This document shows positions 1 through 64,000 of a stretch of 64,000 nt of DNA, in pieces. A program made the translations under genes and the position numbers. A model generated the notes under the pieces. The model did no database searches, was not told the origin of the DNA, and saw only the letters and a program-made list of their open reading frames with translations. This DNA is from Geobacter sp. DSM 9736 (lineage in GTDB: Bacteria; Desulfobacterota; Desulfuromonadia; Geobacterales; Geobacteraceae). Location: assembly GCF_900187405.1 (NCBI RefSeq), contig NZ_LT896716.1:2670001-2734000 (forward strand). The letters run 5' to 3'. How positions within the stretch are numbered: the first letter of the stretch is position 1; every line of letters begins with the position of its first letter.

Positions 1-364
1 GGCCGTTATCCTGGAAAAACACTTTACACATGACAAGACGCTACCCGGCAATGATCATTACCATGCGATGGATAAGAGTGACCTGAAGCTGTTTCGAGGC
101 AACCTCTCCAGGGTGGCGAAACTCCTCGGGAGCGACCGGAAACATCCTCTTCCGTCAGAAGAGCCTGCACGACAAAATGCCCGAAGGAGCCTAGTAGCCG
201 CCACGGAGATCCCCGCTGGGAAAACAATCGAGCAATCAGATCTGACATGGAAACGACCTGCTTCAGGCGTAAGCCCCCGGCTCCTCTCGGACATTGTCGG
301 CAAAAAAGCTCGCCGCACCATTGTATCGGATGAAATCATCACCTGGTGCACGCTCGAGGAGTAA
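1..364 (+). CDS. NeuB-family sialic-acid-type synthase, C-terminal part (5' end outside window)
   Basis: Only the last 120 or so codons are in the window; the open frame runs in from position 2 and stops with TAA at 362-364. The start of the visible part (AVILEKHFTHDK, then LPGNDH) matches the end of the NeuB TIM barrel, which condenses phosphoenolpyruvate with an N-acetylhexosamine derivative to give a nonulosonic acid such as neuraminic, legionaminic or pseudaminic acid. It is followed by an antifreeze-like SAF domain (about 60 residues, containing VAATEIPAGKTI), the usual C-terminal domain of this family. The exact sugar cannot be told from the fragment. The gene lies 48 bases before the giant glycan gene and near the flagellar locus, so a part in flagellin or surface glycosylation is likely, by inference. 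Confidence 0.85.
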   Translation, partial: AVILEKHFTHDKTLPGNDHYHAMDKSDLKLFRGNLSRVAKLLGSDRKHPLPSEEPARQNARRSLVAATEIPAGKTIEQSDLTWKRPASGVSPRLLSDIVGKKARRTIVSDEIITWCTLEE

Positions 365-412
365 CGGGAGTTACAACCTCTCATCTTGTTTTACATCAGG
401 AGCAAAAAAGAT

Positions 413-3400
413 ATGTCAGTCAGTAAAGGTGTTTCCGTACTTATAGTGGAAGCTTCTCAGGATATCGATCTCCTGCGGGAGCACTCTGGCCATCTTAAAA
501 ATAAGATGTTTCTGGCAATGTCGGCAGAAGCGGATCATGCTTGTCATAGCGAAGGCGTGCCGTATGTAACAGTAGAAGATTTTTATTCAGAGCAGGAACT
601 TTTCAAAGGTGCCAAAGATATGTACCGGCGGCTGGAAGAATTCTGCTCCATATTTGACAGTTACTTCCAAAAGATATTCGTCCACACTCCTTTTGAATTT
701 ACCTCAAAGCATTACCGGCACCAAGTCAAGGCCCTCCTTGATTCGCTGTTCTTCAGGTTCTACAGCCTGTCTCATGCTATCGAACAGCTACAACCGAAAG
801 TGGTCGTTTACCTGAAATCCCCCGCTCTCCCCGTCGAGGACGACCTGTATTTTCTCCGGGACTCGTTGACAGCACGAGTCCTCCCATGCCTGGCGAAACA
901 AAAAGGCATACAAGCTATCGAATTTTCACGTAAATCCTTGACGTGCGGACCGGCTGAGAGTCACAAAAAACATCTACAGTCACCTCCTCTTCCAGATCTT
1001 GAGAAGCCGACAGTGCTGATTGGCAGCCTCTGGACAAACAGCGAGATTCTAATAGAACTGCAGAGGTGCGGGATTCAGATAGTCGATATCAAACCCTACC
1101 TCGATAGCGGCGACATATCTGTGCCAGAACTCGATAAGCTATGTACTAAACTTTGGAAATCTTTATCAGACGATTCAAGATTGACCAGCTTGTTTAACTT
1201 TGGCGGCGTGGATCTTTTCTCATCAGTTTCAGATCGCATTTCCCATCTTGTCACGAACCTAGTCAGCCGGCACATCGTATTTCGACTTAAAGCAGACCTT
1301 CTTTTCAGCCATTTCAAAAGATCAGTCTTGCTTAGCAACAGCCCCGTCAGCCCGATGGATATTGCAGCCTTTGCTTCCGCACGGGCTAAAGATGTCCCTA
1401 GTATCGTGTACCAGCATGGCATCTTTCTCGGAAACCCGGACTACCTCTACGCGGAGACGCAGTTTCCTGACTACTGGCTGAACTACGGTCCAGGAGAAAC
1501 CCAATTTGCTGAACAGCATGGCTGTATCGGAGAAAATGTAACTGCCCAGCCTGTTATGGTTGGGTGTATCGACTATGACAGACTCGTACAAAGGTATGCT
1601 CTCGACAACAAAGAAAAAAGCACGGACAGCTGCACGATCCTGTACCCCCTCGCAACTCTGCACGGTGACTATCGACCGCTGAGAAACCAGAACCAGGCAG
1701 ACATAAGCTATTGGCGCACCATCAAGGAAACCATTCAGCTATGCTGCAGCTTTCCCTTTGTCACCTTGGTGGTAAAAACTTTTCCGCATGAACATGTACT
1801 GAATCCGGTCGCGTTGTGGGTGAAGGAACAGGGTATTACAAATTGTGTGGTAATTGATCAGCCTTGGTTCGCAGAGCTGGCACCTATTGCAGACGTCATC
1901 ATTACCGACATCGTCTCCTCACCCATGATTCAGGCTACCGCAACACGAAAGCACCTAATAACATATGCCAACCCAGACCATTTTCCCCAAGCATTCCCGG
2001 CAGAAGCACTAAGGTTGCTGAGTAAGCGGGCTAGTGTCGCCTACACTAAAGACGATTTTTTTCAGAAAATAAAGGAGACACTGGTAGAGAAGACGTGGCT
2101 CTCGACGCCTCCTAACAACAATGAATTCCTCATGGGGCACGGAACATACCTCAACGATGGCCGATCTTCCGAACGTGCGGCAACTTTCATTTCTGAGCTG
2201 ATACATTCTCCGGCCATTGGAACTGGGGAAACGTACTCGTGTGAAGAATGGCTGACCGACACCCAGAGGCTTTCCTACTCCGATTACTGGAACGATGAAA
2301 ATATTGAGAAAAGCAAAGAGTGGTGGATTCTTGACGGCAACTTCGAAAAAATGGAGGAGTACCTTCATAGCACCGGGTTGCCAGCTTTGCTGGAAGAAGC
2401 GGTCAAAGCAGCAAAGGCTTCTTTCGGAAAGGAGATAACCGGAATCGGCTGTGACCTCGGTGCAGGCAACCTGTGGGCAGAACCCTTTCTATTCAGGCAT
2501 GGGCAACCGGATAAGGTGTACTGCATCGAGTACTCACGCCACCGATTATTCAAACTCGGACCCGCAGTTCTCTCTCATTACGGCATATCACCGGCAAAGA
2601 CATCACTTGTCCTGGGCGACTTCCACCAGCTCCATTTTTCTGATGCATCACTCGATTTCCTGTTCCTTTCCCAGGCGTTCCACCATTCTGACAAACCCGA
2701 ATTGCTCCTCAGCGAGATGCGCCGCGTTCTGAAGCCGGACGGTTTCATCCTGCTCATCGGTGAACACTACCCGCCCGACGAATCCGCAATACAACCATTT
2801 CCGGTGGATTCAGTCACCGGTGACCACTACTATACTCTAAAGCAATATTCGGAGATGTTTTCCGCCGCAGGATTCGAGGGATGCAATGTAAGAATCAGAA
2901 ACTCCGAATTTCAGGCGTTTGTTCTAGTTCCTGCACGCAAACTAGCTCAAAATGCCACAGAGAAGATCACCATTCTTCAGCCTAACGAAGCGGCATGCCC
3001 TCTTCCAGGCAACCCGTCGCGCTGGGCCTACCTTGGCACAAACGCACGCTTTGCACTCGAGCTAGAAGCAGGTTGCCTGAAGGATATCCCCCGTATCCAG
3101 ACGGGCTTAGAGCTCCAGCGATCGGCCGAGCGCGTCAGGCAACCGTTTATCAAATGGCTGGATGATTTAAACAGTGAACGGGGAGGCTCCGTGGCGTGGT
3201 GGGCCTCCCAGACATCGTCTAAAAAACCCTACAGTCAGCTATTCCCTTCCCTCTGCTTTCTAGATCTGGCCATTAGGCTCCGGCAGATGTGTCAGGACGA
3301 ACATCTCCTCCTCGTAGTAGAAAACGTCGGCCTGCGGCGGCAGCTGGAAAAGTTGTGGGGCGGCTCATCCTCGGCAGCTCCATGGGACACCGCTGCAGGG

Positions 3401-6400
3401 CGAATGGCAATCCAAGCGCATGCACAAGCGGTACACACGCAGCATTACCGCCACAAAGTGGCAGAACTGGAATCTGCAGCCGCGCTACCACCATCAGCCT
3501 CTTCACCGGTCGAAATTGCAATTCTCACGTATGTAGATGATGGCGTTCTGGACGAAACCGGCAACCTCCGCGACCGCTACTTTGGTGTACTCCCGCAGTG
3601 GCTCAGAGCACAGGGGCAAGATGTAGCCTGGATACCATTCATCTACCAGTGGACAATGACTCCCTGGGAAGAGGCTGTTCGCAGGGTGCGTTCGTGCCCA
3701 GACCCTGTCATTTTCATGCATGACTACCTGACACCCGATGATGTAGCCCGAAGCATAACAACGGCAGAGACAGACCTCGTTCCCTGTTGGGACGCTACGT
3801 CTCAATCCTGTGCAGGCCTCAGGGTAGAAGAGCTGCTGAAGGAAGAAGAAGTAAGGGCCTGGAGCGGAACCGACGTCCCGTCTCACCTGCTCTTCGTGCC
3901 GTTTCTGCGCCGGTTAAAGGAGAAAAACCCGGACATCACCACCTTTATCTACCCTTTTGAAAATCAACCTTGGGAAAAGGTGTTTTGTCTCGCCGTGCGG
4001 CAGTTCTTCCCGAGGGCTCGGCTCATCGGCTACCAGCATACGATGGTCCAGAACATGTGGCTACCCTACTTCCCGGAAGCTACAGAATGGACGGCAGGTC
4101 TTCTGCCTGACCAGGTGGCATGTGCAGGGGAAGCATCTCGGCAGATTTTCAAAAACAACGGGTTTCCCGAGAAGATGCTGAAAATTGGAGGTGCTCTCCG
4201 TTATGCCGGACTTCTAGGCAACTTAGAGAAAAAAGTCACGAAGATTTCAGTTGGAAACCGGATTCTGGCGACCCTACCAATCGGAGAAAATGATTCTGCT
4301 GCACTTCTTCACCAGCTCGTCGTAGCATTCGCCAATAATGCGGCAGTTTCGGTCAGGCTCAAGCCACATCCCACCCTCCTGCCACCGGAGCGTATCCACA
4401 CACTGCTGCCTGGATCTTCATCATTGCCGGATAATTTTGAGGTAGTGACCGGTACGGCGGACGAAGCTCTTGCAGATGCTGATCTGCTCGTTTATTCCAA
4501 TACCACTACTGCACATGATGCCTTGGGACGCGGTCTCCCACTGATTCACGTCATACCTCAAACCGTCATCTCCCTGGATTCCTGGTCATCACTCATCGAC
4601 TTGCCCGGTTTCCGCTCCGTCGCAACACCAGAAGAACTGGCAGCTGCTGCTAATGAAGTTCTAAATCTTTCCACCACTGATCGAGATAAACATGCCCGGA
4701 TGGCCAGAGAAGCGGTCGCTCGTTCATTTTCTAAGATTACGGATGAATGTCTTAGTACGTTCCTTCCCGACACCCCGCCCACCATCTCCGTCATCATCCC
4801 CTGCTACAACTACGGCAGATATCTCGGTGACGCAGTCTCCAGCGTCCTAAACCAGACATACCAGAACTTCGAGATCATTATCGTAAATGACGGCAGTCCG
4901 GATGATACGAAAGAGGTGGCTGAGAAACTGATCGCTGATAATCCCGGCCATCGGATCACACTGCTGAATCAGGAAAATTCCGGCCAGCCGGCAATCTCGC
5001 GTAACAACGGAATCAGGGTCGCAAAGGGTGAATACATCCTCTGCCTTGACGCCGACGACATCATTGCGCCAACCATGCTGGAGGAGTATCTCAATCTGCT
5101 GAAGGAGCACCCGGAAATATCTATCGCATACGCGGACTACGAGACATTCGGAGCAACTGAATCAAACATCTGCCACCTGCAGGAATACAACCTGAATGAC
5201 CTTCTGACGACCAACCACATGATTTATTGTGCTCTTTACCCCCGCAAGGTGTGGGAAGAGGTCGGGGGGTACAAGACCAATGTCAGAGGCTACGAGGACT
5301 GGGACTTCTGGATTGCATGCGGTGAGAAGGGCTACTACGCGAAACGGATTGCAAAACCGCTGCTTAGTTACCGCATACACAGTGGAGGGTTGTACAACAA
5401 CGCTCTGGACCGGCACCAGGAGCTTATGGCCAACATCATCCTCAACCATCCGAGCCTGTACGATCATAAGAGCTGCTCATGGGCCGGCGAGTTTGTGAAG
5501 TCAAAAAGAGATGAAAACACAACCTCTACGGCAGCATGTGCCGTCAATCAGAAACCGCTTTCACCCGAAGACGGGATCTGCAGAAACTACCCGCGCAACG
5601 TACACTTCCTGCTCAACGACAAGTGCAACGCCAAGTGCGTGTTCTGCGGAGGGGACTACTACCGGAGCAAAAGCGGCAAGGCGATCACTCTTGAAAAGTT
5701 CAAGAAGATGGCCAACAACCTGCACCTCGAAAATTTCGCCACCATATGCCTTGCAGGTGCCGGCGACCCCCTTCTGAACCCCGACTTCATGCCTATCGTC
5801 CGCTATACAAATCAAAATTATCCGAACGTTGGCATAACGGTCACTACCAACGGCATCGCACTTACGCCGGAACTTTCGGCGGAGATCATGTCGTCTGGCA
5901 TTTTCCTGGTAAATGTCTCGATCAATGCGGCTACGCGTGCAACCTACCATCGGCTCATGCAGGTGGATCAGTTCGAACGCGTCTGCGCAAATGCCGCCGC
6001 TTTTACCGCGCAACGAGAAAAGAGCGGAGCTAGAGCTGCCCTGCAGCTGTCCTGCGCCATCAGCCGGATCAATATCGAGGAGTTGCCGGAGCTTGTAGAA
6101 CTGGCAAATTCACTTGGCGTCAGACACATCAATCTCATGTACTGCCGGTTTTATCCCAAATCGCTACGTCACCTCAATATCGAGTCTAACGAATACCTGC
6201 TCAAAGATGAAGAATCGCTCTTTTTCCACCAGGAACTCTCGGACCGAAAGGTTCTCGAAGCAAAGGAACTTGCGGAACGGTACGGCATCTCCATCACTCA
6301 CGAGCCGCTTTTCAGAGAAAAGGGGACGCCAAGACCGTGTACATGGACGACTACAGAACTGATGGTTGGCTTCGACGGAGAAGTCTTCCCGTGCGGAGGA

Positions 6401-9400
6401 GGCGAGCTTCACTTCAAGAAAAAAGTTAGAGATGGAGTTTACCACTTCGGGAATGCTCTTGAAGAACCTCTCGAAACCTTTTGGAACAACGATTTCTATC
6501 GAAGACTTCGCATCTCCAGCAAGAGAGCAGACGAGTGCTCGATCGAAGAATGCCGCTTCTGCGCAAACCTGATGCAGCACGACGACGTCCGCTCGCATAT
6601 CATGGAGTGGAAGGAGTTCGATGCTGAGAGCACCGACCGACGACCGAACACCGCCCCCCCCCTGGTCTCTGTAATCGTTCCGACCTACAACAGACCACAC
6701 CTGCTCCCTGAAGCTCTGCGAAGCATCCTGGACCAGAAGTATTCGAACATTGAGATTATTGTTGTAAATGACGCCGGAGAGGATGTCGAACGGCTCGTGA
6801 GTTCAATAAGCCCAGACATCGTCTATCTGCGTCATGACAGGAATAAAGGTTTGGCCGCAGCTCGCAACACGGGTATCCGGCACGCGCGCGGAAAGTACAT
6901 CGCATACCTTGACGACGACGACCTCTTCTATCCGGACCATGTCGGAACACTCGTGGAATTTCTGGAGAGAAACAACTCCCAGGTAGCGTATACCGACTCC
7001 CAACGCTCTTACCAAATTCTTAGGGATGGTCGGTACGAAGTGGTCAAAAGAGAGCCTGCCTATGGCAAAGACTTCGACTACGACGAAATTATGGTCGACA
7101 ACTTCATCCCAATCCTATGCGTGATACATGAAAAGTCTTGCATCGGTGTCGCAGGCTACTTCGACGAAAGCCTATGTAGACATGAGGACTGGGATCTCCT
7201 GATAAGGCTGTCCCGAAACTTCCGCTTGGATCACATCCCGAAAATAACCTGTGAGTTTTCATACCGCATCGACGGCAGCGGAATGACTCCGGGGACATTT
7301 CCGCTGTTCCAAGTCACAAGAAGTGCAATACATGCAAAGTACGACAGCCTTCTGTCTCCGGAACTTCGCAGACGGCAGCGCATCGCGACTTGGCATTTCA
7401 TGACCGCAGTGCATTCCTTCATAGAAGAACGGGTAAAGCCGCTTCTGCCGCTTTTTCTGCAGGGCAGGGATGCCGAAGGAGAGCAGCAGCTTGCCAAGCT
7501 GGAGACAACCGGCGCCACAAAGACACAGCTTCGCTCGGCTCTGGCATTCCTGTTAGGCATGGAAGCCATCCGCAAGAATGATATCGAGGAGGCCGCCCAG
7601 CAGTGGGAAACCGCAGCAGCGATCGATCCGATGAATCCAACAGCTGCACGGCATCTGGCCGTGCTTTATGAAAAACTCGGGCGGCAGGCAGAGGCAATTC
7701 TTGTATACGAGCGTATCCTCTCCCACGACGATATCGACATAAACTCTCTTCTTTCTATTGCTGATCTCTACAGAAAGGAGGGAAGAACTAGTGAGGCTAT
7801 AATGTCCTATCGAAAAGTTCTCGAACTGGATCCAGATAACGCTGGAGCTTCGGCGGCATTAGATGAGTTGCCAGGAAGATTTTCCGCCACAGGTACTATG
7901 TGTAATGACTCGCCGGACAAACCTCTAGTTTCCATCATCATTCCTCTCTACAACAAGGTGGAGTATACGAAGCAGTGCCTGCAAGCTCTGTCCCTTAACA
8001 CTGATCCGCACCCCCCATATGAATTGATTATTGTTGATAATGCTTCCTCGGATGGGACTGCTGAATACCTTAGAACACTCTCCGGAGACGTGACAATAGT
8101 CGCCAACGTCAAGAACCTCGGTTTTGCGAAGGCTTGCAATCAGGGGGGACGGCTGGCGCAGGGACGCTACGTCGTCTTCCTGAACAATGATACGATTCCA
8201 CACCCCGGATGGCTTGACGCTCTCGTCCGTGGTGTTGAGCAGGATGGAGCCGATATTGTCGGCGCAAAACTGCTTTACCCAAATGGACGCGTTCAGCATG
8301 CAGGGGTAGCCTTCAACGAACAGTCGATCGGCTACCACATCTTTAACGGGTTCCCCGCTAATACTCCGGCGGTCAGTCGGAAACGCTTCATGCAATGCAT
8401 CACCGGCGCCTGCATGCTTATGCGTCGTGAGCTCTTCTCTGAACTTGGCGGCTTCGATGAGGGGTATGTGAATGGCTTCGAAGATGTTGACCTCTGCCTG
8501 CGGGCCGGACAGCGCGGCCGCCGCATCCTATACACCCCAGAGAGCATCCTAATTCATTTCGAGGAAACCAGTGAGGGACGTAAAGACCATGATCAGCCGA
8601 ATATCAGGCGTTTCCTCAGTCGATGGCAAGGCAAGGTCCGCTGCGACGATATGGATATCTACCAAAGAGAAGGCTTTGGCTGTGAAAAGATGCCGGACGG
8701 CCGTATCCGCCTTTTCCCGACTCAACAGGTACAACCTGCAATTAAACAATATTCTGCCGATCAGCCAATAGTTTCTGGTAATCCTTCATTAGGCTCCCCG
8801 GCAACGCAACACGAGAAGCAGTCCGCGCTTGCATTAAAGGAAAAGGGACAAATCCAGGAGGCCCTCGAGTCACTTCTGAACATATCCAAAAGTGGGGACA
8901 CTTCCGTGCTTGCAGACATAGGAGACTGTCTGGCAGCTCTCGGACATAATAACGAAGCAGCAGCGGCGTACGCGGAGGCATGTTCCGTTGACCCTTCTAA
9001 TGTTCAGGCTTATGTGGGATTGGGAGTAATCGGAATTCTGGGTGAGAGCCTTTCGGAAGCCGAGGATGCTTTTCTGACTGCACTAAAATATGAATCGCGT
9101 TCCGTAAAAGCGACGTGCGGACTTGGCCTGGTTCGCACAGCGCAGGGATGCAGGGAGGAGGCTTTCGACCTTTTCATAAAAGTCCTCGATATCGACCCTG
9201 AAAATCTTACATCTCTGCACGAACTGGTCAAACTTGCGTATTCCCTAGGGCGTTTTGACCAAGTTGCGCAGTCTCTTGAGCGATATCTTCTATACCATCC
9301 AGGTGATACCGACATGCTCTTCTCTTTGGCTGGACTGTACTACAAAGACGGAAATAGAGAAAAAGCCGGCGAGGCAATCGAGCGAATTCTCATCCTCTGC

Positions 9401-10159
9401 CCTGACTACGAGGGAGCTGAGGAATTTCGCGCAAAGCTTCATGACCATCCGATACCGCCTGTCCATGAGGTAGCAGGGGCAACGGCTGATGACAAACGCA
9501 AAAGAAGTCCCAAGACTAGGGCTGAGGATCCGTTGAAGCTGAAAGATGCCGGGAGGTTTGAAGAAGCACTCGTAGCTTTCACTATGGCGCGAACTGAAGG
9601 CGACCTTTCAGTACTTACGGATATGGGTGACTGCTGTGCAAACCTTTCCAGATTCGAGGACGCCGCTCAACTCTACAAGCAAGCTCTTCAGGTGAACCGG
9701 AAGGACATCCGGCCGCTAGTAGGGCTGGGAGTAACAAGCTTGGTGCAGCAAAAATTAACTAACGCAGTAACATGGTTCAATAAAGCACTTAGAATAGACC
9801 CTGACAATGTCAGCGCCCTTTCCGGTTTAGGAATGGTGCGTAATATGCAGAACAAGTCGGCAGAGGCGATTGAGTACTTCAAACGTGCTTTAAACGCGGA
9901 TGCCGAGAATCTAACCAGCCTTCATGAACTTATCAAAGCAGTTTATGCGACTGAAAAGTACCATGAAGCTCTGCCATATCTTGAACACTACCTTAAGTAT
10001 CATCCTGCCGACCTCGACCTGCTTTATGCACTAGCGGGACTTCAGTTCAAGGCTGGACGACATTTAGAGGCCATGAACCATATCGAGAAAGTGCTAATGC
10101 TCTCCCCTCAGTACGAAGGCGGGCAGGAGCTCTGGGAAAAAATCAGGGAGGCGGCATAG
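413..10159 (+). CDS. Giant multidomain glycan enzyme: two GT-B-like modules, methyltransferase, three GT2 domains, radical SAM, TPR
   Basis: 3,248 residues. I chose ATG 413, with CAGGAGC ten bases upstream, over the in-frame TTG at 386. Visible order, approximate residues: 1-610 GT-B-like polysaccharide transferase resembling capsule or CDP-glycerol transferases (YQHGIF near 332); 630-880 class I SAM methyltransferase (GCDLGAGN near 678, DFLFLSQAFHH); 900-1440 second GT-B-like surface carbohydrate module; 1457-1690 GT2 (DGSPDD, DADD); 1720-2065 radical SAM with CxxxCxxC at Cys1738/1742/1745 and a SPASM-like Cys-rich tail; 2083-2330 GT2 (DDDD); 2374-2486 TPR; 2504-2756 rhamnosyltransferase-like GT2 (NND); 2802-3246 TPR in two related 235-residue units. 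No signal peptide is seen, so it is probably cytoplasmic. It likely builds or modifies an oligosaccharide; substrate and target are unknown. The frame is intact, so it is a true fusion and not a sum of ORFs. Confidence 0.9.
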   Translation: MSVSKGVSVLIVEASQDIDLLREHSGHLKNKMFLAMSAEADHACHSEGVPYVTVEDFYSEQELFKGAKDMYRRLEEFCSIFDSYFQKIFVHTPFEFTSKHYRHQVKALLDSLFFRFYSLSHAIEQLQPKVVVYLKSPALPVEDDLYFLRDSLTARVLPCLAKQKGIQAIEFSRKSLTCGPAESHKKHLQSPPLPDLEKPTVLIGSLWTNSEILIELQRCGIQIVDIKPYLDSGDISVPELDKLCTKLWKSLSDDSRLTSLFNFGGVDLFSSVSDRISHLVTNLVSRHIVFRLKADLLFSHFKRSVLLSNSPVSPMDIAAFASARAKDVPSIVYQHGIFLGNPDYLYAETQFPDYWLNYGPGETQFAEQHGCIGENVTAQPVMVGCIDYDRLVQRYALDNKEKSTDSCTILYPLATLHGDYRPLRNQNQADISYWRTIKETIQLCCSFPFVTLVVKTFPHEHVLNPVALWVKEQGITNCVVIDQPWFAELAPIADVIITDIVSSPMIQATATRKHLITYANPDHFPQAFPAEALRLLSKRASVAYTKDDFFQKIKETLVEKTWLSTPPNNNEFLMGHGTYLNDGRSSERAATFISELIHSPAIGTGETYSCEEWLTDTQRLSYSDYWNDENIEKSKEWWILDGNFEKMEEYLHSTGLPALLEEAVKAAKASFGKEITGIGCDLGAGNLWAEPFLFRHGQPDKVYCIEYSRHRLFKLGPAVLSHYGISPAKTSLVLGDFHQLHFSDASLDFLFLSQAFHHSDKPELLLSEMRRVLKPDGFILLIGEHYPPDESAIQPFPVDSVTGDHYYTLKQYSEMFSAAGFEGCNVRIRNSEFQAFVLVPARKLAQNATEKITILQPNEAACPLPGNPSRWAYLGTNARFALELEAGCLKDIPRIQTGLELQRSAERVRQPFIKWLDDLNSERGGSVAWWASQTSSKKPYSQLFPSLCFLDLAIRLRQMCQDEHLLLVVENVGLRRQLEKLWGGSSSAAPWDTAAGRMAIQAHAQAVHTQHYRHKVAELESAAALPPSASSPVEIAILTYVDDGVLDETGNLRDRYFGVLPQWLRAQGQDVAWIPFIYQWTMTPWEEAVRRVRSCPDPVIFMHDYLTPDDVARSITTAETDLVPCWDATSQSCAGLRVEELLKEEEVRAWSGTDVPSHLLFVPFLRRLKEKNPDITTFIYPFENQPWEKVFCLAVRQFFPRARLIGYQHTMVQNMWLPYFPEATEWTAGLLPDQVACAGEASRQIFKNNGFPEKMLKIGGALRYAGLLGNLEKKVTKISVGNRILATLPIGENDSAALLHQLVVAFANNAAVSVRLKPHPTLLPPERIHTLLPGSSSLPDNFEVVTGTADEALADADLLVYSNTTTAHDALGRGLPLIHVIPQTVISLDSWSSLIDLPGFRSVATPEELAAAANEVLNLSTTDRDKHARMAREAVARSFSKITDECLSTFLPDTPPTISVIIPCYNYGRYLGDAVSSVLNQTYQNFEIIIVNDGSPDDTKEVAEKLIADNPGHRITLLNQENSGQPAISRNNGIRVAKGEYILCLDADDIIAPTMLEEYLNLLKEHPEISIAYADYETFGATESNICHLQEYNLNDLLTTNHMIYCALYPRKVWEEVGGYKTNVRGYEDWDFWIACGEKGYYAKRIAKPLLSYRIHSGGLYNNALDRHQELMANIILNHPSLYDHKSCSWAGEFVKSKRDENTTSTAACAVNQKPLSPEDGICRNYPRNVHFLLNDKCNAKCVFCGGDYYRSKSGKAITLEKFKKMANNLHLENFATICLAGAGDPLLNPDFMPIVRYTNQNYPNVGITVTTNGIALTPELSAEIMSSGIFLVNVSINAATRATYHRLMQVDQFERVCANAAAFTAQREKSGARAALQLSCAISRINIEELPELVELANSLGVRHINLMYCRFYPKSLRHLNIESNEYLLKDEESLFFHQELSDRKVLEAKELAERYGISITHEPLFREKGTPRPCTWTTTELMVGFDGEVFPCGGGELHFKKKVRDGVYHFGNALEEPLETFWNNDFYRRLRISSKRADECSIEECRFCANLMQHDDVRSHIMEWKEFDAESTDRRPNTAPPLVSVIVPTYNRPHLLPEALRSILDQKYSNIEIIVVNDAGEDVERLVSSISPDIVYLRHDRNKGLAAARNTGIRHARGKYIAYLDDDDLFYPDHVGTLVEFLERNNSQVAYTDSQRSYQILRDGRYEVVKREPAYGKDFDYDEIMVDNFIPILCVIHEKSCIGVAGYFDESLCRHEDWDLLIRLSRNFRLDHIPKITCEFSYRIDGSGMTPGTFPLFQVTRSAIHAKYDSLLSPELRRRQRIATWHFMTAVHSFIEERVKPLLPLFLQGRDAEGEQQLAKLETTGATKTQLRSALAFLLGMEAIRKNDIEEAAQQWETAAAIDPMNPTAARHLAVLYEKLGRQAEAILVYERILSHDDIDINSLLSIADLYRKEGRTSEAIMSYRKVLELDPDNAGASAALDELPGRFSATGTMCNDSPDKPLVSIIIPLYNKVEYTKQCLQALSLNTDPHPPYELIIVDNASSDGTAEYLRTLSGDVTIVANVKNLGFAKACNQGGRLAQGRYVVFLNNDTIPHPGWLDALVRGVEQDGADIVGAKLLYPNGRVQHAGVAFNEQSIGYHIFNGFPANTPAVSRKRFMQCITGACMLMRRELFSELGGFDEGYVNGFEDVDLCLRAGQRGRRILYTPESILIHFEETSEGRKDHDQPNIRRFLSRWQGKVRCDDMDIYQREGFGCEKMPDGRIRLFPTQQVQPAIKQYSADQPIVSGNPSLGSPATQHEKQSALALKEKGQIQEALESLLNISKSGDTSVLADIGDCLAALGHNNEAAAAYAEACSVDPSNVQAYVGLGVIGILGESLSEAEDAFLTALKYESRSVKATCGLGLVRTAQGCREEAFDLFIKVLDIDPENLTSLHELVKLAYSLGRFDQVAQSLERYLLYHPGDTDMLFSLAGLYYKDGNREKAGEAIERILILCPDYEGAEEFRAKLHDHPIPPVHEVAGATADDKRKRSPKTRAEDPLKLKDAGRFEEALVAFTMARTEGDLSVLTDMGDCCANLSRFEDAAQLYKQALQVNRKDIRPLVGLGVTSLVQQKLTNAVTWFNKALRIDPDNVSALSGLGMVRNMQNKSAEAIEYFKRALNADAENLTSLHELIKAVYATEKYHEALPYLEHYLKYHPADLDLLYALAGLQFKAGRHLEAMNHIEKVLMLSPQYEGGQELWEKIREAA

Positions 10160-10201
10160 CGGTAACAATCGAGAATACCCTCGACTATACCTGCACACCA
10201 C

Positions 10202-11998
10202 ATGACCCATTTCGAACGAAACATATCAGCATTAAAACGCCAGAATGCAGCTTTGGCAAAAAAAGTTATAGCGACTTCCCCATCTCCGGACATCATCGTG
10301 GAACCGGCTAGGAATGGGGAGGTAACAGCGAAGGTCCAAGACATATACCTTCACTCTTCATACAACCCGTCTCGCGAGGCTGACGAATGGGTTCGGCAGC
10401 ACTGCTGCAAATCCTTGCCCAATACCCCCATTACCGTCATCGGCTTCGGCCTTGGCCATCACCTGCAGGTATTGGCGCGGCAGGGACAAAAAGGCTGCGT
10501 TATAGAGCCGAATTCTGCAATCATCAGAGCGGCGTTCGAAAACACTGACCTAAGCGAGACGATCGGCAAGTTTAGTCTACTGGATGGATCCAAAGATGTA
10601 ATCTGTCGCCGCTATCATCAGCTCCTGAAAGAAAGAGTAGCTGTTCACCCCGGCTCCGCTCGAGTTAATGAGGCTCTCGCGCGCCTTGGCAAGCATGCCG
10701 AAGGTCTGAAAGTAGCAGCGAAAGGTGGCTTACGTATACTGTTGGTGAATCCAATCTACGGGGGTTCCCTCCCGATTGCCCACCACTGCGGGCATGCCCT
10801 TCGCAGCCTCGGGCACCACGTCATTCCATTCGACAGCGAACAGCTTGCTGCGGGAATGGAATTCGCCAAAGGGTTCCGCTACAACCAGAGCCGCCGTGCA
10901 TTTAACACAGGCCTTGCGCAGCTCCTCTCGCAGGCTGTGGAAATACGGGCACGCGAGGTGCGCCCTGACATGATCCTTGCGCTCGCCCAGGCACCTCTGA
11001 TGCCGGAAACGATGCTTCGGCTCGATGCCCATGGCATCCCCACTGCCTTCTGGTTTGTTGAGGACTACAGGGTTCTGCCTTACTGGAAAGAATCGGCTCC
11101 AGCGGCGTCTTGGTTCTTTGGGATCCAGAAAGAAAATATCGCCTCAGAATTATCCAAACTCGGTGTCGCACGTTACTCCTATCTCCCCACATGCGCTGCA
11201 CCGGAAGTACACCGCCCTCTCGTATTGAAAAAACATGAGCGGGACGAATTCGGAAGCGATGTCTCTTTCGTCGGCGCCGGATACTTCAACCGGCAGATAT
11301 TTTTCAAAGGATTGACCGATTACAACTTCAAGATATGGGGAAGCGACTGGCCGCTCATCTCGCCACTTACCCCCTGGATCCAGCGGCGTGGGGAAAGGAT
11401 TGATACAGAAACGTGCGTCAGAATTTTCAACTCCTCCCCAATCAACCTGAATCTTCACTCATCGACAACCTGCGATGGGGTTAATCCTGACGGGGACTTC
11501 GTCAATCCCCGCACGTTCGAAATCGCTGCCTGTGGGGCGTTCCAGCTCGTTGATCGGCGCAGCCTTCTTCCCGAGCTTTTCGAGGAAAACGAGATTGAAG
11601 TTTTTTCGAGCCTCGTTGAAGCCAGGGACAAGATCGACCGGTACCTCCGCAATGCAAACGCACGGCGAGAAGTCGCAGAAAGGGGACAATTACGGGTTAT
11701 CGCTGAACATACCTATGAACGTAGAATGGAAGAACTAGTCGCCACCATGGTTGCCGAATTCCCTAATGTTGCGGATCGCGTACTAACACGAATTCAGCGG
11801 CGCGAGGAGATTGAGGCGGACCTTGATCGTCATCCGGGACTGCCAGAACTCCTGGCGAAACTTCCGGACAAGCGCTGGTTCGCGTTGGGAAACGTACTGG
11901 GCGGAATCGTCACCGGCGAAGGCAAGCTTTCGCGTGCAGAGAAGATATTCCTCATGCTCCAGAATGTTGAAATCACATGGGATAAGATACCAGAATGA
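10202..11998 (+). CDS. CgeB-like glycosyltransferase with Maf-like N-terminal region
   Basis: 598 residues from ATG 10202. The N-terminal 110 residues contain DIYLHSSYNP and the Gly-rich strand IGFGLGHHL, a pattern I know from the N-terminal part of Maf (motility associated factor) flagellin glycosylation proteins. The rest resembles CgeB-type glycosyltransferases (DUF3880 plus a GT-B glycosyl transferase domain): LLVNPIYGG near residue 180, AFWFVEDYR in the middle, and a C-terminal part with NPRTFEIAACGAFQL, where the nucleotide sugar should bind. It overlaps the next gene by ATGA, so the two are probably translated together. A role in glycosylating flagellin or another surface glycan is inferred from position and from its paralogue at 15489-17120. 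The sugar and acceptor are unknown. Confidence 0.8.
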   Translation: MTHFERNISALKRQNAALAKKVIATSPSPDIIVEPARNGEVTAKVQDIYLHSSYNPSREADEWVRQHCCKSLPNTPITVIGFGLGHHLQVLARQGQKGCVIEPNSAIIRAAFENTDLSETIGKFSLLDGSKDVICRRYHQLLKERVAVHPGSARVNEALARLGKHAEGLKVAAKGGLRILLVNPIYGGSLPIAHHCGHALRSLGHHVIPFDSEQLAAGMEFAKGFRYNQSRRAFNTGLAQLLSQAVEIRAREVRPDMILALAQAPLMPETMLRLDAHGIPTAFWFVEDYRVLPYWKESAPAASWFFGIQKENIASELSKLGVARYSYLPTCAAPEVHRPLVLKKHERDEFGSDVSFVGAGYFNRQIFFKGLTDYNFKIWGSDWPLISPLTPWIQRRGERIDTETCVRIFNSSPINLNLHSSTTCDGVNPDGDFVNPRTFEIAACGAFQLVDRRSLLPELFEENEIEVFSSLVEARDKIDRYLRNANARREVAERGQLRVIAEHTYERRMEELVATMVAEFPNVADRVLTRIQRREEIEADLDRHPGLPELLAKLPDKRWFALGNVLGGIVTGEGKLSRAEKIFLMLQNVEITWDKIPE

Positions 11999-13548
11999 AG
12001 CGAATTGCAATCCTTGCCATAGCGCGCTACGGTGACATGATCCAGGCCTCACCCCTCCTGCGTCAGCTCAAGCATACTTATCCCAAGGCGGAAATAACTG
12101 TAGTGGTGGAAGACCGTTTTTCCGGCATTCTCCCCCTTATGCAAGGGATCGATCGGACGATTATCCTTTCGAAACGGGAGCTCGCCTGGGAGATTGCAAC
12201 AGGGGACTCCCCCCTGACAGCATACATGCAAATGGATACGTTCGTCCGAAAGCTGGAAGAGCGTTCATACGATCTGGTAGTCAATATAACGTGCTCAGGT
12301 CTTTCCGCCTTTCTTGCGTCAGCTATGAAAGCTGCTGAATATTCCGGCTTCTTCGCAGATGATACGGGGCAGCGGGTTATCCGCAACCTCTGGGGGCAAT
12401 ACGTCTTCAGCTGGTTTAATGACCATATTAGGAAGTACAACCCCATCAACCTCGTCGATATCTTTACCCGACTCGGTGGTGTAGTGCCCGATGGAAAACG
12501 TGTCGAGCTTGTTCCTACGACAAAGGGAGAAGAAGAAGCCTCCCGAATAATTCAGGAAAAGAGGCTCACCGGAAAACGGCTTGTAGGTCTTCAATTAGGA
12601 GCCAGCGAGGAAAACCGGTGCTGGCCCGTGGATCACTTCGCTCGCCTCTCAGACCGTCTCCAAAAGGAACTTGGTGTAACGACCATCCTTTTCGGTGCTC
12701 CCAACGAAAAGGAATTGGCGGATAAAGCTCTTGCGGCCATGGAAATCCCTGCCGTGGACGTTGTCGGTGAAACAGGGATCGAATCACTTTTTTCCTTAGT
12801 AAGACGCTGCGAGGCTCTCGTTTCCAACGACACCGGCACAATGCACTTTGCAGCCGCGGCCGAAATCCCTGTGGTAATGCTTTGCATCGGCCCTGCATTC
12901 TTTCGCTGTACAGGCCCATATGGCGAGGGTCATCTTGCTCTCCAGCCAAACATCCCTTGCTCCCCATGCCCCTATAACCTGGAGTGCGGCGACCCCTTCT
13001 GCCGTACAGCCATAACTACTGACTCTGTTTTCAACGCCGCTCGACTTCTTATTGACGAGGGATATGAATTTTCTGTCAGTGATTTTGCGGGTAGTAAACT
13101 TTTCAGGAGCAGCTTCGCCTTAGATGGTTATCTAACTTGGGATGACTTATGCGATGCAGATTCTCAATCGGAAAAACTCACGAAGCGACGCGAAAAGATG
13201 TGGAAACGCTGCTTCAATGATAATGATCCCGGGATGGCAAAACCCACAGATGCAGTTCTCGGTGAGTTTTACGAGCTTATGCATCAGGGAATAAAAGTCA
13301 CCTCACAAATCATGTCCACTGCCCGCATAAACCCACTGCAGGTCTCTAAACTTAAAGATCTCGGCGAAAAAGAAGCAGCCGTAGAAGCAGAGGTGAAGCT
13401 GATGGGATACAGCCATGAAATTCTGGCTCCTATAACGAGTTTTCTCTCTCTTATGCGCGAGAATATCGTGGCCGGTGAAATTTGCGATGTCGCCGCTGAA
13501 ACAGCAAATATCTATCGATTAGGAGCTGCACTCTCAGCCAATCTGTAA
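11995..13548 (+). CDS. GT9-family (heptosyltransferase-like) glycosyltransferase
   Basis: 517 residues. ATG 11995 overlaps the stop of the preceding gene (ATGA). The first 350 residues match the GT9 ADP-heptose:LPS heptosyltransferase fold: N-terminal ARYGDMIQASPLLRQLK, LQLGASEENRCWP at the start of the second Rossmann half, and VSNDTGTMHFAAA in the donor-binding region. A Cys-rich stretch follows (IPCSPCPY, then GDPFC), as seen in many GT9 members. About 150 further residues at the C terminus are largely helical by composition and go beyond the usual family length of about 350. The protein is probably cytoplasmic or at the inner face of the membrane. Given the neighbours it may add heptose or a related sugar to a surface or flagellar glycan, not necessarily to lipopolysaccharide core. 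Confidence 0.85.
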   Translation: MKRIAILAIARYGDMIQASPLLRQLKHTYPKAEITVVVEDRFSGILPLMQGIDRTIILSKRELAWEIATGDSPLTAYMQMDTFVRKLEERSYDLVVNITCSGLSAFLASAMKAAEYSGFFADDTGQRVIRNLWGQYVFSWFNDHIRKYNPINLVDIFTRLGGVVPDGKRVELVPTTKGEEEASRIIQEKRLTGKRLVGLQLGASEENRCWPVDHFARLSDRLQKELGVTTILFGAPNEKELADKALAAMEIPAVDVVGETGIESLFSLVRRCEALVSNDTGTMHFAAAAEIPVVMLCIGPAFFRCTGPYGEGHLALQPNIPCSPCPYNLECGDPFCRTAITTDSVFNAARLLIDEGYEFSVSDFAGSKLFRSSFALDGYLTWDDLCDADSQSEKLTKRREKMWKRCFNDNDPGMAKPTDAVLGEFYELMHQGIKVTSQIMSTARINPLQVSKLKDLGEKEAAVEAEVKLMGYSHEILAPITSFLSLMRENIVAGEICDVAAETANIYRLGAALSANL

Positions 13549-13569
13549 TGCTTGCAGCGCCTTTTTCGC

Positions 13570-13597
13570 TAAAGCAAATCGCGCATCACACCGAATC
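13570..13597 (+). promoter_or_regulatory. Possible sigma-28 promoter for flbD-motAB
   Basis: TAAAGCAA, a 12-base spacer, then ACCGAATC. Against TAAAGTTT and GCCGATAA this gives 5 of 8 matches in each box, with the same spacer length as the two flagellin promoters in this window. It lies 33 bases before the flbD start. Weak on its own; the motility context raises it. Confidence 0.33.
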
Positions 13598-13630
13598 TTA
13601 AAAATATCAACACTTAAGAGGATCGATGCC

Positions 13631-13888
13631 ATGATAAAACTCACACGACTGGACGGATCCGAGATATTCCTCAATGCAGATCTGATAGAGGTAATAGAGG
13701 AAACTCCCGATACCCATCTCACCCTTTCTAACGGCAATCGTTACCTCGTTCTTGAACCTGCAAAGGTCGTAATTGACAAAATAGTCAGGTTCAAGGCCCG
13801 TATACTTCTGAAGGCCGGATCGGACCCATCGGTGAAGTATCTAGCCAAGCGACGCAGAAACGACTATAGACCTTTCTGTCGATTGTAG
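13631..13888 (+). CDS. flbD: FlbD-family flagellar protein
   Basis: 85 residues from ATG 13631, preceded by AGAGGATC. The start MIKLTRLDG followed by a short beta-rich domain (IEVIEETPDT, LTLSNGNRYLV) is typical of the small FlbD proteins that sit directly before motA in Gram-positive bacteria and deltaproteobacteria. These are not the Caulobacter sigma-54 activator of the same name. The function is poorly known; a link with motor or swarming genes rests on conserved position. motA starts 43 bases downstream, so flbD, motA and motB probably form one transcript, perhaps with the glycan genes upstream, since only 82 bases separate it from the GT9 gene. Confidence 0.85.
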   Translation: MIKLTRLDGSEIFLNADLIEVIEETPDTHLTLSNGNRYLVLEPAKVVIDKIVRFKARILLKAGSDPSVKYLAKRRRNDYRPFCRL

Positions 13889-13931
13889 TTTTGGGGCACT
13901 AATATTCTAGGGAGCACAAGGTAGAGCATCT

Positions 13932-14690
13932 ATGGATATAGCAACTATAATCGGTCTCATAATGGGTTTCGGCGCAGTAATCGGCGGCCAGATCCTTGAA
14001 GGCGGGCATGTCAGCGCCATCATTCAGCCGACCGCTGCAATCATTGTTCTGGGCGGTACATTTGGGGCCACTTTCGTAAGCTTTCCGATGCCGACGATCA
14101 TCCAGGCAGTCAAGGATGTCAAGAAAGCTCTGTTTCCACCGGCAACGAACCCAGAAATAATAATCAAGGATATGATCGGGTATGCCGCCAAGGCAAGGCG
14201 CAACGGGCTTATATCTCTTGAACAGGAAGCACAGACAATCAATGATCGCTTTACCAAGAAAGGCATATCTTTGGTTGTTGACGGAATCGACCCTCAGAAA
14301 CTGCGTGAAACAATGGAAATAGAACTCGCCTCCTACGAAGAGCATTCTAAAGCAAGCGCTGAAGTCTTCGAGTCTGCCGGCGGTTTCGCTCCGACTATCG
14401 GCATTATCGGTGCTGTACTAGGCCTCATTCATGTCATGAATAATCTGTCTGATACTTCCAAACTCGGAGCAGGTATCGCCGTCGCATTCGTAGCAACAAT
14501 CTATGGACTTATGGTTGCCAACATCCTCTGCATCCCTTTCGGCACCAAGCTTAAACAGAGACTTAAAGCAGAGATACAGCAGAAAGAAATGGTCATTGAA
14601 GGGTTGATCTCGATCCAGAATGGCGAGAACCCCCATTTCATCGAGCAGAAACTACGCGCTTACATGCACGATGAAAAGAAGGGTAAGTAG
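13932..14690 (+). CDS. motA: Flagellar motor stator protein MotA
   Basis: 252 residues, of normal length for the short MotA/PomA class. It starts with a hydrophobic helix (IATIIGLIMGFGAVIGG), has a second near residue 35, a long cytoplasmic region (about 60-150) with charged residues that contact FliG, and two C-terminal helices that begin with GGFAPTIGIIGAVLGLI. With MotB it forms the ion channel stator of the inner membrane and drives rotation. Its TAG stop (14688-14690) is followed immediately by the motB ATG, with no spacer, which suggests balanced translation of the two subunits. Whether protons or sodium ions are used cannot be decided from sequence by eye. Confidence 0.95.
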   Translation: MDIATIIGLIMGFGAVIGGQILEGGHVSAIIQPTAAIIVLGGTFGATFVSFPMPTIIQAVKDVKKALFPPATNPEIIIKDMIGYAAKARRNGLISLEQEAQTINDRFTKKGISLVVDGIDPQKLRETMEIELASYEEHSKASAEVFESAGGFAPTIGIIGAVLGLIHVMNNLSDTSKLGAGIAVAFVATIYGLMVANILCIPFGTKLKQRLKAEIQQKEMVIEGLISIQNGENPHFIEQKLRAYMHDEKKGK

Positions 14691-15470
14691 ATGGGGAAGA
14701 AAAAGAAGGGACACGAGAAGGAACCAAACCACGAGCGTTGGCTGGTTTCGTATGCAGATTTCATAACGCTTCTCTTTGCAGTATTTGTCACCCTGTATGC
14801 AATGTCGCAGACGGATAAGAAAAAGGTTGAAGAAGTAATCGCTTCCCTGCGCGAATCCTTCGGCTACAGCAAGACCTCTCCCGCAAGCAAACCGAACGTC
14901 ATTGACGCCGGAAGCATTAACATAATTCCCAGCCTCGAATCGAGAGTCGCTCCCCCTCCGAAAAAAACCGGAAGAAGCGGAAAAACTCATGCCGAGGAAG
15001 TTGATTTCAAGGCAATAAAAGCCGCTATTGAAGCATATCTTTTGAAAAATGGAGCTCAGGAGAAGGTAAGCGTAGAGATTAATCGTCGAGGATTGGTAGT
15101 AAGCCTCAAGGAAGCAGGCTTCTTCAACTCAGGAAGTGCAACAGTCCGTCAGGATTCTACTCAACTCCTTGCGAAAGTTGCCGAAGCTCTGAACAACTTT
15201 ACAAATCCGATACGAGTTGAAGGTCATACGGACAACATGCCGATCAGCTCATACAACTTCCCCTCCAACTGGGAACTTTCCACGGCCCGGGCAACCAATA
15301 TCGTCCAGTACTTCATCCGGCAATACAACTACGAGCCAGCCAGCATATCCGCCACCGGCTACGGTGAACACCGTCCTGCGGCAGATAACGGCACTTCCGA
15401 AGGACGGAGCAAGAACCGGCGCGTTGACATTGTCCTTCTCTCGCACGATGGAGAGCGCGGCGAACCGTAG
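14691..15470 (+). CDS. motB: Flagellar motor stator protein MotB
   Basis: 259 residues. A basic N-terminal tail (MGKKKKGHEKEP) leads into one membrane helix, WLVSYADFITLLFAVFVTLY, with the ion-binding aspartate at residue 23. A linker follows, then an OmpA-like peptidoglycan-binding domain (VEGHTDNMPI, NWELSTARA, GYGEHRPAADN, NRRVDIVLL). The protein anchors the MotA/MotB stator to the cell wall. The gene abuts motA. It ends only 18 bases from the stop of the oppositely oriented gene at 15489, with no obvious terminator hairpin between them, so the two convergent transcripts probably overlap. Confidence 0.95.
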   Translation: MGKKKKGHEKEPNHERWLVSYADFITLLFAVFVTLYAMSQTDKKKVEEVIASLRESFGYSKTSPASKPNVIDAGSINIIPSLESRVAPPPKKTGRSGKTHAEEVDFKAIKAAIEAYLLKNGAQEKVSVEINRRGLVVSLKEAGFFNSGSATVRQDSTQLLAKVAEALNNFTNPIRVEGHTDNMPISSYNFPSNWELSTARATNIVQYFIRQYNYEPASISATGYGEHRPAADNGTSEGRSKNRRVDIVLLSHDGERGEP

Positions 15471-15488
15471 CCTGCGCAACCAGCATTA

Positions 15489-17120
15489 CTACCTGAAGAC
15501 TTCCTCAAGGACCTGCTTCATGCGATGCCGATACGTGTGTTCAGTTTTGACCCGGCGGCAGGCCTTTTCCATCATTGACTGCCTCAATAGCGGCTTGCGC
15601 CTGTAATATTCCATCCGATGCGTCACATCTTCATGGCTGTCATAAACAGCAATCTCGTCCTCATCGAAGATCTCGAAAAGCGCCTCCTGCCGATCGGTGA
15701 GTAAAAACCCGCCGCAAACAGGCACATCGAACACGCGCTGGTTAACGGCCCGCGGCATCTGAAAGCTTGTAACATTTACAGTAATGTCGGAAGATCGATA
15801 GACACAAGGCAACTCGTGGAAATAATTAACATCAGGACGGGCATCAATCTTCCCACCGAATATTTTTTGCCATCCCTCCGGGTCACCGAAGAAAACCAGA
15901 TCGTACGGAAGAAGTTTCTGCAATACTGCAGTCCTGTAGACAGTAGTTGCACCGTGTAGGAGGTAGGCACGCCAGAATAGATTCTGCTCGGGGTCCTTAA
16001 ACGACTCTCTTCCCGTCGCCAATTCTTCCAGGACCTCAAGCTGTCTTCCCCGACACCCTATCAACCTTGAGATCGCCTGTTCCGCCATATGTTCGGTCTC
16101 ACCGTTGATCGGAAATTTGGATACCAGCCTGGCAAGGAATCCACTCGCAAGAGAGTTTCCTACAAAAGCAAGAGGCGCTTGGAAAGCCTGCTTTAAAACT
16201 GCCGCACCTCCCAGATCCGCATCGGCAGCAAGAGGAAGATACGTTGTGTTAAACCCTCTGGAAGCGGTCTCCGAAATGTAGCTTCTGTCCCACATGAAAA
16301 TGCTGCATATTTCTTTGGATGGCAGGTGCGAATGAGGGAGAATAAATTCCGGAGAATCGACGAACCAGAATGCTACGGGTAGCTGAAGTTCACTCATGAT
16401 CCCGGCCATGATCCCCCGCCCATCCATCCCTCGCATATTTACAGAAAAAACAAGATCGGGAGGAGTATCCAGCAGGATTTCACGAAAAGAACGAAGTATT
16501 TCCTCCTCACTGCGCCTGTATTCGAATGGAATGACATGATGGCCCAGTGACTGAAACCCTCTTATGCACTCGTTCTCGGCATAATACGCACCGAAAGGAA
16601 CCAGAATAGTGCGGCACTCTCTGCTACCGCTCCCAAGCCACCAAGCTTTAGATCCACAAGTTGTCACTTTGGCATGAATGCGGGAGTACCAGGTCGGGTT
16701 AGCTCTAACAGAAGGAGGATGAGAGACAACGAAAAGATCCCTGGCATCCAAGTCGGCCGGGAGATCTGGAGGAGCACCCGGCTGATCGCCAGATGACGTA
16801 ACTATATCTACTGTGATTCCGCTGCAGGCGCAGCCATGTGCCGCTAATGCTGCGAGGGAGGGATAAATTTCGACTAGGATGACGCGGACAACTTGAGGGT
16901 TTTCATTTAAGGTAAGAGGAATGTGGTATCCGAGCCCTGTACCGAGAAAAACCAGAGTGCTGGCCTTTACCGGTCCCGGGACGAGAGCAGCAGCCTCTGT
17001 AACAGGATCGTAAGCTGAATGAAGATAAATTTCTTCAGTAGTCTCACCCAGCACCCGTGCCGTCAGATGCCCCCGCCGCCCTTCAATTATTTCCGCTTCG
17101 AACGCTATGCAGGTAGACAC
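15489..17120 (-). CDS. CgeB-like glycosyltransferase with Maf-like N-terminal region (second copy)
   Basis: 543 residues from GTG 17120. The layout matches the product of 10202-11998: an N-terminal region with EIYLHSAYDP and FLGTGLGYHI, recalling Maf proteins, then a CgeB-type GT-B part with PVAFWFVDSPEF, a predicted donor site around FDVPVCGGFLLTDRQEALFE, and EHTYRHRM near the end. The two proteins are clear paralogues but far from identical. The gene is 7 bases from the PilZ gene and is the last of the fliD operon, which places it with filament genes. I infer that it glycosylates flagellin or the cap region; acceptor and sugar are not shown by the sequence. Confidence 0.78.
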   Translation of the reverse strand: MSTCIAFEAEIIEGRRGHLTARVLGETTEEIYLHSAYDPVTEAAALVPGPVKASTLVFLGTGLGYHIPLTLNENPQVVRVILVEIYPSLAALAAHGCACSGITVDIVTSSGDQPGAPPDLPADLDARDLFVVSHPPSVRANPTWYSRIHAKVTTCGSKAWWLGSGSRECRTILVPFGAYYAENECIRGFQSLGHHVIPFEYRRSEEEILRSFREILLDTPPDLVFSVNMRGMDGRGIMAGIMSELQLPVAFWFVDSPEFILPHSHLPSKEICSIFMWDRSYISETASRGFNTTYLPLAADADLGGAAVLKQAFQAPLAFVGNSLASGFLARLVSKFPINGETEHMAEQAISRLIGCRGRQLEVLEELATGRESFKDPEQNLFWRAYLLHGATTVYRTAVLQKLLPYDLVFFGDPEGWQKIFGGKIDARPDVNYFHELPCVYRSSDITVNVTSFQMPRAVNQRVFDVPVCGGFLLTDRQEALFEIFDEDEIAVYDSHEDVTHRMEYYRRKPLLRQSMMEKACRRVKTEHTYRHRMKQVLEEVFR

Positions 17121-17127
17121 AACCCCG

Positions 17128-17925
17128 TCACCTGCCTGTTGACTTCTTCATTTTGAGTTCGCGGCGTTGCTCATTGAACAGAAAAGAGATAACCTCATCC
17201 CTGTCCTTTTCATTGATTAGGTTGAATTTCATCGCTGACATGAATCTATGGTCTTTACCCCAGAAGAGGGTTAGTTCTTGGCAGCGAAGGACTTCAGCGA
17301 TGACACTAATAGGGCGGGGTATTGCAGCGGGAATGAATAGTAGGAGAGCGACCTGCGTCCCGGGCTTGACGTACCAGGGGATCCGCATGCTTAGCCCACC
17401 TCCACTGAGGTTGATTCGACAGGGAAGCACCTCTGAATGTCCGCCCCACCGAACCAGCTTTACCCCTTTTTCATATGGTTGAAGAACGGGAGGAGTTCCT
17501 TTTTGTGTATCAGCTCTCAACTCCTGCCACAGAGCTTCTAATGAACGAAAATCCTGATCTTCAGGTACAGTTAGAACAGCCGGAAGCATCACATCGAGAC
17601 GGAAGTATTCCCTCCGCTGCTGTTCCTTAACCTCGCCGACCAGCTTCAGAGAGATCGACCCACCTCGGTTCAACCCCGACAGCAGTGCCGGCACACGATA
17701 CAGAACTCCACCCGTCCAGGCAGAAAGAGCGGCTTCTGCCCCTGACTTGATGGCAGCCATTTCCGGAAGTTCTTTATCGTAAAGCTCCAACTCGACGAGA
17801 TCACCCTGTATACATGCTATAGAAGCTGTTAAATTAAGAAAGTCCTGCTCTGAACGCCGCAACGATACAGAAGCGGACTGAAGCTTTTCAAAAAAATGAT
17901 TGTAATCAAAGGATTGAATGCTCAT
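17128..17925 (-). CDS. PilZ-domain protein (YcgR-like flagellar brake candidate)
   Basis: 265 residues if ATG 17925 is used; an in-frame TTG at 17985 would overlap the upstream gene and is less likely. The first 110 residues look like the YcgR-type N-terminal beta domain. The PilZ domain follows, with the c-di-GMP signature RREYFR (RxxxR type) near residue 120 and NLSGGG (D/NxSxxG) near residue 185. Such proteins bind cyclic di-GMP and, in enteric bacteria, slow or bias the motor by contacting MotA, FliG or FliM. Position in a late flagellar operon after fliD-fliS supports a role in motility control. Brake action here is inference. Confidence 0.82.
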   Translation of the reverse strand: MSIQSFDYNHFFEKLQSASVSLRRSEQDFLNLTASIACIQGDLVELELYDKELPEMAAIKSGAEAALSAWTGGVLYRVPALLSGLNRGGSISLKLVGEVKEQQRREYFRLDVMLPAVLTVPEDQDFRSLEALWQELRADTQKGTPPVLQPYEKGVKLVRWGGHSEVLPCRINLSGGGLSMRIPWYVKPGTQVALLLFIPAAIPRPISVIAEVLRCQELTLFWGKDHRFMSAMKFNLINEKDRDEVISFLFNEQRRELKMKKSTGR

Positions 17926-17948
17926 TTTCTTCTTCAATGTTGTTATGG

Positions 17949-18398
17949 CTAATGCTTCGCAAGATTGTTGATTACCTTGTCCCAACAGTTCAGATGATCT
18001 GCTAGTTCATACTCAAGGAGATCCGAAAGGAAGACCCAGTCTTTCTTTTGTTGAGCCGTTACTATCGTATTTAGATGTGAATTGAATTCTTCAACGAGCA
18101 ATGAGAGGGGCTTCATACCTCCAAGCACGGCGTCACTTTTGAGGTCAAGTACCTTCCATATGCAATCCAGCGTTGCTACCAGGAGATCAAGGCCGGTCAC
18201 CACTTGTAAATACAGATCTTTCGCCTGTTGCTCGTGCCCTGTTCTGAATAGTTTGGCTGTCTCAAGGGTGGCTTGACGGAGCTCGGTCAGATGTGTAATA
18301 GCGTCCTTTAGCACTTCATCAACGAGCACAGTATCAGGCGAGGAGGCTTCCACCATGCTACCCACCGTTGCGTTTCGGTCAACCGCTAGCTGATTCAT
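17949..18398 (-). CDS. Unknown helical protein in the fliD operon
   Basis: 149 residues from ATG 18398, with CAGGAGGAGT just upstream. I do not recognise the family. The sequence is acidic, mostly helical by composition, and lacks a signal peptide or membrane segment. Features seen: leucine-rich stretches (LTELRQATLETAKLF, LDLLVATLDCIWKVLDL) and a tail with LLEYELADHLNCWDKVI. Its size and helical make-up recall small flagellar export chaperones or FlaG/FliS-type accessory proteins, but no motif supports a specific call. It sits between the FliT-like gene and the PilZ gene on what looks like one transcript, so a late flagellar function is the best guess. Confidence 0.6.
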   Translation of the reverse strand: MNQLAVDRNATVGSMVEASSPDTVLVDEVLKDAITHLTELRQATLETAKLFRTGHEQQAKDLYLQVVTGLDLLVATLDCIWKVLDLKSDAVLGGMKPLSLLVEEFNSHLNTIVTAQQKKDWVFLSDLLEYELADHLNCWDKVINNLAKH

Positions 18399-18458
18399 CG
18401 GTACTCCTCCTGCTGTTGATTATCTTCGTCACGCGCAAACTGCCTCCACGCTCTCCGA

Positions 18459-18887
18459 CTACGCCTTTCCGTTAACCTGTTGAGGTTCGCTCCTCCTGGG
18501 AGGATCATAGCCCTTTCGAAGAGTCCTCCCGTCAGAAATGGCCGTAAAATCCTTTTGCAACACAGCCAACTTTTTGTTGGCGAGAGCCAAAGAAACAGCA
18601 TCCAATTCCAGGATTCTCTCCGTCAGTTGTTTCTGCTGCTCACGGAAATGATTGATATGCAGTCCATCAACAGTTTTGCCTGTTTCTCCTCGTGAAACCT
18701 CTGAAGTGATCATGTCGTCAATTCTTTGAATCTCCTGTACTATTTGTTGACGACGAATCATTACAGCCTCAAGGTCTTCCACCGTCAGAACGTCAAGCTT
18801 TTCCAGCAAAAAGGACGCGGCTTCAAGAAGCTGACGGTACAGTTCTTCACCAACCCTAAGAGCAGCTTCTATTTCTTTCCTATTCAC
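18459..18887 (-). CDS. FliT-like small helical protein, putative flagellar chaperone
   Basis: 142 residues from GTG 18887, which overlaps the fliS stop (GTGA). An upstream start at 18974 is open but would lie deep inside fliS. The protein is a charged helical bundle or coiled coil (LYRQLLEAASFLLEKLDVL, MIRRQQIVQEIQRID, LTERILELDAVSLALANKKL). The slot directly after fliD and fliS is where fliT, the FliD chaperone, is found in other bacteria, and size and composition fit. Similarity to known FliT is too low for me to assign the symbol. It may alternatively serve another axial protein. Confidence 0.6.
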   Translation of the reverse strand: MNRKEIEAALRVGEELYRQLLEAASFLLEKLDVLTVEDLEAVMIRRQQIVQEIQRIDDMITSEVSRGETGKTVDGLHINHFREQQKQLTERILELDAVSLALANKKLAVLQKDFTAISDGRTLRKGYDPPRRSEPQQVNGKA

Positions 18888-19315
18888 AACTGGCTCACAT
18901 ACGCAGCTTGAGAAACCTGCGGTGCCGCTGCAATAGCTTTCTCCTTCTTCCATATATCGATAGCTTCGACCCAAGTATCACGAAGAATGGTCAGAATTCG
19001 GATTGCGTTTTCTAGAGGAACTGGAGAATTGTTAATGTTTGCTTCAAGGTATTGATCTATTACATAAATGTACAGTTGCTCGAGGCGTCGGCTTATCTCT
19101 CCACCAACCTCATGGTTCAGTGAGTTCATCAGCTCTCCTACGATAGCTTGCCCCTTGCTTATGAATCTCCCTTTCCCCGCTCTGTCACCCTTAGCCATCA
19201 TTTCCAATGCGATCTTGGAAAAATTCAATGCACCGTCGTAAAGCATCAACATTATTTTCTCAGGGCTAGAGGTACTAACCTGGGTATTCTGGTACTGATT
19301 GTAGGGCGTCTGCAT
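18884..19315 (-). CDS. fliS: Flagellin export chaperone FliS
   Basis: 143 residues. ATG 19315, with GGAGGAG upstream, is preferred to the TTG codon just before it. The start MQTPYNQYQNTQVSTSSPEKIMLMLYDG is cut here to its recognisable core, SPEKIMLMLYDGAL, which is diagnostic of FliS. FliS is a four-helix bundle that binds the C-terminal disordered region of flagellin in the cytoplasm, prevents premature polymerisation and delivers it to FlhA. It lies directly after fliD (49 bases) and before the FliT-like gene (4-base overlap). In CsrA-FliW systems FliS, flagellin and FliW compete for partners, and all are encoded here. Confidence 0.95.
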   Translation of the reverse strand: MQTPYNQYQNTQVSTSSPEKIMLMLYDGALNFSKIALEMMAKGDRAGKGRFISKGQAIVGELMNSLNHEVGGEISRRLEQLYIYVIDQYLEANINNSPVPLENAIRILTILRDTWVEAIDIWKKEKAIAAAPQVSQAAYVSQL

Positions 19316-19363
19316 CAATTTCTCCTCCAGCTGTCGCGGGTTTTCGGAACAACGTGTATATGC

Positions 19364-20806
19364 CTACTGCCTGTAAAGAATGTTTAGAAGGCTACTCCCC
19401 TGACCCTGCAAGTTGCTAACCAATTTTTCAAGGGCGGAAAATTGCTTCTTCAAATTATCCTCTTTTTGCACCATTCTTAGCTCCATTGCATCTATTTGGT
19501 CGTTGATATTTTTAATGGTATCGTTCAAGCCGCGTATTCGGGTTGAAATGAGACCGTTTGCCGTAGAGGTTGGCCCCTCATAAGCATGCGTTAAATTATC
19601 AATAACAAGTTTATACTGTTCCGCCACACCATATTCACTTGTTTGAAGACCGCTGACACCCCCGTTTTGGGTAAACAGCTTAACAACATCATCAAAGTTG
19701 GAATTCAAAGCTGATGATAGTTGAGTAGAATCCAAGGTGAGAGTTCCATCAACATAGTTTGTCTTGATGCCTATCTCCGCCAGAATAGAATATTTTCCAG
19801 TGATACCGGAAACAGGTGTAGTCAAAATATTCTGGAGTTTATCTTTTATAGTTCTAAGCGTAGAGTCTCCAGAAAGTACGCCACCTTTTTTTGTTGACGC
19901 GTTATAATCTGTTTGCTTGTCAATTTGTGACATTATGCTGTTATATGAACCGATAAATTCGTTTATTTTTTTTGTTACTCCTGCGATATCGTTACCAATT
20001 GAAATATTGGTTGTGGCACCCCCTTCTTTTAGGAGCGTAAAAGTTACACCCGGTATGACATCACTGATAGTGTTGGAAGTTTTTGTAATAGCTACACCAT
20101 CAACTGAGAAGACAGCAGCGCTCCCTGCCTGATAAGTAGGTCCAGCTTTGATAAAAGATGGATTGACATAAGCTGGACCGTTCGGAGCGACGGGTACTGT
20201 TGTCAGTCCTGAGAAATCTACGGCATAATTGCCAGTATCTTTCCCAGTAATTACAAGCCTATACGGGCTGCTTGTGCCGTCATTAAGAACCGATGCTGTT
20301 ACGTTAGCTCCAGAAGAATTTATGGCCGCCGCGATTCCACTCAGGGAATTCTGTCCTTCTGCAATAGTTACATTTACAGGCAATGCCCCACCGGTAATGA
20401 CTATAGTCCCGGTATTCAAATTCAAGTCGGTTGCACTGTCATAACCGGTCTTTCCGTTAATGGGAGTATTGTCTGAAACCTGCCGCTCTGACTTCGCAAG
20501 GGTCGTCACTACTATGTCATGAGCACCTGTGGCCGCCGTACTTGCTGCAGTCGCCGTCAATACAGTGCCGTCTCCGACAGAGGAGGTTTTTCCAATGAAA
20601 CTCGTGGGAGTATTCATCCCGGCAACAATAGATTTAAAAGAACTCAACAAACTGTTGATTGTGGTGAAGGCGTCAACCTGCCCTTGGACCTTATCCCGCT
20701 TGCTGGCAAGAATCTGTTGCGGCCGGCGCTCCAGCTTCATCAGTTGAGAAATTAGCGTTGTAGTATCGATCCCAGTTGCAAGTCCACCTATGGATAGATC
20801 TGCCAT
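19364..20806 (-). CDS. fliD: Flagellar filament cap protein FliD (HAP2)
   Basis: 480 residues from ATG 20806, with AGGAGG upstream. The N terminus (LSIGGLATGIDTTTLISQLM) and the following KRDKVQGQVDAFTTINSLL are the conserved D0/D1 region; the C terminus has KLFTQNGGVSGL, TRIRGLNDTIKNINDQID and the coiled coil EDNLKKQFSALEKLVSNLQ. FliD forms the cap at the filament tip under which exported flagellin folds, and in many bacteria also meets surfaces. The middle is Gly/Thr/Ser-rich and variable, as usual. A likely sigma-54 site lies just upstream, and the terminator of the upstream flagellin gene separates the two units. Confidence 0.95.
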   Translation of the reverse strand: MADLSIGGLATGIDTTTLISQLMKLERRPQQILASKRDKVQGQVDAFTTINSLLSSFKSIVAGMNTPTSFIGKTSSVGDGTVLTATAASTAATGAHDIVVTTLAKSERQVSDNTPINGKTGYDSATDLNLNTGTIVITGGALPVNVTIAEGQNSLSGIAAAINSSGANVTASVLNDGTSSPYRLVITGKDTGNYAVDFSGLTTVPVAPNGPAYVNPSFIKAGPTYQAGSAAVFSVDGVAITKTSNTISDVIPGVTFTLLKEGGATTNISIGNDIAGVTKKINEFIGSYNSIMSQIDKQTDYNASTKKGGVLSGDSTLRTIKDKLQNILTTPVSGITGKYSILAEIGIKTNYVDGTLTLDSTQLSSALNSNFDDVVKLFTQNGGVSGLQTSEYGVAEQYKLVIDNLTHAYEGPTSTANGLISTRIRGLNDTIKNINDQIDAMELRMVQKEDNLKKQFSALEKLVSNLQGQGSSLLNILYRQ

Positions 20807-20830
20807 GACGTTTCCTCCTTTTGCCGTTTA

Positions 20831-20846
20831 AGCAAGAATTGCTCCA
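20831..20846 (-). promoter_or_regulatory. fliD: Candidate sigma-54 promoter for fliD operon
   Basis: On the - strand the sequence is TGGAGCAATTCTTGCT: GG-N10-GC with a good TTGCT half but an imperfect -24 box (TGGAGC for TGGCAC). It is 24 bases before the fliD start, so the leader would be short, with the ribosome binding site at its beginning. Confidence 0.5.
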
Positions 20847-20882
20847 GTCAAGTTTCGTACTAATCTAAAGTCATTCAAAGCA

Positions 20883-20914
20883 AAAAGGGGAAGGCAGCAA
20901 AGCCTTCCCCTTTT
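20883..20914 (-). terminator. Terminator after flagellin gene 1
   Basis: A perfect 13-base-pair inverted repeat, AAAAGGGGAAGGC with its complement, around a 6-base loop. Read on the - strand it ends in a run of T and lies 19 bases after the flagellin stop. Its A/T ends make it usable from both directions. Confidence 0.9.
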
Positions 20915-20932
20915 CAAGACAACTTCCAACTA

Positions 20933-21766
20933 CTACCTGAGGAGCGACAATGCTGCCTGCGGCGTCTGGTTTGCCTGTGACAGAATTGCGGTGCCGGCCT
21001 GGGTGAGGATCTGGGCCCGTGTCATCGCAGCCGTCTCGGAAGCAACGTCTACGTCACGGATGCGAGACTCCGCTGCGCTCAGATTCTCGACCGATACCTG
21101 CAGGTTGTTGATCGTTGACTGCAGGCGGTTCTGAACTGCACCCAGCGTACCACGGATGTTGTTGACGCTGGTTATCGCTGAGTCGATGGATGAAAGAGCT
21201 GCTGAAGCAGCGGCGGTGGTTGACCCAGAAACGCTGGCAGTGCCGACACCAATACTGGAAGCACCCGCAGCATTTATGGTCACGGCAATAGTGTCGTTTG
21301 TAGTTGCACCCGCCCCGACCTGGAAGGAAACGGCAGTGCCACCCGTAGCTGTAAAGAGGCTGGTGCCGTTGAACTGGGTCGCGCTGGCGATACGGTCGAT
21401 CTCGTTCTTCAGCTGATTAAACTCGTTGTTGATGTAGCTCCTCTGGTCAGAACTGACGGTTCCGGTTGCTGCCTGGGTAGCGAGCTCACGCATCCTTACG
21501 AGAATGTTGCTCACCTCATTCAACGCACCTTCAGCGGTCTGTACGAGAGAGACGCCGTCGTTCGCATTGCGCACCGCCTGGTTCATGGAGCGGATCTGCG
21601 AACGCATCCCTTCCGAGATGGCAAGTCCGGCGGCATCGTCGGCGGCGCTATTGATCCGGAGACCTGAAGACAGCCGCTGTAGCGATTTCGAGAGTTGGCT
21701 CTGGGTGATGGTCAGGTTTCGCTGTGCATTGAGTGACGGGATGTTAGTGTTAACTGTAAGTGCCAT
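20933..21766 (-). CDS. fliC: Flagellin, copy 1
   Basis: 277 residues, a short flagellin with little more than the D0 and D1 domains. N-terminal MALTVNTNIPSLNAQRNL and LSSGLRINSAADDAAGLAI, and C-terminal SRIRDVDVASETAAMTRAQ and GTAILSQANQTPQAALSLLR, are the conserved filament core. The central region is small and rich in Ala, Ser, Thr and Gly, giving possible O-glycosylation sites. It differs from copy 2 at only three residues. The gene has its own sigma-28-type promoter, a leader of about 130 bases with a CsrA-type hairpin, a good ribosome binding site (GGAGG 9 bases before ATG) and its own terminator, so it is monocistronic. Confidence 0.96.
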   Translation of the reverse strand: MALTVNTNIPSLNAQRNLTITQSQLSKSLQRLSSGLRINSAADDAAGLAISEGMRSQIRSMNQAVRNANDGVSLVQTAEGALNEVSNILVRMRELATQAATGTVSSDQRSYINNEFNQLKNEIDRIASATQFNGTSLFTATGGTAVSFQVGAGATTNDTIAVTINAAGASSIGVGTASVSGSTTAAASAALSSIDSAITSVNNIRGTLGAVQNRLQSTINNLQVSVENLSAAESRIRDVDVASETAAMTRAQILTQAGTAILSQANQTPQAALSLLR

Positions 21767-21791
21767 GATCTGATTCCTCCGTGAGTTGTTA

Positions 21792-21809
21792 CAGGGCTTC
21801 CTTACCCTG
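21792..21809 (-). promoter_or_regulatory. CsrA-type hairpin in flagellin 1 leader
   Basis: On the - strand CAGGG-TAAGGAAG-CCCTG forms a five-base-pair stem with GGA in the loop, 25 bases before the flagellin start. A second GGA is in the ribosome binding site (ACGGAGGA, 21774-21781). Such paired sites are the known CsrA target in the Bacillus flagellin leader. CsrA and FliW are encoded about 2 kb upstream. Binding itself is inferred. Confidence 0.65.
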
Positions 21810-21902
21810 CATGTTGATTGCTACTTCCGCGGGTTTGGCATGAAAGGTTTCGCGCCTCCTTTCTTCCACGTGTGGTTGAGCCAAGTCTCCACGTTAAGGT
21901 AC

Positions 21903-21930
21903 GTATCGGCCGGAATGATCTCATACTTAA
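21903..21930 (-). promoter_or_regulatory. Sigma-28 promoter of flagellin 1
   Basis: On the - strand TTAAGTAT, 12 bases, GCCGATAC. Matches to TAAAGTTT and GCCGATAA are 6 of 8 and 7 of 8. The leader to the ATG would be about 130 bases. The other flagellin has the same arrangement. Confidence 0.8.
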
Positions 21931-22016
21931 GGACATTTTCGGGGCAGCTCTGTAGACTCTTTACCCTGAGAATTGTCCTCATCCTCTACTTAATCGAATC
22001 AAAAGCCGTCCCCCGT

Positions 22017-22044
22017 AAAAAAAGGGGGAAGCTAAGCCTCCCCC
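22017..22044 (-). terminator. Terminator after flagellin gene 2
   Basis: On the - strand GGGGGAGGC, loop TTA, GCTTCCCCC (nine pairs, one G-T), followed by seven T. It lies 26 bases after the stop of flagellin 2 and upstream of the flagellin 1 promoter. Confidence 0.9.
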
Positions 22045-22070
22045 TCGTTATGGATTAGAGCACCGTACTT

Positions 22071-22904
22071 CTACCTGAGGAGCGACAATGCTGCCTGCGG
22101 CGTCTGGTTTGCCTGTGACAGAATTGCGGTGCCGGCCTGAGTGAGGATCTGGGCCCGTGTCATCGCAGCCGTCTCGGAAGCAACGTCTACGTCACGGATG
22201 CGAGACTCCGCTGCGCTCAGATTCTCGACCGATACCTGCAGGTTGTTGATCGTTGACTGCAGGCGGTTCTGAACTGCACCCAGCGTACCACGGATGTTGT
22301 TGACGCTGGTTATCGCTGAGTCGATGGATGAAAGAGCTGCTGAAGCAGCGGCGGTGGTTGACCCAGAAACGCTGGCAGTGCCGACACCAATACTGGAAGC
22401 ACCCGCAGCATTTATGGTCACGGCAATAGTGTCGTTTGTAGTTGCACCCGGACCGACCTGGAACGAAACGGCGGTGCCACCCGTAGTCGTAAAGAGGCTG
22501 GTGCCGTTGAACTGGGTCGCGCTGGCGATACGGTCGATTTCGTTCTTCAGCTGGGTAAATTCGTTGTTGATGTAGCTCCTCTGGTCAGAACTGACGGTTC
22601 CGGTTGCTGCCTGGGTAGCGAGCTCACGCATCCTTACGAGAATGTTGCTCACCTCATTCAACGCACCTTCAGCGGTCTGTACGAGAGAGACGCCGTCGTT
22701 CGCATTGCGCACCGCCTGGTTCATGGAGCGGATCTGCGAACGCATCCCTTCCGAGATGGCAAGTCCGGCGGCATCGTCGGCGGCGCTATTGATCCGGAGA
22801 CCGGAAGACAGCCGCTGTAGCGATTTCGAGAGTTGGCTCTGGGTGATGGTCAGATTTCGCTGTGCATTGAGTGACGGGATGTTGGTGTTAACGGTAAGTG
22901 CCAT
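22071..22904 (-). CDS. fliC: Flagellin, copy 2
   Basis: 277 residues, same length as copy 1 and identical except for three residues in the middle: EFTQLKN for EFNQLKN, FTTTGG for FTATGG, and VGPGATTN for VGAGATTN. The identity extends through most of the DNA of the coding region but not through the flanks, which suggests gene conversion or a recent duplication. All conserved D0/D1 sequences are intact, so both copies should assemble. It has its own sigma-28-type promoter, a leader with a CsrA-type hairpin, and a terminator. It is transcribed toward copy 1 and lies 241 bases downstream of fliW. Confidence 0.96.
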   Translation of the reverse strand: MALTVNTNIPSLNAQRNLTITQSQLSKSLQRLSSGLRINSAADDAAGLAISEGMRSQIRSMNQAVRNANDGVSLVQTAEGALNEVSNILVRMRELATQAATGTVSSDQRSYINNEFTQLKNEIDRIASATQFNGTSLFTTTGGTAVSFQVGPGATTNDTIAVTINAAGASSIGVGTASVSGSTTAAASAALSSIDSAITSVNNIRGTLGAVQNRLQSTINNLQVSVENLSAAESRIRDVDVASETAAMTRAQILTQAGTAILSQANQTPQAALSLLR

Positions 22905-22931
22905 GGTGAATTCCTCCGTGATGTTTTTTTA

Positions 22932-22949
22932 CAGGGTGTCCTTACCCTG
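22932..22949 (-). promoter_or_regulatory. CsrA-type hairpin in flagellin 2 leader
   Basis: On the - strand CAGGGT-AAGGAC-ACCCTG: six pairs with AGGA in a six-base loop, almost the ideal CsrA site (ACANGGANGU form in a hairpin). It is 27 bases before the ATG, with another GGA in the ribosome binding site (22912-22917). Confidence 0.7.
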
Positions 22950-23051
22950 CGTTATAACTACTGCTCGATTTTGGTCTGGTCGGTCCCGCTAAATTTCTGC
23001 GCCTCCTTTCTTCCATGTGTGGCAAGAGTCAGGCTGCCGACGTTAAGGTCC

Positions 23052-23079
23052 GTATCGGAACTTTTCCAGCGCAACTTGA
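23052..23079 (-). promoter_or_regulatory. Sigma-28 promoter of flagellin 2
   Basis: On the - strand TCAAGTTG, 12 bases, TCCGATAC; 6 of 8 matches in each box, with the same spacer as the flagellin 1 promoter. The leader would be about 140 bases. It sits directly below the terminator that ends the fliW transcript. Confidence 0.72.
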
Positions 23080-23091
23080 GAAAAAAAACAA

Positions 23092-23124
23092 AAAAACCTC
23101 CGTCCCTAGTGGGAGGAGGTTTTT
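23092..23124 (-). terminator. Terminator after fliW
   Basis: Inverted repeat AAAAACCTCC with GGAGGTTTTT, plus an inner stem TCCC/GGGA around loop TAGT and a one-base bulge. It ends in T on the - strand and lies 22 bases after the fliW stop, closing the long flhA-to-fliW unit. Confidence 0.88.
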
Positions 23125-23146
23125 CACAGCCTTCATGGCACCTTTA

Positions 23147-23635
23147 TCATGCCGCCGAAACAGCCTCCATAGTTTTCCCCCTAGCAGCTATCTGTTCTGC
23201 TGCTTCCAGACCTGATCTGTAAAAAAGCGGGTGACGTGTGCTGTAATTTATCCCGTCAAGGACTATCTGCTTTGCCACCATCTTATCAGGATTGAGGGCT
23301 ATGGGGCCCTGCAGATTCACTGTTATATCCGCAGGATCTGCTGCCATGGTTACCACCGCCAGCAGCAATAACTCCCCACCTTCATGAACCTCCAGGGCAG
23401 CCAACTCTTCAGCAGTAAGCTTCACACAGTAACCCTGGTTGAAATCAGAAGGATCGACAACCACAAATGCCAAATCAGGATTGTCCACAGCCTGAAACCA
23501 GCAGAAAGGTCCCATGTTCGGTGGAGTCAGTATGATGAAATTAGTTTCTCCGAACCCGAGCACCCCCTCCGGCATGCGGATAAGCTTGCTGTCATCTATA
23601 TCAAGTTCTCCGAAACGTGTCGTCTTTACCCGCAC
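23147..23635 (-). CDS. fliW: Flagellar assembly factor FliW
   Basis: 162 residues from GTG 23635, with AAAGGAG upstream. Conserved parts: TRFGELDID at the start, MPEGVLGFGE, FCWFQAVDNPDLAFVVVDP, and LNPDKMVAKQIVL toward the end. FliW binds CsrA and relieves its block on flagellin translation; free flagellin titrates FliW. The gene is 3 bases after csrA and ends with a strong terminator before the flagellin genes, the classic csrA-fliW-flagellin order. Confidence 0.95.
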   Translation of the reverse strand: MRVKTTRFGELDIDDSKLIRMPEGVLGFGETNFIILTPPNMGPFCWFQAVDNPDLAFVVVDPSDFNQGYCVKLTAEELAALEVHEGGELLLLAVVTMAADPADITVNLQGPIALNPDKMVAKQIVLDGINYSTRHPLFYRSGLEAAEQIAARGKTMEAVSAA

Positions 23636-23638
23636 GAG

Positions 23639-23878
23639 TTACTCCTTTTTCTTGGTTCCTATGGCACTCACTGCTTTTTCAAGGTCCGCTAGGTTCCACG
23701 CAGCTGCGTTGCGATTTTCCTCCTGCACCTTCTGATAAATCTCTTCCCTCAGAATGCGCATTTCCTGCGGAGCTTCGATTCCCAGCCTGACTTGGCCCCC
23801 TTTGACTTCTACAACCCTAACAATAATTCGATCCCCAATAGCGATCGACTCACCAAGTTTTCTCGTCAGAATAAGCAT
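23639..23878 (-). CDS. csrA: Carbon storage / translation regulator CsrA
   Basis: 79 residues. MLILTRKLGESIAIGDRIIVRVVEV is recognisable from its first residues (MLILTRKLGESIAIGD), and VRLGIEAPQEMRILREEIY is the conserved RNA-binding strand and linker. CsrA is a dimeric RNA-binding protein that recognises GGA in hairpin loops and at ribosome binding sites. It is somewhat longer than the 61-residue enterobacterial form, with an extra C-terminal tail, as in other FliW-controlled CsrA proteins. Coupled to fliW; likely targets are the two flagellin leaders nearby. Confidence 0.96.
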   Translation of the reverse strand: MLILTRKLGESIAIGDRIIVRVVEVKGGQVRLGIEAPQEMRILREEIYQKVQEENRNAAAWNLADLEKAVSAIGTKKKE

Positions 23879-23911
23879 GGACGCGCCCTCCCTGGCGCCA
23901 AAAAAGCTTTA

Positions 23912-24808
23912 CTACCTTAGGTAATCGAGAAGTGAAACTTGAGATATCTTTGCAGAAGCAGCAATGGCAGCTTCGAATGCAGTCTGTTGCTTTGTGAGAT
24001 CACTCATCACTTGCATATAATCAACATCCTGCTTGTCCGACATGATTTTCGTAAGGCTGAACTTCATGTCGTCAATTACCTTACGTGCACTTTCAAATCT
24101 GTTTATGCGTGCTCCAGCATCTGTCCGAGACGCCAGAATCTGTTCAAGCGAACTTGTTAAATTCGGCAGTTCAGCTCTGGCTGCAGTGGTATTGTTTGCA
24201 TTCAGAGCGGTTATAATATTGTCGACAGCACCTATGACGTCGGTCCCGGTACTGCCGGGAGGTGTACCTCCCCGCAGTAGATTACCTCCCGAATAATTTA
24301 TTGGAACAAAAGCACCTCTATCTATCTCAAGCTCGACATTATCGTCAGTTCCCCCAAAATTGCCCGCGGCATCAAAGGGGGGTGTATCATTCATAAACCC
24401 GCCAAAGATGTACCTCCCATTCAGCTGCGTGTTTCCGAGCAGAACCAACTGCTCCTTAAGCTGTGTCATCTCTTTGACCGTAGCGGCTCTGGAAGCATCA
24501 TTGTTTGTACCGTTGGATATCGCGATTGTGAGTTCTTTGACACGGGAAATCACATTACCCATTTCCGACATGGCCCCTTCGGCCATTGTGAGCCAAGACA
24601 CACCATTGCTGATGTTGCGGTCATACTGTTCACCGGCGGAGATGAGTCCCTTCATATAGAGTATCTGCTGAGCACTGACGGGATCATCCCCGGGAGCACT
24701 AACCTTCTGTCCGGTAGAAGCATACTGCTCCAACTTTTCCGTTCGTTGCCTGATGACCTGAAGACTGTTAAGCACCATATTGGCGGTGGTATTCTGGGTT
24801 ACACGCAT
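23912..24808 (-). CDS. flgL: Hook-filament junction protein FlgL (HAP3)
   Basis: 298 residues from ATG 24808. It begins MRVTQNTTANMVLNSLQ, typical of FlgL, with KVSAPGDDPVSAQQILYMK in the N-terminal helix, LNGRYIFGG in the middle, and a C-terminal flagellin-like helix ending FEAAIAASAKISQVSLLDYLR (shortened here to ISQVSLLDYLR). FlgL joins FlgK to the first flagellin ring. The gene starts 8 bases after flgK and precedes csrA by 33 bases, so it probably belongs to the same transcript. Confidence 0.95.
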   Translation of the reverse strand: MRVTQNTTANMVLNSLQVIRQRTEKLEQYASTGQKVSAPGDDPVSAQQILYMKGLISAGEQYDRNISNGVSWLTMAEGAMSEMGNVISRVKELTIAISNGTNNDASRAATVKEMTQLKEQLVLLGNTQLNGRYIFGGFMNDTPPFDAAGNFGGTDDNVELEIDRGAFVPINYSGGNLLRGGTPPGSTGTDVIGAVDNIITALNANNTTAARAELPNLTSSLEQILASRTDAGARINRFESARKVIDDMKFSLTKIMSDKQDVDYMQVMSDLTKQQTAFEAAIAASAKISQVSLLDYLR

Positions 24809-24816
24809 GGCTCCTC

Positions 24817-26250
24817 CTATCGAACAAGACCAAGTACCGTATCCATCATCTCGGCACCGGTGTTAATAACCTTGGCTGCACCTTCGAACGCTTTTTGGTA
24901 TTTGATCAGATTTGCCAATTCCTCATCAAGGGAGACCCCCGAGTTCGATTCCCTCTGGTTCTCAAGCTGCTTCAGAATTCCAGCGCTCAAGTCCGCTCCG
25001 CGTTTCGCTTCCTGCACCGCCACACCTACTTTACCCACCAATGAATTGTAGAAGCCGGACAATGTCATAGTCCCTGCAGACATTGGCAATAATTTATCGT
25101 AGAGGCTTGCGATATTCTTCCCGTTTTTGTTGTTGCCCGTCCCTCCCAATGCAGGATCGGCATCTGCGGCAGCTATATCGTTCGCACTCGCAATGCCGAG
25201 GGAAATGCCCCCAGGGCCGCTGTAGCCGGCAGGAAAAGCCGCAGAGCTGAAAAAATCCAGACCGGTGGATCCGTTGAGTCCAAAACCGGTAGAATGTAAA
25301 GTGTTCACTTCGTTGGAAAGTGTAAAAGCGAGTTCATCAAGGTCATTTAGGAAGCCATTTACAAGGGTATCTCGTACATGCAGCACCCCTCCCATCTCCC
25401 CAAGGCTGTTGTTCGCGCCACCGACCACGGAAGTGATGTTGACCGCTGTACTGCCGCCCGGAGACGTAGCATGAATGTCGTAGAAGCTTCCATTGAGTGG
25501 ATTAGGAACAAGAGAGAATACGGCGGCTTTGTTCCCATCCACCAGCGGCTGCCCTGAAACAAGACTGACATTTATCGTCCCATCCGTCTGCTCGAGATAA
25601 TTCACTCCTATCTTCTGGGCTAGTTCACGTATAAGTAAATCTCTTCTGTCGCGCAACTCGTTCGCGGAGCCACTTGAAAGTTCTATCTGTTTGATCTGGT
25701 CGTTCAGAGAAGCTACCTGCGTCAGCTTGTCGTTAATGTCCGATGTAAGTCCTTCTAGAGTCTGGTTTGCATCACGCTTAACATCACTGAGATAATTATT
25801 CAGACGGTGAAAATCTTCTACCACCTGCTGTGCCTGAGACAAGACAGCCTGCCGTTCAGGCTGCCCTTGCGGATTCGCCGTCAGATCCTGCCAACTTTTG
25901 AAGAACTTTTGCAGAGATATTCCTAGTCCGTCTGCAGATAGATCGTTGAACAGTTGCTCTACTCTGGTCATGGAAGATAGTTGTGTCTGGTTCTTCCCGA
26001 AAGTTGAATTTTCTGATTTTAGCTGTCGCTGTAGGAAATCATCATACGCTCTGCGCACCTCTGCAACATTCACCCCGCTTCCGAGAGGAAAACCTCGTTC
26101 CAGTGAAACCGGTGCCGTCTCTAGGACAGTCGTCTGGCGAGAGTATCCTGCGGTATTGACGTTTGTGATATTTTCGCTGGTGACTTCGAGGGCGAGCCGC
26201 TGGGCATTGAGTGCGGTCTTTCCAATATCGAGAATGCTGAGAATACTCAT
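24817..26250 (-). CDS. flgK: Hook-filament junction protein FlgK (HAP1)
   Basis: 477 residues from ATG 26250. Conserved N terminus: GKTALNAQRLALEVTSENI, NTAGYSRQ, LGSGVNV. The middle has ELRDRRDLLIRELAQ and the C terminus SGVSLDEELANLIKYQ and FEGAAKVI, as in all FlgK proteins. It forms the first ring of the hook-filament junction. The gene follows flgN (its chaperone) with the stop and start adjoining, and precedes flgL, a normal flgNKL order. The length is on the short side of the family because the central domain is compact. Confidence 0.95.
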   Translation of the reverse strand: MSILSILDIGKTALNAQRLALEVTSENITNVNTAGYSRQTTVLETAPVSLERGFPLGSGVNVAEVRRAYDDFLQRQLKSENSTFGKNQTQLSSMTRVEQLFNDLSADGLGISLQKFFKSWQDLTANPQGQPERQAVLSQAQQVVEDFHRLNNYLSDVKRDANQTLEGLTSDINDKLTQVASLNDQIKQIELSSGSANELRDRRDLLIRELAQKIGVNYLEQTDGTINVSLVSGQPLVDGNKAAVFSLVPNPLNGSFYDIHATSPGGSTAVNITSVVGGANNSLGEMGGVLHVRDTLVNGFLNDLDELAFTLSNEVNTLHSTGFGLNGSTGLDFFSSAAFPAGYSGPGGISLGIASANDIAAADADPALGGTGNNKNGKNIASLYDKLLPMSAGTMTLSGFYNSLVGKVGVAVQEAKRGADLSAGILKQLENQRESNSGVSLDEELANLIKYQKAFEGAAKVINTGAEMMDTVLGLVR

Positions 26251-26748
26251 TCATATCTCCTTGCGAATGATGCGGGCATTGGCAGTTGCCCCAACCATCT
26301 GACCGCCAAAGCCGTAAGTTGCACTCCGGCTAAAGAGGTTCCTGAAGAACTCAAGAGAACGAGAGACGCTATTGAATGCACCCTGCAGAAGTTCACGGTT
26401 CCGCGCTACAGTTGAATCAAGATTTTCCTTCAGCTCCAAAATCTTGCGCTGCAGAGCTTGCAGAGACTCACGATGCCCCGACGGTAGCTTTTCCAAGATA
26501 ACCGACAGCGATGTACTGTCAGTTATCTGCAGCTCTTCCCCCACTTGACGGATGAGCTGGCGGCAAGTGTTGGATGAAGTTTCAAGCTTCACGAACAGCT
26601 CCTTCTTCTTTTCTCCTATATCTTCGAGCCGCTCAAGGTCGAGTCCCGCTATGGAAGCTTCCTCCAGTTCAAGAAGCCGGATAAGCTCTTCTATCATTCC
26701 TCGCTGTGCCGATAGCTCGGCTACAAGATTAGGTGTTGTTGCACTCAT
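26251..26748 (-). CDS. flgN: FlgN-family chaperone for FlgK/FlgL
   Basis: 165 residues from ATG 26748, with AGGAGGAAGC upstream. Mostly one long helical bundle (EELIRLLELEEASIAGLDLE, KKKELFVKLE, LQRKILELKENLDSTVARN). A C-terminal segment, SRSATYGFGGQ, is a typical FlgN ending. FlgN binds FlgK and FlgL in the cytoplasm and carries them to the export gate. The start is only 36 bases from the flgJ stop; the slot between flgJ and flgN, where flgM lies in related genomes, is empty. Confidence 0.88.
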   Translation of the reverse strand: MSATTPNLVAELSAQRGMIEELIRLLELEEASIAGLDLERLEDIGEKKKELFVKLETSSNTCRQLIRQVGEELQITDSTSLSVILEKLPSGHRESLQALQRKILELKENLDSTVARNRELLQGAFNSVSRSLEFFRNLFSRSATYGFGGQMVGATANARIIRKEI

Positions 26749-26784
26749 GCTTCCTCCTCGCGGGTTTCACCTCTGACCTGCCTG

Positions 26785-27147
26785 CTACCGTATCTCTACC
26801 CCTTCGGGACGAACCATCCCCTCCCCCTTCTCCTGCCGGACCAAATGGTTCTCAATAGTGGCCGCTACCCCCAATGCACCGCTCTTGGCCGCCGCAGCAG
26901 CGAATTCCTGATCGAGAAGCGAACGGTATATCTCCTCTCCCTGGCCCCCTCCGGTCAACGTATCCTTCCCGACAGTGGAGCGCATAGACTTAAGCATCAT
27001 TCCTACAAACATAGCCTCGAATTCCCTCGCGGCTTTCTTGACGGCAGCGCTTTCCTTATCGGCCACCCTTGCCTCAGGCTTGAGGCGCTGCTGTAGCATT
27101 TTTTCGTTGCCCAACACCGGATCTGGCTGAACTCCCGTCAACTGCAT
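26785..27147 (-). CDS. flgJ: Rod-binding protein FlgJ, N-terminal domain only
   Basis: 120 residues. The motif AAREFEAMFVGMMLKSMRSTV and GGGQGEEIYRSLLDQEFA are the rod-binding domain of FlgJ (recognisable core: FEAMFVGMMLKSM). The C-terminal glucosaminidase domain of enterobacterial FlgJ is absent, which is normal for deltaproteobacteria, so a separate wall hydrolase must open the peptidoglycan. It sits 16 bases after flgI, the P-ring gene. Probably exported by the type III apparatus as a rod cap. Confidence 0.9.
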   Translation of the reverse strand: MQLTGVQPDPVLGNEKMLQQRLKPEARVADKESAAVKKAAREFEAMFVGMMLKSMRSTVGKDTLTGGGQGEEIYRSLLDQEFAAAAAKSGALGVAATIENHLVRQEKGEGMVRPEGVEIR

Positions 27148-27163
27148 CTGTTCACCTCTCTGG

Positions 27164-28267
27164 TCAAATAACCGTCAATTCTGCCTGAAGGGCTCCAGCT
27201 GCCTTTATGGCCTGCATGATCCCGATGAGGTCCCGGGGTGTTACTCCTAAAGCATTCAGTGCGCGCACGACCTCCCCTATTTCCGCCCCCTGTCGCAGAA
27301 CAGCCAGCCCTCCCGGGCTCTCCGTCACGCTCACAGAGGTCCTTGGCACCACAACCGTCTGCCCCGTGCTCAGTGGTTGAGGCTGTGAAACCTTAGGTGT
27401 CTCCTTGATGAACAGCGTCAGATTCCCATGGGATACCGCCACTGTGGAAATTCTGACATTCTCTCCCATGACAATCGTTCCAGTCCTTTCGTTGAGGACA
27501 ACCTTTGCCAATGTGTCAGGCTGTACCTCGAGACGTTCAAGCTCCGCCACGAATTCTACAGTCCTGCCCTGAAAGGGCGTGGGTATCGTGAGAACTATTG
27601 TTCCGGGATCGCTGCAGAAGGCCACTCCCCCCTTGAACTTGTCGTTGATGGCAGCAGCCACCCGGGAAGCCGTTGTAAAATCGGACTGGCGGAGATTCAG
27701 TCTAAGCTGGCTCCGATCCGCTAGAATGTTCGGCAGTTCTCGCTCGATGAGCGCCCCTTCCGGCACTCGTCCCGCAGTCGGATGGTTCTTCTGCGCAGAA
27801 GCAGCCTGTCCGCCGTAAGAAAAGGAATTCGTCAGGATTCCCCCCTGGGCGACAGCATATACCTGGCCATCAGCGCCCTTCAGAGGTGTCATGAGGAGAG
27901 TTCCCCCGGCTATGCTTTTGGAATCCCCCATGGAGGAGACAAGCACATCGAGCTTGCTTCCCTGCTTCGCGAACGGAGGCAGAGTTGCGGTTACCATCAC
28001 GGCCGCCACATTCTTAACCTTGATTTCCGATCGATTAACCGTGACACCCATCCGCTCAAGGACGTTAACAAGCGACTGGACAGGAAAGCTGGTCTGGTCG
28101 CTGTCTCCGGTGCCGTTAAGACCTACGACAAGGCCATATCCGATCAACTGGTTGTCCCTGACACCGTCAAAGCTGGCCAAATCCTTGATGCGTATCGCCA
28201 TAGCTGAATTGGGCAGGAGCCCCAGGATGCATACGATCAGAAGTTTCTTTAGTAAATGCTTCTGCAT
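27164..28267 (-). CDS. flgI: Flagellar P-ring protein FlgI
   Basis: 367 residues if translation starts at ATG 28267, seven bases after GAGGAG; two in-frame codons upstream (TTG 28285, ATG 28273) overlap or abut that site. A signal peptide, KKLLIVCILGLLPNSAMA, precedes mature IRIKDLASFDGVRDN. Further family signatures are LIGYGLVVGLNGTGD, VAAVMVTATLPPF, and the C-terminal LNALGVTPRDLIGIMQAIK. FlgI polymerises in the periplasm around the rod at the peptidoglycan layer. It lies between flgH and flgJ on one transcript. Confidence 0.95.
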   Translation of the reverse strand: MQKHLLKKLLIVCILGLLPNSAMAIRIKDLASFDGVRDNQLIGYGLVVGLNGTGDSDQTSFPVQSLVNVLERMGVTVNRSEIKVKNVAAVMVTATLPPFAKQGSKLDVLVSSMGDSKSIAGGTLLMTPLKGADGQVYAVAQGGILTNSFSYGGQAASAQKNHPTAGRVPEGALIERELPNILADRSQLRLNLRQSDFTTASRVAAAINDKFKGGVAFCSDPGTIVLTIPTPFQGRTVEFVAELERLEVQPDTLAKVVLNERTGTIVMGENVRISTVAVSHGNLTLFIKETPKVSQPQPLSTGQTVVVPRTSVSVTESPGGLAVLRQGAEIGEVVRALNALGVTPRDLIGIMQAIKAAGALQAELTVI

Positions 28268-28286
28268 GCTCATCTCCTCGCGCAAT

Positions 28287-28970
28287 CTAAAACGGCCAGA
28301 CCGCGTCGAGTATGTTCATCAGCCACCCCGGCCTCTGGCGGTCGCTGATGATCCCTTTCCCGGTATAGGTAATGCGGGCATCCGCAATTGAAGTCGAATA
28401 AACCACATTGTCGAATGTAATATCCCTCGGACGCACCATCCCCTGCAAAAGAATGATCTGCTCCTCGTTATTTACCCGTACATTCCGACGACCTTCGATG
28501 AGGAAATTGCCGTTCGGAAGTACGTCTATTACGCGAGCAGTAATAGTAGCGTTAAGGTCTTCTCTTCTCGTAGTTGAGCCTGTTCCGTCGTACGTGGAAT
28601 CGGTGCTTGCATTGATGAGCCTGCTTAGGTCCATCCAGTTCTTGATGCCGGTCATCTTGGTTTCCAGCCCCAGCAGATTGGGAATACCTGCGGAAACACT
28701 TGCACTCCTGCTGGTGCCGGTAGTCGCCTCATTACTCGCACTCGCCTGCTCTGCTATAACCACGGTAAGGCTGTCACCTTTTTTCCGGGCTTTCATATCC
28801 TCGGCAATTCCTCCCGATGACGCCTGCCAGATTGAGCCGTCAGCATAGGAACGCCGTGGCGCCTCTATCTCGGCATAATCGGGTGAATCCCTTATATCGC
28901 TTCGAGGCGCGGCACATCCAGCGAGGCACAGCAGTACGAGGAAGGCAATTTTACTGGCAGCGTTACTCAT
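28287..28970 (-). CDS. flgH: Flagellar L-ring lipoprotein FlgH
   Basis: 227 residues from ATG 28970. Signal peptide with lipobox LAGC (cysteine at about residue 19), so it is lipidated and placed in the outer membrane. Then RRSYADGSIWQ, KKGDSLTVVIAE and NGNFLIEGRRNVRVNNEEQ, all conserved in FlgH, and DITFDNVVYSTSIADARI near the end. It forms the L-ring bushing with FlgI. The gene stands between flgA and flgI with gaps of about 10-20 bases. Confidence 0.95.
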   Translation of the reverse strand: MSNAASKIAFLVLLCLAGCAAPRSDIRDSPDYAEIEAPRRSYADGSIWQASSGGIAEDMKARKKGDSLTVVIAEQASASNEATTGTSRSASVSAGIPNLLGLETKMTGIKNWMDLSRLINASTDSTYDGTGSTTRREDLNATITARVIDVLPNGNFLIEGRRNVRVNNEEQIILLQGMVRPRDITFDNVVYSTSIADARITYTGKGIISDRQRPGWLMNILDAVWPF

Positions 28971-28979
28971 GCATGTTCC

Positions 28980-29687
28980 TTAAAAATCGACTTTCACTGT
29001 CTGGGAATCCACCACCCTTGCCTGGATCTCCTTCTGGGACACAAGGTTCTGCACAAGAACCACATCCCCTTCCGCACCGGCGTTCTTCACTCTTCCGGTC
29101 GAAGTAAGACGAAGCAGATCATTTTCAAGCAGGATCGTCACAGTCTGTCCACTTTTGACGAGGGGCACCTTTTCGAGGTGTTCCGGGCGCATAGGGGAAT
29201 TCACGCGTACGGCAGTGCGCACTCGCTTCCCCACCACATCCTCCGGCTGTCGGTACCATTTTCCGTTGACTGCCGCCAGATCCCGCTTTTGAAGCACCAC
29301 ATCCCCTATCCCCAGAACCTCCCCCCTATCGAGAGGACGAGCAGCAACCACCACATCTGCAAGAGCTTCGACTTCGACCGGAAGCTGAAGATTCCGCTCG
29401 ACCCGCTCGTCAACACGAATGATAAGCGCGAGATTCCCCTTCCCCCACCCTTCCCATTGCCGCGGCGCAATGACCTCGAAGCTCGTCTCCCCTTTGGGAA
29501 CCCTGACGCCTCCGCCGTATCCGAGTTTCTTTACATTAAGCTCAACGCCTAGATTGGCTGTCCTCTTCCTGAGAAAGTCGGTTACCACCTGCCGGACTTC
29601 CCCTTCGGTCACGACAACCGTTTCCCTAGCCGAACAAGGAAGGACCGTCAGCAGAACAAACCCTGCTATGAGCACCAATCTCCTCAT
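28980..29687 (-). CDS. flgA: Periplasmic P-ring chaperone FlgA
   Basis: 235 residues with signal peptide MRRLVLIAGFVLLTVLPCSA. The C-terminal SAF domain is clear: VVAARPLDRGEVLGIGDV, VVGKRVRTAVRVNSPM (initial part VVGKRVRTAV), SGQTVTILLE. The protein assists assembly of FlgI in the periplasm. Like FlgH, it is encoded between flgG and flgI. The N-terminal half is less conserved, as usual. Confidence 0.92.
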   Translation of the reverse strand: MRRLVLIAGFVLLTVLPCSARETVVVTEGEVRQVVTDFLRKRTANLGVELNVKKLGYGGGVRVPKGETSFEVIAPRQWEGWGKGNLALIIRVDERVERNLQLPVEVEALADVVVAARPLDRGEVLGIGDVVLQKRDLAAVNGKWYRQPEDVVGKRVRTAVRVNSPMRPEHLEKVPLVKSGQTVTILLENDLLRLTSTGRVKNAGAEGDVVLVQNLVSQKEIQARVVDSQTVKVDF

Positions 29688-29712
29688 AGTTACCTCACCC
29701 GCCCCTTATGCC

Positions 29713-30501
29713 TTAGCGGCGAAGGTTGTTTGCCTGCTGCAGCATGTCGTCAGCAGCCTGGACCGCTTTTGAATTTATTTCATAGGCTCGTTGGCCAACA
29801 ATCATGTTAACCATCTCTTCGACTACACTCACGTTGCTCATCTCTAGGAATCCTTGACTTATGGTACCAAGGCCGTTCTGGCCGGGAGTGCCGGTAGTGG
29901 CATTGCCCGAGGAATCGGAGGGCTGATGGAGATTGTGGCCAAGACTGATCATCCCGGACGGGTTCGAAAAGGTGGCAAGCTGGATGTTGCCAACGGTGGT
30001 CGCATTGTTCTGGCCGGCCTGCGTTACCGCTACAGTTCCATCGTTCCCGATGCTGACCTTGGTTGCGTTATTGGGAATGACGATCTCCGGAAGGATTGGG
30101 TAACCATCCGAAGTCACCACACGCCCCTGACTGTCCCGCTTTAACGCCCCCGCACGAGAATACGCGGTAGTGCCGTCCGGAAGCTGCACTTGGAAGAACC
30201 CGTCCCCCTCGATTGCAAGGTCCAGTTCGTTGCCGGTCTGGTTGATAGCGCCGGGAGTGAAAACTTTTGTCACGGCAGCGGCCTTCGACCCAAGCCCTAT
30301 CTGGATACCCGATGGAATCTCGGTAGACGTCGTCGAAGGTGCTCCGGTCGTCTTGACGTTCTGGTACATGAGGTCCTGAAAGTCGGCCCTGCTCTTCTTG
30401 AAGCCGTTGGTATTGACGTTGGCAAGGTTGTTCGAAACGACATCGATATTGAGCTGCTGTGCCTGCATTCCCGAAGCAGCGGTCCATAATGCTCTGATCA
30501 T
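29713..30501 (-). CDS. flgG: Distal rod protein FlgG
   Basis: 262 residues from ATG 30501; normal length. N terminus [20 protein letters not shown], then [20 protein letters not shown], both FlgG signatures. The C terminus [19 protein letters not shown] and [17 protein letters not shown] is conserved. FlgG builds the distal rod that crosses the P and L rings. Encoded 31 bases after flgF. Confidence 0.96.
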
Positions 30502-30532
30502 CTGTATCCCTCCTCGCGTTTACGCTTTGTAT

Positions 30533-31252
30533 TTATACCTTGCCTAATTCGTTGGCGGCCTTCGCCGTCATATCGTCATATCCCTTTACAACTTTTTGAC
30601 ATGTTTCAAAGTAACGGTTCGCTTCGATCATGTTTGCCATCTCCAGAACCGTGTTGACATTGGATTCCTCCAGCGCCCCTTGGGCCACCAAGGTTCGAGC
30701 CGCCGGTTGCGGCGCAGCCTGGTTTGCAGGTATGAACATCGCATTCCCGATCTTCTGAAGCGCATACGGCTTCGGGAAATCAACCACCTGAAGCATGCCG
30801 ACCGGCTCTCCGTTCACAACCACGGCGCCTCGTGCATCGATATCGACCTTGCCGATGCCGATATTTATTGGGCCGCCGTTTCCAAGCACTTCATGGCCGT
30901 CTATAGTTACCAGCTTTCCACCTGCGTCCCTCTTAAAATTCCCCTGCCTGGTATATGCCCTCCCCTCAGGGGTGTTTATGACAAAAAATCCTTCCCCTTC
31001 GAGTGCAAGGTCGAGAGTGTTACCCGTCTGTCGCTGAGGGCCTGCGGAATAATCGGTATAGAAGCGCTCCGCCGAAAGAACCGGTGTGTCGGTCAGCCTC
31101 GCCTGCTGACCGCCGTTCAGCAAGCTCTCGAACTGGAGCCGGTCTTTCTTGAACCCTGCAGTGTTGGCGTTGGCCAGATTGTTGGTAACTATCTCAAGAC
31201 GCCTCATGGCCGAAATGTTGCCGGAGAGAGCTGCATAGAGACCGCTGTTCAT
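30533..31252 (-). CDS. flgF: Proximal rod protein FlgF
   Basis: 239 residues. MNSGLYAALSGNISAMRRL and NNLANANTAGFKKDRLQFE mark the rod/hook family; length, position before flgG, and QGALEESNVNTVLEMANMI near the end fit FlgF. The protein forms part of the proximal rod. It starts 8 bases after the fliA stop, so sigma-28 and rod proteins are made from one mRNA. Confidence 0.93.
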   Translation of the reverse strand: MNSGLYAALSGNISAMRRLEIVTNNLANANTAGFKKDRLQFESLLNGGQQARLTDTPVLSAERFYTDYSAGPQRQTGNTLDLALEGEGFFVINTPEGRAYTRQGNFKRDAGGKLVTIDGHEVLGNGGPINIGIGKVDIDARGAVVVNGEPVGMLQVVDFPKPYALQKIGNAMFIPANQAAPQPAARTLVAQGALEESNVNTVLEMANMIEANRYFETCQKVVKGYDDMTAKAANELGKV

Positions 31253-31260
31253 GGAACCTC

Positions 31261-32013
31261 CTATTTATGGTGCTTCATCTTCGTGCGCAGGCGCATGATC
31301 GCCTGGCTGTGGAGCTGGCATATCCGCGATTCGGTGAGGCTCAGCACCTCCCCAATCTCCTTCAGGTTCAGCTCCTCGTAGTAATACAGTGTTACGACGA
31401 TTTTTTCTTTTTCGGGAAGCGTATCTATGGCCTCCGCAAGGATTTCTATCATTTCCTTGGCCATTATCTGCTTCTGGGGGTTCTCTGTCCCCTTGTCCTC
31501 AAGCACATCGAGAAGACCGAAGGGGCTGCCATCCTCGTCTTCCCACGAATCGTCCAGACTTACGACGGATAGAAAATGAACTTCTTCGAGCAGACGGAAA
31601 TAATCTTCCAACTCCATTCCCATTGCGCTGGAGACTTCTTCACTCGTCGGGTGGCGCCCGAGCTTCTGTTCCAGGATGGAGAACTCATGCTCCAGCCTCT
31701 TGAACTTCTCTCGCAGAGACCTGGTCAGCCAGTCCTGGGAGCGCAGCTCATCCATTATGGTCCCTCGAATCCGCTGCTCGACAAAAGTCTTGAACTGAAC
31801 TCCCCGCGTCGGGTCGAAACGCTCTGCCGCAGTGATCAGGCCGATAACTGCCGCACTCATCAAATCTTCTCTGTCCAGGTGAGGAGGAAGTTGTGCGGCG
31901 ATCCTGCCGACGAGGAACTTCACCAAGGGAAGATGGGAAACTATCAGTTCGTCCCTTTCCGGAAGAGGAACCCGTTGTGTTTCTTGTTCATAAGCTTTGA
32001 GAAGGCAATTCAT
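31261..32013 (-). CDS. fliA: RNA polymerase sigma factor FliA (sigma-28)
   Basis: 250 residues from ATG 32013, which overlaps the flhG stop (ATGA) and follows GGAGAG. An open frame reaches back to 32163 but lies inside flhG. Conserved regions: sigma-2 LPLVKFLVGRIAAQLPPHL, DLMSAAVIGLI, RFDPTRGVQFKTF and RGTIMDELR; sigma-3 around EHEFSILEQKLGRHPTSEEV; sigma-4 LPEKEKIVVTLYYYEELNL and LTESRICQLHSQAI. FliA directs transcription of flagellin and sensory genes; matching promoters are seen upstream of both flagellins and the histidine kinase. No anti-sigma FlgM is in the window. Confidence 0.95.
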   Translation of the reverse strand: MNCLLKAYEQETQRVPLPERDELIVSHLPLVKFLVGRIAAQLPPHLDREDLMSAAVIGLITAAERFDPTRGVQFKTFVEQRIRGTIMDELRSQDWLTRSLREKFKRLEHEFSILEQKLGRHPTSEEVSSAMGMELEDYFRLLEEVHFLSVVSLDDSWEDEDGSPFGLLDVLEDKGTENPQKQIMAKEMIEILAEAIDTLPEKEKIVVTLYYYEELNLKEIGEVLSLTESRICQLHSQAIMRLRTKMKHHK

Positions 32014-32942
32014 AAGCTCTCCATTCCCAATGCAGGAGCGAATCTCTGCCTGAAGAAAAATTGGATGTTGCCTTTGGGTCTGTTTTCTGCCGAATGTGTG
32101 TCCACCTTCCGCGCAAGATTGGCAAAACAACGGGATGCCTTCGCGTCCGGGAAAACCTCGCATACCGCCTTCTGCCGCTTTACCGCCTCCACAAGCTTTT
32201 CATCCCAGAGCACGCAGCCCAGGTAGTCAAGGGAGATGTCGAGAAAACGGCTTGTGGCGTTGGAAAGACGTGCGAAAACTTCGAGGGCGTCATTGCTGTC
32301 GTGTACCATGTTGACAAGGATCTTGAAGCGGTTCTCGTTGTAGCGGGTCGCCAGAAGCTTGATAAGCACGTAGACATCGGTGATCGAGGTCGGGTCCGGG
32401 GACACCACCATGACTATCTCCTGCGCGGCAGTGTTGAAGTAGGTGACATTCTCGGAAATCCCGGCCTCTGTATCGATGATAACGACATCGAGGTTTTCCT
32501 CCAGACGGTCCAGTTCATTCAGGAGCCTCAGCCGCTCGTGCTGCCCTAGATTTGTATACTCCTGGATACCGGAACCGGCCGGCACCAGCTTGATGCCCCC
32601 CGGTCCCGAGACTATCACCTCATCGAGGCGCATCTCACCTGAAAGGACGTGGTTGAGGGTAGCCGTGGGAGTGAGGCCGAGAAGGACGTCGATATTGCCC
32701 ACGCCGAGGTCGGCATCAATGATAAGAACCTTTTTTCCCGTCTTCGCGAGGGATATGGCAAGATTGGCGACTACGTTGCTTTTCCCGACCCCCCCCTTTC
32801 CGCTCGTAACCGAAATGACCCTGACGCCCTTCCGCTCGTACATTCCTTTCCCCGAAACGGGGCTTTGCTTCCGCTTGTTCGAAGACCTCGCGAGCTTGCG
32901 TAGCGAATTGGCCTGATCCGTCTGAAAACCCGTCAAGTTCAT
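32010..32942 (-). CDS. flhG: Flagellar number regulator FlhG (FleN/YlxH), MinD-type ATPase
   Basis: 310 residues. N-terminal DQANSLRKLA (residues 9-18) is the activating motif that stimulates the FlhF GTPase. The deviant Walker A SGKGGVGKSNVVANLA and the Walker A' region VLIIDADLGVGNID are MinD-type, as is DVVIIDTEAGI. FlhG limits flagellar number and, in some bacteria, acts with FlhF at the pole. Its start shares one base with the flhF stop (TAATG) and its stop overlaps fliA (ATGA), so the three are tightly coupled. Confidence 0.95.
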   Translation of the reverse strand: MNLTGFQTDQANSLRKLARSSNKRKQSPVSGKGMYERKGVRVISVTSGKGGVGKSNVVANLAISLAKTGKKVLIIDADLGVGNIDVLLGLTPTATLNHVLSGEMRLDEVIVSGPGGIKLVPAGSGIQEYTNLGQHERLRLLNELDRLEENLDVVIIDTEAGISENVTYFNTAAQEIVMVVSPDPTSITDVYVLIKLLATRYNENRFKILVNMVHDSNDALEVFARLSNATSRFLDISLDYLGCVLWDEKLVEAVKRQKAVCEVFPDAKASRCFANLARKVDTHSAENRPKGNIQFFFRQRFAPALGMESL

Positions 32943-34273
32943 TAACCGTTCTCCCTCATTACCAGGTTAGCCAGCTTTCTCGGTGTCGCCACCACGATGT
33001 CCTCCGGTACCATCTGGCCGTTGGTAAGGTAGGAAAGGGGGAGCTTGCTCCGCATGTGGGCGTTTATGATCCCTCCAAGGCTCTCGCTCTCGTCGAGCTT
33101 AGTGAAGAGGAGCCGCGAGATGGGGAGTATGCCGAACCTTTTCACGATCTCGTAGAGATCCTTGTCCTTTGTGGTCGCCGCCAGGCAGAGGTGGGTCTCA
33201 ATGGCCGGGCTCGATTCAAGAAAAGCCTTGAGCTCATCAAGCTTCTCCTGGTCCTTGGGGCTTCTGCCCGCAGTGTCTATGAAAATAAGATCCTTATCGG
33301 AGTGGCTCTCAATTGCCTTGGTCATCTCCTTGGGGCTTGAGGCTATCTCCAGCGGAACCCCCATTATCTTGGAGTAGGTCTTAAGCTGCTCGAACGCACC
33401 CACTCTGAAGTTATCAGTCGTGATGAGTGCGACATTGGCTCCCTTGTTTATAGCGTACATCGCCGCAAGCTTGGCGGTGGTAGTCGTCTTGCCTACACCC
33501 GTTGGACCAACGAGAGCGATGACTCGCGGCTTCCCCTTTTTTGTCTTTATAGGCCCAGTGCATTTGACAAGGTTGGCGAAAGCTTCCAGAAGCGAGTAGC
33601 GCAGCTCGTCCTTCTCTTCCCCCTGCTCGGCTGCAGGCTTGATGTATTCCAGAAGAATTTCGACTCCTTCCTCCTCGATACCGCACGAGCGGAGCTCTTC
33701 AGACAGTTCAGTCAACGAGATGAGGGAATCGTCTTCACGTTGTTCTGCGCTAACCGCAATCTTCTCCTTCGCCTCGTCGCCACGCGGGAAGACATAAGGA
33801 GCCGGCGCGGTCTTTTCCCGTGCCACGACAGCATTGAGGAGGAATTTTTTTAACTCTTCCATATCCTCCTTCGGCAGGTTCTTCATCGACACCGGTTTTT
33901 CCGCCGCTGGCTCCGCAGGCGCCCGGGCAGCCTGTGCCTGAAAATCGGGCTGCTCCGGCGGCTTGTTCATCAGGTTATCCACCTTTTCCCGCAGCGCTTT
34001 CAGCTCCCTCGCGATCGGCCCGAGCATCGAATTCTGGAATTCTTCGCGGGTCGACAGCATCTTCTCCTCCCTCTCCTGATAAGGATTGGGACGTGGAGCC
34101 GGTTTGGTTTCGAGTGCCGCCGTCACCTCGAACACCGGCTTCGTGAAGAAGCCGAGGATTCCCGGACGACGCTCCTTTTTGGAAGAAAGGATCATGGCGT
34201 CCGCACCCATTTCGACCTTGATCATTTTCAAGGCCTCCGACATATCGCCTGCCTTAAAGGTTCTGACTTGCAT
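32942..34273 (-). CDS. flhF: Flagellar SRP-family GTPase FlhF
   Basis: 443 residues. An N-terminal B domain (MQVRTFKAGDMSEALKMIK, ILSSKKERRPGILGFF) and a Pro/Ala/Glu-rich linker are followed by the NG GTPase core: ALVGPTGVGKTTTTAKLAA (G1), TTDNFRVGAFEQL, FIDTAGRSPKD (G3), and FTKLDESESLGG (G4). FlhF recruits the first basal-body parts, usually to the cell pole. The ATG at 34273 lies 20 bases inside flhA, which ends at 34254. Confidence 0.95.
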   Translation of the reverse strand: MQVRTFKAGDMSEALKMIKVEMGADAMILSSKKERRPGILGFFTKPVFEVTAALETKPAPRPNPYQEREEKMLSTREEFQNSMLGPIARELKALREKVDNLMNKPPEQPDFQAQAARAPAEPAAEKPVSMKNLPKEDMEELKKFLLNAVVAREKTAPAPYVFPRGDEAKEKIAVSAEQREDDSLISLTELSEELRSCGIEEEGVEILLEYIKPAAEQGEEKDELRYSLLEAFANLVKCTGPIKTKKGKPRVIALVGPTGVGKTTTTAKLAAMYAINKGANVALITTDNFRVGAFEQLKTYSKIMGVPLEIASSPKEMTKAIESHSDKDLIFIDTAGRSPKDQEKLDELKAFLESSPAIETHLCLAATTKDKDLYEIVKRFGILPISRLLFTKLDESESLGGIINAHMRSKLPLSYLTNGQMVPEDIVVATPRKLANLVMRENG

Positions 34274-36347
34274 TGAGCTCGACTACCCCCAGTGATTGAA
34301 TTTTGATATGAGGTGGTATCTCGTTGTATGAAAGGACCGTGACGTTCGGCATGAACCGCTCAGCAAGCCGTTTTATGTGCCTGCGTATATTCGGGGATGA
34401 AACCATGACGGGGGTGGCTCCGTACTGGTCGAACCTGTCCATAAGCTGCCGTGCGCTGTTCAGTATCCTCTGCGCCATGGCAGGATCTATGGCAAGATAG
34501 CTACCCTGCTCCGAGTGCTGGACGGCGTCCCCCACCGTTTCTTCCACATCCCTTGCGAGAGTGACGATATGGAGAGTATCGTCCCGCATCTTGTACTGCT
34601 CGATTATGTAACGGCCGAGGTTCTGCCGTACGAACTCAGTCAGCATCTCCGGGTCTTTGGTAACCCCGCCGTAATCCGCAAGGGTTTCCAGTATCGATCG
34701 GAGGTCCCGGATAGATACTCCCTCCTTGAGGAGGTTTTTCACTACCCGGAGCACGGTACCCAGATTGAGTAGAGACGGCACCAGCTCTTCCACAACCTTC
34801 GGAAATGTCGCCGCTATGTTGTCCAGAAGCTGCTGAAGTTCCTGGCGCCCCACCAGCTCGTGAGCGTGCTTCTTGATGATCTCGCTGATATGGGTCGCCA
34901 TTATCGTGGTGTTGTCCACAACAGTGTAGCCGTAAAGCTGTGCCTGCTCCCTGTCCGCCGCCTTGATCCAGAGTGCAGGAAGATTGAATACGGGCTCGGT
35001 CGTATGAATCCCTTCCACTCTCCCGGTGGTCGCTCCGGAGTCCATCGCCAGATACTGGCCGTTGAGCTCTCCCCCTCCGACCTTAGCGCCTCGGATCAGG
35101 AAGTTGTATTCGTTCGGCTTCAACTGAAGGTTGTCATGAATATGGATAGGGGGAACAACGAATCCCATCTGCTGGGCATACTGCTTCCGAATGGAGCGGA
35201 TACGCTCCAGCAGTTCCCCTTCCTGAGAAGCGTCAACCAAAGGCACGAGACCATAGCCGACCTCCAGCTCCAGAACATCGAGAGGCCGTATCGTGCTCAC
35301 CTGCTCGGTGGCTTCATCGGCGCTGCGCTGCTCGCCTATATCCTCCTCGTCCACCGTGGAAAGCTTCTCCCTCGACATGCGCCCGACCAGGTACGTAACA
35401 CCCGAAAGAAGGAAAAAAGCGAAGTGAGGAAGGCCCGGAATCAGGCCGAAGACAAAGAGAACGCCCGATGAGACGTAGAGGGCTTTCGGGTAGTTGAGGA
35501 CCTGCCCTGACAACTCGTGCCCGAAATTTTTCTCGTCGGCAGAACGGGTGACTATGATACCGGCGGCGGTCGAAATGATAAGCGCGGGAATCTGGGCAAC
35601 CAGACCCTCACCTATGGTAAGCAGGGTATAATTGGAAAGTGCGGTGTCCAGAGGCATCCCCTTCTGCCACACGCCGATTATAAAGCCGCCGATAATGTTG
35701 ACGAGTGTGATAAGAATGCCGGCGACGGCATCTCCTCTCACGAACTTGCTCGCACCATCCATGGAACCGTAGAAGTCGGCTTCGCGGCTGACCTTCAGTC
35801 GGCGCGCCTTCGCCTCCTTCTCGTTTATCAGCCCACTCGACAGATCGGCATCGATCGCCATCTGCTTCCCGGGCATCGAGTCAAGAGTGAATCTTGCAGC
35901 GACCTCGGCAACGCGCCCCGCGCCCTTAGTTATGACGACAAAATTGATGATTACGAGAATGATGAAGATTACCGCGCCTACAACATAGTTCCCGCCTACC
36001 ACGAACTGTCCGAAAGCCTTGATGACGCTCCCTGCTGCTTCGACCCCCTCATTTCCGTGGAGCAGGATGAGACGTGTCGATGCTATGTTGAGCGACAGCC
36101 TGAAAAGCGTAGTTATAAGGAGCACGGACGGAAATACTGAAAAATCGAGGGGCTGGGTGGTGTAGAGGGCTACGAGCAGGACCGCCAGAGAAATGGTTAT
36201 GTTTGCCGCCAGGAAAATATCAAGAATGAAAGCCGGCAGCGGAATGATCATCAGTGCCAGGATGCCGATAAGCACCAACGCCATGTAGATGTCGGAGTTC
36301 TTCCTGAAAGATGTCAGCTCGAGAGCTTCTGCGGCGGAATTTGCCAT
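34254..36347 (-). CDS. flhA: Flagellar export gate protein FlhA
   Basis: 697 residues. The N-terminal half has about eight membrane helices, with the conserved FHIPEP-type segment (GRVAEVAARFTLDSMPGKQMAID; core FTLDSMPGKQMAIDADL) and FVRGDAVAGILITLVN. The C-terminal cytoplasmic domain (from about residue 360) docks chaperone-cargo complexes. FlhA forms the nonameric ring of the type III export gate. It is the first gene of the long flhA-flhF-flhG-fliA-flgF unit and has a very good sigma-54 site about 50 bases upstream. Confidence 0.96.
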   Translation of the reverse strand: MANSAAEALELTSFRKNSDIYMALVLIGILALMIIPLPAFILDIFLAANITISLAVLLVALYTTQPLDFSVFPSVLLITTLFRLSLNIASTRLILLHGNEGVEAAGSVIKAFGQFVVGGNYVVGAVIFIILVIINFVVITKGAGRVAEVAARFTLDSMPGKQMAIDADLSSGLINEKEAKARRLKVSREADFYGSMDGASKFVRGDAVAGILITLVNIIGGFIIGVWQKGMPLDTALSNYTLLTIGEGLVAQIPALIISTAAGIIVTRSADEKNFGHELSGQVLNYPKALYVSSGVLFVFGLIPGLPHFAFFLLSGVTYLVGRMSREKLSTVDEEDIGEQRSADEATEQVSTIRPLDVLELEVGYGLVPLVDASQEGELLERIRSIRKQYAQQMGFVVPPIHIHDNLQLKPNEYNFLIRGAKVGGGELNGQYLAMDSGATTGRVEGIHTTEPVFNLPALWIKAADREQAQLYGYTVVDNTTIMATHISEIIKKHAHELVGRQELQQLLDNIAATFPKVVEELVPSLLNLGTVLRVVKNLLKEGVSIRDLRSILETLADYGGVTKDPEMLTEFVRQNLGRYIIEQYKMRDDTLHIVTLARDVEETVGDAVQHSEQGSYLAIDPAMAQRILNSARQLMDRFDQYGATPVMVSSPNIRRHIKRLAERFMPNVTVLSYNEIPPHIKIQSLGVVELNASQNL

Positions 36348-36394
36348 TGAATCCGGACCTTGAGGATATCTGGGATCTGCAGCACATCTCTTTG

Positions 36395-36410
36395 TGCAAC
36401 CGTTGTGCCA
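36395..36410 (-). promoter_or_regulatory. flhA: Sigma-54 promoter of the flhA operon
   Basis: On the - strand TGGCACAACGGTTGCA, a nearly perfect match to TGGCACG-N4-TTGCW with GG-N10-GC spacing. It lies in the 272-base gap between flhB and flhA, 48 bases before the flhA ATG. The rest of that gap holds no gene; a short inverted repeat GATGAC-A-GTCATC is at 36585-36597. Confidence 0.88.
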
Positions 36411-36619
36411 GTAAAACCTCGGTCACCGTGGAGCCTTTTGCAGCCAGCTTCGGCAAGATCAAAGGGTGAAAATGAAGGAGTTTCGGGAGAGAAAACCGGA
36501 AGGGATATGCTAGAACAGCGTCATTTTGATGATAAGGGGTCAATGCTTTGACAGGCAGGAAAAGCATTCTTGAAGCGGCTAGCGATGACAGTCATCAGGA
36601 GGCCGACGTCGCTGCCGGA

Positions 36620-37681
36620 CTAGACTTTCCCTCTGATGCTGTAGACATATGCAAGCACCTCGGCAACCGCCGCATAAAGTGATTCCGGAATCGGCTCCCC
36701 TTCCTTTACGGTTGCATAAAGTTCACGGGCGAGAGGACGGTTCTCAACAAGCATCACCTTGTGCTCCCGCGCCATCTCCTTGATCTTCTGGGCCAGAAAA
36801 TCAATTCCTTTGGCTATGACGACCGGCGCGGCCATGGTCTCCCTGTCATATTTGAGGGCTATTGCATAATGGGTGGGGTTAGTAATGACAACGTCGGCAG
36901 TCGGAATGATCTTACTCATCCTGCGGCGGGCCTGCTCGAACTGCATCTGTTTGATCTTTCCCTTGACCTGCGGGTCCCCCTCGGCATGCCTATGCTCGTC
37001 CTTGACCTCCTGCTTGGTCATCTTCAGGTTCTCAATGAACCGCCACCTGACGAATGCGAGATCCACAACAGCTAGAATGAGCATGACCCCGCAGGTGTGA
37101 AGCACGATCTTGTAGGACAGGTGACTCACGAACTCGACGATCCCCTGAATATCGCGCTCCACGAGGTAAATCACATCGTTCACCTCTTGTTGAAGGATTC
37201 GATACGCCACATATCCGACTATCGCGATCTTGACGAACGACTTCAGGACCTGGAATGCGGATTCCTTGTTGAGCAGTTTCTTCATTCCATTGAGGGGGTT
37301 CAGTTTCGTAAGATCGAAGGCCAGTTTCTCGGTGGAGAAAATCAGCCCTCCCTGTGAAATGGAGGAGACGATTCCTGCGAGCATGACGATGAGGACAAAT
37401 GGCCCTAGGACTATCAGAAGAATAAGGAACTGCTTCAGCATGAGGCTGTACGCACCTGCTGAAGTCACTTCGTAGGTCCCGATGTTGGAAAGGATATCGC
37501 GGCTCATATTTTTAAGAGTGGAAAACATGAACCCACCGCTGGAATAGAGGGTAACAATGGCGGTGAAAAGCGTGATGGTAGTTGTCATTTCCGCGCTTCG
37601 CGGAATGTTCCCCTTCTTCTTCGCCTCATCGAGCCGTCTTGCTGTGGGTTGTTCTGTTTTGGAGTGTTTGTCTTCTGACAT
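36620..37681 (-). CDS. flhB: Flagellar export switch protein FlhB
   Basis: 353 residues. N-terminal SKTEQPTARRLDEAKKKGN is diagnostic. Four membrane helices follow (first near residue 35), then the cytoplasmic domain with the self-cleavage site NPTH (in VITNPTHYAIALKYD) near residue 270. FlhB switches export from rod-hook to filament substrates together with FliK. Last gene of the fliL-to-flhB unit; 9 bases after fliR. Confidence 0.95.
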   Translation of the reverse strand: MSEDKHSKTEQPTARRLDEAKKKGNIPRSAEMTTTITLFTAIVTLYSSGGFMFSTLKNMSRDILSNIGTYEVTSAGAYSLMLKQFLILLIVLGPFVLIVMLAGIVSSISQGGLIFSTEKLAFDLTKLNPLNGMKKLLNKESAFQVLKSFVKIAIVGYVAYRILQQEVNDVIYLVERDIQGIVEFVSHLSYKIVLHTCGVMLILAVVDLAFVRWRFIENLKMTKQEVKDEHRHAEGDPQVKGKIKQMQFEQARRRMSKIIPTADVVITNPTHYAIALKYDRETMAAPVVIAKGIDFLAQKIKEMAREHKVMLVENRPLARELYATVKEGEPIPESLYAAVAEVLAYVYSIRGKV

Positions 37682-37690
37682 GGGCCGAAC

Positions 37691-38479
37691 CTACGTGCCC
37701 AGCAGCTTGTAGAGCGCCTTGATGTGCTGCCCTACGCCGCCGAAGGCATTCTGCAGCGTGTGCAGGAAGACGAGGAGGGAGAGTCCGAGAATGAGGAATC
37801 CAACCCCGATGTTCAGTGGCATGCTCACCATGAAGATGTTCATTTGTGGAAACGAGCGCGCCATGATTCCCAGCACCACACTCGTCGCAAGGAGCGCCAC
37901 CATGACCGGAGCCGCAAGCTTTATTCCTAGGATGAAGACATTGCCTACGCTATCGATGATAAAACTGACAAGTTCGCCGCTGATGTGCCACCCCCCGATG
38001 GGGATCAACTGGTAGCTCTCCACAATTGAGCGGATGAAGATATGGTGCACCCCCAGCGTCATGAAGAGGAGCATCGCCAGAAGGTTCTGAAAGGCCGCCA
38101 TGGTGGAGACCTGATGTCCCATTGTCGGATCGAACATCGTTGCGATGGTCAGACCCATCTGCATCCCGATTACCTGTCCGCAGAATTCAACTGCCGTGAA
38201 GATCGTTTGCGACACAAGGCCAAGGGCAAGGCCGATCAGTGTTTCGCAGACAACGAGAAGCACGAGGGAGATGGGATCGGTGGGAAGAGTAGTGTTTCCC
38301 AGCCGCAATATCGGGTGGAGTGTCAGGGCCATTGCCAGGATGACTGCCATCTTGATCTTAGCCGGAACCGCCTTTCCGCCGAAAAGGGGGATCGCGGTGA
38401 ATATGCCGGCCATGCGCCCGAGAATGAGTGTGAAGAGCGTAAACTCGTTGAGCGTTGAAAAGGGGAGCGTAAACCCCAT
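37691..38479 (-). CDS. fliR: Flagellar export apparatus protein FliR
   Basis: 262 residues with about six hydrophobic segments, no signal peptide. FTLILGRMAGIFTAIPLFGG is the conserved N-terminal segment, and FCGQVIGMQMGLTIATMFDP the conserved loop; the C-terminal part NIGVGFLILGLSLLVFL is typical. FliR forms the core export channel with FliP and FliQ. It starts 4 bases after fliQ. Confidence 0.94.
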   Translation of the reverse strand: MGFTLPFSTLNEFTLFTLILGRMAGIFTAIPLFGGKAVPAKIKMAVILAMALTLHPILRLGNTTLPTDPISLVLLVVCETLIGLALGLVSQTIFTAVEFCGQVIGMQMGLTIATMFDPTMGHQVSTMAAFQNLLAMLLFMTLGVHHIFIRSIVESYQLIPIGGWHISGELVSFIIDSVGNVFILGIKLAAPVMVALLATSVVLGIMARSFPQMNIFMVSMPLNIGVGFLILGLSLLVFLHTLQNAFGGVGQHIKALYKLLGT

Positions 38480-38483
38480 GGCG

Positions 38484-38753
38484 TCAATGCCTCATCGAAG
38501 CTATAAAGCTGTAAATTTCACGTGTGAAGTCGCTCATGTAGCTCATCATCCAGGGAAAAAAAATGACCATGGCAACCATGACGGCAACAATCTTCGGCAC
38601 GAACGCCAGGGTCGCCTCCTGAATTGAGGTCACCGCCTGGAAAATGCTTATCAGCAACCCAACCGTTAAGCTAAAAATGAGTATGGGTGCGGACAATATA
38701 AGGGTCGCTTCGAAACTCCTTCGGGCCAGTTGGGCCACCAGTTCGGGAGTCAT
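38484..38753 (-). CDS. fliQ: Flagellar export apparatus protein FliQ
   Basis: 89 residues, two membrane helices, the usual size. MTPELVAQLARRSFEATLIL and VGLLISIFQAVTSIQEATLA are the family signatures. Four copies surround the FliP/FliR channel in the inner membrane. Located between fliP and fliR, 34 bases from fliP. Confidence 0.95.
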   Translation of the reverse strand: MTPELVAQLARRSFEATLILSAPILIFSLTVGLLISIFQAVTSIQEATLAFVPKIVAVMVAMVIFFPWMMSYMSDFTREIYSFIASMRH

Positions 38754-38787
38754 TGTTACCTCCGGTTACTTAAATACTGTTCAGGAA

Positions 38788-39543
38788 TCAGCCGAAGCTT
38801 TTCACGAGAGAGCCGATGACGAGGCCCCAACCATCGACCAGGACGAAGAGAAGTATCTTGAAGGGGAGCGAAATCATCACCGGCGGCAGCATCATCATCC
38901 CCATCGACATAAGTACGGATGCGACGACCATGTCCACTACGAGGAAGGGGATAAAAATCAGGAAACCGATCTGGAAAGCTGTGCGCAGCTCCGATATCAT
39001 GAAGGCGGGGATCAGTGTCAGCGTAGGGATGTCGTCCGCGTTCTTGGGCCGAGGGTGCTTCGACATGCTCAGGAAGAGCGCGATGTCCTTCTCCCGCGTC
39101 TGTGTCAGCATGAACTTGCGCGCCGGAGCGACTGCCCGCTTGAGCGCTTCCTCCTGGCTGATCGTCTGAGCCTTGTAAGGCTGCAGGGCCTCCTTATTTA
39201 TCTGCTGCCAGATAGGGCTCATGATGTAAAAGGTGATAAACAGCGACAGGCCTATGAGTATCTGGTTGGACGGCGCCTGCTGTGTGCCTAGAGCAGTACG
39301 GAGAAATGAGAGAACGACCACAATCCTGGTGAAGGAGGTTGTCATGATCAGCAACCCCGGCGCCAGGGAGAGAACCGTCATCAGGAAGAGTATTTGCAGG
39401 ACTACCGATACGTCTCCAGGCTTGGTCGCTTTGCCGACACCGACACTGACTGTTGGCAGACCGAGAGGCTCTGCCAGCGCCGGCACGGCGGAGAGAACGG
39501 CAATGACGCAGAGGAGCACTATGGTGAATGCTCTACCTCTCAC
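38788..39543 (-). CDS. fliP: Flagellar export apparatus protein FliP
   Basis: 251 residues from GTG 39543, which overlaps the fliO stop (GTGA). Cleavable signal peptide (IVLLCVIAVLSAVPALAEP). Conserved core: LATLSLAPGLLIMTTSFTRIV-type segment, here SLAPGLLIMTTSFTRIVVVL, FLRTALGTQQAPSNQILIGL, and PFLVVDMVVASVLMSMGMMM. Five FliP subunits form the export pore with FliR. Length and order (fliO-fliP-fliQ-fliR) are standard. Confidence 0.95.
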   Translation of the reverse strand: MRGRAFTIVLLCVIAVLSAVPALAEPLGLPTVSVGVGKATKPGDVSVVLQILFLMTVLSLAPGLLIMTTSFTRIVVVLSFLRTALGTQQAPSNQILIGLSLFITFYIMSPIWQQINKEALQPYKAQTISQEEALKRAVAPARKFMLTQTREKDIALFLSMSKHPRPKNADDIPTLTLIPAFMISELRTAFQIGFLIFIPFLVVDMVVASVLMSMGMMMLPPVMISLPFKILLFVLVDGWGLVIGSLVKSFG

Positions 39544-40025
39544 AGCTGCGCACCGACTTTTTTTCCAGGCACCTGCTGCGGTTTGAATGCAAACCGCCCC
39601 GCAAGCTCCGTCACCCTTTCCTTCATCCCTTCGGGGACGAACTTCGCCAATTCCGGCGTCGAGACTATTTCAATTTCTTCGATCATATCGATCTGCTTGA
39701 TAAATTGCATTCCTTCTCCCGAGCTGCCGAGGAGGAGATACTCACCACCCACTTCAACCAGCATTAGTGACTTCTTCGGCGCCAGGTAGCGGCTCTCCAC
39801 GAGGCGGATGTATCTGGCCCCCCCCGGGCTCTGCCCCAGGCGAAGCCACCGGTTGGAGATATAGCAAACTACCAACATCACTCCTATGACGACTGCAAGG
39901 GAAGCGATCATCTGGAGAAAGCTCCCTGCGAGACTGAAGCCCTGATCGGCCCTCGCCACGCCGGAAAATACCGGGAGCATCGCCACTGTAAGGAGAATTA
40001 TGAGGCCCCTGCCGGGTCTGCCCAT
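39540..40025 (-). CDS. fliO: Flagellar assembly protein FliO
   Basis: 161 residues from ATG 40025 (TGATG with the fliN stop); a GTG three bases earlier is an alternative. Signal-like N-terminal helix, then one membrane helix (SLAVVIGVMLVVCYISNRW) and a small cytoplasmic domain with VESRYLAPKKSLMLVEVGG and LLGSSGEGM, as in FliO/FliZ proteins. FliO helps FliP assemble and is not in the final structure. Identified by these motifs and by its place between fliN and fliP. Confidence 0.9.
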   Translation of the reverse strand: MGRPGRGLIILLTVAMLPVFSGVARADQGFSLAGSFLQMIASLAVVIGVMLVVCYISNRWLRLGQSPGGARYIRLVESRYLAPKKSLMLVEVGGEYLLLGSSGEGMQFIKQIDMIEEIEIVSTPELAKFVPEGMKERVTELAGRFAFKPQQVPGKKVGAQL

Positions 40026-40333
40026 CACAGGACCTTTTCGACCCGTTCATTGGGGCTGATGATGTCCACGAGACGGATGCCGAACTTCTCGTTCACCACC
40101 ACCGCTTCCCCGCGAGCGACCAGTTTGGAGTTGACGAACACATCCAGCGGCTCTCCCGCGAGCTTGGTCAGTTCCACCACCGATCCCTGATTGAGCTGGA
40201 GCACATCTTTCACAAGCAGTTTTGTTCTCCCCAGCTCCACCGTCAACTGCAGGGGTATATCGAGAATGAAATCGAGGTTTTTCTGCTCGGTGCCGACCTC
40301 TTTTATTTCCTCAGCTTCGTTACGCTCGCTCAC
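40025..40333 (-). CDS. fliN: Flagellar motor switch protein FliN
   Basis: 102 residues from GTG 40333, overlapping fliM by GTGA. The whole protein is a SpoA/CheC-type domain: DIPLQLTVELGRTKLLVKDV, LNQGSVVELTKLAGEPLDV, VNEKFGIRLVDI. It forms the lower part of the C-ring and docks FliH for cargo delivery. Size is that of the short FliN form; the N-terminal acidic extension is about 25 residues. Confidence 0.95.
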   Translation of the reverse strand: MSERNEAEEIKEVGTEQKNLDFILDIPLQLTVELGRTKLLVKDVLQLNQGSVVELTKLAGEPLDVFVNSKLVARGEAVVVNEKFGIRLVDIISPNERVEKVL

Positions 40334-41322
40334 TGCACGCCTCCCCTGTTCAATACTCCACTGATACGTGCTGCCTTGTTGCCGTTACGCACTCCGGCGA
40401 TCCCTGAAAACTTGTCCACTCCCGCTACTTTTACCGTCAGTTCGTTCTGGTTCGGCCGATCCTCCAACAGAATGGTGTCGCCAGGCGCGAGGTGGAGGAG
40501 TTCCGCCATCGTTATTTTTGCCCTTCCCATCTCAACCGAGACATCGAGAGGGGCTTCCGTCAATTCGGCAGACAGCCGGTACGACCACTGCGGATCTACC
40601 GCCAGCAAATCAAAATGGGACCCGCTCTTCAGCTTGTCCCGGATCGGGTCTATTGTCATATAGGGCACGGCAAAGACCATGGTGCCAGTGGTGGCTTCTA
40701 CCTGAATTTCAAGCGACATCGTTATGACCTGGTATTCCGAGGGAACAATGCTCACCATCCGGGGGTTAACTTCCATCTTCAACAGGTTCATGCGTGTGGC
40801 GTGAAGAGGTGCCCAAGCCTTTTCCATATCGGTAAGCATGTCTCTGACTATCTTTTCCATAAGCCGCAGCTCGATGGATGTAAACAGCCTGTTGTTTTGT
40901 GGAATATTCGGCTTTCCCGTCCCCCCCAGGATGCTGTCGACGATCGTGAAAACGAGAGTGCTGTCCATTGCGATGAGTGAGGCACCCTTGAGAGGATCGA
41001 TTTTATAGATCGCCATGCAGACCGGTGAGGGAAGCGTCTGGAGAAAATCCTCGAACTTGAGCACCTTCGCCCCTACCTTCCGGTATTCCACCAGCTTCCG
41101 CAGACGCGCCGACATGTTACCGCGGTTGTAGCGGATAAAGCCGTCGTAGATTATGTCCAGATTGGGGACAAAGCCCTTGTTCGGATCGGTGGAGAAGAGA
41201 TTGTAGTTGGATACTCCTCCTCCCTCCCGCGCCAGCTCCTTTTCCGGGTCGATCTTCCCCTCAAACACAGCCGACAGAAGGGCTTCTATTTCTTCCTTGC
41301 TCAGAATGTTTTCCATGGCCAT
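40330..41322 (-). CDS. fliM: Flagellar motor switch protein FliM
   Basis: 330 residues from ATG 41322. The N terminus (MENILSKEEIEALLSAV) is the CheY-P binding tail of FliM. The middle domain has LDIIYDGFIRYNRGNMS-type sequence, with IIYDGFIRYNRGNMSARL here, and METRLMEKI-like SIELRLMEKIVRDML. The C-terminal SpoA domain aligns with FliN (VSVEMGRAKITMAELLHLAPGD). FliM sets rotation direction in the C-ring. It follows fliL after 22 bases. Confidence 0.95.
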   Translation of the reverse strand: MAMENILSKEEIEALLSAVFEGKIDPEKELAREGGGVSNYNLFSTDPNKGFVPNLDIIYDGFIRYNRGNMSARLRKLVEYRKVGAKVLKFEDFLQTLPSPVCMAIYKIDPLKGASLIAMDSTLVFTIVDSILGGTGKPNIPQNNRLFTSIELRLMEKIVRDMLTDMEKAWAPLHATRMNLLKMEVNPRMVSIVPSEYQVITMSLEIQVEATTGTMVFAVPYMTIDPIRDKLKSGSHFDLLAVDPQWSYRLSAELTEAPLDVSVEMGRAKITMAELLHLAPGDTILLEDRPNQNELTVKVAGVDKFSGIAGVRNGNKAARISGVLNRGGVQ

Positions 41323-41344
41323 GCCTCTTAACGCACCTGCTGGT

Positions 41345-41854
41345 TTACTGGACTACGAAATCGGTGAAGTAGACCCTGGTAACCTTACCCGGGGGAAGAA
41401 TCTTGTTGGCCGCTGTAAGGATCTCGTCACGCAACTGGTTCTTCCCCTGCAGGTCCTGGATGTCCTGCATGGTCTTTGTCGTGAGCAGCACAAGGATTGC
41501 GTCACGCAGAGGCGACTGCCTAGCCTCGACTTCCGCTTTGGCTTCAGCGCCGGCTGTCTCGAACTCAACCTTCACCTTCAGGTACCTCATCTCCTGGCCG
41601 TCATAAACGTTGACTATAAAGGGTTCAAGCGCATAAATATTTGCAACCACGCCCTTTTCACCCGGCTTTGCCTCACCGTGCCCCGCCTTCGCCTCCGCAG
41701 GTTTTTCCTTCTCTTCCCCCTTCTCTCCCTTCCCGCCGGAGAGAAGAACGGCGACCACCACCGCCACGACAACCACCGCTGCTGCGATGATGATGTACAG
41801 CTTCATCTTATTGTCGGCAGGCTTGTCGTCCTTGGCCTGATCGTCTTTTGCCAT
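41345..41854 (-). CDS. fliL: Flagellar basal body-associated protein FliL
   Basis: 169 residues from ATG 41854, preceded by AGGAGGAGCGG; an open frame further upstream covers the promoter and is not used. A short cytoplasmic tail, one membrane helix (LYIIIAAAVVVVAVVVAVLL) and a Lys/Glu-rich linker precede the stomatin-like periplasmic domain (NIYALEPFIVNVYDG, RYLKVKVEFE, LRDAILVLLTTKT, VTRVYFTDFVVQ). FliL surrounds the stator units and supports torque or stator stability. First gene of its operon under a strong sigma-54 site. Confidence 0.93.
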   Translation of the reverse strand: MAKDDQAKDDKPADNKMKLYIIIAAAVVVVAVVVAVLLSGGKGEKGEEKEKPAEAKAGHGEAKPGEKGVVANIYALEPFIVNVYDGQEMRYLKVKVEFETAGAEAKAEVEARQSPLRDAILVLLTTKTMQDIQDLQGKNQLRDEILTAANKILPPGKVTRVYFTDFVVQ

Positions 41855-41899
41855 CCCCGCTCCTCCTGTTGTGTGTAGTAATGCGTACCCGTCGGCCAT

Positions 41900-41915
41900 T
41901 GCAACGTGAGTGCCA
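41900..41915 (-). promoter_or_regulatory. fliL: Sigma-54 promoter of the fliL operon
   Basis: On the - strand TGGCACTCACGTTGCA: exact TGGCAC and TTGCA halves with GG-N10-GC spacing. It is 45 bases before the fliL start. The 336-base region 41855-42190 has no gene: it holds this promoter, a perfect hairpin CCGCGC-TAT-GCGCGG at 41993-42007, and the flgE terminator. Confidence 0.9.
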
Positions 41916-42137
41916 GACCTCACAGCCTCCTGAAACCGCAGGCCAGATGCGGACTCACGTCAATGTGCGTTTGAAATAAAGGTAGAATCGATCCGCGCTA
42001 TGCGCGGTACTTTTGACAGAATCATCGTTCGCTGAGGGTAAATGCGGTATTTCAGCTCAATGAAAGGTCGATATTTTGACGTTTATATCCAGGAAGAAGA
42101 ACTGCAGCCTCTTCTGGGAGATACACATATCCGAAAA

Positions 42138-42170
42138 AAAAACCCCAAGCCGGAGCAGCTTGGGGTTTTT
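42138..42170 (-). terminator. Terminator after flgE
   Basis: Perfect 13-base-pair inverted repeat AAAAACCCCAAGC and complement, loop of 7 bases, T-rich end on the - strand. It lies 20 bases after the flgE stop and ends the flgB-to-flgE unit. Confidence 0.92.
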
Positions 42171-42190
42171 CAGGTTAGCGCACTGATACT

Positions 42191-43444
42191 CTACCGTTTC
42201 AGATTCAGGACCTCCTGCATCATCTCGTCGGTAGTGGTAATGGTTTTTGAGTTGGCCGAATACGCGCGTTGGGTCGTGATCATCTTCACGAACTCTGAAG
42301 CCATATCCACGTTGCTCTGCTCCAATGAGTTGGACAGCACCTTGCCGACCCCGGGTGTGCTTGCGCTCGATATCTGCGGCTGTCCGGAGGCAAGTGTCTC
42401 CTCGAATAACGAGCCCCCGACCTTGGAGAGACCAATTGGAGCAGTGAAGCTCGCAAGCGCTACCTGGGCGATTTTCTGCAACTGCCCATTGGAGTAGGTA
42501 CCGCTGACGAAGCCTTTATCATCCACGGTTACTTTGACGAGGCTTCCCTGGTAGTAACCGTCCTGAGTCTGCTGGTTTATGATAGACGCGCTTGCATACT
42601 GGGTGGAAGCACCGATTCCCATATCGAAGGTGATCGGCTGCGGAGTCGTTACCCCACCGGGAAATCCTATGTTTTGAGCCGCACCCGCCGCAGGTACCTG
42701 GGCCGTCAGCGCACCGGCAGCATTGAACGTGAGGCTGCCGTTGATCTGATTCCCCGGAACTCCATTGACAGTAGTGGCATCGGGAATGATCGTGTGAGTA
42801 TCCCAGGCGTTGGCACCGGTCTTGCGAAAGTAGGTGGTGGCAGTGTGCGGATTGCCCTGGGAATCGTAGACAGTAAGGCTAGTGGAGAAGTTGGAGGTAG
42901 CGACCGGATTTGCCGGATTGAAGGCGGCTGGGACGGTCGCGGTGGAGTCGAGGTTGAAGTTCATCTCAACCGAAGAGGTGAGCCGTGGCGGCGTCGTCGC
43001 AAAGTTGGTGAGGTTGATGGGTCCGAGAACGCCGTTGGACTGCCCAGTTGCCGGAATGATGCCAGTCCCGAGCACCTGCATGCCCTCCGGATTCACCAGA
43101 ATGTTGTCCCTATCAAAGTGGAAAGCGCCGGCCCTGGAGTAGAAGCGCCCTGAAGGGCTCTGCAGCATGAAGAAGGAATCTCCCTGGATGGCAAGGTCGG
43201 TACTGCTCTGGGTGCTTTCGAAGGACCCTTGGCTAAAAAGATTCTCCACACCTTGAATCTGCACGCCGCGCCCCACCTGTGATCCTCCCGAGATGGTGCT
43301 GGAGAGGACGTCGGAGAATAGCATGCGACCCGACTTGAATCCGGTCGTGTTGACATTGGAGATGTTGTTGCCGATGACGGTCATCGCTTCGCCCTGGGCG
43401 GCGAGACCGCTGATGCCTGTGTAAAGCGCTGAAGTAATACCCAT
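42191..43444 (-). CDS. flgE: Flagellar hook protein FlgE
   Basis: 417 residues from ATG 43444. N terminus MGITSALYTGISGLAAQGEA and NISNVNTTGFKSGRMLFSDV; middle FSTSLTVYDSQGNPHTAT; C terminus SGQPQISSASTPGVGKVLSN, LEQSNVDMASEFVKMI, AYSANSKTITTTDEMMQEV. These are the rod-hook core and the hook-specific insertion. FlgE polymerises into the universal joint. Last gene of the early operon, with a terminator just after. Confidence 0.96.
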   Translation of the reverse strand: MGITSALYTGISGLAAQGEAMTVIGNNISNVNTTGFKSGRMLFSDVLSSTISGGSQVGRGVQIQGVENLFSQGSFESTQSSTDLAIQGDSFFMLQSPSGRFYSRAGAFHFDRDNILVNPEGMQVLGTGIIPATGQSNGVLGPINLTNFATTPPRLTSSVEMNFNLDSTATVPAAFNPANPVATSNFSTSLTVYDSQGNPHTATTYFRKTGANAWDTHTIIPDATTVNGVPGNQINGSLTFNAAGALTAQVPAAGAAQNIGFPGGVTTPQPITFDMGIGASTQYASASIINQQTQDGYYQGSLVKVTVDDKGFVSGTYSNGQLQKIAQVALASFTAPIGLSKVGGSLFEETLASGQPQISSASTPGVGKVLSNSLEQSNVDMASEFVKMITTQRAYSANSKTITTTDEMMQEVLNLKR

Positions 43445-43553
43445 GATATGCCTCCTAGCGGACAGCCATATTATCGGCTGCCGGGGTTGTCGGGACGCGT
43501 CTGTCGGTCGGCGTCCCCGGGCCCCCTGAGAAGGACCGGCCCGTTAATAATTG

Positions 43554-43937
43554 TCAGATAACCACCGCAGAATCTATGTTAGTAAAAACATTTCCCTGCA
43601 TGCTTCCTCTGTCCATTGCAGTAATAACTGTCCGATTCTTGACACTGACCACCAGAGCTGCATCGCCAAGCATGATGAGTGATTCTCTCCCACCCTTCTG
43701 TGCGACGCTTTCCACTGCTCCCTGTAGCTGCTTCATATCGGTTTCGCTCAAGCTGATTCCGCGTGCCCGAAGCCGTTCCTGGGCATGCTGGCTGAATTTC
43801 ACCTCTCCGGCAGGCAACTTCTGGCCGAGAATGTTGGCGAAATCCGGGTTCTGCTCCCCGGGACGCTGCGTTTTCGCATTGGGCTTCTGTGCCTGCCCGA
43901 TGGTTAACGGTTCGGGAAAAAGGATTTTGTCGATCAT
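43554..43937 (-). CDS. Conserved flagellar operon protein (FlgD-FlgE intergenic family)
   Basis: 127 residues. Such small proteins are encoded between flgD and flgE in many Firmicutes and deltaproteobacteria and are annotated only as flagellar operon protein. Typical parts are VKFSQHAQERLRARGISLSE, AVESVAQKGGRESLIML, and VSVKNRTVITAMDRGSMQGN followed by FTNIDSAVVI. No membrane segment or signal peptide. The biochemical role is not known to me; constant position suggests help in hook assembly. It begins 1 base after the flgD stop, and a 109-base spacer separates it from flgE. Confidence 0.85.
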   Translation of the reverse strand: MIDKILFPEPLTIGQAQKPNAKTQRPGEQNPDFANILGQKLPAGEVKFSQHAQERLRARGISLSETDMKQLQGAVESVAQKGGRESLIMLGDAALVVSVKNRTVITAMDRGSMQGNVFTNIDSAVVI

Positions 43938-43938
43938 G

Positions 43939-44604
43939 CTACGTCGCTCCTTTCACCGACAACACTGTTGAAAGTGGCACGTCCATCCCGCTCACCGTGA
44001 GCATCGGTTCGTCCCCTTCGAGAGTCACGGCCTCAACCCTGCCGGACATGAGCGGCTTTCCGTCAAACTTCTTGTCATCGCTACCTGTTGCAGTGACGGC
44101 ATAACCGTATGTCCCCGGAGGAACGGCCCTGTTGTTGCCGTCTTTGCCGTCCCAGCTAATGACACCGTCTCCTGCCGGTGTCGTGCCCGCGGTGAGAGTG
44201 CGTACGAGCTTCCCGGCGACATCCCGAATCTCGACGAGAACTTTTTTGGCCTGTGCGGGCAGACGGAAGCCCAGAGTCGGGGTATCCCCGGTTTTAAGGC
44301 TGAATCCCCCACCTTCTGCGACGACGCTCTTGCCTATAAAGGAAACAGCTGACATTTCCTGTGCTCCATTAGCTGCGGCAAGCAGTTTTCCCAAGTTAGT
44401 GTTGGTATTGTAGGACTGTTCCACCTGGGTCAGCTGCGCCAGTTGGCCGATAAACTCCGAGCTGTCCTGAGGCTTGAGCGGATCCTGGTTTTTCAGCTGC
44501 GTTACGAACAGCTGAAGGAAGTCGTCCTTGTTCATTCCCGTCGCCTTCTTCATGGCGGCCGCTCCAGCCGTTGCGCTGGTAACTGCTGTTGCATCGTTCA
44601 CCAT
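43939..44604 (-). CDS. flgD: Hook cap protein FlgD
   Basis: 221 residues. MNKDDFLQLFVTQLKNQDPLKPQDSSEF is the defining N-terminal stretch (core DFLQLFVTQLKNQDP), followed by FIGQLAQLTQVEQ. The C-terminal half has a FlgD Ig-like/tudor region: VRTLTAGTTPAGDGVISWDG (part) and GTYGYAVTATG. FlgD caps the growing hook and is replaced by FlgK. Preceded by fliK and followed at once by the flagellar operon protein. Confidence 0.95.
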   Translation of the reverse strand: MVNDATAVTSATAGAAAMKKATGMNKDDFLQLFVTQLKNQDPLKPQDSSEFIGQLAQLTQVEQSYNTNTNLGKLLAAANGAQEMSAVSFIGKSVVAEGGGFSLKTGDTPTLGFRLPAQAKKVLVEIRDVAGKLVRTLTAGTTPAGDGVISWDGKDGNNRAVPPGTYGYAVTATGSDDKKFDGKPLMSGRVEAVTLEGDEPMLTVSGMDVPLSTVLSVKGAT

Positions 44605-44623
44605 CCTGCATCACCTCCCATCG

Positions 44624-46099
44624 CTATAATCTTAGATCAATCAACGAGCTTCCCCTCGCCTTCCAGTGGGTTGCCACTGTTGGCGCATCGTCCGCTCCGG
44701 CAACTCCAGTCGCCGCGTTCAGAGAGGGATAGGAACGCGTCCTGCCGGTACGTTTCCCCTCCCGGAACCCCTGCTCGGGGCCTTGGCCTCCGGTTGAAAC
44801 AGCGAACCTGTCCATGGTGATGTTTTGGCGGGACAGGGTTTCACGAAGGGTGTCCATGTTCTGCATGAGGGCATCCTTCACCGTCTGGTTCTGCGCGACG
44901 ATTTCCACCTTGAGCACCTGATCCGCCATCTGCAGCCTGATCTTCAGCTCGCCAAGCTCCGCCGGGCGCAGCTTCAGGGTCACCTCTCCCTGGTCCTTGG
45001 TCATCGGTTGGAATTCGAGCTGTTCCTTCACCTGCGCCATGATCTGCTCATGGTCTACCGGTCCCTTCTCCGTCTGGAGCTGCCGTGCCTGTACTTCGGT
45101 CACCTTCTGCATCTCTGGAAGCACCGGATGCGCCGTTTGTGCCGGGGTCTCCGGCACCTGTTCCGGCGTGTGTCCGGCCATTCCCACAGCTTCGGGTGCC
45201 TTCGTCTCTGTCGCAGGCACTTCCACCGTGATTTCCATAGGAGCGGCACCCTGCCCATCATTACGTAACAGGCCCGAAGCAACCGCCGCCTGATCCCGCT
45301 TTACCTCAGGCCCCTGGACCTGTCCGTCCACAGGAGGAAACACCGTGGTGGTGTTGCTCTTGGCCTGTGATGCCGTTACTGCCGCCGAAGGTTCTTTCTG
45401 CATGCTGACATCGACCGGCTCCTGGGTCTGCCGACCCTCGATACCGCCCGTTGCTGGTCTGCCGGTTACGACTTTCTCATTTCCTGCCTCCGGCTTGTAA
45501 TTCGCATGCAGGCTTACCTCTGCCGTTTCGCCTGATTGCTGCGTCGGCTTCTGCTCAAGCATCCTTTCTGCCGGAAGATGAGTATTGGTTTCTATCTCTT
45601 CCGGCTGTACAGCGGGTGCTTGGGACATGGCTGTTGAAGCGGCTTGTTGTGCAACCTCACGATGCGTGCCATTAAAAGAAGGCTGGGGTACCCTCTCCCC
45701 TGCGACCTCCTGCTTCCCCTGTTTCCGCTCTTGAGCTTCGACAGGCACAGAAAGAATGGATTGCTCCCCTTCAGCGGGAGCGGCTGCAGCAGATACTGTA
45801 GTCGCTCCGGTAGCGGTTGACATGGCAGCCACAGCAACGTCCGCCCATACTTCCAAAGGGATGGCTGCCGTTAAAGATTCTTCCGACGACTGCTCATCCT
45901 TTACGGGCTCTTCTGCTTGTGACGACCCGTCTGCCGCGAGAATCCCAGCCTCTCCTTTTTCCTGCACCAGCTTCGCAAAGAGGAGATCGAACAGCATCTC
46001 TCCCTTCTCCGCAATCCCAGAGCCCACTGCAGGCGCCTGCACTGCATCCTGTCCAGGCAGAACCGGCAATTGCGGCATCATTTGCATCATTATCTCCAT
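44624..46099 (-). CDS. fliK: Hook-length control protein FliK
   Basis: 491 residues from ATG 46099, which has AAAGGAGG eight bases upstream; GTG 46108 is too close to that site. The N-terminal 350 residues are low-complexity, rich in Glu, Ala, Gln, Pro and Val, as expected for a molecular ruler. The C-terminal domain, DQGEVTLKLRPAELGELKIR and QNQTVKDALMQNMDTLRETL, is the substrate-switch domain that acts on FlhB. Weak overall conservation is normal for FliK. Confidence 0.93.
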   Translation of the reverse strand: MEIMMQMMPQLPVLPGQDAVQAPAVGSGIAEKGEMLFDLLFAKLVQEKGEAGILAADGSSQAEEPVKDEQSSEESLTAAIPLEVWADVAVAAMSTATGATTVSAAAAPAEGEQSILSVPVEAQERKQGKQEVAGERVPQPSFNGTHREVAQQAASTAMSQAPAVQPEEIETNTHLPAERMLEQKPTQQSGETAEVSLHANYKPEAGNEKVVTGRPATGGIEGRQTQEPVDVSMQKEPSAAVTASQAKSNTTTVFPPVDGQVQGPEVKRDQAAVASGLLRNDGQGAAPMEITVEVPATETKAPEAVGMAGHTPEQVPETPAQTAHPVLPEMQKVTEVQARQLQTEKGPVDHEQIMAQVKEQLEFQPMTKDQGEVTLKLRPAELGELKIRLQMADQVLKVEIVAQNQTVKDALMQNMDTLRETLSRQNITMDRFAVSTGGQGPEQGFREGKRTGRTRSYPSLNAATGVAGADDAPTVATHWKARGSSLIDLRL

Positions 46100-46152
46100 T
46101 GATTTCACCTCCTTTCCAGTGAATTTGACTCCTGAAAGATTATATAGCTGCG

Positions 46153-46716
46153 TTATCTAACCTGCAGGTTCTCCTTAACCCACTTGACGACTCTTGGCTG
46201 ATTAAGGTGCGGGATGAGCTTCACCGCCGTCTTCTGATCCATCCTGTCGAGAAAGTCGATGGCTATATCCTCGTCGAGCTTGTCGACCAGCTTTGCCGAC
46301 TCTTCCGGCTTCAGCTTCTTGAAGAGCTTGAGCATCTTCGTGTAACGCTCCCCGCTCTTTTCAGCTTCCGTCTTTCTTTTGGCGGAGAGGGAGTCTTCAA
46401 GCATTTTTTTGGTGTTATTTATCTCCCTGATCCTTGCATCAAGCTGTTCCGTTAATTTTTTGAGCTCCTGCTCCTTTGCAGCCAGGGCCGCCTCCTTCTC
46501 GGCAAGCTGTTGTCGCCGCAGCTCCAACCCCTCCGCCTCATCCTGCGGAGCCTTCTGAGTGGCAGATCTGGAAGCAGTGGCTGGTGTCCTTGCCTGCCCC
46601 CCGCCAGCCGGAGCGCCTGCTGCAGCTTCCGACTCCTGGACCTGCGAGGTGCCGTGAACGGAAACCAGCATGTTCCATAAAATTGCCATGCATAGTGCTT
46701 TAGATATCTTTTTCAT
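46153..46716 (-). CDS. MotE-like periplasmic/membrane protein with MgtE N-terminal-type domain
   Basis: 187 residues from ATG 46716 (TGATG with the fliJ stop). N-terminal hydrophobic segment (ALCMAILWNMLVSVHG) acting as signal or anchor, an Ala/Gly/Gln linker, a coiled coil (RRQQLAEKEAALAAKEQELK, TEQLDARIREINNTKKML), and a C-terminal domain (MLKLFKKLKPEESAKLVDKL, FLDRMDQKTAVKLIPHL) like the MgtE N domain. This is the MotE architecture, known in some bacteria to help MotB or MotC fold or be secreted; in deltaproteobacteria it is placed between fliJ and fliK. It may also be called FlbB-like. Confidence 0.72.
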   Translation of the reverse strand: MKKISKALCMAILWNMLVSVHGTSQVQESEAAAGAPAGGGQARTPATASRSATQKAPQDEAEGLELRRQQLAEKEAALAAKEQELKKLTEQLDARIREINNTKKMLEDSLSAKRKTEAEKSGERYTKMLKLFKKLKPEESAKLVDKLDEDIAIDFLDRMDQKTAVKLIPHLNQPRVVKWVKENLQVR

Positions 46717-47156
46717 CACTTAGCGCGGTTTCTCTGGATAGCTATTTCATCAAGAAACGCACGCTCCTTCTCCGACAACTCCTGCCGGTGCGCCGTCAGC
46801 TTCTTGTCCTTGAAGGCCTCCAGAACCTTTTTATCCTTCGCTGCCTCGAGCAGCGTCTCTCGCTTCTCGGTCACGTTGCGGTCAAGACAATGGAGGTTGT
46901 GCCGCTGGAGCTTGATGTCCACGCTCTTCTTGCTTGAAAAGTTGGCGTAGAGCTGCAACTCCGATGCAAGCACCCCCGCCGATTGCTTGCCTGTAAATTC
47001 AAGCGCCAGCCGGTCGGCTTCCTCTTCTTCCCGCTTAAGGCGCTCCTCTGCGCGCTTATATTCATTTCTCGCCGCATTGAACTCCAGCTTGCGGACCTTC
47101 TCGATTTCCTGCCGAAAATTCAGAATCCTCTCCAGCTCAAATCCTCGCTTCTGCAT
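46716..47156 (-). CDS. fliJ: Flagellar export chaperone FliJ
   Basis: 146 residues, nearly all coiled coil (LERILNFRQEIEKVRKLEF, YKRAEERLKREEEEADRLAL, SEKERAFLDEIAIQR). FliJ inserts into the FliI hexamer like a rotary shaft and also escorts empty chaperones. Size, composition and position after fliI fit. It starts 19 bases after fliI. Confidence 0.9.
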   Translation of the reverse strand: MQKRGFELERILNFRQEIEKVRKLEFNAARNEYKRAEERLKREEEEADRLALEFTGKQSAGVLASELQLYANFSSKKSVDIKLQRHNLHCLDRNVTEKRETLLEAAKDKKVLEAFKDKKLTAHRQELSEKERAFLDEIAIQRNRAK

Positions 47157-47175
47157 GAGCTACCTCGCTGTTGCC

Positions 47176-48498
47176 TTACTGTCGTCCGAAGACTGATTCC
47201 AGTCCCGCCACAGCCTGATCGAAACTGACCGCATCGTGCACTCCCTGCCTCTGATAGGCCATCATCTCTTCCATCTTCCCTATGGCCTCATCTATCTTTG
47301 GATTGCTTCCAGGCTTGTAGGCACCGATGTTGATAAGGTCTTCCGACTGGCGGTAGGTCGCCATCAGCTCCTTGAACTTTCCGACAAGTTCCTGCTGGCC
47401 CTTTTCCGTTACATCCATCATGACTCGGCTGGCACTTGCAAGCACGTCAATCGGTGGATAAATGTTCCGCTCAGCCAGGTCCCGGGACAGCAGGATGTGG
47501 CCGTCCAGAATGCTTCTCATGGCATCGGAGATCGGCTCGTTGAAGTCGTCCCCCTCCACGAGCACGGTGTAAAGACCCGTAATGCTCCCCTCACGAAAGT
47601 TTCCGGACCGCTCCAGCAGCTTCGGGAGAGCCGCGAAAACCGATGGTGTGTATCCTTTTGTAGTAGGAGGCTCACCTATGGCGAGCCCAACCTCTCTCAT
47701 GGCCATTGCGAAACGGGTAGCCGAGTCCATCATTAGCAGGACCTTCTTTCCCTGTGCCTGAAAGTACTCCGCAATGGTAGTGGCGATGAACGCGCCTCTC
47801 ATTCTGACGAGGGGAGGCTGGTCCGAAGTTGCCACGACCACGACCGATTTCTTGAGCCCCTCCTCCTGCAGGTCCTTCTCTATGAATTCGCGAAGTTCCC
47901 GGCCACGTTCGCCGATAAGGGCGATGACATTGACGTCGGCCTCTGTATAACGCGCTATCATGCCGAGAAGCGTCGACTTACCCACTCCGGAGCCTGCCAT
48001 GATCCCGACACGCTGCCCCTCTCCGCAGGTAAGCAGGCCGTTGATTGCGCGGATGCCGAGATCCAGAGGTTTTCTGATGGGGGCACGCTTCATCGGATTG
48101 ACCGGTGTGGCGTAAATCGGGTACTCCTCGTTGGCTATGACTGGTCCCCGCTCATCAATGGGGGCACCAAGCCCGTTCACCACTCGTCCAAGCAGTCCCG
48201 GACCTACCTTTAGTGTCGCCTTTTTCCGGCGCACAGAAATAAGACTCCCCAGCCCTACCCCCCGCAGTTCACCGAGAGGCATGAGGAGGGTCTTGTTATC
48301 TCTGAATCCGACAACTTCCGCAGGAATAGGGCTTCCTTCGTGTGGGTGGACTTCGCAAAGGGTCCCCACTGCCGTGTCCGGGCAGTATCCTTCGATGACC
48401 AGTCCTACTACCTGCGTCACTTTTCCGAGGAACCGTATCTGCCTGACAGACTCGACACCGGGCATGTACCGGGACAGGTCAACTTTTTGCGTCATCAT
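47176..48498 (-). CDS. fliI: Flagellum-specific ATPase FliI
   Basis: 440 residues. Walker A GIMAGSGVGKSTLLGMIARY near residue 165, RGRELREFIE, Walker B VLLMMDSATRFAMA and PSVFAALPKLLERSG all match the F1-beta-like type III export ATPases. FliI forms a hexamer below the export gate. Start ATG 48498 lies 20 bases inside fliH, whose stop is at 48479. A second ATG follows directly, so the exact first codon is open by one residue. Confidence 0.96.
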   Translation of the reverse strand: MMTQKVDLSRYMPGVESVRQIRFLGKVTQVVGLVIEGYCPDTAVGTLCEVHPHEGSPIPAEVVGFRDNKTLLMPLGELRGVGLGSLISVRRKKATLKVGPGLLGRVVNGLGAPIDERGPVIANEEYPIYATPVNPMKRAPIRKPLDLGIRAINGLLTCGEGQRVGIMAGSGVGKSTLLGMIARYTEADVNVIALIGERGRELREFIEKDLQEEGLKKSVVVVATSDQPPLVRMRGAFIATTIAEYFQAQGKKVLLMMDSATRFAMAMREVGLAIGEPPTTKGYTPSVFAALPKLLERSGNFREGSITGLYTVLVEGDDFNEPISDAMRSILDGHILLSRDLAERNIYPPIDVLASASRVMMDVTEKGQQELVGKFKELMATYRQSEDLINIGAYKPGSNPKIDEAIGKMEEMMAYQRQGVHDAVSFDQAVAGLESVFGRQ

Positions 48499-49270
48499 TC
48501 TGACTATCCTCTATGGTCGACGGCACCCCGGGCATCCCCCGCTCTTCCATGAATTTCCGGTAGATTTCTTCCAGTTGAACGTCAATGCGGGCATCTATGG
48601 TCCCAGTGACCGTCTCCACCATGCACCCCCCGGAAACGATGCTTTCATCGGGAGTAAGGGTAATGCGGGCATCGCTTCCCGTACCCGAAAGATAGCGCTC
48701 CCGGTCAGCGATCACCAGCTGGTAGTCGTTGGGATTCAGGCGAATGTTGATCTTGTCGAGTTCAGTGCATACACCTATGGCCGCTGAAATGATATTGGCG
48801 AGTATTTGCGGATCATGACTGATCTCCTGCTGGATGATCTTTCTTGCAACCATGATGGCGAGCTTTAACAGGTCGTCTTCGCTCTCTCGCAGCACCTTTT
48901 CGCGCAGGCCGGTAATTGCTGCAATCCCTTCCCGAAGAGATTTGAATACATTGGCGAGCCCACGCTCCGCGGCCTGGCGACCTTCATCCACCCCTCTCTG
49001 ATAGACCTCCTGCAATCTCTGCTGCAGCTCCTGTTCGACAATTACAGCCATCTCTTCCGACGAAACTGCAGGGTCCGCAGAAAACTGCTCCTGCGCCTCG
49101 GGAGCTGGTTCCGGAACCTCACCTGCAGGAGCGAAAAGGAGCGGAATGAAGTCGTCTTCACAGGTTCCTCGGACAGTAGACGTTTCGCTGGAAAGTACCG
49201 CGTACATGACACTGCTGATTGCGTGCTCCGCAAGCCGTTCCGACTTGATGACCTTAGACGAGGACATCAT
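48479..49270 (-). CDS. fliH: FliI regulator FliH
   Basis: 263 residues from ATG 49270, with GGAG five bases upstream; it overlaps the fliG end by 17 bases. The central part is a helix with repeats of Ala/Glu (VIVEQELQQRLQEVYQRGVDEG), the C-terminal domain has LAIMVARKIIQQEIS and RLNPNDYQLV, like FliH/YscL and V-type ATPase E subunits. FliH dimers hold FliI and link it to FliN. The N-terminal region is variable, as usual. Confidence 0.9.
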   Translation of the reverse strand: MMSSSKVIKSERLAEHAISSVMYAVLSSETSTVRGTCEDDFIPLLFAPAGEVPEPAPEAQEQFSADPAVSSEEMAVIVEQELQQRLQEVYQRGVDEGRQAAERGLANVFKSLREGIAAITGLREKVLRESEDDLLKLAIMVARKIIQQEISHDPQILANIISAAIGVCTELDKINIRLNPNDYQLVIADRERYLSGTGSDARITLTPDESIVSGGCMVETVTGTIDARIDVQLEEIYRKFMEERGMPGVPSTIEDSQNDDAKS

Positions 49271-50261
49271 CCGCTCCACGGCCTGCCAATACAACCTTCC
49301 CTTCCTCTTCCATCTTCCGCACGATCTTGATGATTTCCGTCTGTGCCTTTTCCACGTCAGAGAGCCGTACGGGACCCATCACCTCGATGTCCTCTTTGAT
49401 CATCTCCGCCGCACGGCTGGAGATGTTGCGGAAGACCTTCTCCCTTACCTCTTCGCTGGACGCTTTTATGGCCAGCGTCAGAGTATCGTTGGAAACCTCG
49501 CGCATGATCCCCTGGATCGTGCGGTCGTCGAGCTTGAAGATGTCGTCGAAGGTAAACAGGTGCTTTCTGATTGCCTCGGCAAGAGGCGGGTTCATCACGT
49601 CGAGGCTGTCGAGGATGCGCTTCTCCCTGCTCCTGTCCAGGTGGTTGAACATCTCGACGACCTTTTCGACGCCACCGACCTTGAACCGCTGAATCCCTCC
49701 CATGGCGGTCAGCTCTTTCCTGATTACATCGTCGATGTCCGAAAGAATCTCTGGTGAAACCTGGTCTACATCTGCAATCCGGATAACGACCTCGGCCTGG
49801 AGCTCCTGGGGAAGATGGCTGATGATCTCGCTTGTCTGCTTTGGGCGGAGCTTGGCTACAATAACTGCTATGGTCTGCGGGTGCTCCTGACTCAGAAAGT
49901 TGGCGATGGTCTTCGGGTCCATGTTCGCAAGGATGTCTTCCAGATCGCCGAAATTGGAAGTACTCAGCTCCTGTAGGAGCATCTCCGCCTTCTGCGGACC
50001 GAGCGCTTTCTCCAGAATCTTCCGAACGAATTCGTCCCCTTGGGAGAAGAATCCGGATTCAGGATTTGTTATCTGTGTGAACTCCTCCACAACCTCCTGT
50101 ATAACAGGCAGAGTCACGTGGCCAAGATTGGCCATTGCCTGGCTAATCTTCTTGATCTCGCTGTCTTCCATGTGCTGAAAGACCTTGCTCGTAGCTTCAG
50201 TCCCCACATATAGAAGGAGGATCGCTGCTTTTTCGGTACCTGTCAGAGTGGAAACATTCAC
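49254..50261 (-). CDS. fliG: Flagellar motor switch protein FliG
   Basis: 335 residues from GTG 50261. Signatures: GTEKAAILLLYVGTEATSKV, EHPQTIAVIVAKLRPKQTSE, LGAIQRFKVGG-like GGIQRFKVGGVEKVVEM, and the torque helix MREVSNDTLTLAIKASSEEV with RAAEMIKEDIEVMGPVRLSD. FliG is the rotor protein that contacts MotA. Three armadillo-like domains are present at full length. The ribosome binding site is weak (GGA only), which may keep FliG in proportion to FliF. Confidence 0.96.
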   Translation of the reverse strand: MNVSTLTGTEKAAILLLYVGTEATSKVFQHMEDSEIKKISQAMANLGHVTLPVIQEVVEEFTQITNPESGFFSQGDEFVRKILEKALGPQKAEMLLQELSTSNFGDLEDILANMDPKTIANFLSQEHPQTIAVIVAKLRPKQTSEIISHLPQELQAEVVIRIADVDQVSPEILSDIDDVIRKELTAMGGIQRFKVGGVEKVVEMFNHLDRSREKRILDSLDVMNPPLAEAIRKHLFTFDDIFKLDDRTIQGIMREVSNDTLTLAIKASSEEVREKVFRNISSRAAEMIKEDIEVMGPVRLSDVEKAQTEIIKIVRKMEEEGKVVLAGRGADDVLV

Positions 50262-50319
50262 GTTAGATCCATAAGGAGGCTAAATTGTGACTCGAAATGC
50301 TGTTCATGCGGCGGCTTCT

Positions 50320-51903
50320 CTAAGCCTTGTTCTTGCTCTCGATCCAGTTTTTCAGGACCTGCGATGTCTGATAAGGTTCCTGCTTCACCTTCTCAATAAG
50401 TTCGAGCTGGTTCACCGACTGGCTAGCAATTTTCGCTTTTTGAGCTGCGAGCATTTTCTGCACCTGCTCTTCCGGCGACTCCAGCGGCTCGAACTGCGGC
50501 AGACTTTCAGGCCTCAATGCCTTCAGAAGCGGCCTTACGACGAATAGGAGCAGCGCAAGGAATCCGAGGCCGATCAGGCCGTTTTTCAACAGTGACACGA
50601 ACACTGGAGCGCTCCACCAGGCAGGAGAGGTTTCACCTACCTCTTCCATCTCCTGGAAGGGGATGTTTGCAACGGTGACCTGATCGCCGCGTTCAGCACT
50701 GAATCCGACTGCGCTTTTGACGAGCGCTTCGATCTTCTGCAACTCCTCCCCCGTCCTGGGCTGGTATTTCAGCTTTGCCGCGGTTGCGCCCCCCTTTTGG
50801 GCAGCAGGAGCTTCATATTTCCCATCCACGAGGATAGCCACCGAAACTTTGGAAAGCGTTCCAACAGGTTCGATAGTGCGAGCCGTGGAACGGCTAACCT
50901 CGTAATTGAGAGTCTCGTCGCTCCGTGAACCGCCACCTGTCATGCCGGAGCCCGGGGCTGTTCTGCCCAGGTTGGTTTGTACTCCCGGCACTCCAGCGGC
51001 GACATTGGTCCCGCTATCCTTTTCCTCGCTTCGCTGCTCGCTGCGCACTGCCGCAGAATCTGGGTCGTATCTCTCCTCGTACTTCTCGACCTGCTTGAAA
51101 TCGAAGGTCGCCGATACCCGTGCAACTGACCTTTCTGCTCCGACAACCTTGTCCAGCAATGACTGCAGGCGCTCTTCCATACTTTTCTCGTAGGCGCGCT
51201 GAGTCTCCTGCATTGTGCTCGTCATCTTGCTGGTTGCATCGGAGGGAGAAATCCTGCTCAGAACTTTGCCGCGTCCATCTAGTACGGTGACATGCTCAGG
51301 CTCAAGCCCCTCCACCGAAGATGCCGCAAGGTGAACGATCCCCTGTACGTCGTTTTCTCTAAGTGACCGGTTAGCTTTCATCTTTAGAACTATGGAGGCT
51401 GTCGCCGGTTTTTCGTTTTCCATAAACAAGGATTTTTCGGGAATGGCAAGATGTACCCTGGCCTGTTCGACCCCGGAAATCTGGGATATGGTTCGTGCGA
51501 GTTCCCCCTGAAGAGCTCTCTGATAATTCAGTTTCTGCACGAACTCCGTCATGCCGAAGTTTTTCCGGTCAAAAATTTCGAAGCCTATTCCACCTCCCTG
51601 GGGAAGTCCTTCCGAAGCAAGCGAGAGCCGCAGGTCGTAGACCTTGTCAGCAGGCACGAGGACGGCCTTGCCGTCAGACGCAATCTGAAACGGGATCTTC
51701 TGTTCCTTCAGTTTTTTGACTATTTCGCCGGCATCTTCACTGGTTAGGTTGGCAAACAGCGGCTTGTAATCCGTCTTGTTGGCAACCATGATCATGACAG
51801 CGAAAGCCACGACGGAAAGAGCTACTACTCCGCCAACAATCCAGCGTTTCGCCGGAGGAAGGGCCAAAAATGGTTCAAATAATCTGCTCAGACTCTCCGG
51901 CAT
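50320..51903 (-). CDS. fliF: Flagellar MS-ring protein FliF
   Basis: 527 residues. Two membrane helices, near residues 22-42 (WIVGGVVALSVVAFAVMIMV) and 440-460 (LLKNGLIGLGFLALLLFVV), bracket the periplasmic ring-building domains (PLFANLTSEDAGEIVKKL, ARVHLAIPEKSLF, VEGLEPEHVTVLDGRG, LNYEVSRSTART). The C-terminal tail KQEPYQTSQVLKNWIESKNK binds FliG. FliF is the base on which the whole flagellum is built. Confidence 0.96.
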   Translation of the reverse strand: MPESLSRLFEPFLALPPAKRWIVGGVVALSVVAFAVMIMVANKTDYKPLFANLTSEDAGEIVKKLKEQKIPFQIASDGKAVLVPADKVYDLRLSLASEGLPQGGGIGFEIFDRKNFGMTEFVQKLNYQRALQGELARTISQISGVEQARVHLAIPEKSLFMENEKPATASIVLKMKANRSLRENDVQGIVHLAASSVEGLEPEHVTVLDGRGKVLSRISPSDATSKMTSTMQETQRAYEKSMEERLQSLLDKVVGAERSVARVSATFDFKQVEKYEERYDPDSAAVRSEQRSEEKDSGTNVAAGVPGVQTNLGRTAPGSGMTGGGSRSDETLNYEVSRSTARTIEPVGTLSKVSVAILVDGKYEAPAAQKGGATAAKLKYQPRTGEELQKIEALVKSAVGFSAERGDQVTVANIPFQEMEEVGETSPAWWSAPVFVSLLKNGLIGLGFLALLLFVVRPLLKALRPESLPQFEPLESPEEQVQKMLAAQKAKIASQSVNQLELIEKVKQEPYQTSQVLKNWIESKNKA

Positions 51904-51986
51904 TGGTCTCCACCATCATACATACGTCACCTGCAAAAGTTCTTGATCAGCACCAGTTGCCTGGAGCTACCGCAATAGCCTCACGA

Positions 51987-52286
51987 TCAAACCGGCATTC
52001 TCATTATTTCCTGATAAGCTTCAACCGCTTTGTTGCGAACTTGCGTGAGAAACTGGAAGGATACGCTCGACTTCTCCATGGCTATCATGACCTCGTGGAG
52101 ACCCTTGGCCTCCCCTGTCATGAGCTTCTGGATGGCACCGTCGGCCTCACGTTGCGCCGAGTTAACTTTGCCTACCATATCACCGAGAAACTTGCTGAAA
52201 TCCTCGGTCGGAGAAGTTGGCTTTGCTGTCCCCCCGCCGAGTGGCAGAGCCTGTCCGAGTGCTGCGCCTTCTATTTGATTGATCAT
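51987..52286 (-). CDS. fliE: Flagellar hook-basal body protein FliE
   Basis: 99 residues from ATG 52286 with GGAGG upstream. Conserved: FSKFLGDMVGKVNSAQREAD, LMTGEAKGLHEVMIAMEKS, VSFQFLTQVRNKAVEAYQEI and ending MRMPV. FliE joins the MS ring and export gate to the rod. Order flgB-flgC-fliE-fliF is standard. Confidence 0.95.
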   Translation of the reverse strand: MINQIEGAALGQALPLGGGTAKPTSPTEDFSKFLGDMVGKVNSAQREADGAIQKLMTGEAKGLHEVMIAMEKSSVSFQFLTQVRNKAVEAYQEIMRMPV

Positions 52287-52321
52287 TCATTTCCTCCATG
52301 TACCGTGCGGAACTTTTATAA

Positions 52322-52759
52322 CTACCTGCCCAGTTCGAGTGTTTTCAGCGCCATGTTCTTGGCAGCCTGCGCGGCAGTCACATTCGCCTCGTACGCTCTC
52401 GTAGCTGAAATCATGTCGGCCATTTCTTCAATGACATTTACATTCGGAAGTGCAACGTATCCTCGCGCATCCGCATCAGGGTGTGAAGGGTCGTACTGCA
52501 TCCGCGGTGGATTCTTATCCTCTGTTATCTGCACCACCTCTACGCCTGCAGGCCCCTTACGGTTTGCCCGCCTCAGAGCATCACTGAAAGGTTCGGCAAC
52601 AGGAGACGCGGAAAACACCACATCTTTCCTTTTGTAAGGCCCGCCTTCGGCCGTTTTGGTAGAATTGGCATTCGCAAGATTGCTGGAAATCAGGTTCATT
52701 CGGGTGCGCTCGGCTGTCAAAGCGGAAGAACTGACATCCATTGCGGTAAAGAAATCCAT
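52322..52759 (-). CDS. flgC: Proximal rod protein FlgC
   Basis: 145 residues. DFFTAMDVSSSALTAERTRM and SSNLANANSTKTAEGGPYKR at the N terminus; VALPNVNVIEEMADMISATR and AYEANVTAAQAAKNMALKTL at the C terminus. FlgC is part of the proximal rod. Its ATG shares a base with the flgB stop (TAATG). Confidence 0.95.
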   Translation of the reverse strand: MDFFTAMDVSSSALTAERTRMNLISSNLANANSTKTAEGGPYKRKDVVFSASPVAEPFSDALRRANRKGPAGVEVVQITEDKNPPRMQYDPSHPDADARGYVALPNVNVIEEMADMISATRAYEANVTAAQAAKNMALKTLELGR

Positions 52760-53187
52760 TAGTTACCTCCCTTGATGACCTGCTTGAGCCCTTCGAATTT
52801 TTTTGCAAGTATCTGCACCGAAGCGTTGTACATTATCTGGTTCTCCATCAGCTTCGACATCTCGTTCTCAAGTTCGACGGCGTTGCCGTCTCGACCGATG
52901 GCCGACGCGGGAGTATCGACCACCGTTCCTTGTACCCCCTGAATATCGTTGGCCCTGCCCTTTAGAGGAATGTGCCGGGGATGAGTTATCGCAGGAGTAG
53001 CACCCGCTTTTCCGCCCGCTTTTAATGCCTGCTTAAGTTCACCCTCAAATGAAAGAGTCGACGGCACATATCCTGGTGTCTCCGCGTTGGCAACATTGGC
53101 CGAAAGATGATTATGATTTCGGGCTCGCAGGTCCAGGCTCTTCCCGAGAAGATCTACGGTAGTACTGAATATACCTTTCAACGGCAT
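52759..53187 (-). CDS. flgB: Proximal rod protein FlgB
   Basis: 142 residues from ATG 53187, with AAAGGAG six bases upstream; a longer frame would cross the promoter. GIFSTTVDLLGKSLDLRARN and NHLSANVANAETPGYVPSTL, and the C terminus NEMSKLMENQIMYNASVQIL, match FlgB. First gene of the early operon under a sigma-54 site. Confidence 0.95.
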   Translation of the reverse strand: MPLKGIFSTTVDLLGKSLDLRARNHNHLSANVANAETPGYVPSTLSFEGELKQALKAGGKAGATPAITHPRHIPLKGRANDIQGVQGTVVDTPASAIGRDGNAVELENEMSKLMENQIMYNASVQILAKKFEGLKQVIKGGN

Positions 53188-53212
53188 GTCGACTCCTTTC
53201 CACCCCATGAAC

Positions 53213-53228
53213 AGCAATTCCTGTACCA
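53213..53228 (-). promoter_or_regulatory. flgB: Sigma-54 promoter of the flgB operon
   Basis: On the - strand TGGTACAGGAATTGCT, matching TGGYAC and TTGCT with GG-N10-GC spacing. It is 25 bases before the flgB start. Confidence 0.88.
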
Positions 53229-53305
53229 GGAGACATTACCCTGTCTTTTCGGTAGCATAGACATGCGGAGACAATAACAGGAGGTGTTTTGTATTTCAGC
53301 CACAG

Positions 53306-55432
53306 TCATTTTTTTGACGTAAGTTGCTGACGTACATTTTTCTCCACCCGTTCCCGCCACTCGACATCTGCCAGGCATTCCCCCGCAAGCTTCTGCCAAA
53401 CCGGGTCCGAACCCTCCTTGACGCTCTTTTCCCAATAACTTCTGGCTTGGTCATGAAGCCCCGCCTGCTGGCAGAGCTGTCCCAGCTTGTAGAGGAACTG
53501 GTCCCGCTGCTCCGGCAGTGCATCTTCTAGCCCCTCACGTAGCCACCTGATGGCGCCTTTTCGATCTCCGGCAGCAACTCTGGACGACGCACAAACATAG
53601 TAGGCATCGGCAAGAGTCGGAAATCTGGCACCATCCCCCCTGGTCTCTGAAATGAAGCGTGCCATCGCCTTCTCGGCTCCCGTCCATTTACCCGTATCCG
53701 ACAAGGCTTTTCCAAGGAAATAATGGCTCTCGGGGGAAATGGCCTTACGATGCTCTCCCAGTAGCGGTGTGAGCTCCGCCACTACCCCGTTCATGTCCTG
53801 TTTCCTGTAGCAGAGTCCACCGAGTATTTCTCGTACAGCCGGTGCCGCAACATCCTTGGGAAAGCGATCGAGGAATTCCCGGGATTTGTCTTCTGCCAAG
53901 GGATAATCGGAAATAGAAAGAGCATTATCGATGATCCGCCTGAGCATGAACGGCACTCCCACTGCCCATTCGCGGGAACTGAGATCGGAAAAGAGAGAAT
54001 TTTGATTTTTTATCGTGCCGGCAGTGCGGAAAGCAACGTCGAGCCGTAGGGGAAACTCGGCATCCGTGAAGCATCGGGAGAGGTAATCCTTGTGATCAAG
54101 AGCCAGCGCTACGAGTCCTGCCTGGTCCTTGGCTTCATGCAGTTCACGGCCGCGGATGAGTAGAAGTTCTTCCCGCATCGACTTGGCTATATTGGTGAAT
54201 ACGCCCCGCGGGTACCTTTTCTCGTAGCTCACGACGAGGCTCAGGCCATTGTCTGCGGGTCCATAGAGCGACTGAAGTAGTGCAGCTTTGAAAAGCGCCT
54301 CTTCACGGATGGAAGCGTCCCCGGCCTCGACCGAAAGCTTCTTGTATTCTTCGAACAGGGATGCGTAGGTGTCGATCGTAACGCCAGGGAAGCGCCTGTC
54401 TGCTAACTTAAGCGCGGCGTGGTTGCCCGCTTTTGTTTTCGGAAAATGCTCGTACACAGTGCGATAAATCGCCACCGCCTCCTGATCATGCCCCTGCCTG
54501 CTGAGAATGTCGGCAAGACGCACAAGAAGCAAGGGGGCATAGTATTTGTCGGCCACAGAGCATATCATGCGGCCCAGCATCTTCCTGCCGCCGGGAAGAT
54601 CGCCGCTTCGTACCATGCTGTCCCCGTAGTAGAAACTCATGGATGGATTCTGCTCCATGTATTCCGGCCAGAGCCGTTCCCCCCGCCGGAATGCCTCAAG
54701 AGCCTCGGAATACTGCTGAAGCACATAGAGGGCCTCTCCCAGACGGTATGTTGCAAGCGCCCGGACCGGTGTCTCTCGCTCGGTGAAAAAAGAGAAAATC
54801 TCCTTCGCCTGAGCTGCATTTCCCTTATAAAGCGCCGCTTCCCCGGCCAGGACCAGGTTGGTCTCCTCCGGAGAGAGCAATGCGAGAAGTGCCCGCCGGT
54901 CCGTCGGATGAAAAGGAAGGTTAGCCTTCAGCGGGGGATCGAAGTTGCGGACGAGCTCTCCGGCCCCTTTCCATATGTTCTCCCGGCCGGCAGGAAGCTC
55001 CGAGTACGTGCGTGCCGCCACTGCAGGACCCACATCAATCACAACGCGGGTCATCTCAGTGTCCCATATCGTACGGTAGACAGGAGTGCCCTTGGCAGGT
55101 ATGACCACCCGTACATCCTCACCGCGTGTCGATATCCGAACACCTGCTATGTTTGAATCCGAGTAATGGCGCAGCTTCTTGTGGGGCGAAGAGACGGTGT
55201 TCCTGAAAGTCAGACTGATACTTCCCTGCGGAAGCACAGCAAGGCTGTAGTTCGGAACTCTATCGAACTGGAACGAAATGCGGGTATGTCCCGATCGCGG
55301 ACGAACCACAACTTTCGTGACGGATGCAGGGTCTTCAGCCGCTGCAGTTTGTAGCGGCAGCATCGACAGGCAGAAGGCAAGCGGTAAAAATGTTTTGCCC
55401 CTCAAAAAATTAATAATTGGGACCACAGGCAT
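53306..55432 (-). CDS. Secreted AMIN-like and TPR repeat protein
   Basis: 708 residues from ATG 55432, preceded by GAGGAAG. A signal peptide (FLPLAFCLSMLPLQTAAAE) is followed by a beta-rich domain of about 110 residues that looks like AMIN (VVRPRSGHTRISFQFDRVPN, DVRVVIPAKGTPVYR, TRVVIDVGP), a domain that binds peptidoglycan or secretin-like complexes. The rest is TPR-like helical repeats (GEALYVLQQYSEALEAFRRG, HDQEAVAIYRTVYEHFPKT, HYFLGKALSDTGKWTGAEKA). Probably periplasmic. It has its own sigma-54 site and lies directly before flgB, so a periplasmic role in flagellar assembly or placement is plausible. I do not know a named homologue. Confidence 0.8.
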   Translation of the reverse strand: MPVVPIINFLRGKTFLPLAFCLSMLPLQTAAAEDPASVTKVVVRPRSGHTRISFQFDRVPNYSLAVLPQGSISLTFRNTVSSPHKKLRHYSDSNIAGVRISTRGEDVRVVIPAKGTPVYRTIWDTEMTRVVIDVGPAVAARTYSELPAGRENIWKGAGELVRNFDPPLKANLPFHPTDRRALLALLSPEETNLVLAGEAALYKGNAAQAKEIFSFFTERETPVRALATYRLGEALYVLQQYSEALEAFRRGERLWPEYMEQNPSMSFYYGDSMVRSGDLPGGRKMLGRMICSVADKYYAPLLLVRLADILSRQGHDQEAVAIYRTVYEHFPKTKAGNHAALKLADRRFPGVTIDTYASLFEEYKKLSVEAGDASIREEALFKAALLQSLYGPADNGLSLVVSYEKRYPRGVFTNIAKSMREELLLIRGRELHEAKDQAGLVALALDHKDYLSRCFTDAEFPLRLDVAFRTAGTIKNQNSLFSDLSSREWAVGVPFMLRRIIDNALSISDYPLAEDKSREFLDRFPKDVAAPAVREILGGLCYRKQDMNGVVAELTPLLGEHRKAISPESHYFLGKALSDTGKWTGAEKAMARFISETRGDGARFPTLADAYYVCASSRVAAGDRKGAIRWLREGLEDALPEQRDQFLYKLGQLCQQAGLHDQARSYWEKSVKEGSDPVWQKLAGECLADVEWRERVEKNVRQQLTSKK

Positions 55433-55472
55433 ACTTCTTCCTCGCGAGCAGGCAATACTCCAGCCCTCACAA

Positions 55473-55488
55473 CGCAAATGCCATGCCA
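55473..55488 (-). promoter_or_regulatory. Sigma-54 promoter of the AMIN-TPR gene
   Basis: On the - strand TGGCATGGCATTTGCG; GG-N10-GC with one mismatch in each half (TGGCAT, TTGCG). It is 40 bases before the ATG, the proper distance. Confidence 0.72.
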
Positions 55489-55598
55489 CACATCACGCCA
55501 TAAAAAGTTTGAAGTTTCAGGAGGTTATATATACAAAAAGGGGGCCGTTACGGATAAGTCAAAATAAGGGCACGCATATGGGGGGTATATTTGACGCT

Positions 55599-56639
55599 TC
55601 AGGCAGCCTTTATCAGCCGTGTCACCTTTGTAACCAGTTCTTCTGCACTGAAAGGTTTCATGATGATATCACGGGCTCCATACTTAAGGGCCTTCAACAC
55701 CTTGAGCCGCGTCCACTTATGGGCGCACATTATGATAGGAACCGGAGCGTCCTGACATAGTGCATTTATTTTTATGCAAAGAGCAAGATCCTGATCATCG
55801 GGGTCAGACACACCTATGACTGCGACTTTTGCCTCATTCTGGCTAAAGATTCCCTTTATGTCTTCCTGTAAGGATCCATCGACAAGCTTTAGCCCTGTAC
55901 TCGCTAGAAAACTCTTTACATGCTGCCGATCAAGTTCGTCGTCATCCAGTATAATTACCGCAGCTCCACTTTCAGCGGCGGATTCTTCCAGTTCCGATGC
56001 GGGAGCAGCTTCCTCTTCAGGGGCTTCTGTTTTGTCAGCCTCCGCCGTCTCCTCCACAACCGGGTCGGGCATCAGGAGGTTCGCAAGGACTATCGGAATC
56101 AGAATGTTCAACTGGTCCATCTCCAGCCCGTCCATCTGCAACTGGGAACGAAACATGATGTACTCGCCGGTTGGGATGGGCTCTTCATCCGAAAGCTCGT
56201 CAACCCCCGGAATGAATTTCTTCGGGGCCAGCAGCTTGAGGTGAAGCTTGCTCGGAAACTTGGGCTGCAGGACAGAATTGAAGGAGCCGATAACCTGGTT
56301 CATGATTTCTCCGAACGCATCGGCATCATCCGGCTCCATAATGGCCAGCTTACGTTTTTCTGAAATACGGGCAGGTGGAATGCCGAGCAGCATGCTGCTC
56401 AACAGTATCGCATCTCGCAGCGAGAAAATCATGTAGAGCTGGCCGGGATAGTCTTCCCGCGACTCCACACCCACAGCGAAGATGGCATCTTCCATCCCGG
56501 TAAAGAAACTCTGCTTGTTAGTATTTACCGCGTCACAATCACGGATTTCGAGTCCCTGCCCGAGTAGCAGACTGCTCTCTTCACCAGCCTGCTTCATTGC
56601 TGCATTCAGAACTTCTTGCAGTTTCCCGACGTCTGCCAT
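55599..56639 (-). CDS. CheX/CheC-like protein fused to a degenerate receiver domain
   Basis: 346 residues. The first 200 look like a CheC/CheX/FliN-type domain (LREAIL-like SLRDAILLSSMLLGIPPA, DADAFGEIMNQVIGSFNSVL, QMDGLEMDQLNILIPIVLAN). An acidic Glu/Ala linker follows (about residues 200-225), then a CheY-type receiver: acidic pocket ILDDDELDRQHV and the conserved lysine in IIMKPFSAEEL are present, but the phospho-aspartate position reads VIGVSDPDD (Asp to Gly) and the Thr position reads MCAHK (to Ala). It therefore probably cannot be phosphorylated in the usual way. It ends the cheY-cheX operon. Confidence 0.78.
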   Translation of the reverse strand: MADVGKLQEVLNAAMKQAGEESSLLLGQGLEIRDCDAVNTNKQSFFTGMEDAIFAVGVESREDYPGQLYMIFSLRDAILLSSMLLGIPPARISEKRKLAIMEPDDADAFGEIMNQVIGSFNSVLQPKFPSKLHLKLLAPKKFIPGVDELSDEEPIPTGEYIMFRSQLQMDGLEMDQLNILIPIVLANLLMPDPVVEETAEADKTEAPEEEAAPASELEESAAESGAAVIILDDDELDRQHVKSFLASTGLKLVDGSLQEDIKGIFSQNEAKVAVIGVSDPDDQDLALCIKINALCQDAPVPIIMCAHKWTRLKVLKALKYGARDIIMKPFSAEELVTKVTRLIKAA

Positions 56640-56649
56640 GGTGGTCCCG

Positions 56650-57159
56650 TTATGCTTCCTTCTTTAGTTTGAGCCCGACGAGGAAACGCTCTCCCTCGTT
56701 AACGAACGGAACGATTGTACATTCAGATTCCGACATGGCATTTACAGTGTATTCCTCTCCGGAGATTACCGTGGGGATGGAGAGGTTGATGTCGAGACCA
56801 CCTTTTGAAAGGATCTGCTTGACGTATCCACCGAGCATGTTGGCGATCTCGCCGAGAGCATCGTTGACATCCTCGCCTACTTCTTCCACATCCATTCCCA
56901 GCATGTTGGACGTGATCCGCAGGGCAAATGTCTGAGGACAATGGATCGAAAGGATACCGGTGTAGGTACCGGCAAGTCCGACCATGCCGGTTACACTACA
57001 ATGAAATTTGGTAACAGGTTCTTTAAGGGGATACGAATCCTCCAGGTCCATCATCACCATTGTCCCAAAGACTTCCTTAGTGGCATTGATGATGTATCCA
57101 GCGAGTTCATCTTCGTTGATGTCAGCGGAATTCGAGACCGCGGCATTAAGGGTCATCAT
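56650..57159 (-). CDS. cheX: Chemotaxis phosphatase CheX
   Basis: 169 residues, ATG 57159 overlapping the cheY stop (ATGA). The phosphatase signature ExxN is present in DVNDALGEIANMLGGYVKQI (E and N of the pair GEIANML), with TKFHCSVTGMVGLAGTYTG and SIPTVISGEEY around it. CheX removes phosphate from CheY-P, and the coupling with cheY supports that pairing. Cytoplasmic, no membrane segment. Confidence 0.88.
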   Translation of the reverse strand: MMTLNAAVSNSADINEDELAGYIINATKEVFGTMVMMDLEDSYPLKEPVTKFHCSVTGMVGLAGTYTGILSIHCPQTFALRITSNMLGMDVEEVGEDVNDALGEIANMLGGYVKQILSKGGLDINLSIPTVISGEEYTVNAMSESECTIVPFVNEGERFLVGLKLKKEA

Positions 57160-57518
57160 ATCAACCCTCCCAGTTTCTCGTTGAGCTGTTCAGGGGTGAA
57201 CGGCTTCTTGATGCTGTCACTCGCACCGTTGCTCATTGCCTCCTTGAGGATGTCTTCTCCCCCCTCCGTCGTAATCATCACGATGGGAACCTTGCTTCCA
57301 TTGGCGCGCACCTGCTTGATGAACTCAAGGCCATCCATGTTCGGCATGTTGATGTCCGACAGGATCAGATCAACTTTGTTGGCACCGAGAGCATTGAGTC
57401 CCTCGATCCCGTCTCCCGCTTCGAAAATATCATCGACTGGCAATCCTGCCTGACGGAGCGAGCGGGAGATAATCTTCCTCATGGTCGAGGAATCGTCTAC
57501 GATCAATACATTTGCCAT
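57156..57518 (-). CDS. cheY: Response regulator CheY
   Basis: 120 residues, a stand-alone receiver. Acidic pair Asp8/Asp9 (LIVDDSSTMRKII), phosphorylation site Asp55 in LILSDINMPNMDG, Thr in VMITTEGG and Lys in IKKPFTPEQL are all intact. It should bind FliM when phosphorylated. ATG 57518 with AAGGAGGAAG upstream. It lies 34 bases after the small receptor-tip-like gene. Confidence 0.93.
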   Translation of the reverse strand: MANVLIVDDSSTMRKIISRSLRQAGLPVDDIFEAGDGIEGLNALGANKVDLILSDINMPNMDGLEFIKQVRANGSKVPIVMITTEGGEDILKEAMSNGASDSIKKPFTPEQLNEKLGGLI

Positions 57519-57552
57519 TGCATCTTCCTCCTTCGTTTTGCTATTTCGATTA

Positions 57553-57777
57553 TCACGCAGCCTTCAGGCGCCGCACCAGCTGCTCAACCTCAACAGTGGC
57601 ACGGGCCGCACGGCCGGCAAGTTGTTCCACCTCATCCATTCCTGCTGAGGCATCAGTTTCATCTTCGAGACTTTTGAGAGCAAGCTCCAAGGCCAGCAGG
57701 TTCGCCTGCTCGACCGTTTCTTCAAGCTCCGCAATGATCTCCTTAAGAACTGCAGCGTCCAATACCTGGCCAGTCAT
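57553..57777 (-). CDS. Small soluble protein resembling a chemoreceptor signalling tip
   Basis: 74 residues from ATG 57777, with AGGGAGGG upstream; an earlier in-frame ATG (57846) would put the sigma-54 site inside the gene. No signal or membrane segment. EQANLLALELALKSLED and DEVEQLAGRAARATVEVEQL align with [18 protein letters not shown] and [20 protein letters not shown] of the receptor encoded nearby (58335-59984), with a gap of three or so residues at the hairpin turn. It lacks any sensor, HAMP or remaining helix of a receptor. First gene of the cheY-cheX operon. The role is unknown; the receptor likeness is what I see, and decoy, scaffold or adaptor action toward CheA/CheW would be inference. 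Confidence 0.65.
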   Translation of the reverse strand: MTGQVLDAAVLKEIIAELEETVEQANLLALELALKSLEDETDASAGMDEVEQLAGRAARATVEVEQLVRRLKAA

Positions 57778-57836
57778 ATTCCCTCCCTGGATGTTAACTC
57801 TTTCGAGTAGCCGCGGCTCCCTGATTGACGACAGCG

Positions 57837-57852
57837 GGCAATGCACGTACCG
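57837..57852 (-). promoter_or_regulatory. Sigma-54 promoter of the cheY-cheX operon
   Basis: On the - strand CGGTACGTGCATTGCC; GGTACG and TTGC with GG-N10-GC spacing. It is 60 bases before ATG 57777, between the hemerythrin gene and the small receptor-tip-like gene. Confidence 0.7.
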
Positions 57853-57864
57853 TTCCCGTAGCCT

Positions 57865-58272
57865 TCAGACAACACCTTTGCCGTTCAGGTATGGTCCATA
57901 CTTCTTGTCTTCCCCTTGAATGTGCTTTACGAGCCACTCCTTTAGAAAGCTCATGATGTTTTGTGTAAGGGGAGCACTACCGTTCTGCAGGTTCTTCTGT
58001 ATATCCAGAACCTGCATTACGAGCAGGTTATGCTCCTTCTTGTGGTGTTCGTAATCGGGGTAGTTGTGCAGCTTCATAAGCTTTTCTTCTGTTGCAAAAT
58101 GGCTACCGGTGTAATCGATGAGCGACTTGAGCACCTCTCCGAGCACCTGGCTTCCTTTACCAACCTTCATTGCATCGTGCAGCGTGTTGATCATCTCAAT
58201 GAGTTTTTTATGCTGATCGTCTATCTGCTTGATGTTGACACGATAACTGTCGCTCCAGGAAAGTAGGGCCAT
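57865..58272 (-). CDS. Bacteriohemerythrin
   Basis: 135 residues, ATG 58272 with ACGGAGGAG upstream. WSDSYRVNIKQIDDQHKKLI, LHDAMKVGKG, HFATEEKLMKLHNYPDYEHH and KKEHNLLV show the full set of His and Asp/Glu ligands of the di-iron oxygen site, and WLVKHIQGEDKKYG gives the last pair. It is a single-domain, soluble oxygen binder. Placement between the chemoreceptor gene and the cheY operon suggests oxygen sensing or supply for chemotaxis, which fits an anaerobe or microaerophile. Confidence 0.93.
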   Translation of the reverse strand: MALLSWSDSYRVNIKQIDDQHKKLIEMINTLHDAMKVGKGSQVLGEVLKSLIDYTGSHFATEEKLMKLHNYPDYEHHKKEHNLLVMQVLDIQKNLQNGSAPLTQNIMSFLKEWLVKHIQGEDKKYGPYLNGKGVV

Positions 58273-58302
58273 AACTCCTCCGTACGAATGGGATAGTTCG
58301 AT

Positions 58303-58329
58303 CTATCGGCGTTAAATGCCGTTTCTTGA
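58303..58329 (-). promoter_or_regulatory. Possible sigma-28 promoter of the hemerythrin gene
   Basis: On the - strand TCAAGAAA, 11 bases, GCCGATAG. The -10 box is 7 of 8; the -35 box only 4 of 8. It is 30 bases before the ATG. Confidence 0.35.
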
Positions 58330-58334
58330 ATCAA

Positions 58335-59984
58335 TCAGGCCGCAAGCTTGAAGCGCCCCACAAGCCTCTGCAACTCCGAAGCAAGTCCGGCCAACCTTTC
58401 CGCTGCCTGGGCACTGTCTTTGGCACCACGGGAAGTCTCTGAAACGACCTCCGAAATCCGTTGCACGTTCTGACTTATCTCAGCGGTTGTCGCTGTCTGC
58501 TGTTCCGCCGCCGTCGCTATCTGGTTAATCTCCATCGTCACCGAGTTTATCTGGTCAAGTATCTCCTGTAGCGCCTCTCCGGATTTAGCCGCATCGCCGG
58601 TCCCCTTTTCGACCTCGCGCACACCTTCATCCATGGATGCGACCGCACCCTTTGTCTCCTGCTGAATGGCCTTGATCATCTCTCCGATTTCGCGCGTCGC
58701 CTTGGTCGTCCTTTCCGCCAGCGCCCGCACTTCATCGGCCACCACAGCAAAGCCTCTTCCCTGTTCACCGGCTCTGGCAGCTTCGATCGCAGCATTTAGA
58801 GCAAGCAGGTTGGTCTGGTCAGCAATGTCTTCTATGGTGCCTATGATCTTGCCTATCTCGTCGGAACGGGCTCCGAGTTGTTCCACCGTTTGCGCCGATT
58901 CTTTGACTCTGGCAGCAATCCGGCTCATAACCCGCACTGTCTCCTCCACTACGGCAGTACCTGAAACCGCTTTCTCGTTGGCTTTTTGAGAGGATTCGGC
59001 AGCCATCATGCAGTTTTGAGCGACTTCTCCATATGTTGCAGCCATCTCTTCAGTTGCAGTCGCGACCGTTGTTGCCTGCTCGGCTACCGTAGCCGTTCCG
59101 GATGCCATATCTTGTGAAACTGCTTGAACCTTTCCCGCCGCAGAAGCTACTTCCTGAGCATTCTCCGCAACCTGCGAGATGATCACCTGCAGTTTCTCTA
59201 CAAAGGTGTTGAAGGAGTGCGCAAGGTCACCGGCTTCATCATCTCGGTCGATGGGAATACGCCGCGTCAGGTCCCCTTCTCCTGCCGCTATTTCATGGAG
59301 ATTGTCACGAACCCTTTTCAGGGGACGTGTGATCCCGAGGCTCACCGAAAAAGCCAGAAGAAGCGAGACCGCGCCAAGGAGCAGGGTCGCCAGAACAATA
59401 CCCCAACGAAGCCGTGCAACACCCGCATGCACGTCATCCACATAGATCCCGCTGCCGATGATCCACCCCCACGGGCGGTAGAGCTTGACGTACGAAATCT
59501 TGTCAACCGGTGCATTTTCTCCCGGTTTAGGCCACATGTAGTCGACGAAGCCTTCCCCTTTCGCCTCGCATACCTTCACGAACTCCCGGAAAAGGTATTT
59601 ACCCTGAGGGTCTTTGTTAGTATTGAGATCTTTGCCGTCCAGCTCCGGTTTGGTGGGATGCATGATCATCCGGGGGGCAAGGTCATTGATCCAAAAATAT
59701 TCATTGCGCTTGTAACGCAAATCCTTGATGTCAGCGGCGGCCGCTTGCTGGGCCTGCTCCAGGGTAAGTACCCCCGTCTTCACCTTCTCCCCATAGTCCT
59801 GGATGATATGGTAGGCGACCTCGACTACTTGTTGCGTCGCCTGCTTCTTTTCCTCCATCAGATACTTTTCGACCAGAGGAAGCAGGTAAAACATCGCAGC
59901 GGCAACGATCAGCAAGACGCTGATCAACGTGGTGCTCATGATCTTCTGAAGAATCCCCCAGTTTCTGAACCTTCGAATCTTCAT
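58335..59984 (-). CDS. Methyl-accepting chemotaxis protein with sCache-type sensor
   Basis: 549 residues from ATG 59984 (GTG one codon earlier is possible). Membrane helix at about 15-35 ([20 protein letters not shown]), a periplasmic single Cache domain at about 36-185 ([38 protein letters not shown]), a second helix ([20 protein letters not shown]), HAMP ([11 protein letters not shown]-type region near residue 240) and the signalling domain with the tip [20 protein letters not shown]. It ends at RFKLAA, without a CheR-binding pentapeptide. The ligand is unknown; this Cache type often binds small organic acids. Confidence 0.93.
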
Positions 59985-60092
59985 CACATATACCTTCCAT
60001 AGTAGAATTCGCCCTTAAAGGCGTCACAGCAACAAATCCACTTGAAGGAGAAGCTTCCGGAAAGGCCTTTCCTCGCTCCAAGCGGTATGGAA

Positions 60093-61091
60093 TTATTCAG
60101 CTGGAAGAATGACGGTGAAGCGGCTGCCGGTCCCTTCACGACTTTCCACTTCAATGGTGCCACGATGGGCCTCGACGATCGCCTTGCTGATGGCAAGACC
60201 AAGACCTGTACCCTTGTAGCCCCGGGCGCTGCTCGCCCGGTAGTACTTGTTAAATACCCGGTGGAGATCTGCCTCGGGAATGCCTATGCCGGTATCGGCT
60301 ACCGTGACCGCGACAGTTTCACCCCTTCGCTCTGCCGTAAGGGACACGCTTCCTTTGCGGGGAGTGAATTTAATTGCATTTCCTACAAGGTTAGAAAAAA
60401 CACGTATGATTTGCTTCCGATCCACGCGAACTGCAGGTATATCAGGCTTGATAACGGACGAGAACTGGATCCCCTGAATCTCCGCCTCCCGCGCCAGATC
60501 GCGACAGCAGCTGGCGAGAACTGCCTGAAGATCGGAAAATTCCTGATTGACCGAAACGAGTCCGACTTCGAGACGGTAGGCATCAAGAACATCGTCGATC
60601 ATCCCCAGCAGCCGGTAAGAGTTCCGGTCCAGCTCCTCCAGGCACGACTGGAGAGATTGATCTACCTTGCCTAGCATCTCCCCCTTCATTGCCTGAATGT
60701 AACCCATCATGACTGTAAGGGGAGATTTCAGGTCGTGGGCCATCATCGCCACAAACTCCTCTCGCTGGCGGCGCTCGCGCTTCTCCTCGGTAACATCCCT
60801 GAACTCCACAAGTTCAGCTGAAACTCCGTTCTCCAGAACCACTTCCGTAGATCTTACGAGCAACAAGGAGCCGTTTACCGCAAGCTCCTGCGGCATCTCC
60901 CGACAGTTCTCGCTAAGCACTTTGTAGAGGGGGGTACGCAAGGGAAGCATGTCGACCCGCTTGCCTAGAACCTCCTCCTTGGTCACTTTGAGCAGTCTTT
61001 GACCTCTGCTGTTAATGGACCTGATGATACCGTCATCCCCTACAAGAACGACGCCTATGGAGACAAGATCGATAAGATCCTCGGCCCCCAT
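60093..61091 (-). CDS. PAS-domain sensor histidine kinase
   Basis: 332 residues from ATG 61091, with CAGGATGG upstream. A longer form from ATG 61154 has no ribosome binding site and starts only about 8 bases from a sigma-28 box, so I prefer the shorter one. PAS domain at residues 5-100 (LVSIGVVLVGDDGIIRSINS), H box MMAHDLKSPLTVMMGY, N box NLVGNAIKFTP, G1 VADTGIGIPEADLHRVF and G2 KGTGLGLAISKAIVEAHRG. No membrane segment, so it is soluble. No response regulator gene is adjacent. The promoter links it to the flagellar regulon. Confidence 0.88.
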   Translation of the reverse strand: MGAEDLIDLVSIGVVLVGDDGIIRSINSRGQRLLKVTKEEVLGKRVDMLPLRTPLYKVLSENCREMPQELAVNGSLLLVRSTEVVLENGVSAELVEFRDVTEEKRERRQREEFVAMMAHDLKSPLTVMMGYIQAMKGEMLGKVDQSLQSCLEELDRNSYRLLGMIDDVLDAYRLEVGLVSVNQEFSDLQAVLASCCRDLAREAEIQGIQFSSVIKPDIPAVRVDRKQIIRVFSNLVGNAIKFTPRKGSVSLTAERRGETVAVTVADTGIGIPEADLHRVFNKYYRASSARGYKGTGLGLAISKAIVEAHRGTIEVESREGTGSRFTVILPAE

Positions 61092-61162
61092 TGCGCCATC
61101 CTGATATTCGACAAATTCATGCTGCCATGCAGCCGTCAGAGGTACGTTTCCCATGGTGTAGA

Positions 61163-61189
61163 TTATCGGGGAAGGAAGTTGTGACTTTA
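61163..61189 (-). promoter_or_regulatory. Sigma-28 promoter of the histidine kinase gene
   Basis: On the - strand TAAAGTCA, 11 bases, CCCGATAA; 6 of 8 and 7 of 8 matches with the standard spacer. It gives a leader of about 65 bases to ATG 61091. Confidence 0.72.
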
Positions 61190-61276
61190 GGGTTTTTTGC
61201 TGCAGAAAGGGTGCTGTATCGGGACTGGTTCGAAGTAGGCGGAGAGCTGCAGGCTGAGTAGGTATTTTGGGGAGTG

Positions 61277-61564
61277 TCAGGGGTGGGGGTTGATTTCGAG
61301 CATCTTAACCATCTGAGTGATGAGATCGGTACGTAGGGAGTAGCAGACTTTAGCTCCCTCGCGCCTGGCCACCAGCACGCCGTTCTGCTTCATCACCTTG
61401 AGGTGCTGGGAAACGATCGCCTGGGGCATCCCGAGACACTCCCATATCTCTTTCACGCATGCGCATTTGTTGTTGGCGAGACCGGCGGCAATACGCAGCC
61501 GCACCGGGTGTCCCAGCGTCTTGAAGACCAGCGACATTTCCTTCAGTTTTTTCTCCATGTCCAT
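61277..61564 (-). CDS. ArsR/SmtB-family transcription regulator
   Basis: 95 residues. VFKTLGHPVRLRIAAGLANN and the winged helix (GMPQAIVSQHLKVMKQNGVL, REGAKVCYSL) are family signatures. Cysteines 34, 36 and 43 lie at and just after the place of the metal-binding ELCVCDL motif of ArsR/SmtB proteins (here KCACVKEIWEC), with a fourth at 74. This could sense a metal, metalloid or reactive sulfur species. It begins 3 bases after the rhodanese gene, so it may control that operon. The operator was not identified. It is separated by about 120 bases from the kinase gene. Confidence 0.9.
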   Translation of the reverse strand: MDMEKKLKEMSLVFKTLGHPVRLRIAAGLANNKCACVKEIWECLGMPQAIVSQHLKVMKQNGVLVARREGAKVCYSLRTDLITQMVKMLEINPHP

Positions 61565-61567
61565 CCG

Positions 61568-61951
61568 TTACCTTTCCACCGGGAAACCGTTTCGAAACCA
61601 GCCGACGATCCCGTCGCTCATGTTGTAAACTTCACCATACCCTCTGCTTGCGAGAAAACCCGATACGGGAACTGAACGAGAACCGACGGCACAATAAACC
61701 AGTATCGGAACGTTTTTCGGCAATTCGGTATAGCGCCGCTCAATGCTGCCTACGGGAATCAGCTTCGCTCCGGCTATTCGAGCCTGGCGGTATTCCTCTG
61801 GTGTCCTCACGTCAAGGAGCACGACGTCCGGGCGCTTTGCCGCCAACTGCCTTGCCTGACCCGAAGTAATGTTACGATACGCTGCAGCAAGCGCCGCAGT
61901 TGCAGCAAATACTAATAAGATCACTGAAAACGATATAATGCAGTTTTTCAC
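61568..61951 (-). CDS. Exported rhodanese-domain protein
   Basis: 127 residues from GTG 61951 with GGAAGGG upstream; an earlier GTG at 61990 would put extra residues before the signal peptide. The signal peptide (CIISFSVILLVFAATAALAA) is followed by a single rhodanese domain: RPDVVLLDVRTPEEYRQARI, and the active-site loop CAVGSRS with its catalytic cysteine. Such proteins move sulfane sulfur; this one acts outside the cytoplasm. The neighbours (ArsR, YgaP-like, MBL-fold) suggest a sulfur or redox stress unit. Confidence 0.9.
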   Translation of the reverse strand: MKNCIISFSVILLVFAATAALAAAYRNITSGQARQLAAKRPDVVLLDVRTPEEYRQARIAGAKLIPVGSIERRYTELPKNVPILVYCAVGSRSVPVSGFLASRGYGEVYNMSDGIVGWFRNGFPVER

Positions 61952-62024
61952 TGTGCCCTTCCCGCTCCCGCTGAACGGCCGACTCCGCACGCAAGAGTAT
62001 CGGCGTACTATACCAGAAGCTTGA

Positions 62025-62855
62025 TCAAATTTCTAAAGTAAATCCTACCTGGGCCGGATGGAAATGCCCCGGGAATTCACGAGACAATCGAGCCGCAGCG
62101 GCAAACCCGGTACAGTGGCTCCCGCAGATTTTCTTTATTCGGTAGCCGTGGAGCCTCTTCACCGTCTCATCCAGCTGGAGAGATGAGCAGAAACCAAGAT
62201 GTGTGCCCCCCACCACGGCATATATGTCATTCCTCCCCAAGGTGCGGGTGACATGTTCCAGGGTGTTGATGATTCCGGCATGGCAACAGCCGAGCAGAAG
62301 AACGATCCCTTTATCGCAGCAAATTACCAGGGATTGATCATCGAGAATATGATCCGGCTCGCATCCAGCTTCGTCACAATAAAGACCGCTGTCGCCATGT
62401 TCGAATGAAGTAAGTCGGGGGATGTAGCCGGTCACAAAGATATCGGCACCTATTTCCCGAAATTCCGCCGAAAGATCGAAAACGCACCCCTTCCGTTCCA
62501 ACTCCTCCTTCTTGTAAGGCATACCAATGGATATCCTCTCCCCCGTATCCTTCACGCGATATCGATCGGTGAAAATTCCCGGATGAGCCGCTACCACTTT
62601 TCCCCCGCACTCCGTCAGAAGGGGAAGAAGGCCTCCGGTATGGTCGTAGTGGCCATGGGAAAGAACGACTCTTTGTATAAGGCTCAACGGCCGGTTGAGG
62701 CGTCTGGCGTTATGCAGAAGCGTCGCGCCCTGGCCGCAGTCGAACAGAACCGCTTCAGCCTCACTTTCGATCAGCGCCGCGAACCCATGCTCGCCAAGCG
62801 TCCCGGATATGGCGCCTACGCTGTTTTCACATAGAATCGTGATACGGCGTTTCAT
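62025..62855 (-). CDS. Metallo-beta-lactamase fold hydrolase
   Basis: 276 residues from ATG 62855, overlapping the YgaP-like stop (ATGA). The metal motif HGHYDHTGG (HxHxDH) follows LSLIQRVVLS; later ligands are in LLGCCHAGIINTLEH and VVGGTHLGFCSS, with GSHCTGF near the end. It belongs to the branch similar to archaeal 7,8-dihydropterin-6-methyl-4-aminobenzene phosphate synthases; the real substrate is unknown. Soluble. The Cys in the GCCHAG motif is common in this branch. Confidence 0.88.
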   Translation of the reverse strand: MKRRITILCENSVGAISGTLGEHGFAALIESEAEAVLFDCGQGATLLHNARRLNRPLSLIQRVVLSHGHYDHTGGLLPLLTECGGKVVAAHPGIFTDRYRVKDTGERISIGMPYKKEELERKGCVFDLSAEFREIGADIFVTGYIPRLTSFEHGDSGLYCDEAGCEPDHILDDQSLVICCDKGIVLLLGCCHAGIINTLEHVTRTLGRNDIYAVVGGTHLGFCSSLQLDETVKRLHGYRIKKICGSHCTGFAAAARLSREFPGHFHPAQVGFTLEI

Positions 62856-63070
62856 GCCTGCATTCGCTGGCCTGGAAACCTCGGCACTCCTAGCTTTTCC
62901 AGAAATGTAATCATCGGGCACCAGTTGCTAAAGCCCGACTGAAAAAGGTTGAGTCCGACGAACGCCGTGAACCACAACCACTTCTCGCTGTGCATGTGTG
63001 CGAGGATGAGTGAGATCAGTATGAACCCGCCCGCGATGATCCTCAATAACCTGTCGATATACATGGCCAT
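62852..63070 (-). CDS. YgaP-like small membrane protein (DUF2892 family)
   Basis: 72 residues. MAMYIDRLLRIIAGGFILIS, then WLWFTAFVGLNLFQSGFSNW and CPMITFLEKLGVP show the two-helix transmembrane module found in the membrane part of YgaP rhodanese. In many bacteria it is separate from, and near, a rhodanese, as here. Function beyond membrane anchoring or sulfur transport is not established. It is coupled to the MBL-fold gene by a 4-base overlap. Confidence 0.88.
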   Translation of the reverse strand: MAMYIDRLLRIIAGGFILISLILAHMHSEKWLWFTAFVGLNLFQSGFSNWCPMITFLEKLGVPRFPGQRMQA

Positions 63071-63089
63071 CTCCCAATGCCGATCCGGC

Positions 63090-63524
63090 TCATCCTCTCC
63101 GCAGCAGTTCCGCCACCTTCCCAGCCACGCTCCCCGTGAGGGAAGGGCATATTTTCTTCCCGCCCGTTGTAATGATCCTGCAACAGGTAGAGCCGTACCG
63201 CTCCTTGAACCAAATATGAAGTTCCCTCGTCAGCACGTTTACCTTCTTCTTGTCCCCCCCCAGGACGAGACCGATGGCCATCGTCCCTCCACTCACCGCT
63301 CCACATATGCATCCGGAGCCGGAGCCACCCCCGAAACCTGCTGCAAGCCTGACGACGTCTTCCGGCGTCTCCGGTGAAAAGTGGTTGCGGATGGTGTAAA
63401 GAACGGCTTCGGCGCAATGCATCTTGCCGGTTCTGAAATAACCTTCCGCGTCAGCTCCCACGCGGGTTGGAAAATCAGTTTCCGCCGTGTCTTCCGTCTC
63501 TGCCTTTCTTCGCCACAAGAACAT
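63090..63524 (-). CDS. C_GCAxxG_C_C-family redox protein
   Basis: 144 residues from ATG 63524, with AAAGGAGT upstream. The conserved cysteines are in MHCAEAVLYTI, GSGSGCICGAVSGG (the GCAxxG-like core), STCCRII and KKICPSL. Families of this type (also named split-soret or putative redox-active) are thought to bind metal or carry thiols. It lies 11 bases after the RND gene and 19 before the YgaP-like gene, probably in one operon. The function is not known in detail. Confidence 0.85.
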   Translation of the reverse strand: MFLWRRKAETEDTAETDFPTRVGADAEGYFRTGKMHCAEAVLYTIRNHFSPETPEDVVRLAAGFGGGSGSGCICGAVSGGTMAIGLVLGGDKKKVNVLTRELHIWFKERYGSTCCRIITTGGKKICPSLTGSVAGKVAELLRRG

Positions 63525-63534
63525 CTTTACTCCT

Positions 63535-64000
63535 TTACCCCACCGGTGCGGCCTCATGCCGCTGCTTCCACGACTGTACCATATAGTAGAGAATGGGAAT
63601 AGTCACCCGCGAAAGGGTGGTGGACGCTATTTCGCCAAACATGAGCGCCAGGGCGAGCCCCTGGAAGATCGGGTCGAAGACTATAACGAAGCTTCCCACT
63701 ATCACTGCCGCTGCCGTTAATAGCATCGGCCTGAAGCGGACCGCTCCGGCATCGATTATCGCTTCGTCCAGGGGCATCCCCTCACGGCGCCGCAACTCGG
63801 CGAAGTCGATGAGAATGATCGAGTTGCGCACGATTATCCCTGCGAGAGCAATGAAACCGATCATGCTCGTGGCGGTGAAAAACGCACCGAACAGTGCGTG
63901 CCCAGGCAGGATGCCGATGAGCGTAAGCGGGATCGGTACCATTATGACCAGGGGAGTCGTAAAATCGCGGAACCAGGCAACCACCAGTATGTAGATCAAC
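63535..64000 (-). CDS. RND efflux transporter, C-terminal part (5' end outside window)
   Basis: The last 154 residues of an AcrB/CusA-type inner membrane pump. Visible: transmembrane segment [20 protein letters not shown], helix [20 protein letters not shown] followed by [40 protein letters not shown], and the final helix of the bundle. The pattern [13 protein letters not shown] is typical of the second half of RND pumps. The substrate cannot be named without the rest of the gene. The frame is open to the window edge, so the start is beyond 64000. Confidence 0.9.

Follow-up and report, generated by a model that had tools for sequence, protein, structure and literature searches.

A 3248-residue multi-module protein at a flagellar locus of Geobacter sp. 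DSM 9736, a candidate flagellin-glycan enzyme

What could be made by a single polypeptide that carries glycosyltransferase, methyltransferase and radical SAM modules and is encoded close to flagellar genes, and on which acceptor would it act? The question is raised by a stretch of the Geobacter sp. DSM 9736 genome, here called the window (64,000 nucleotides; contig NZ_LT896716.1, positions 2,670,001 to 2,734,000). The original prediction, drawn from the letters of the window, was a protein that joins a whole glycan pathway in one chain and might serve as an assembly line for a flagellar or surface glycan. We put the chances at just better than even that it is a cytosolic modular flagellin-glycan enzyme, with an acceptor held by TPR blocks, which grew by fusing pathway genes.

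Translation of window positions 413-10159 (+) gave, as predicted, one uninterrupted frame of 3248 residues with a single terminal stop. The gene and its modules are as follows; the order was derived from Pfam, NCBIfam and module comparison, and the borders between modules are approximate.

413 to 10159, + strand: single ORF, predicted multi-module glycan enzyme, 3248 aa
413 to 2257, + strand: GTB1, GT-B fold, residues 1-615 (single-gene relatives, structure model)
2270 to 2992, + strand: SAM methyltransferase, residues 620-860 (PF08241, Methyltransf_11, at 681-780, 5.8e-13)
2993 to 4777, + strand: GTB2, TIGR04326-like surface-carbohydrate module, residues 861-1455 (TIGR04326, 5.9e-30)
4778 to 5512, + strand: GT2a, residues 1456-1700, LDADD at 1545 and EDWD at 1628 (Pfam, motifs)
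5570 to 6577, + strand: radical SAM and SPASM, residues 1720-2055, CNAKCVFC (Pfam, motif)
6653 to 7432, + strand: GT2b, residues 2081-2340, LDDDD at 2166 and EDWD at 2258 (Pfam, motifs)
7433 to 7897, + strand: TPR block 1, residues 2341-2495 (Pfam)
7898 to 8752, + strand: GT2c, residues 2496-2780, LNNDT at 2590 and EDVD at 2690 (Pfam, motifs; 79% identical in L047)
8753 to 10156, + strand: TPR blocks 2 (2781-3035) and 3 (3036-3248) (Pfam; internal duplication, 41% identity)

The mechanical start of the ORF is a TTG at 386, and the ATG at 413 has a good Shine-Dalgarno sequence, CAGGAGCAAAAAAGAT, ahead of it. A search for start codons inside the frame that follow a Shine-Dalgarno-like word yielded four weak candidates, at residues 927 (GGAGG, GTG), 2464, 2686 and 3041 (GAGG), and none between the N-terminal half and the radical SAM-GT2 core. 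Given the candidates at 2464, about 30 residues ahead of GT2c, and at 3041, on the border of TPR blocks 2 and 3, a shorter second product may arise from an internal start. The promoter and terminator scan gave no excess over chance (9 hits with 11.8 expected, and 16 with 15.9). No membrane segment is predicted in the protein (hydropathy maximum 1.44, none above 1.6), which fits a cytosolic enzyme.

We judged a frameshift or assembly error behind the giant frame unlikely: the host genome is a single contig of 3,957,683 bases, 99.99% complete, and composition per 200 codons drifts along the gene (GC 0.47-0.55, GC3 0.47-0.70) with no abrupt break seen. Moreover, other genomes encode the C-terminal half in a single chain too. 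The original prediction was to be given up if a frameshift was joined by a lack of homologues with the same domain order; no frameshift was seen and the C-terminal half recurs elsewhere, though the full module order was found in the own genome only.

The predicted list of two GT-B-like modules, a methyltransferase, three GT2 domains, a radical SAM/SPASM enzyme and TPR blocks was confirmed by Pfam, NCBIfam and the GTB1 model. Relatives of GTB1 encoded as single genes occur in L102, L103, L104 and L107 (613-642 aa, 22-25% identity); the module itself had no Pfam family among the best 25 of 43, no NCBIfam model, no PDB sequence relative in protein or profile search and no relative in viral contigs. 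Its model (pLDDT 65.5, pTM 0.67) has a GT-B fold, and among the VIA matches listed UDP-GlcNAc 2-epimerases (Z 16.2, the best; rmsd 4.2, 303 aligned), MurG (15.3) and TagF (14.9) lie close together. The methyltransferase stretch 606-797 has 45% identity in G383, with a stop inside the stretch and a frame of 170 aa there. GTB2 scored 104.2 bits against the TIGR04326 cut-off of 250 and is a distant relative only (NCBIfam); its residues 863-1455 are 28% identical in G264. All three GT2 domains exceed the Pfam score (1.4e-102 in all), each with an ED motif and a DxD-type motif, but in GT2c NND replaces DxD. A carrier domain of the PKS/NRPS kind was absent from the best 25 of 43 Pfam families, the part of the Pfam results used for the giant.

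The radical SAM domain passes the Pfam cut-offs (PF04055 60.6 bits, 2.7e-16; SPASM PF13186 36.9 bits, 4.5e-09) and has the CX3CX2C motif as CNAKCVFC; core cysteines 257, 275, 328 and 331 are invariant across 8 sequences. No NCBIfam equivalog reached its cut-off among the best 25 of 44 families, the best being TIGR04317 (102 versus 380 bits). We searched this module in 97 relatives (4 matches at E<=1e-144, own included), 395 phylum genomes (5 at E<=1e-50), 274 class genomes (5 matches) and genome contigs (5 loci), sets that overlap. The holders of the core are ten distinct genomes: the own genome, Geobacter sp. GAC1 (G016, locus L048), Deltaproteobacteria SKS4.bin16 (G018, L047), G049, G177, G306, G415, G638 (contig L051), a Nitrospira MAG (L049) and an Armatimonadota MAG (L050). 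Radical SAM and GT2b share one frame in eight of them; they lie in adjacent frames in L050, and in L051 the radical SAM itself is split over two overlapping frames. A GT2c match stands in the same frame in 7/8 one-frame cores (only 34% in L071; none in L049), and TPR between GT2b and GT2c in 5/8 (the window, L047, L069, L070 and, by Pfam, L055). Because the one-frame arrangement recurs, with GT2c and TPR kept in part, the core is real, though rare and patchy.

Core modules may have been swapped, since pairwise GT2b identities track neither radical SAM (rho 0.15) nor GT2c (-0.13); radical SAM against GT2c gave 0.74. Co-inheritance of the core modules was thus borne out only in part. The Armatimonadota homologue lies at L050:2-3405 in a MAG with no FlhA or flagellin match in the genome, so another acceptor or a binning error is possible. 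More multi-domain glycosyltransferase giants adjoin the core protein at L049:441-5768 (1775 residues) and L048:14614-19050 (1478).

Radical SAM and GT2b were modelled together (pLDDT 78.3, pTM 0.54). GT2b takes a GT-A fold, with matches to 6p61 (Z 24.4, rmsd 2.0, 187 aligned) and SpsA (22.4, 3.2, 215). For the radical SAM-SPASM domain, peptide-acting and sugar-acting enzymes are mixed among the structural matches. The best of the VIA matches listed is the peptide-modifying SuiB (Z 25.3, rmsd 3.0, 300 aligned), SkfB (23.1; 2.9, 270) and anSME are listed too, and the presence of TPR blocks in the chain points to a protein as substrate. The domain might therefore modify the flagellin polypeptide itself, for example by C-methylation or a crosslink, with the glycosyltransferase domains glycosylating the same held protein. 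However, the sugar-acting BlsE (Z 23.9; 3.0, 276) and DesII (22.5; 3.8, 285) are close behind, the fold does not give the substrate, and the domain is fused to GT2 in 8/10 genomes; we consider this explanation decidedly improbable.

The N-terminal half is far more restricted. As one chain, residues 1-1459 were found at E<=1e-12 in one of 277 class genomes, the own genome; at E<=1e-8, 29 others among 390 phylum genomes matched, in parts only. The expectation that such parts are separate proteins elsewhere held for GTB1-like and GTB2-like genes, which in G289, G373 and G212 are separated by 5.2-6.1 kb, counted from matched stretch to matched stretch. Their clusters are nonulosonate-type, with NeuB- and PseC-like genes, and other genes in them also have counterparts upstream of the window.

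The fronts before the core also differ. Here the front is GTB1, methyltransferase, GTB2 and GT2a; the 2270-residue G306 protein has a CgeB-type and a methyltransferase part, the 2325-residue protein of the Nitrospira MAG has GT4 and two GT2, and those of SKS4, GAC1, G049 and G415 have almost nothing. In GAC1 a GT2a-like gene lies directly before the core. Two genomes, SKS4 and G415, encode the CgeB-methyltransferase protein ahead of the core as a gene of its own (746 and 729 residues), and it matches the front of the G306 giant with 46% identity over 712 residues, and 56% and 52% over 372 and 246 residues. Its joining to the core in G306 is a fusion seen directly. Judged from these sequences, the giant fits stepwise growth by fusing pathway genes.

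With its full order found in one genome only, the protein could be a relic or an inactive scaffold, a fused chain that does little by itself. Against this, the signature motifs inspected in the three GT2 domains and the radical SAM domain are intact, the frame runs for 3248 codons without a stop, and the radical SAM domain keeps 52-77% identity among six proteins. We find a relic barely credible.

The acceptor is suggested by the neighbourhood, where NeuB-type, GT9 and flagellar genes were found as predicted.

1 to 364, + strand: 3' end of a NeuB-type gene, stop at 362-364 (rest upstream, L059:19183-20000)
10202 to 11998, + strand: CgeB-type glycosyltransferase (PF13524, 2.1e-37; 73% identical in L047)
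11995 to 13548, + strand: GT9 glycosyltransferase (PF01075, 4.1e-26; 67% identical in L047)
13932 to 15470, + strand: MotA and MotB (Pfam)
20933 to 21766 and 22071 to 22904, - strand: two flagellin genes, putative acceptor (sequence matches)

The upstream part of the NeuB-type gene, cut at the window edge, matches PF03102 (1.3e-67) and NeuB_NnaB (7e-75, below cut-off). For the gene at 10202-11998 Pfam gave PF13524 and DUF3880 only and NCBIfam nothing, and the earlier label Maf-like found no backing in Pfam. Downstream of the giant lie CgeB, GT9, MotA and MotB, a second CgeB (CgeB2), PilZ, FliD, two flagellins (FliC), FliW, FlgL, FlgK and FlgN, the same order as after the core in SKS4.bin16; FlhF, FlhA and FlhB are found further on. 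The DNA of the two flagellin genes is 98% identical and the proteins differ in three residues. Upstream of the window, about 19 genes form a nonulosonate-type cluster with a PseC-like aminotransferase, a cytidylyltransferase-PseG-like fusion, two more cytidylyltransferases, NeuB, a SPASM enzyme, two B12-radical SAM enzymes and others, most of their NCBIfam scores being below the cut-offs. The claim that a whole pathway resides in one chain was thus not supported, as the sugar-making enzymes are these separate genes. Glycosyltransferase and sugar-synthesis genes by flagellin genes are what characterises a flagellin glycosylation island, and this is the arrangement found here.

The upstream cluster contains two further oddities. 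A glycyl radical enzyme (L059:2600-5856, about 14-17 kb before the window start; PFL-like, 9e-160, with GCTE and RLGGY stretches) sits inside it together with its activase, which is unexpected in a glycan locus; the other loci compared contained no similar gene at E<=1e-20 (L009 covers this very locus). Two B12-binding radical SAM genes lie at L059:12073-15026, with similar genes in L047, L069, L070, L102 and L103.

For the position of the core we counted the eight genomes with at least 28 kb of context, L050 (10 kb contig) and L051 (3.8 kb contig) falling outside the count. The core is found by flagellar genes on the same contig in six of them (own, G018, G016, G049 and, from outside the class, G306 and G415), and within 16 kb of flagellin in five, with gaps between radical SAM and flagellin of 14.3 kb (own), 15.6 (G018), 9.7 (G016), 11.3 (G049) and 6.1 (G306). 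In G415 flagellin is on another contig, and FlhA, FlhF and FliA are near the core. G177 has no flagellar query match on its whole 30 kb contig, where the core is at the contig end, and the Nitrospira MAG has none in about 49 kb around the core, with FlhA and flagellin on another contig. The own genome, G016 (64% identical) and G049 (73%) also have similar HDOD genes at the far end of the region. The count strengthens the predicted flagellar link, and we consider a role in flagellar glycan synthesis, taken alone, probable.

Some features of the locus point elsewhere. TIGR04326 is named O_ant_LIC13510, where LIC presumably stands for Leptospira. The GTB1 and GTB2 relatives belong to nonulosonate-type clusters, and around those in G373 and G289 the flagellar queries matched nothing for about 60 kb; the modules would therefore serve other surface glycans there. 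The core itself has no flagellar match in 2/8 genomes and is present in a MAG with neither FlhA nor flagellin matches. The protein could accordingly make part of a lipid-linked surface glycan such as an O-antigen, with its flagellar position being a shared insertion site only. The association with flagellar genes in 6/8 genomes, two of them outside the class, argues against this explanation, and the own genome has another glycosyltransferase-rich region, at 2.20-2.24 Mb, which could, at a guess, be the O-antigen locus. We regard a lipid-linked glycan as unlikely and continue with flagellin as the likelier acceptor.

Several observations on the flagellar loci were made in passing. The six flagellar-linked cores have a GT2c match of at least 41% and the two unlinked ones a weak match or none, a post hoc comparison that is a lead and not a test. 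The CgeB-methyltransferase protein and the B12-radical SAM genes recur before the core in L047, L069 and L070, two of the three outside the class, which suggests a transferred flagellar glycan module; transketolase halves precede the core in L070 and, by eye only, in L047.

How would the proposed flagellin-glycan enzyme work? The upstream cluster would make a modified nonulosonate, the GT-B and GT2 domains would add sugars successively to flagellin or to its first sugar, and the methyltransferase and radical SAM domains would modify the added sugars. The TPR blocks would hold flagellin, and fusion of the pathway genes would ensure equal amounts of the enzymes and keep them physically joined. 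The TPR role is proposed because of Caulobacter FlmG, whose TPR half, according to the accessible part of the paper, is flagellin-binding and required for flagellin glycosylation (PMC7591256). By this analogy we give a TPR-flagellin contact slightly less than an even chance; family matches are silent on the partner, which could be something else. Action of the modules in a set order, as an assembly line, seems to us somewhat unlikely. Clearly unlikely is a true protein-bound line in which TPR holds flagellin while radical SAM chemistry, methylation and glycosyl transfers follow in order, maybe with radical modification of flagellin or the attached sugar.

Known systems resemble the giant in part. 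FlmG too combines TPR and a glycosyltransferase in one chain with a NeuB-type nonulosonate pathway, as far as the accessible text of that source goes, but it has 596 residues and one GT-B domain, and the giant adds methyltransferase and radical SAM modules. Unlike the GT-B type enzyme linked to TPR in FlmG, the glycosyltransferases flanking the TPR blocks of the giant are GT2 (Pfam). At flagellin loci most GT41 and GT2-30 enzymes carry methyltransferase domains (PMC4875605, available part); these fusions share glycosyltransferase and methyltransferase with the giant but have far fewer modules, and radical SAM is not mentioned in that part. WsaE of Geobacillus stearothermophilus likewise has two glycosyltransferase activities and a methyltransferase domain in one chain, but acts on an S-layer glycan on a lipid carrier, and the portion of the paper at hand mentions neither radical SAM nor TPR (PMC3898925). 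Closest is the SKS4.bin16 protein (L047:8631-13679), with radical SAM-GT2-TPR, then GT2c-TPR, and the same following genes; it differs in its 1682 residues, a GT4-like insert, the lack of the GTB1-methyltransferase-TIGR04326-GT2a half and a CgeB-methyltransferase gene before it.

In a full-text search, with most of the subscription literature outside it, radical SAM enzymes were not linked to flagellin glycosylation in any of the papers listed, and no paper joined radical SAM, glycosyltransferase and nonulosonic acid. Radical SAM genes are described in capsule or sulphation clusters (PMC8743553, accessible part), the term 'radical' is absent from the Aeromonas flagellin island paper (PMC7874193), and the mentions of 'SAM' in the available part of PMC5109656 concern methyltransferases. 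Fusions of the GT-methyltransferase kind, in flagellin islands and in WsaE, are thus known, and what is new here, as far as the literature was searched, is radical SAM at a flagellin-glycan locus.

Most of what is known of flagellin glycans comes from loci that encode many small enzymes, the order of action being worked out gene by gene. Here many steps lie in one chain, and the radical SAM-GT2 pair is kept across several bacterial families, often by flagellin genes. The core proteins at flagellar loci (1129, 1264, 1682, 1684, 2270 and 3248 residues) form a natural series of pathway-gene fusion, with one fusion seen directly. The claim that follows is a testable one, that radical chemistry belongs to flagellin glycosylation. 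Should the assembly-line reading be true, flagellin modification would gain its first radical SAM enzyme, to the extent that the literature was searched.
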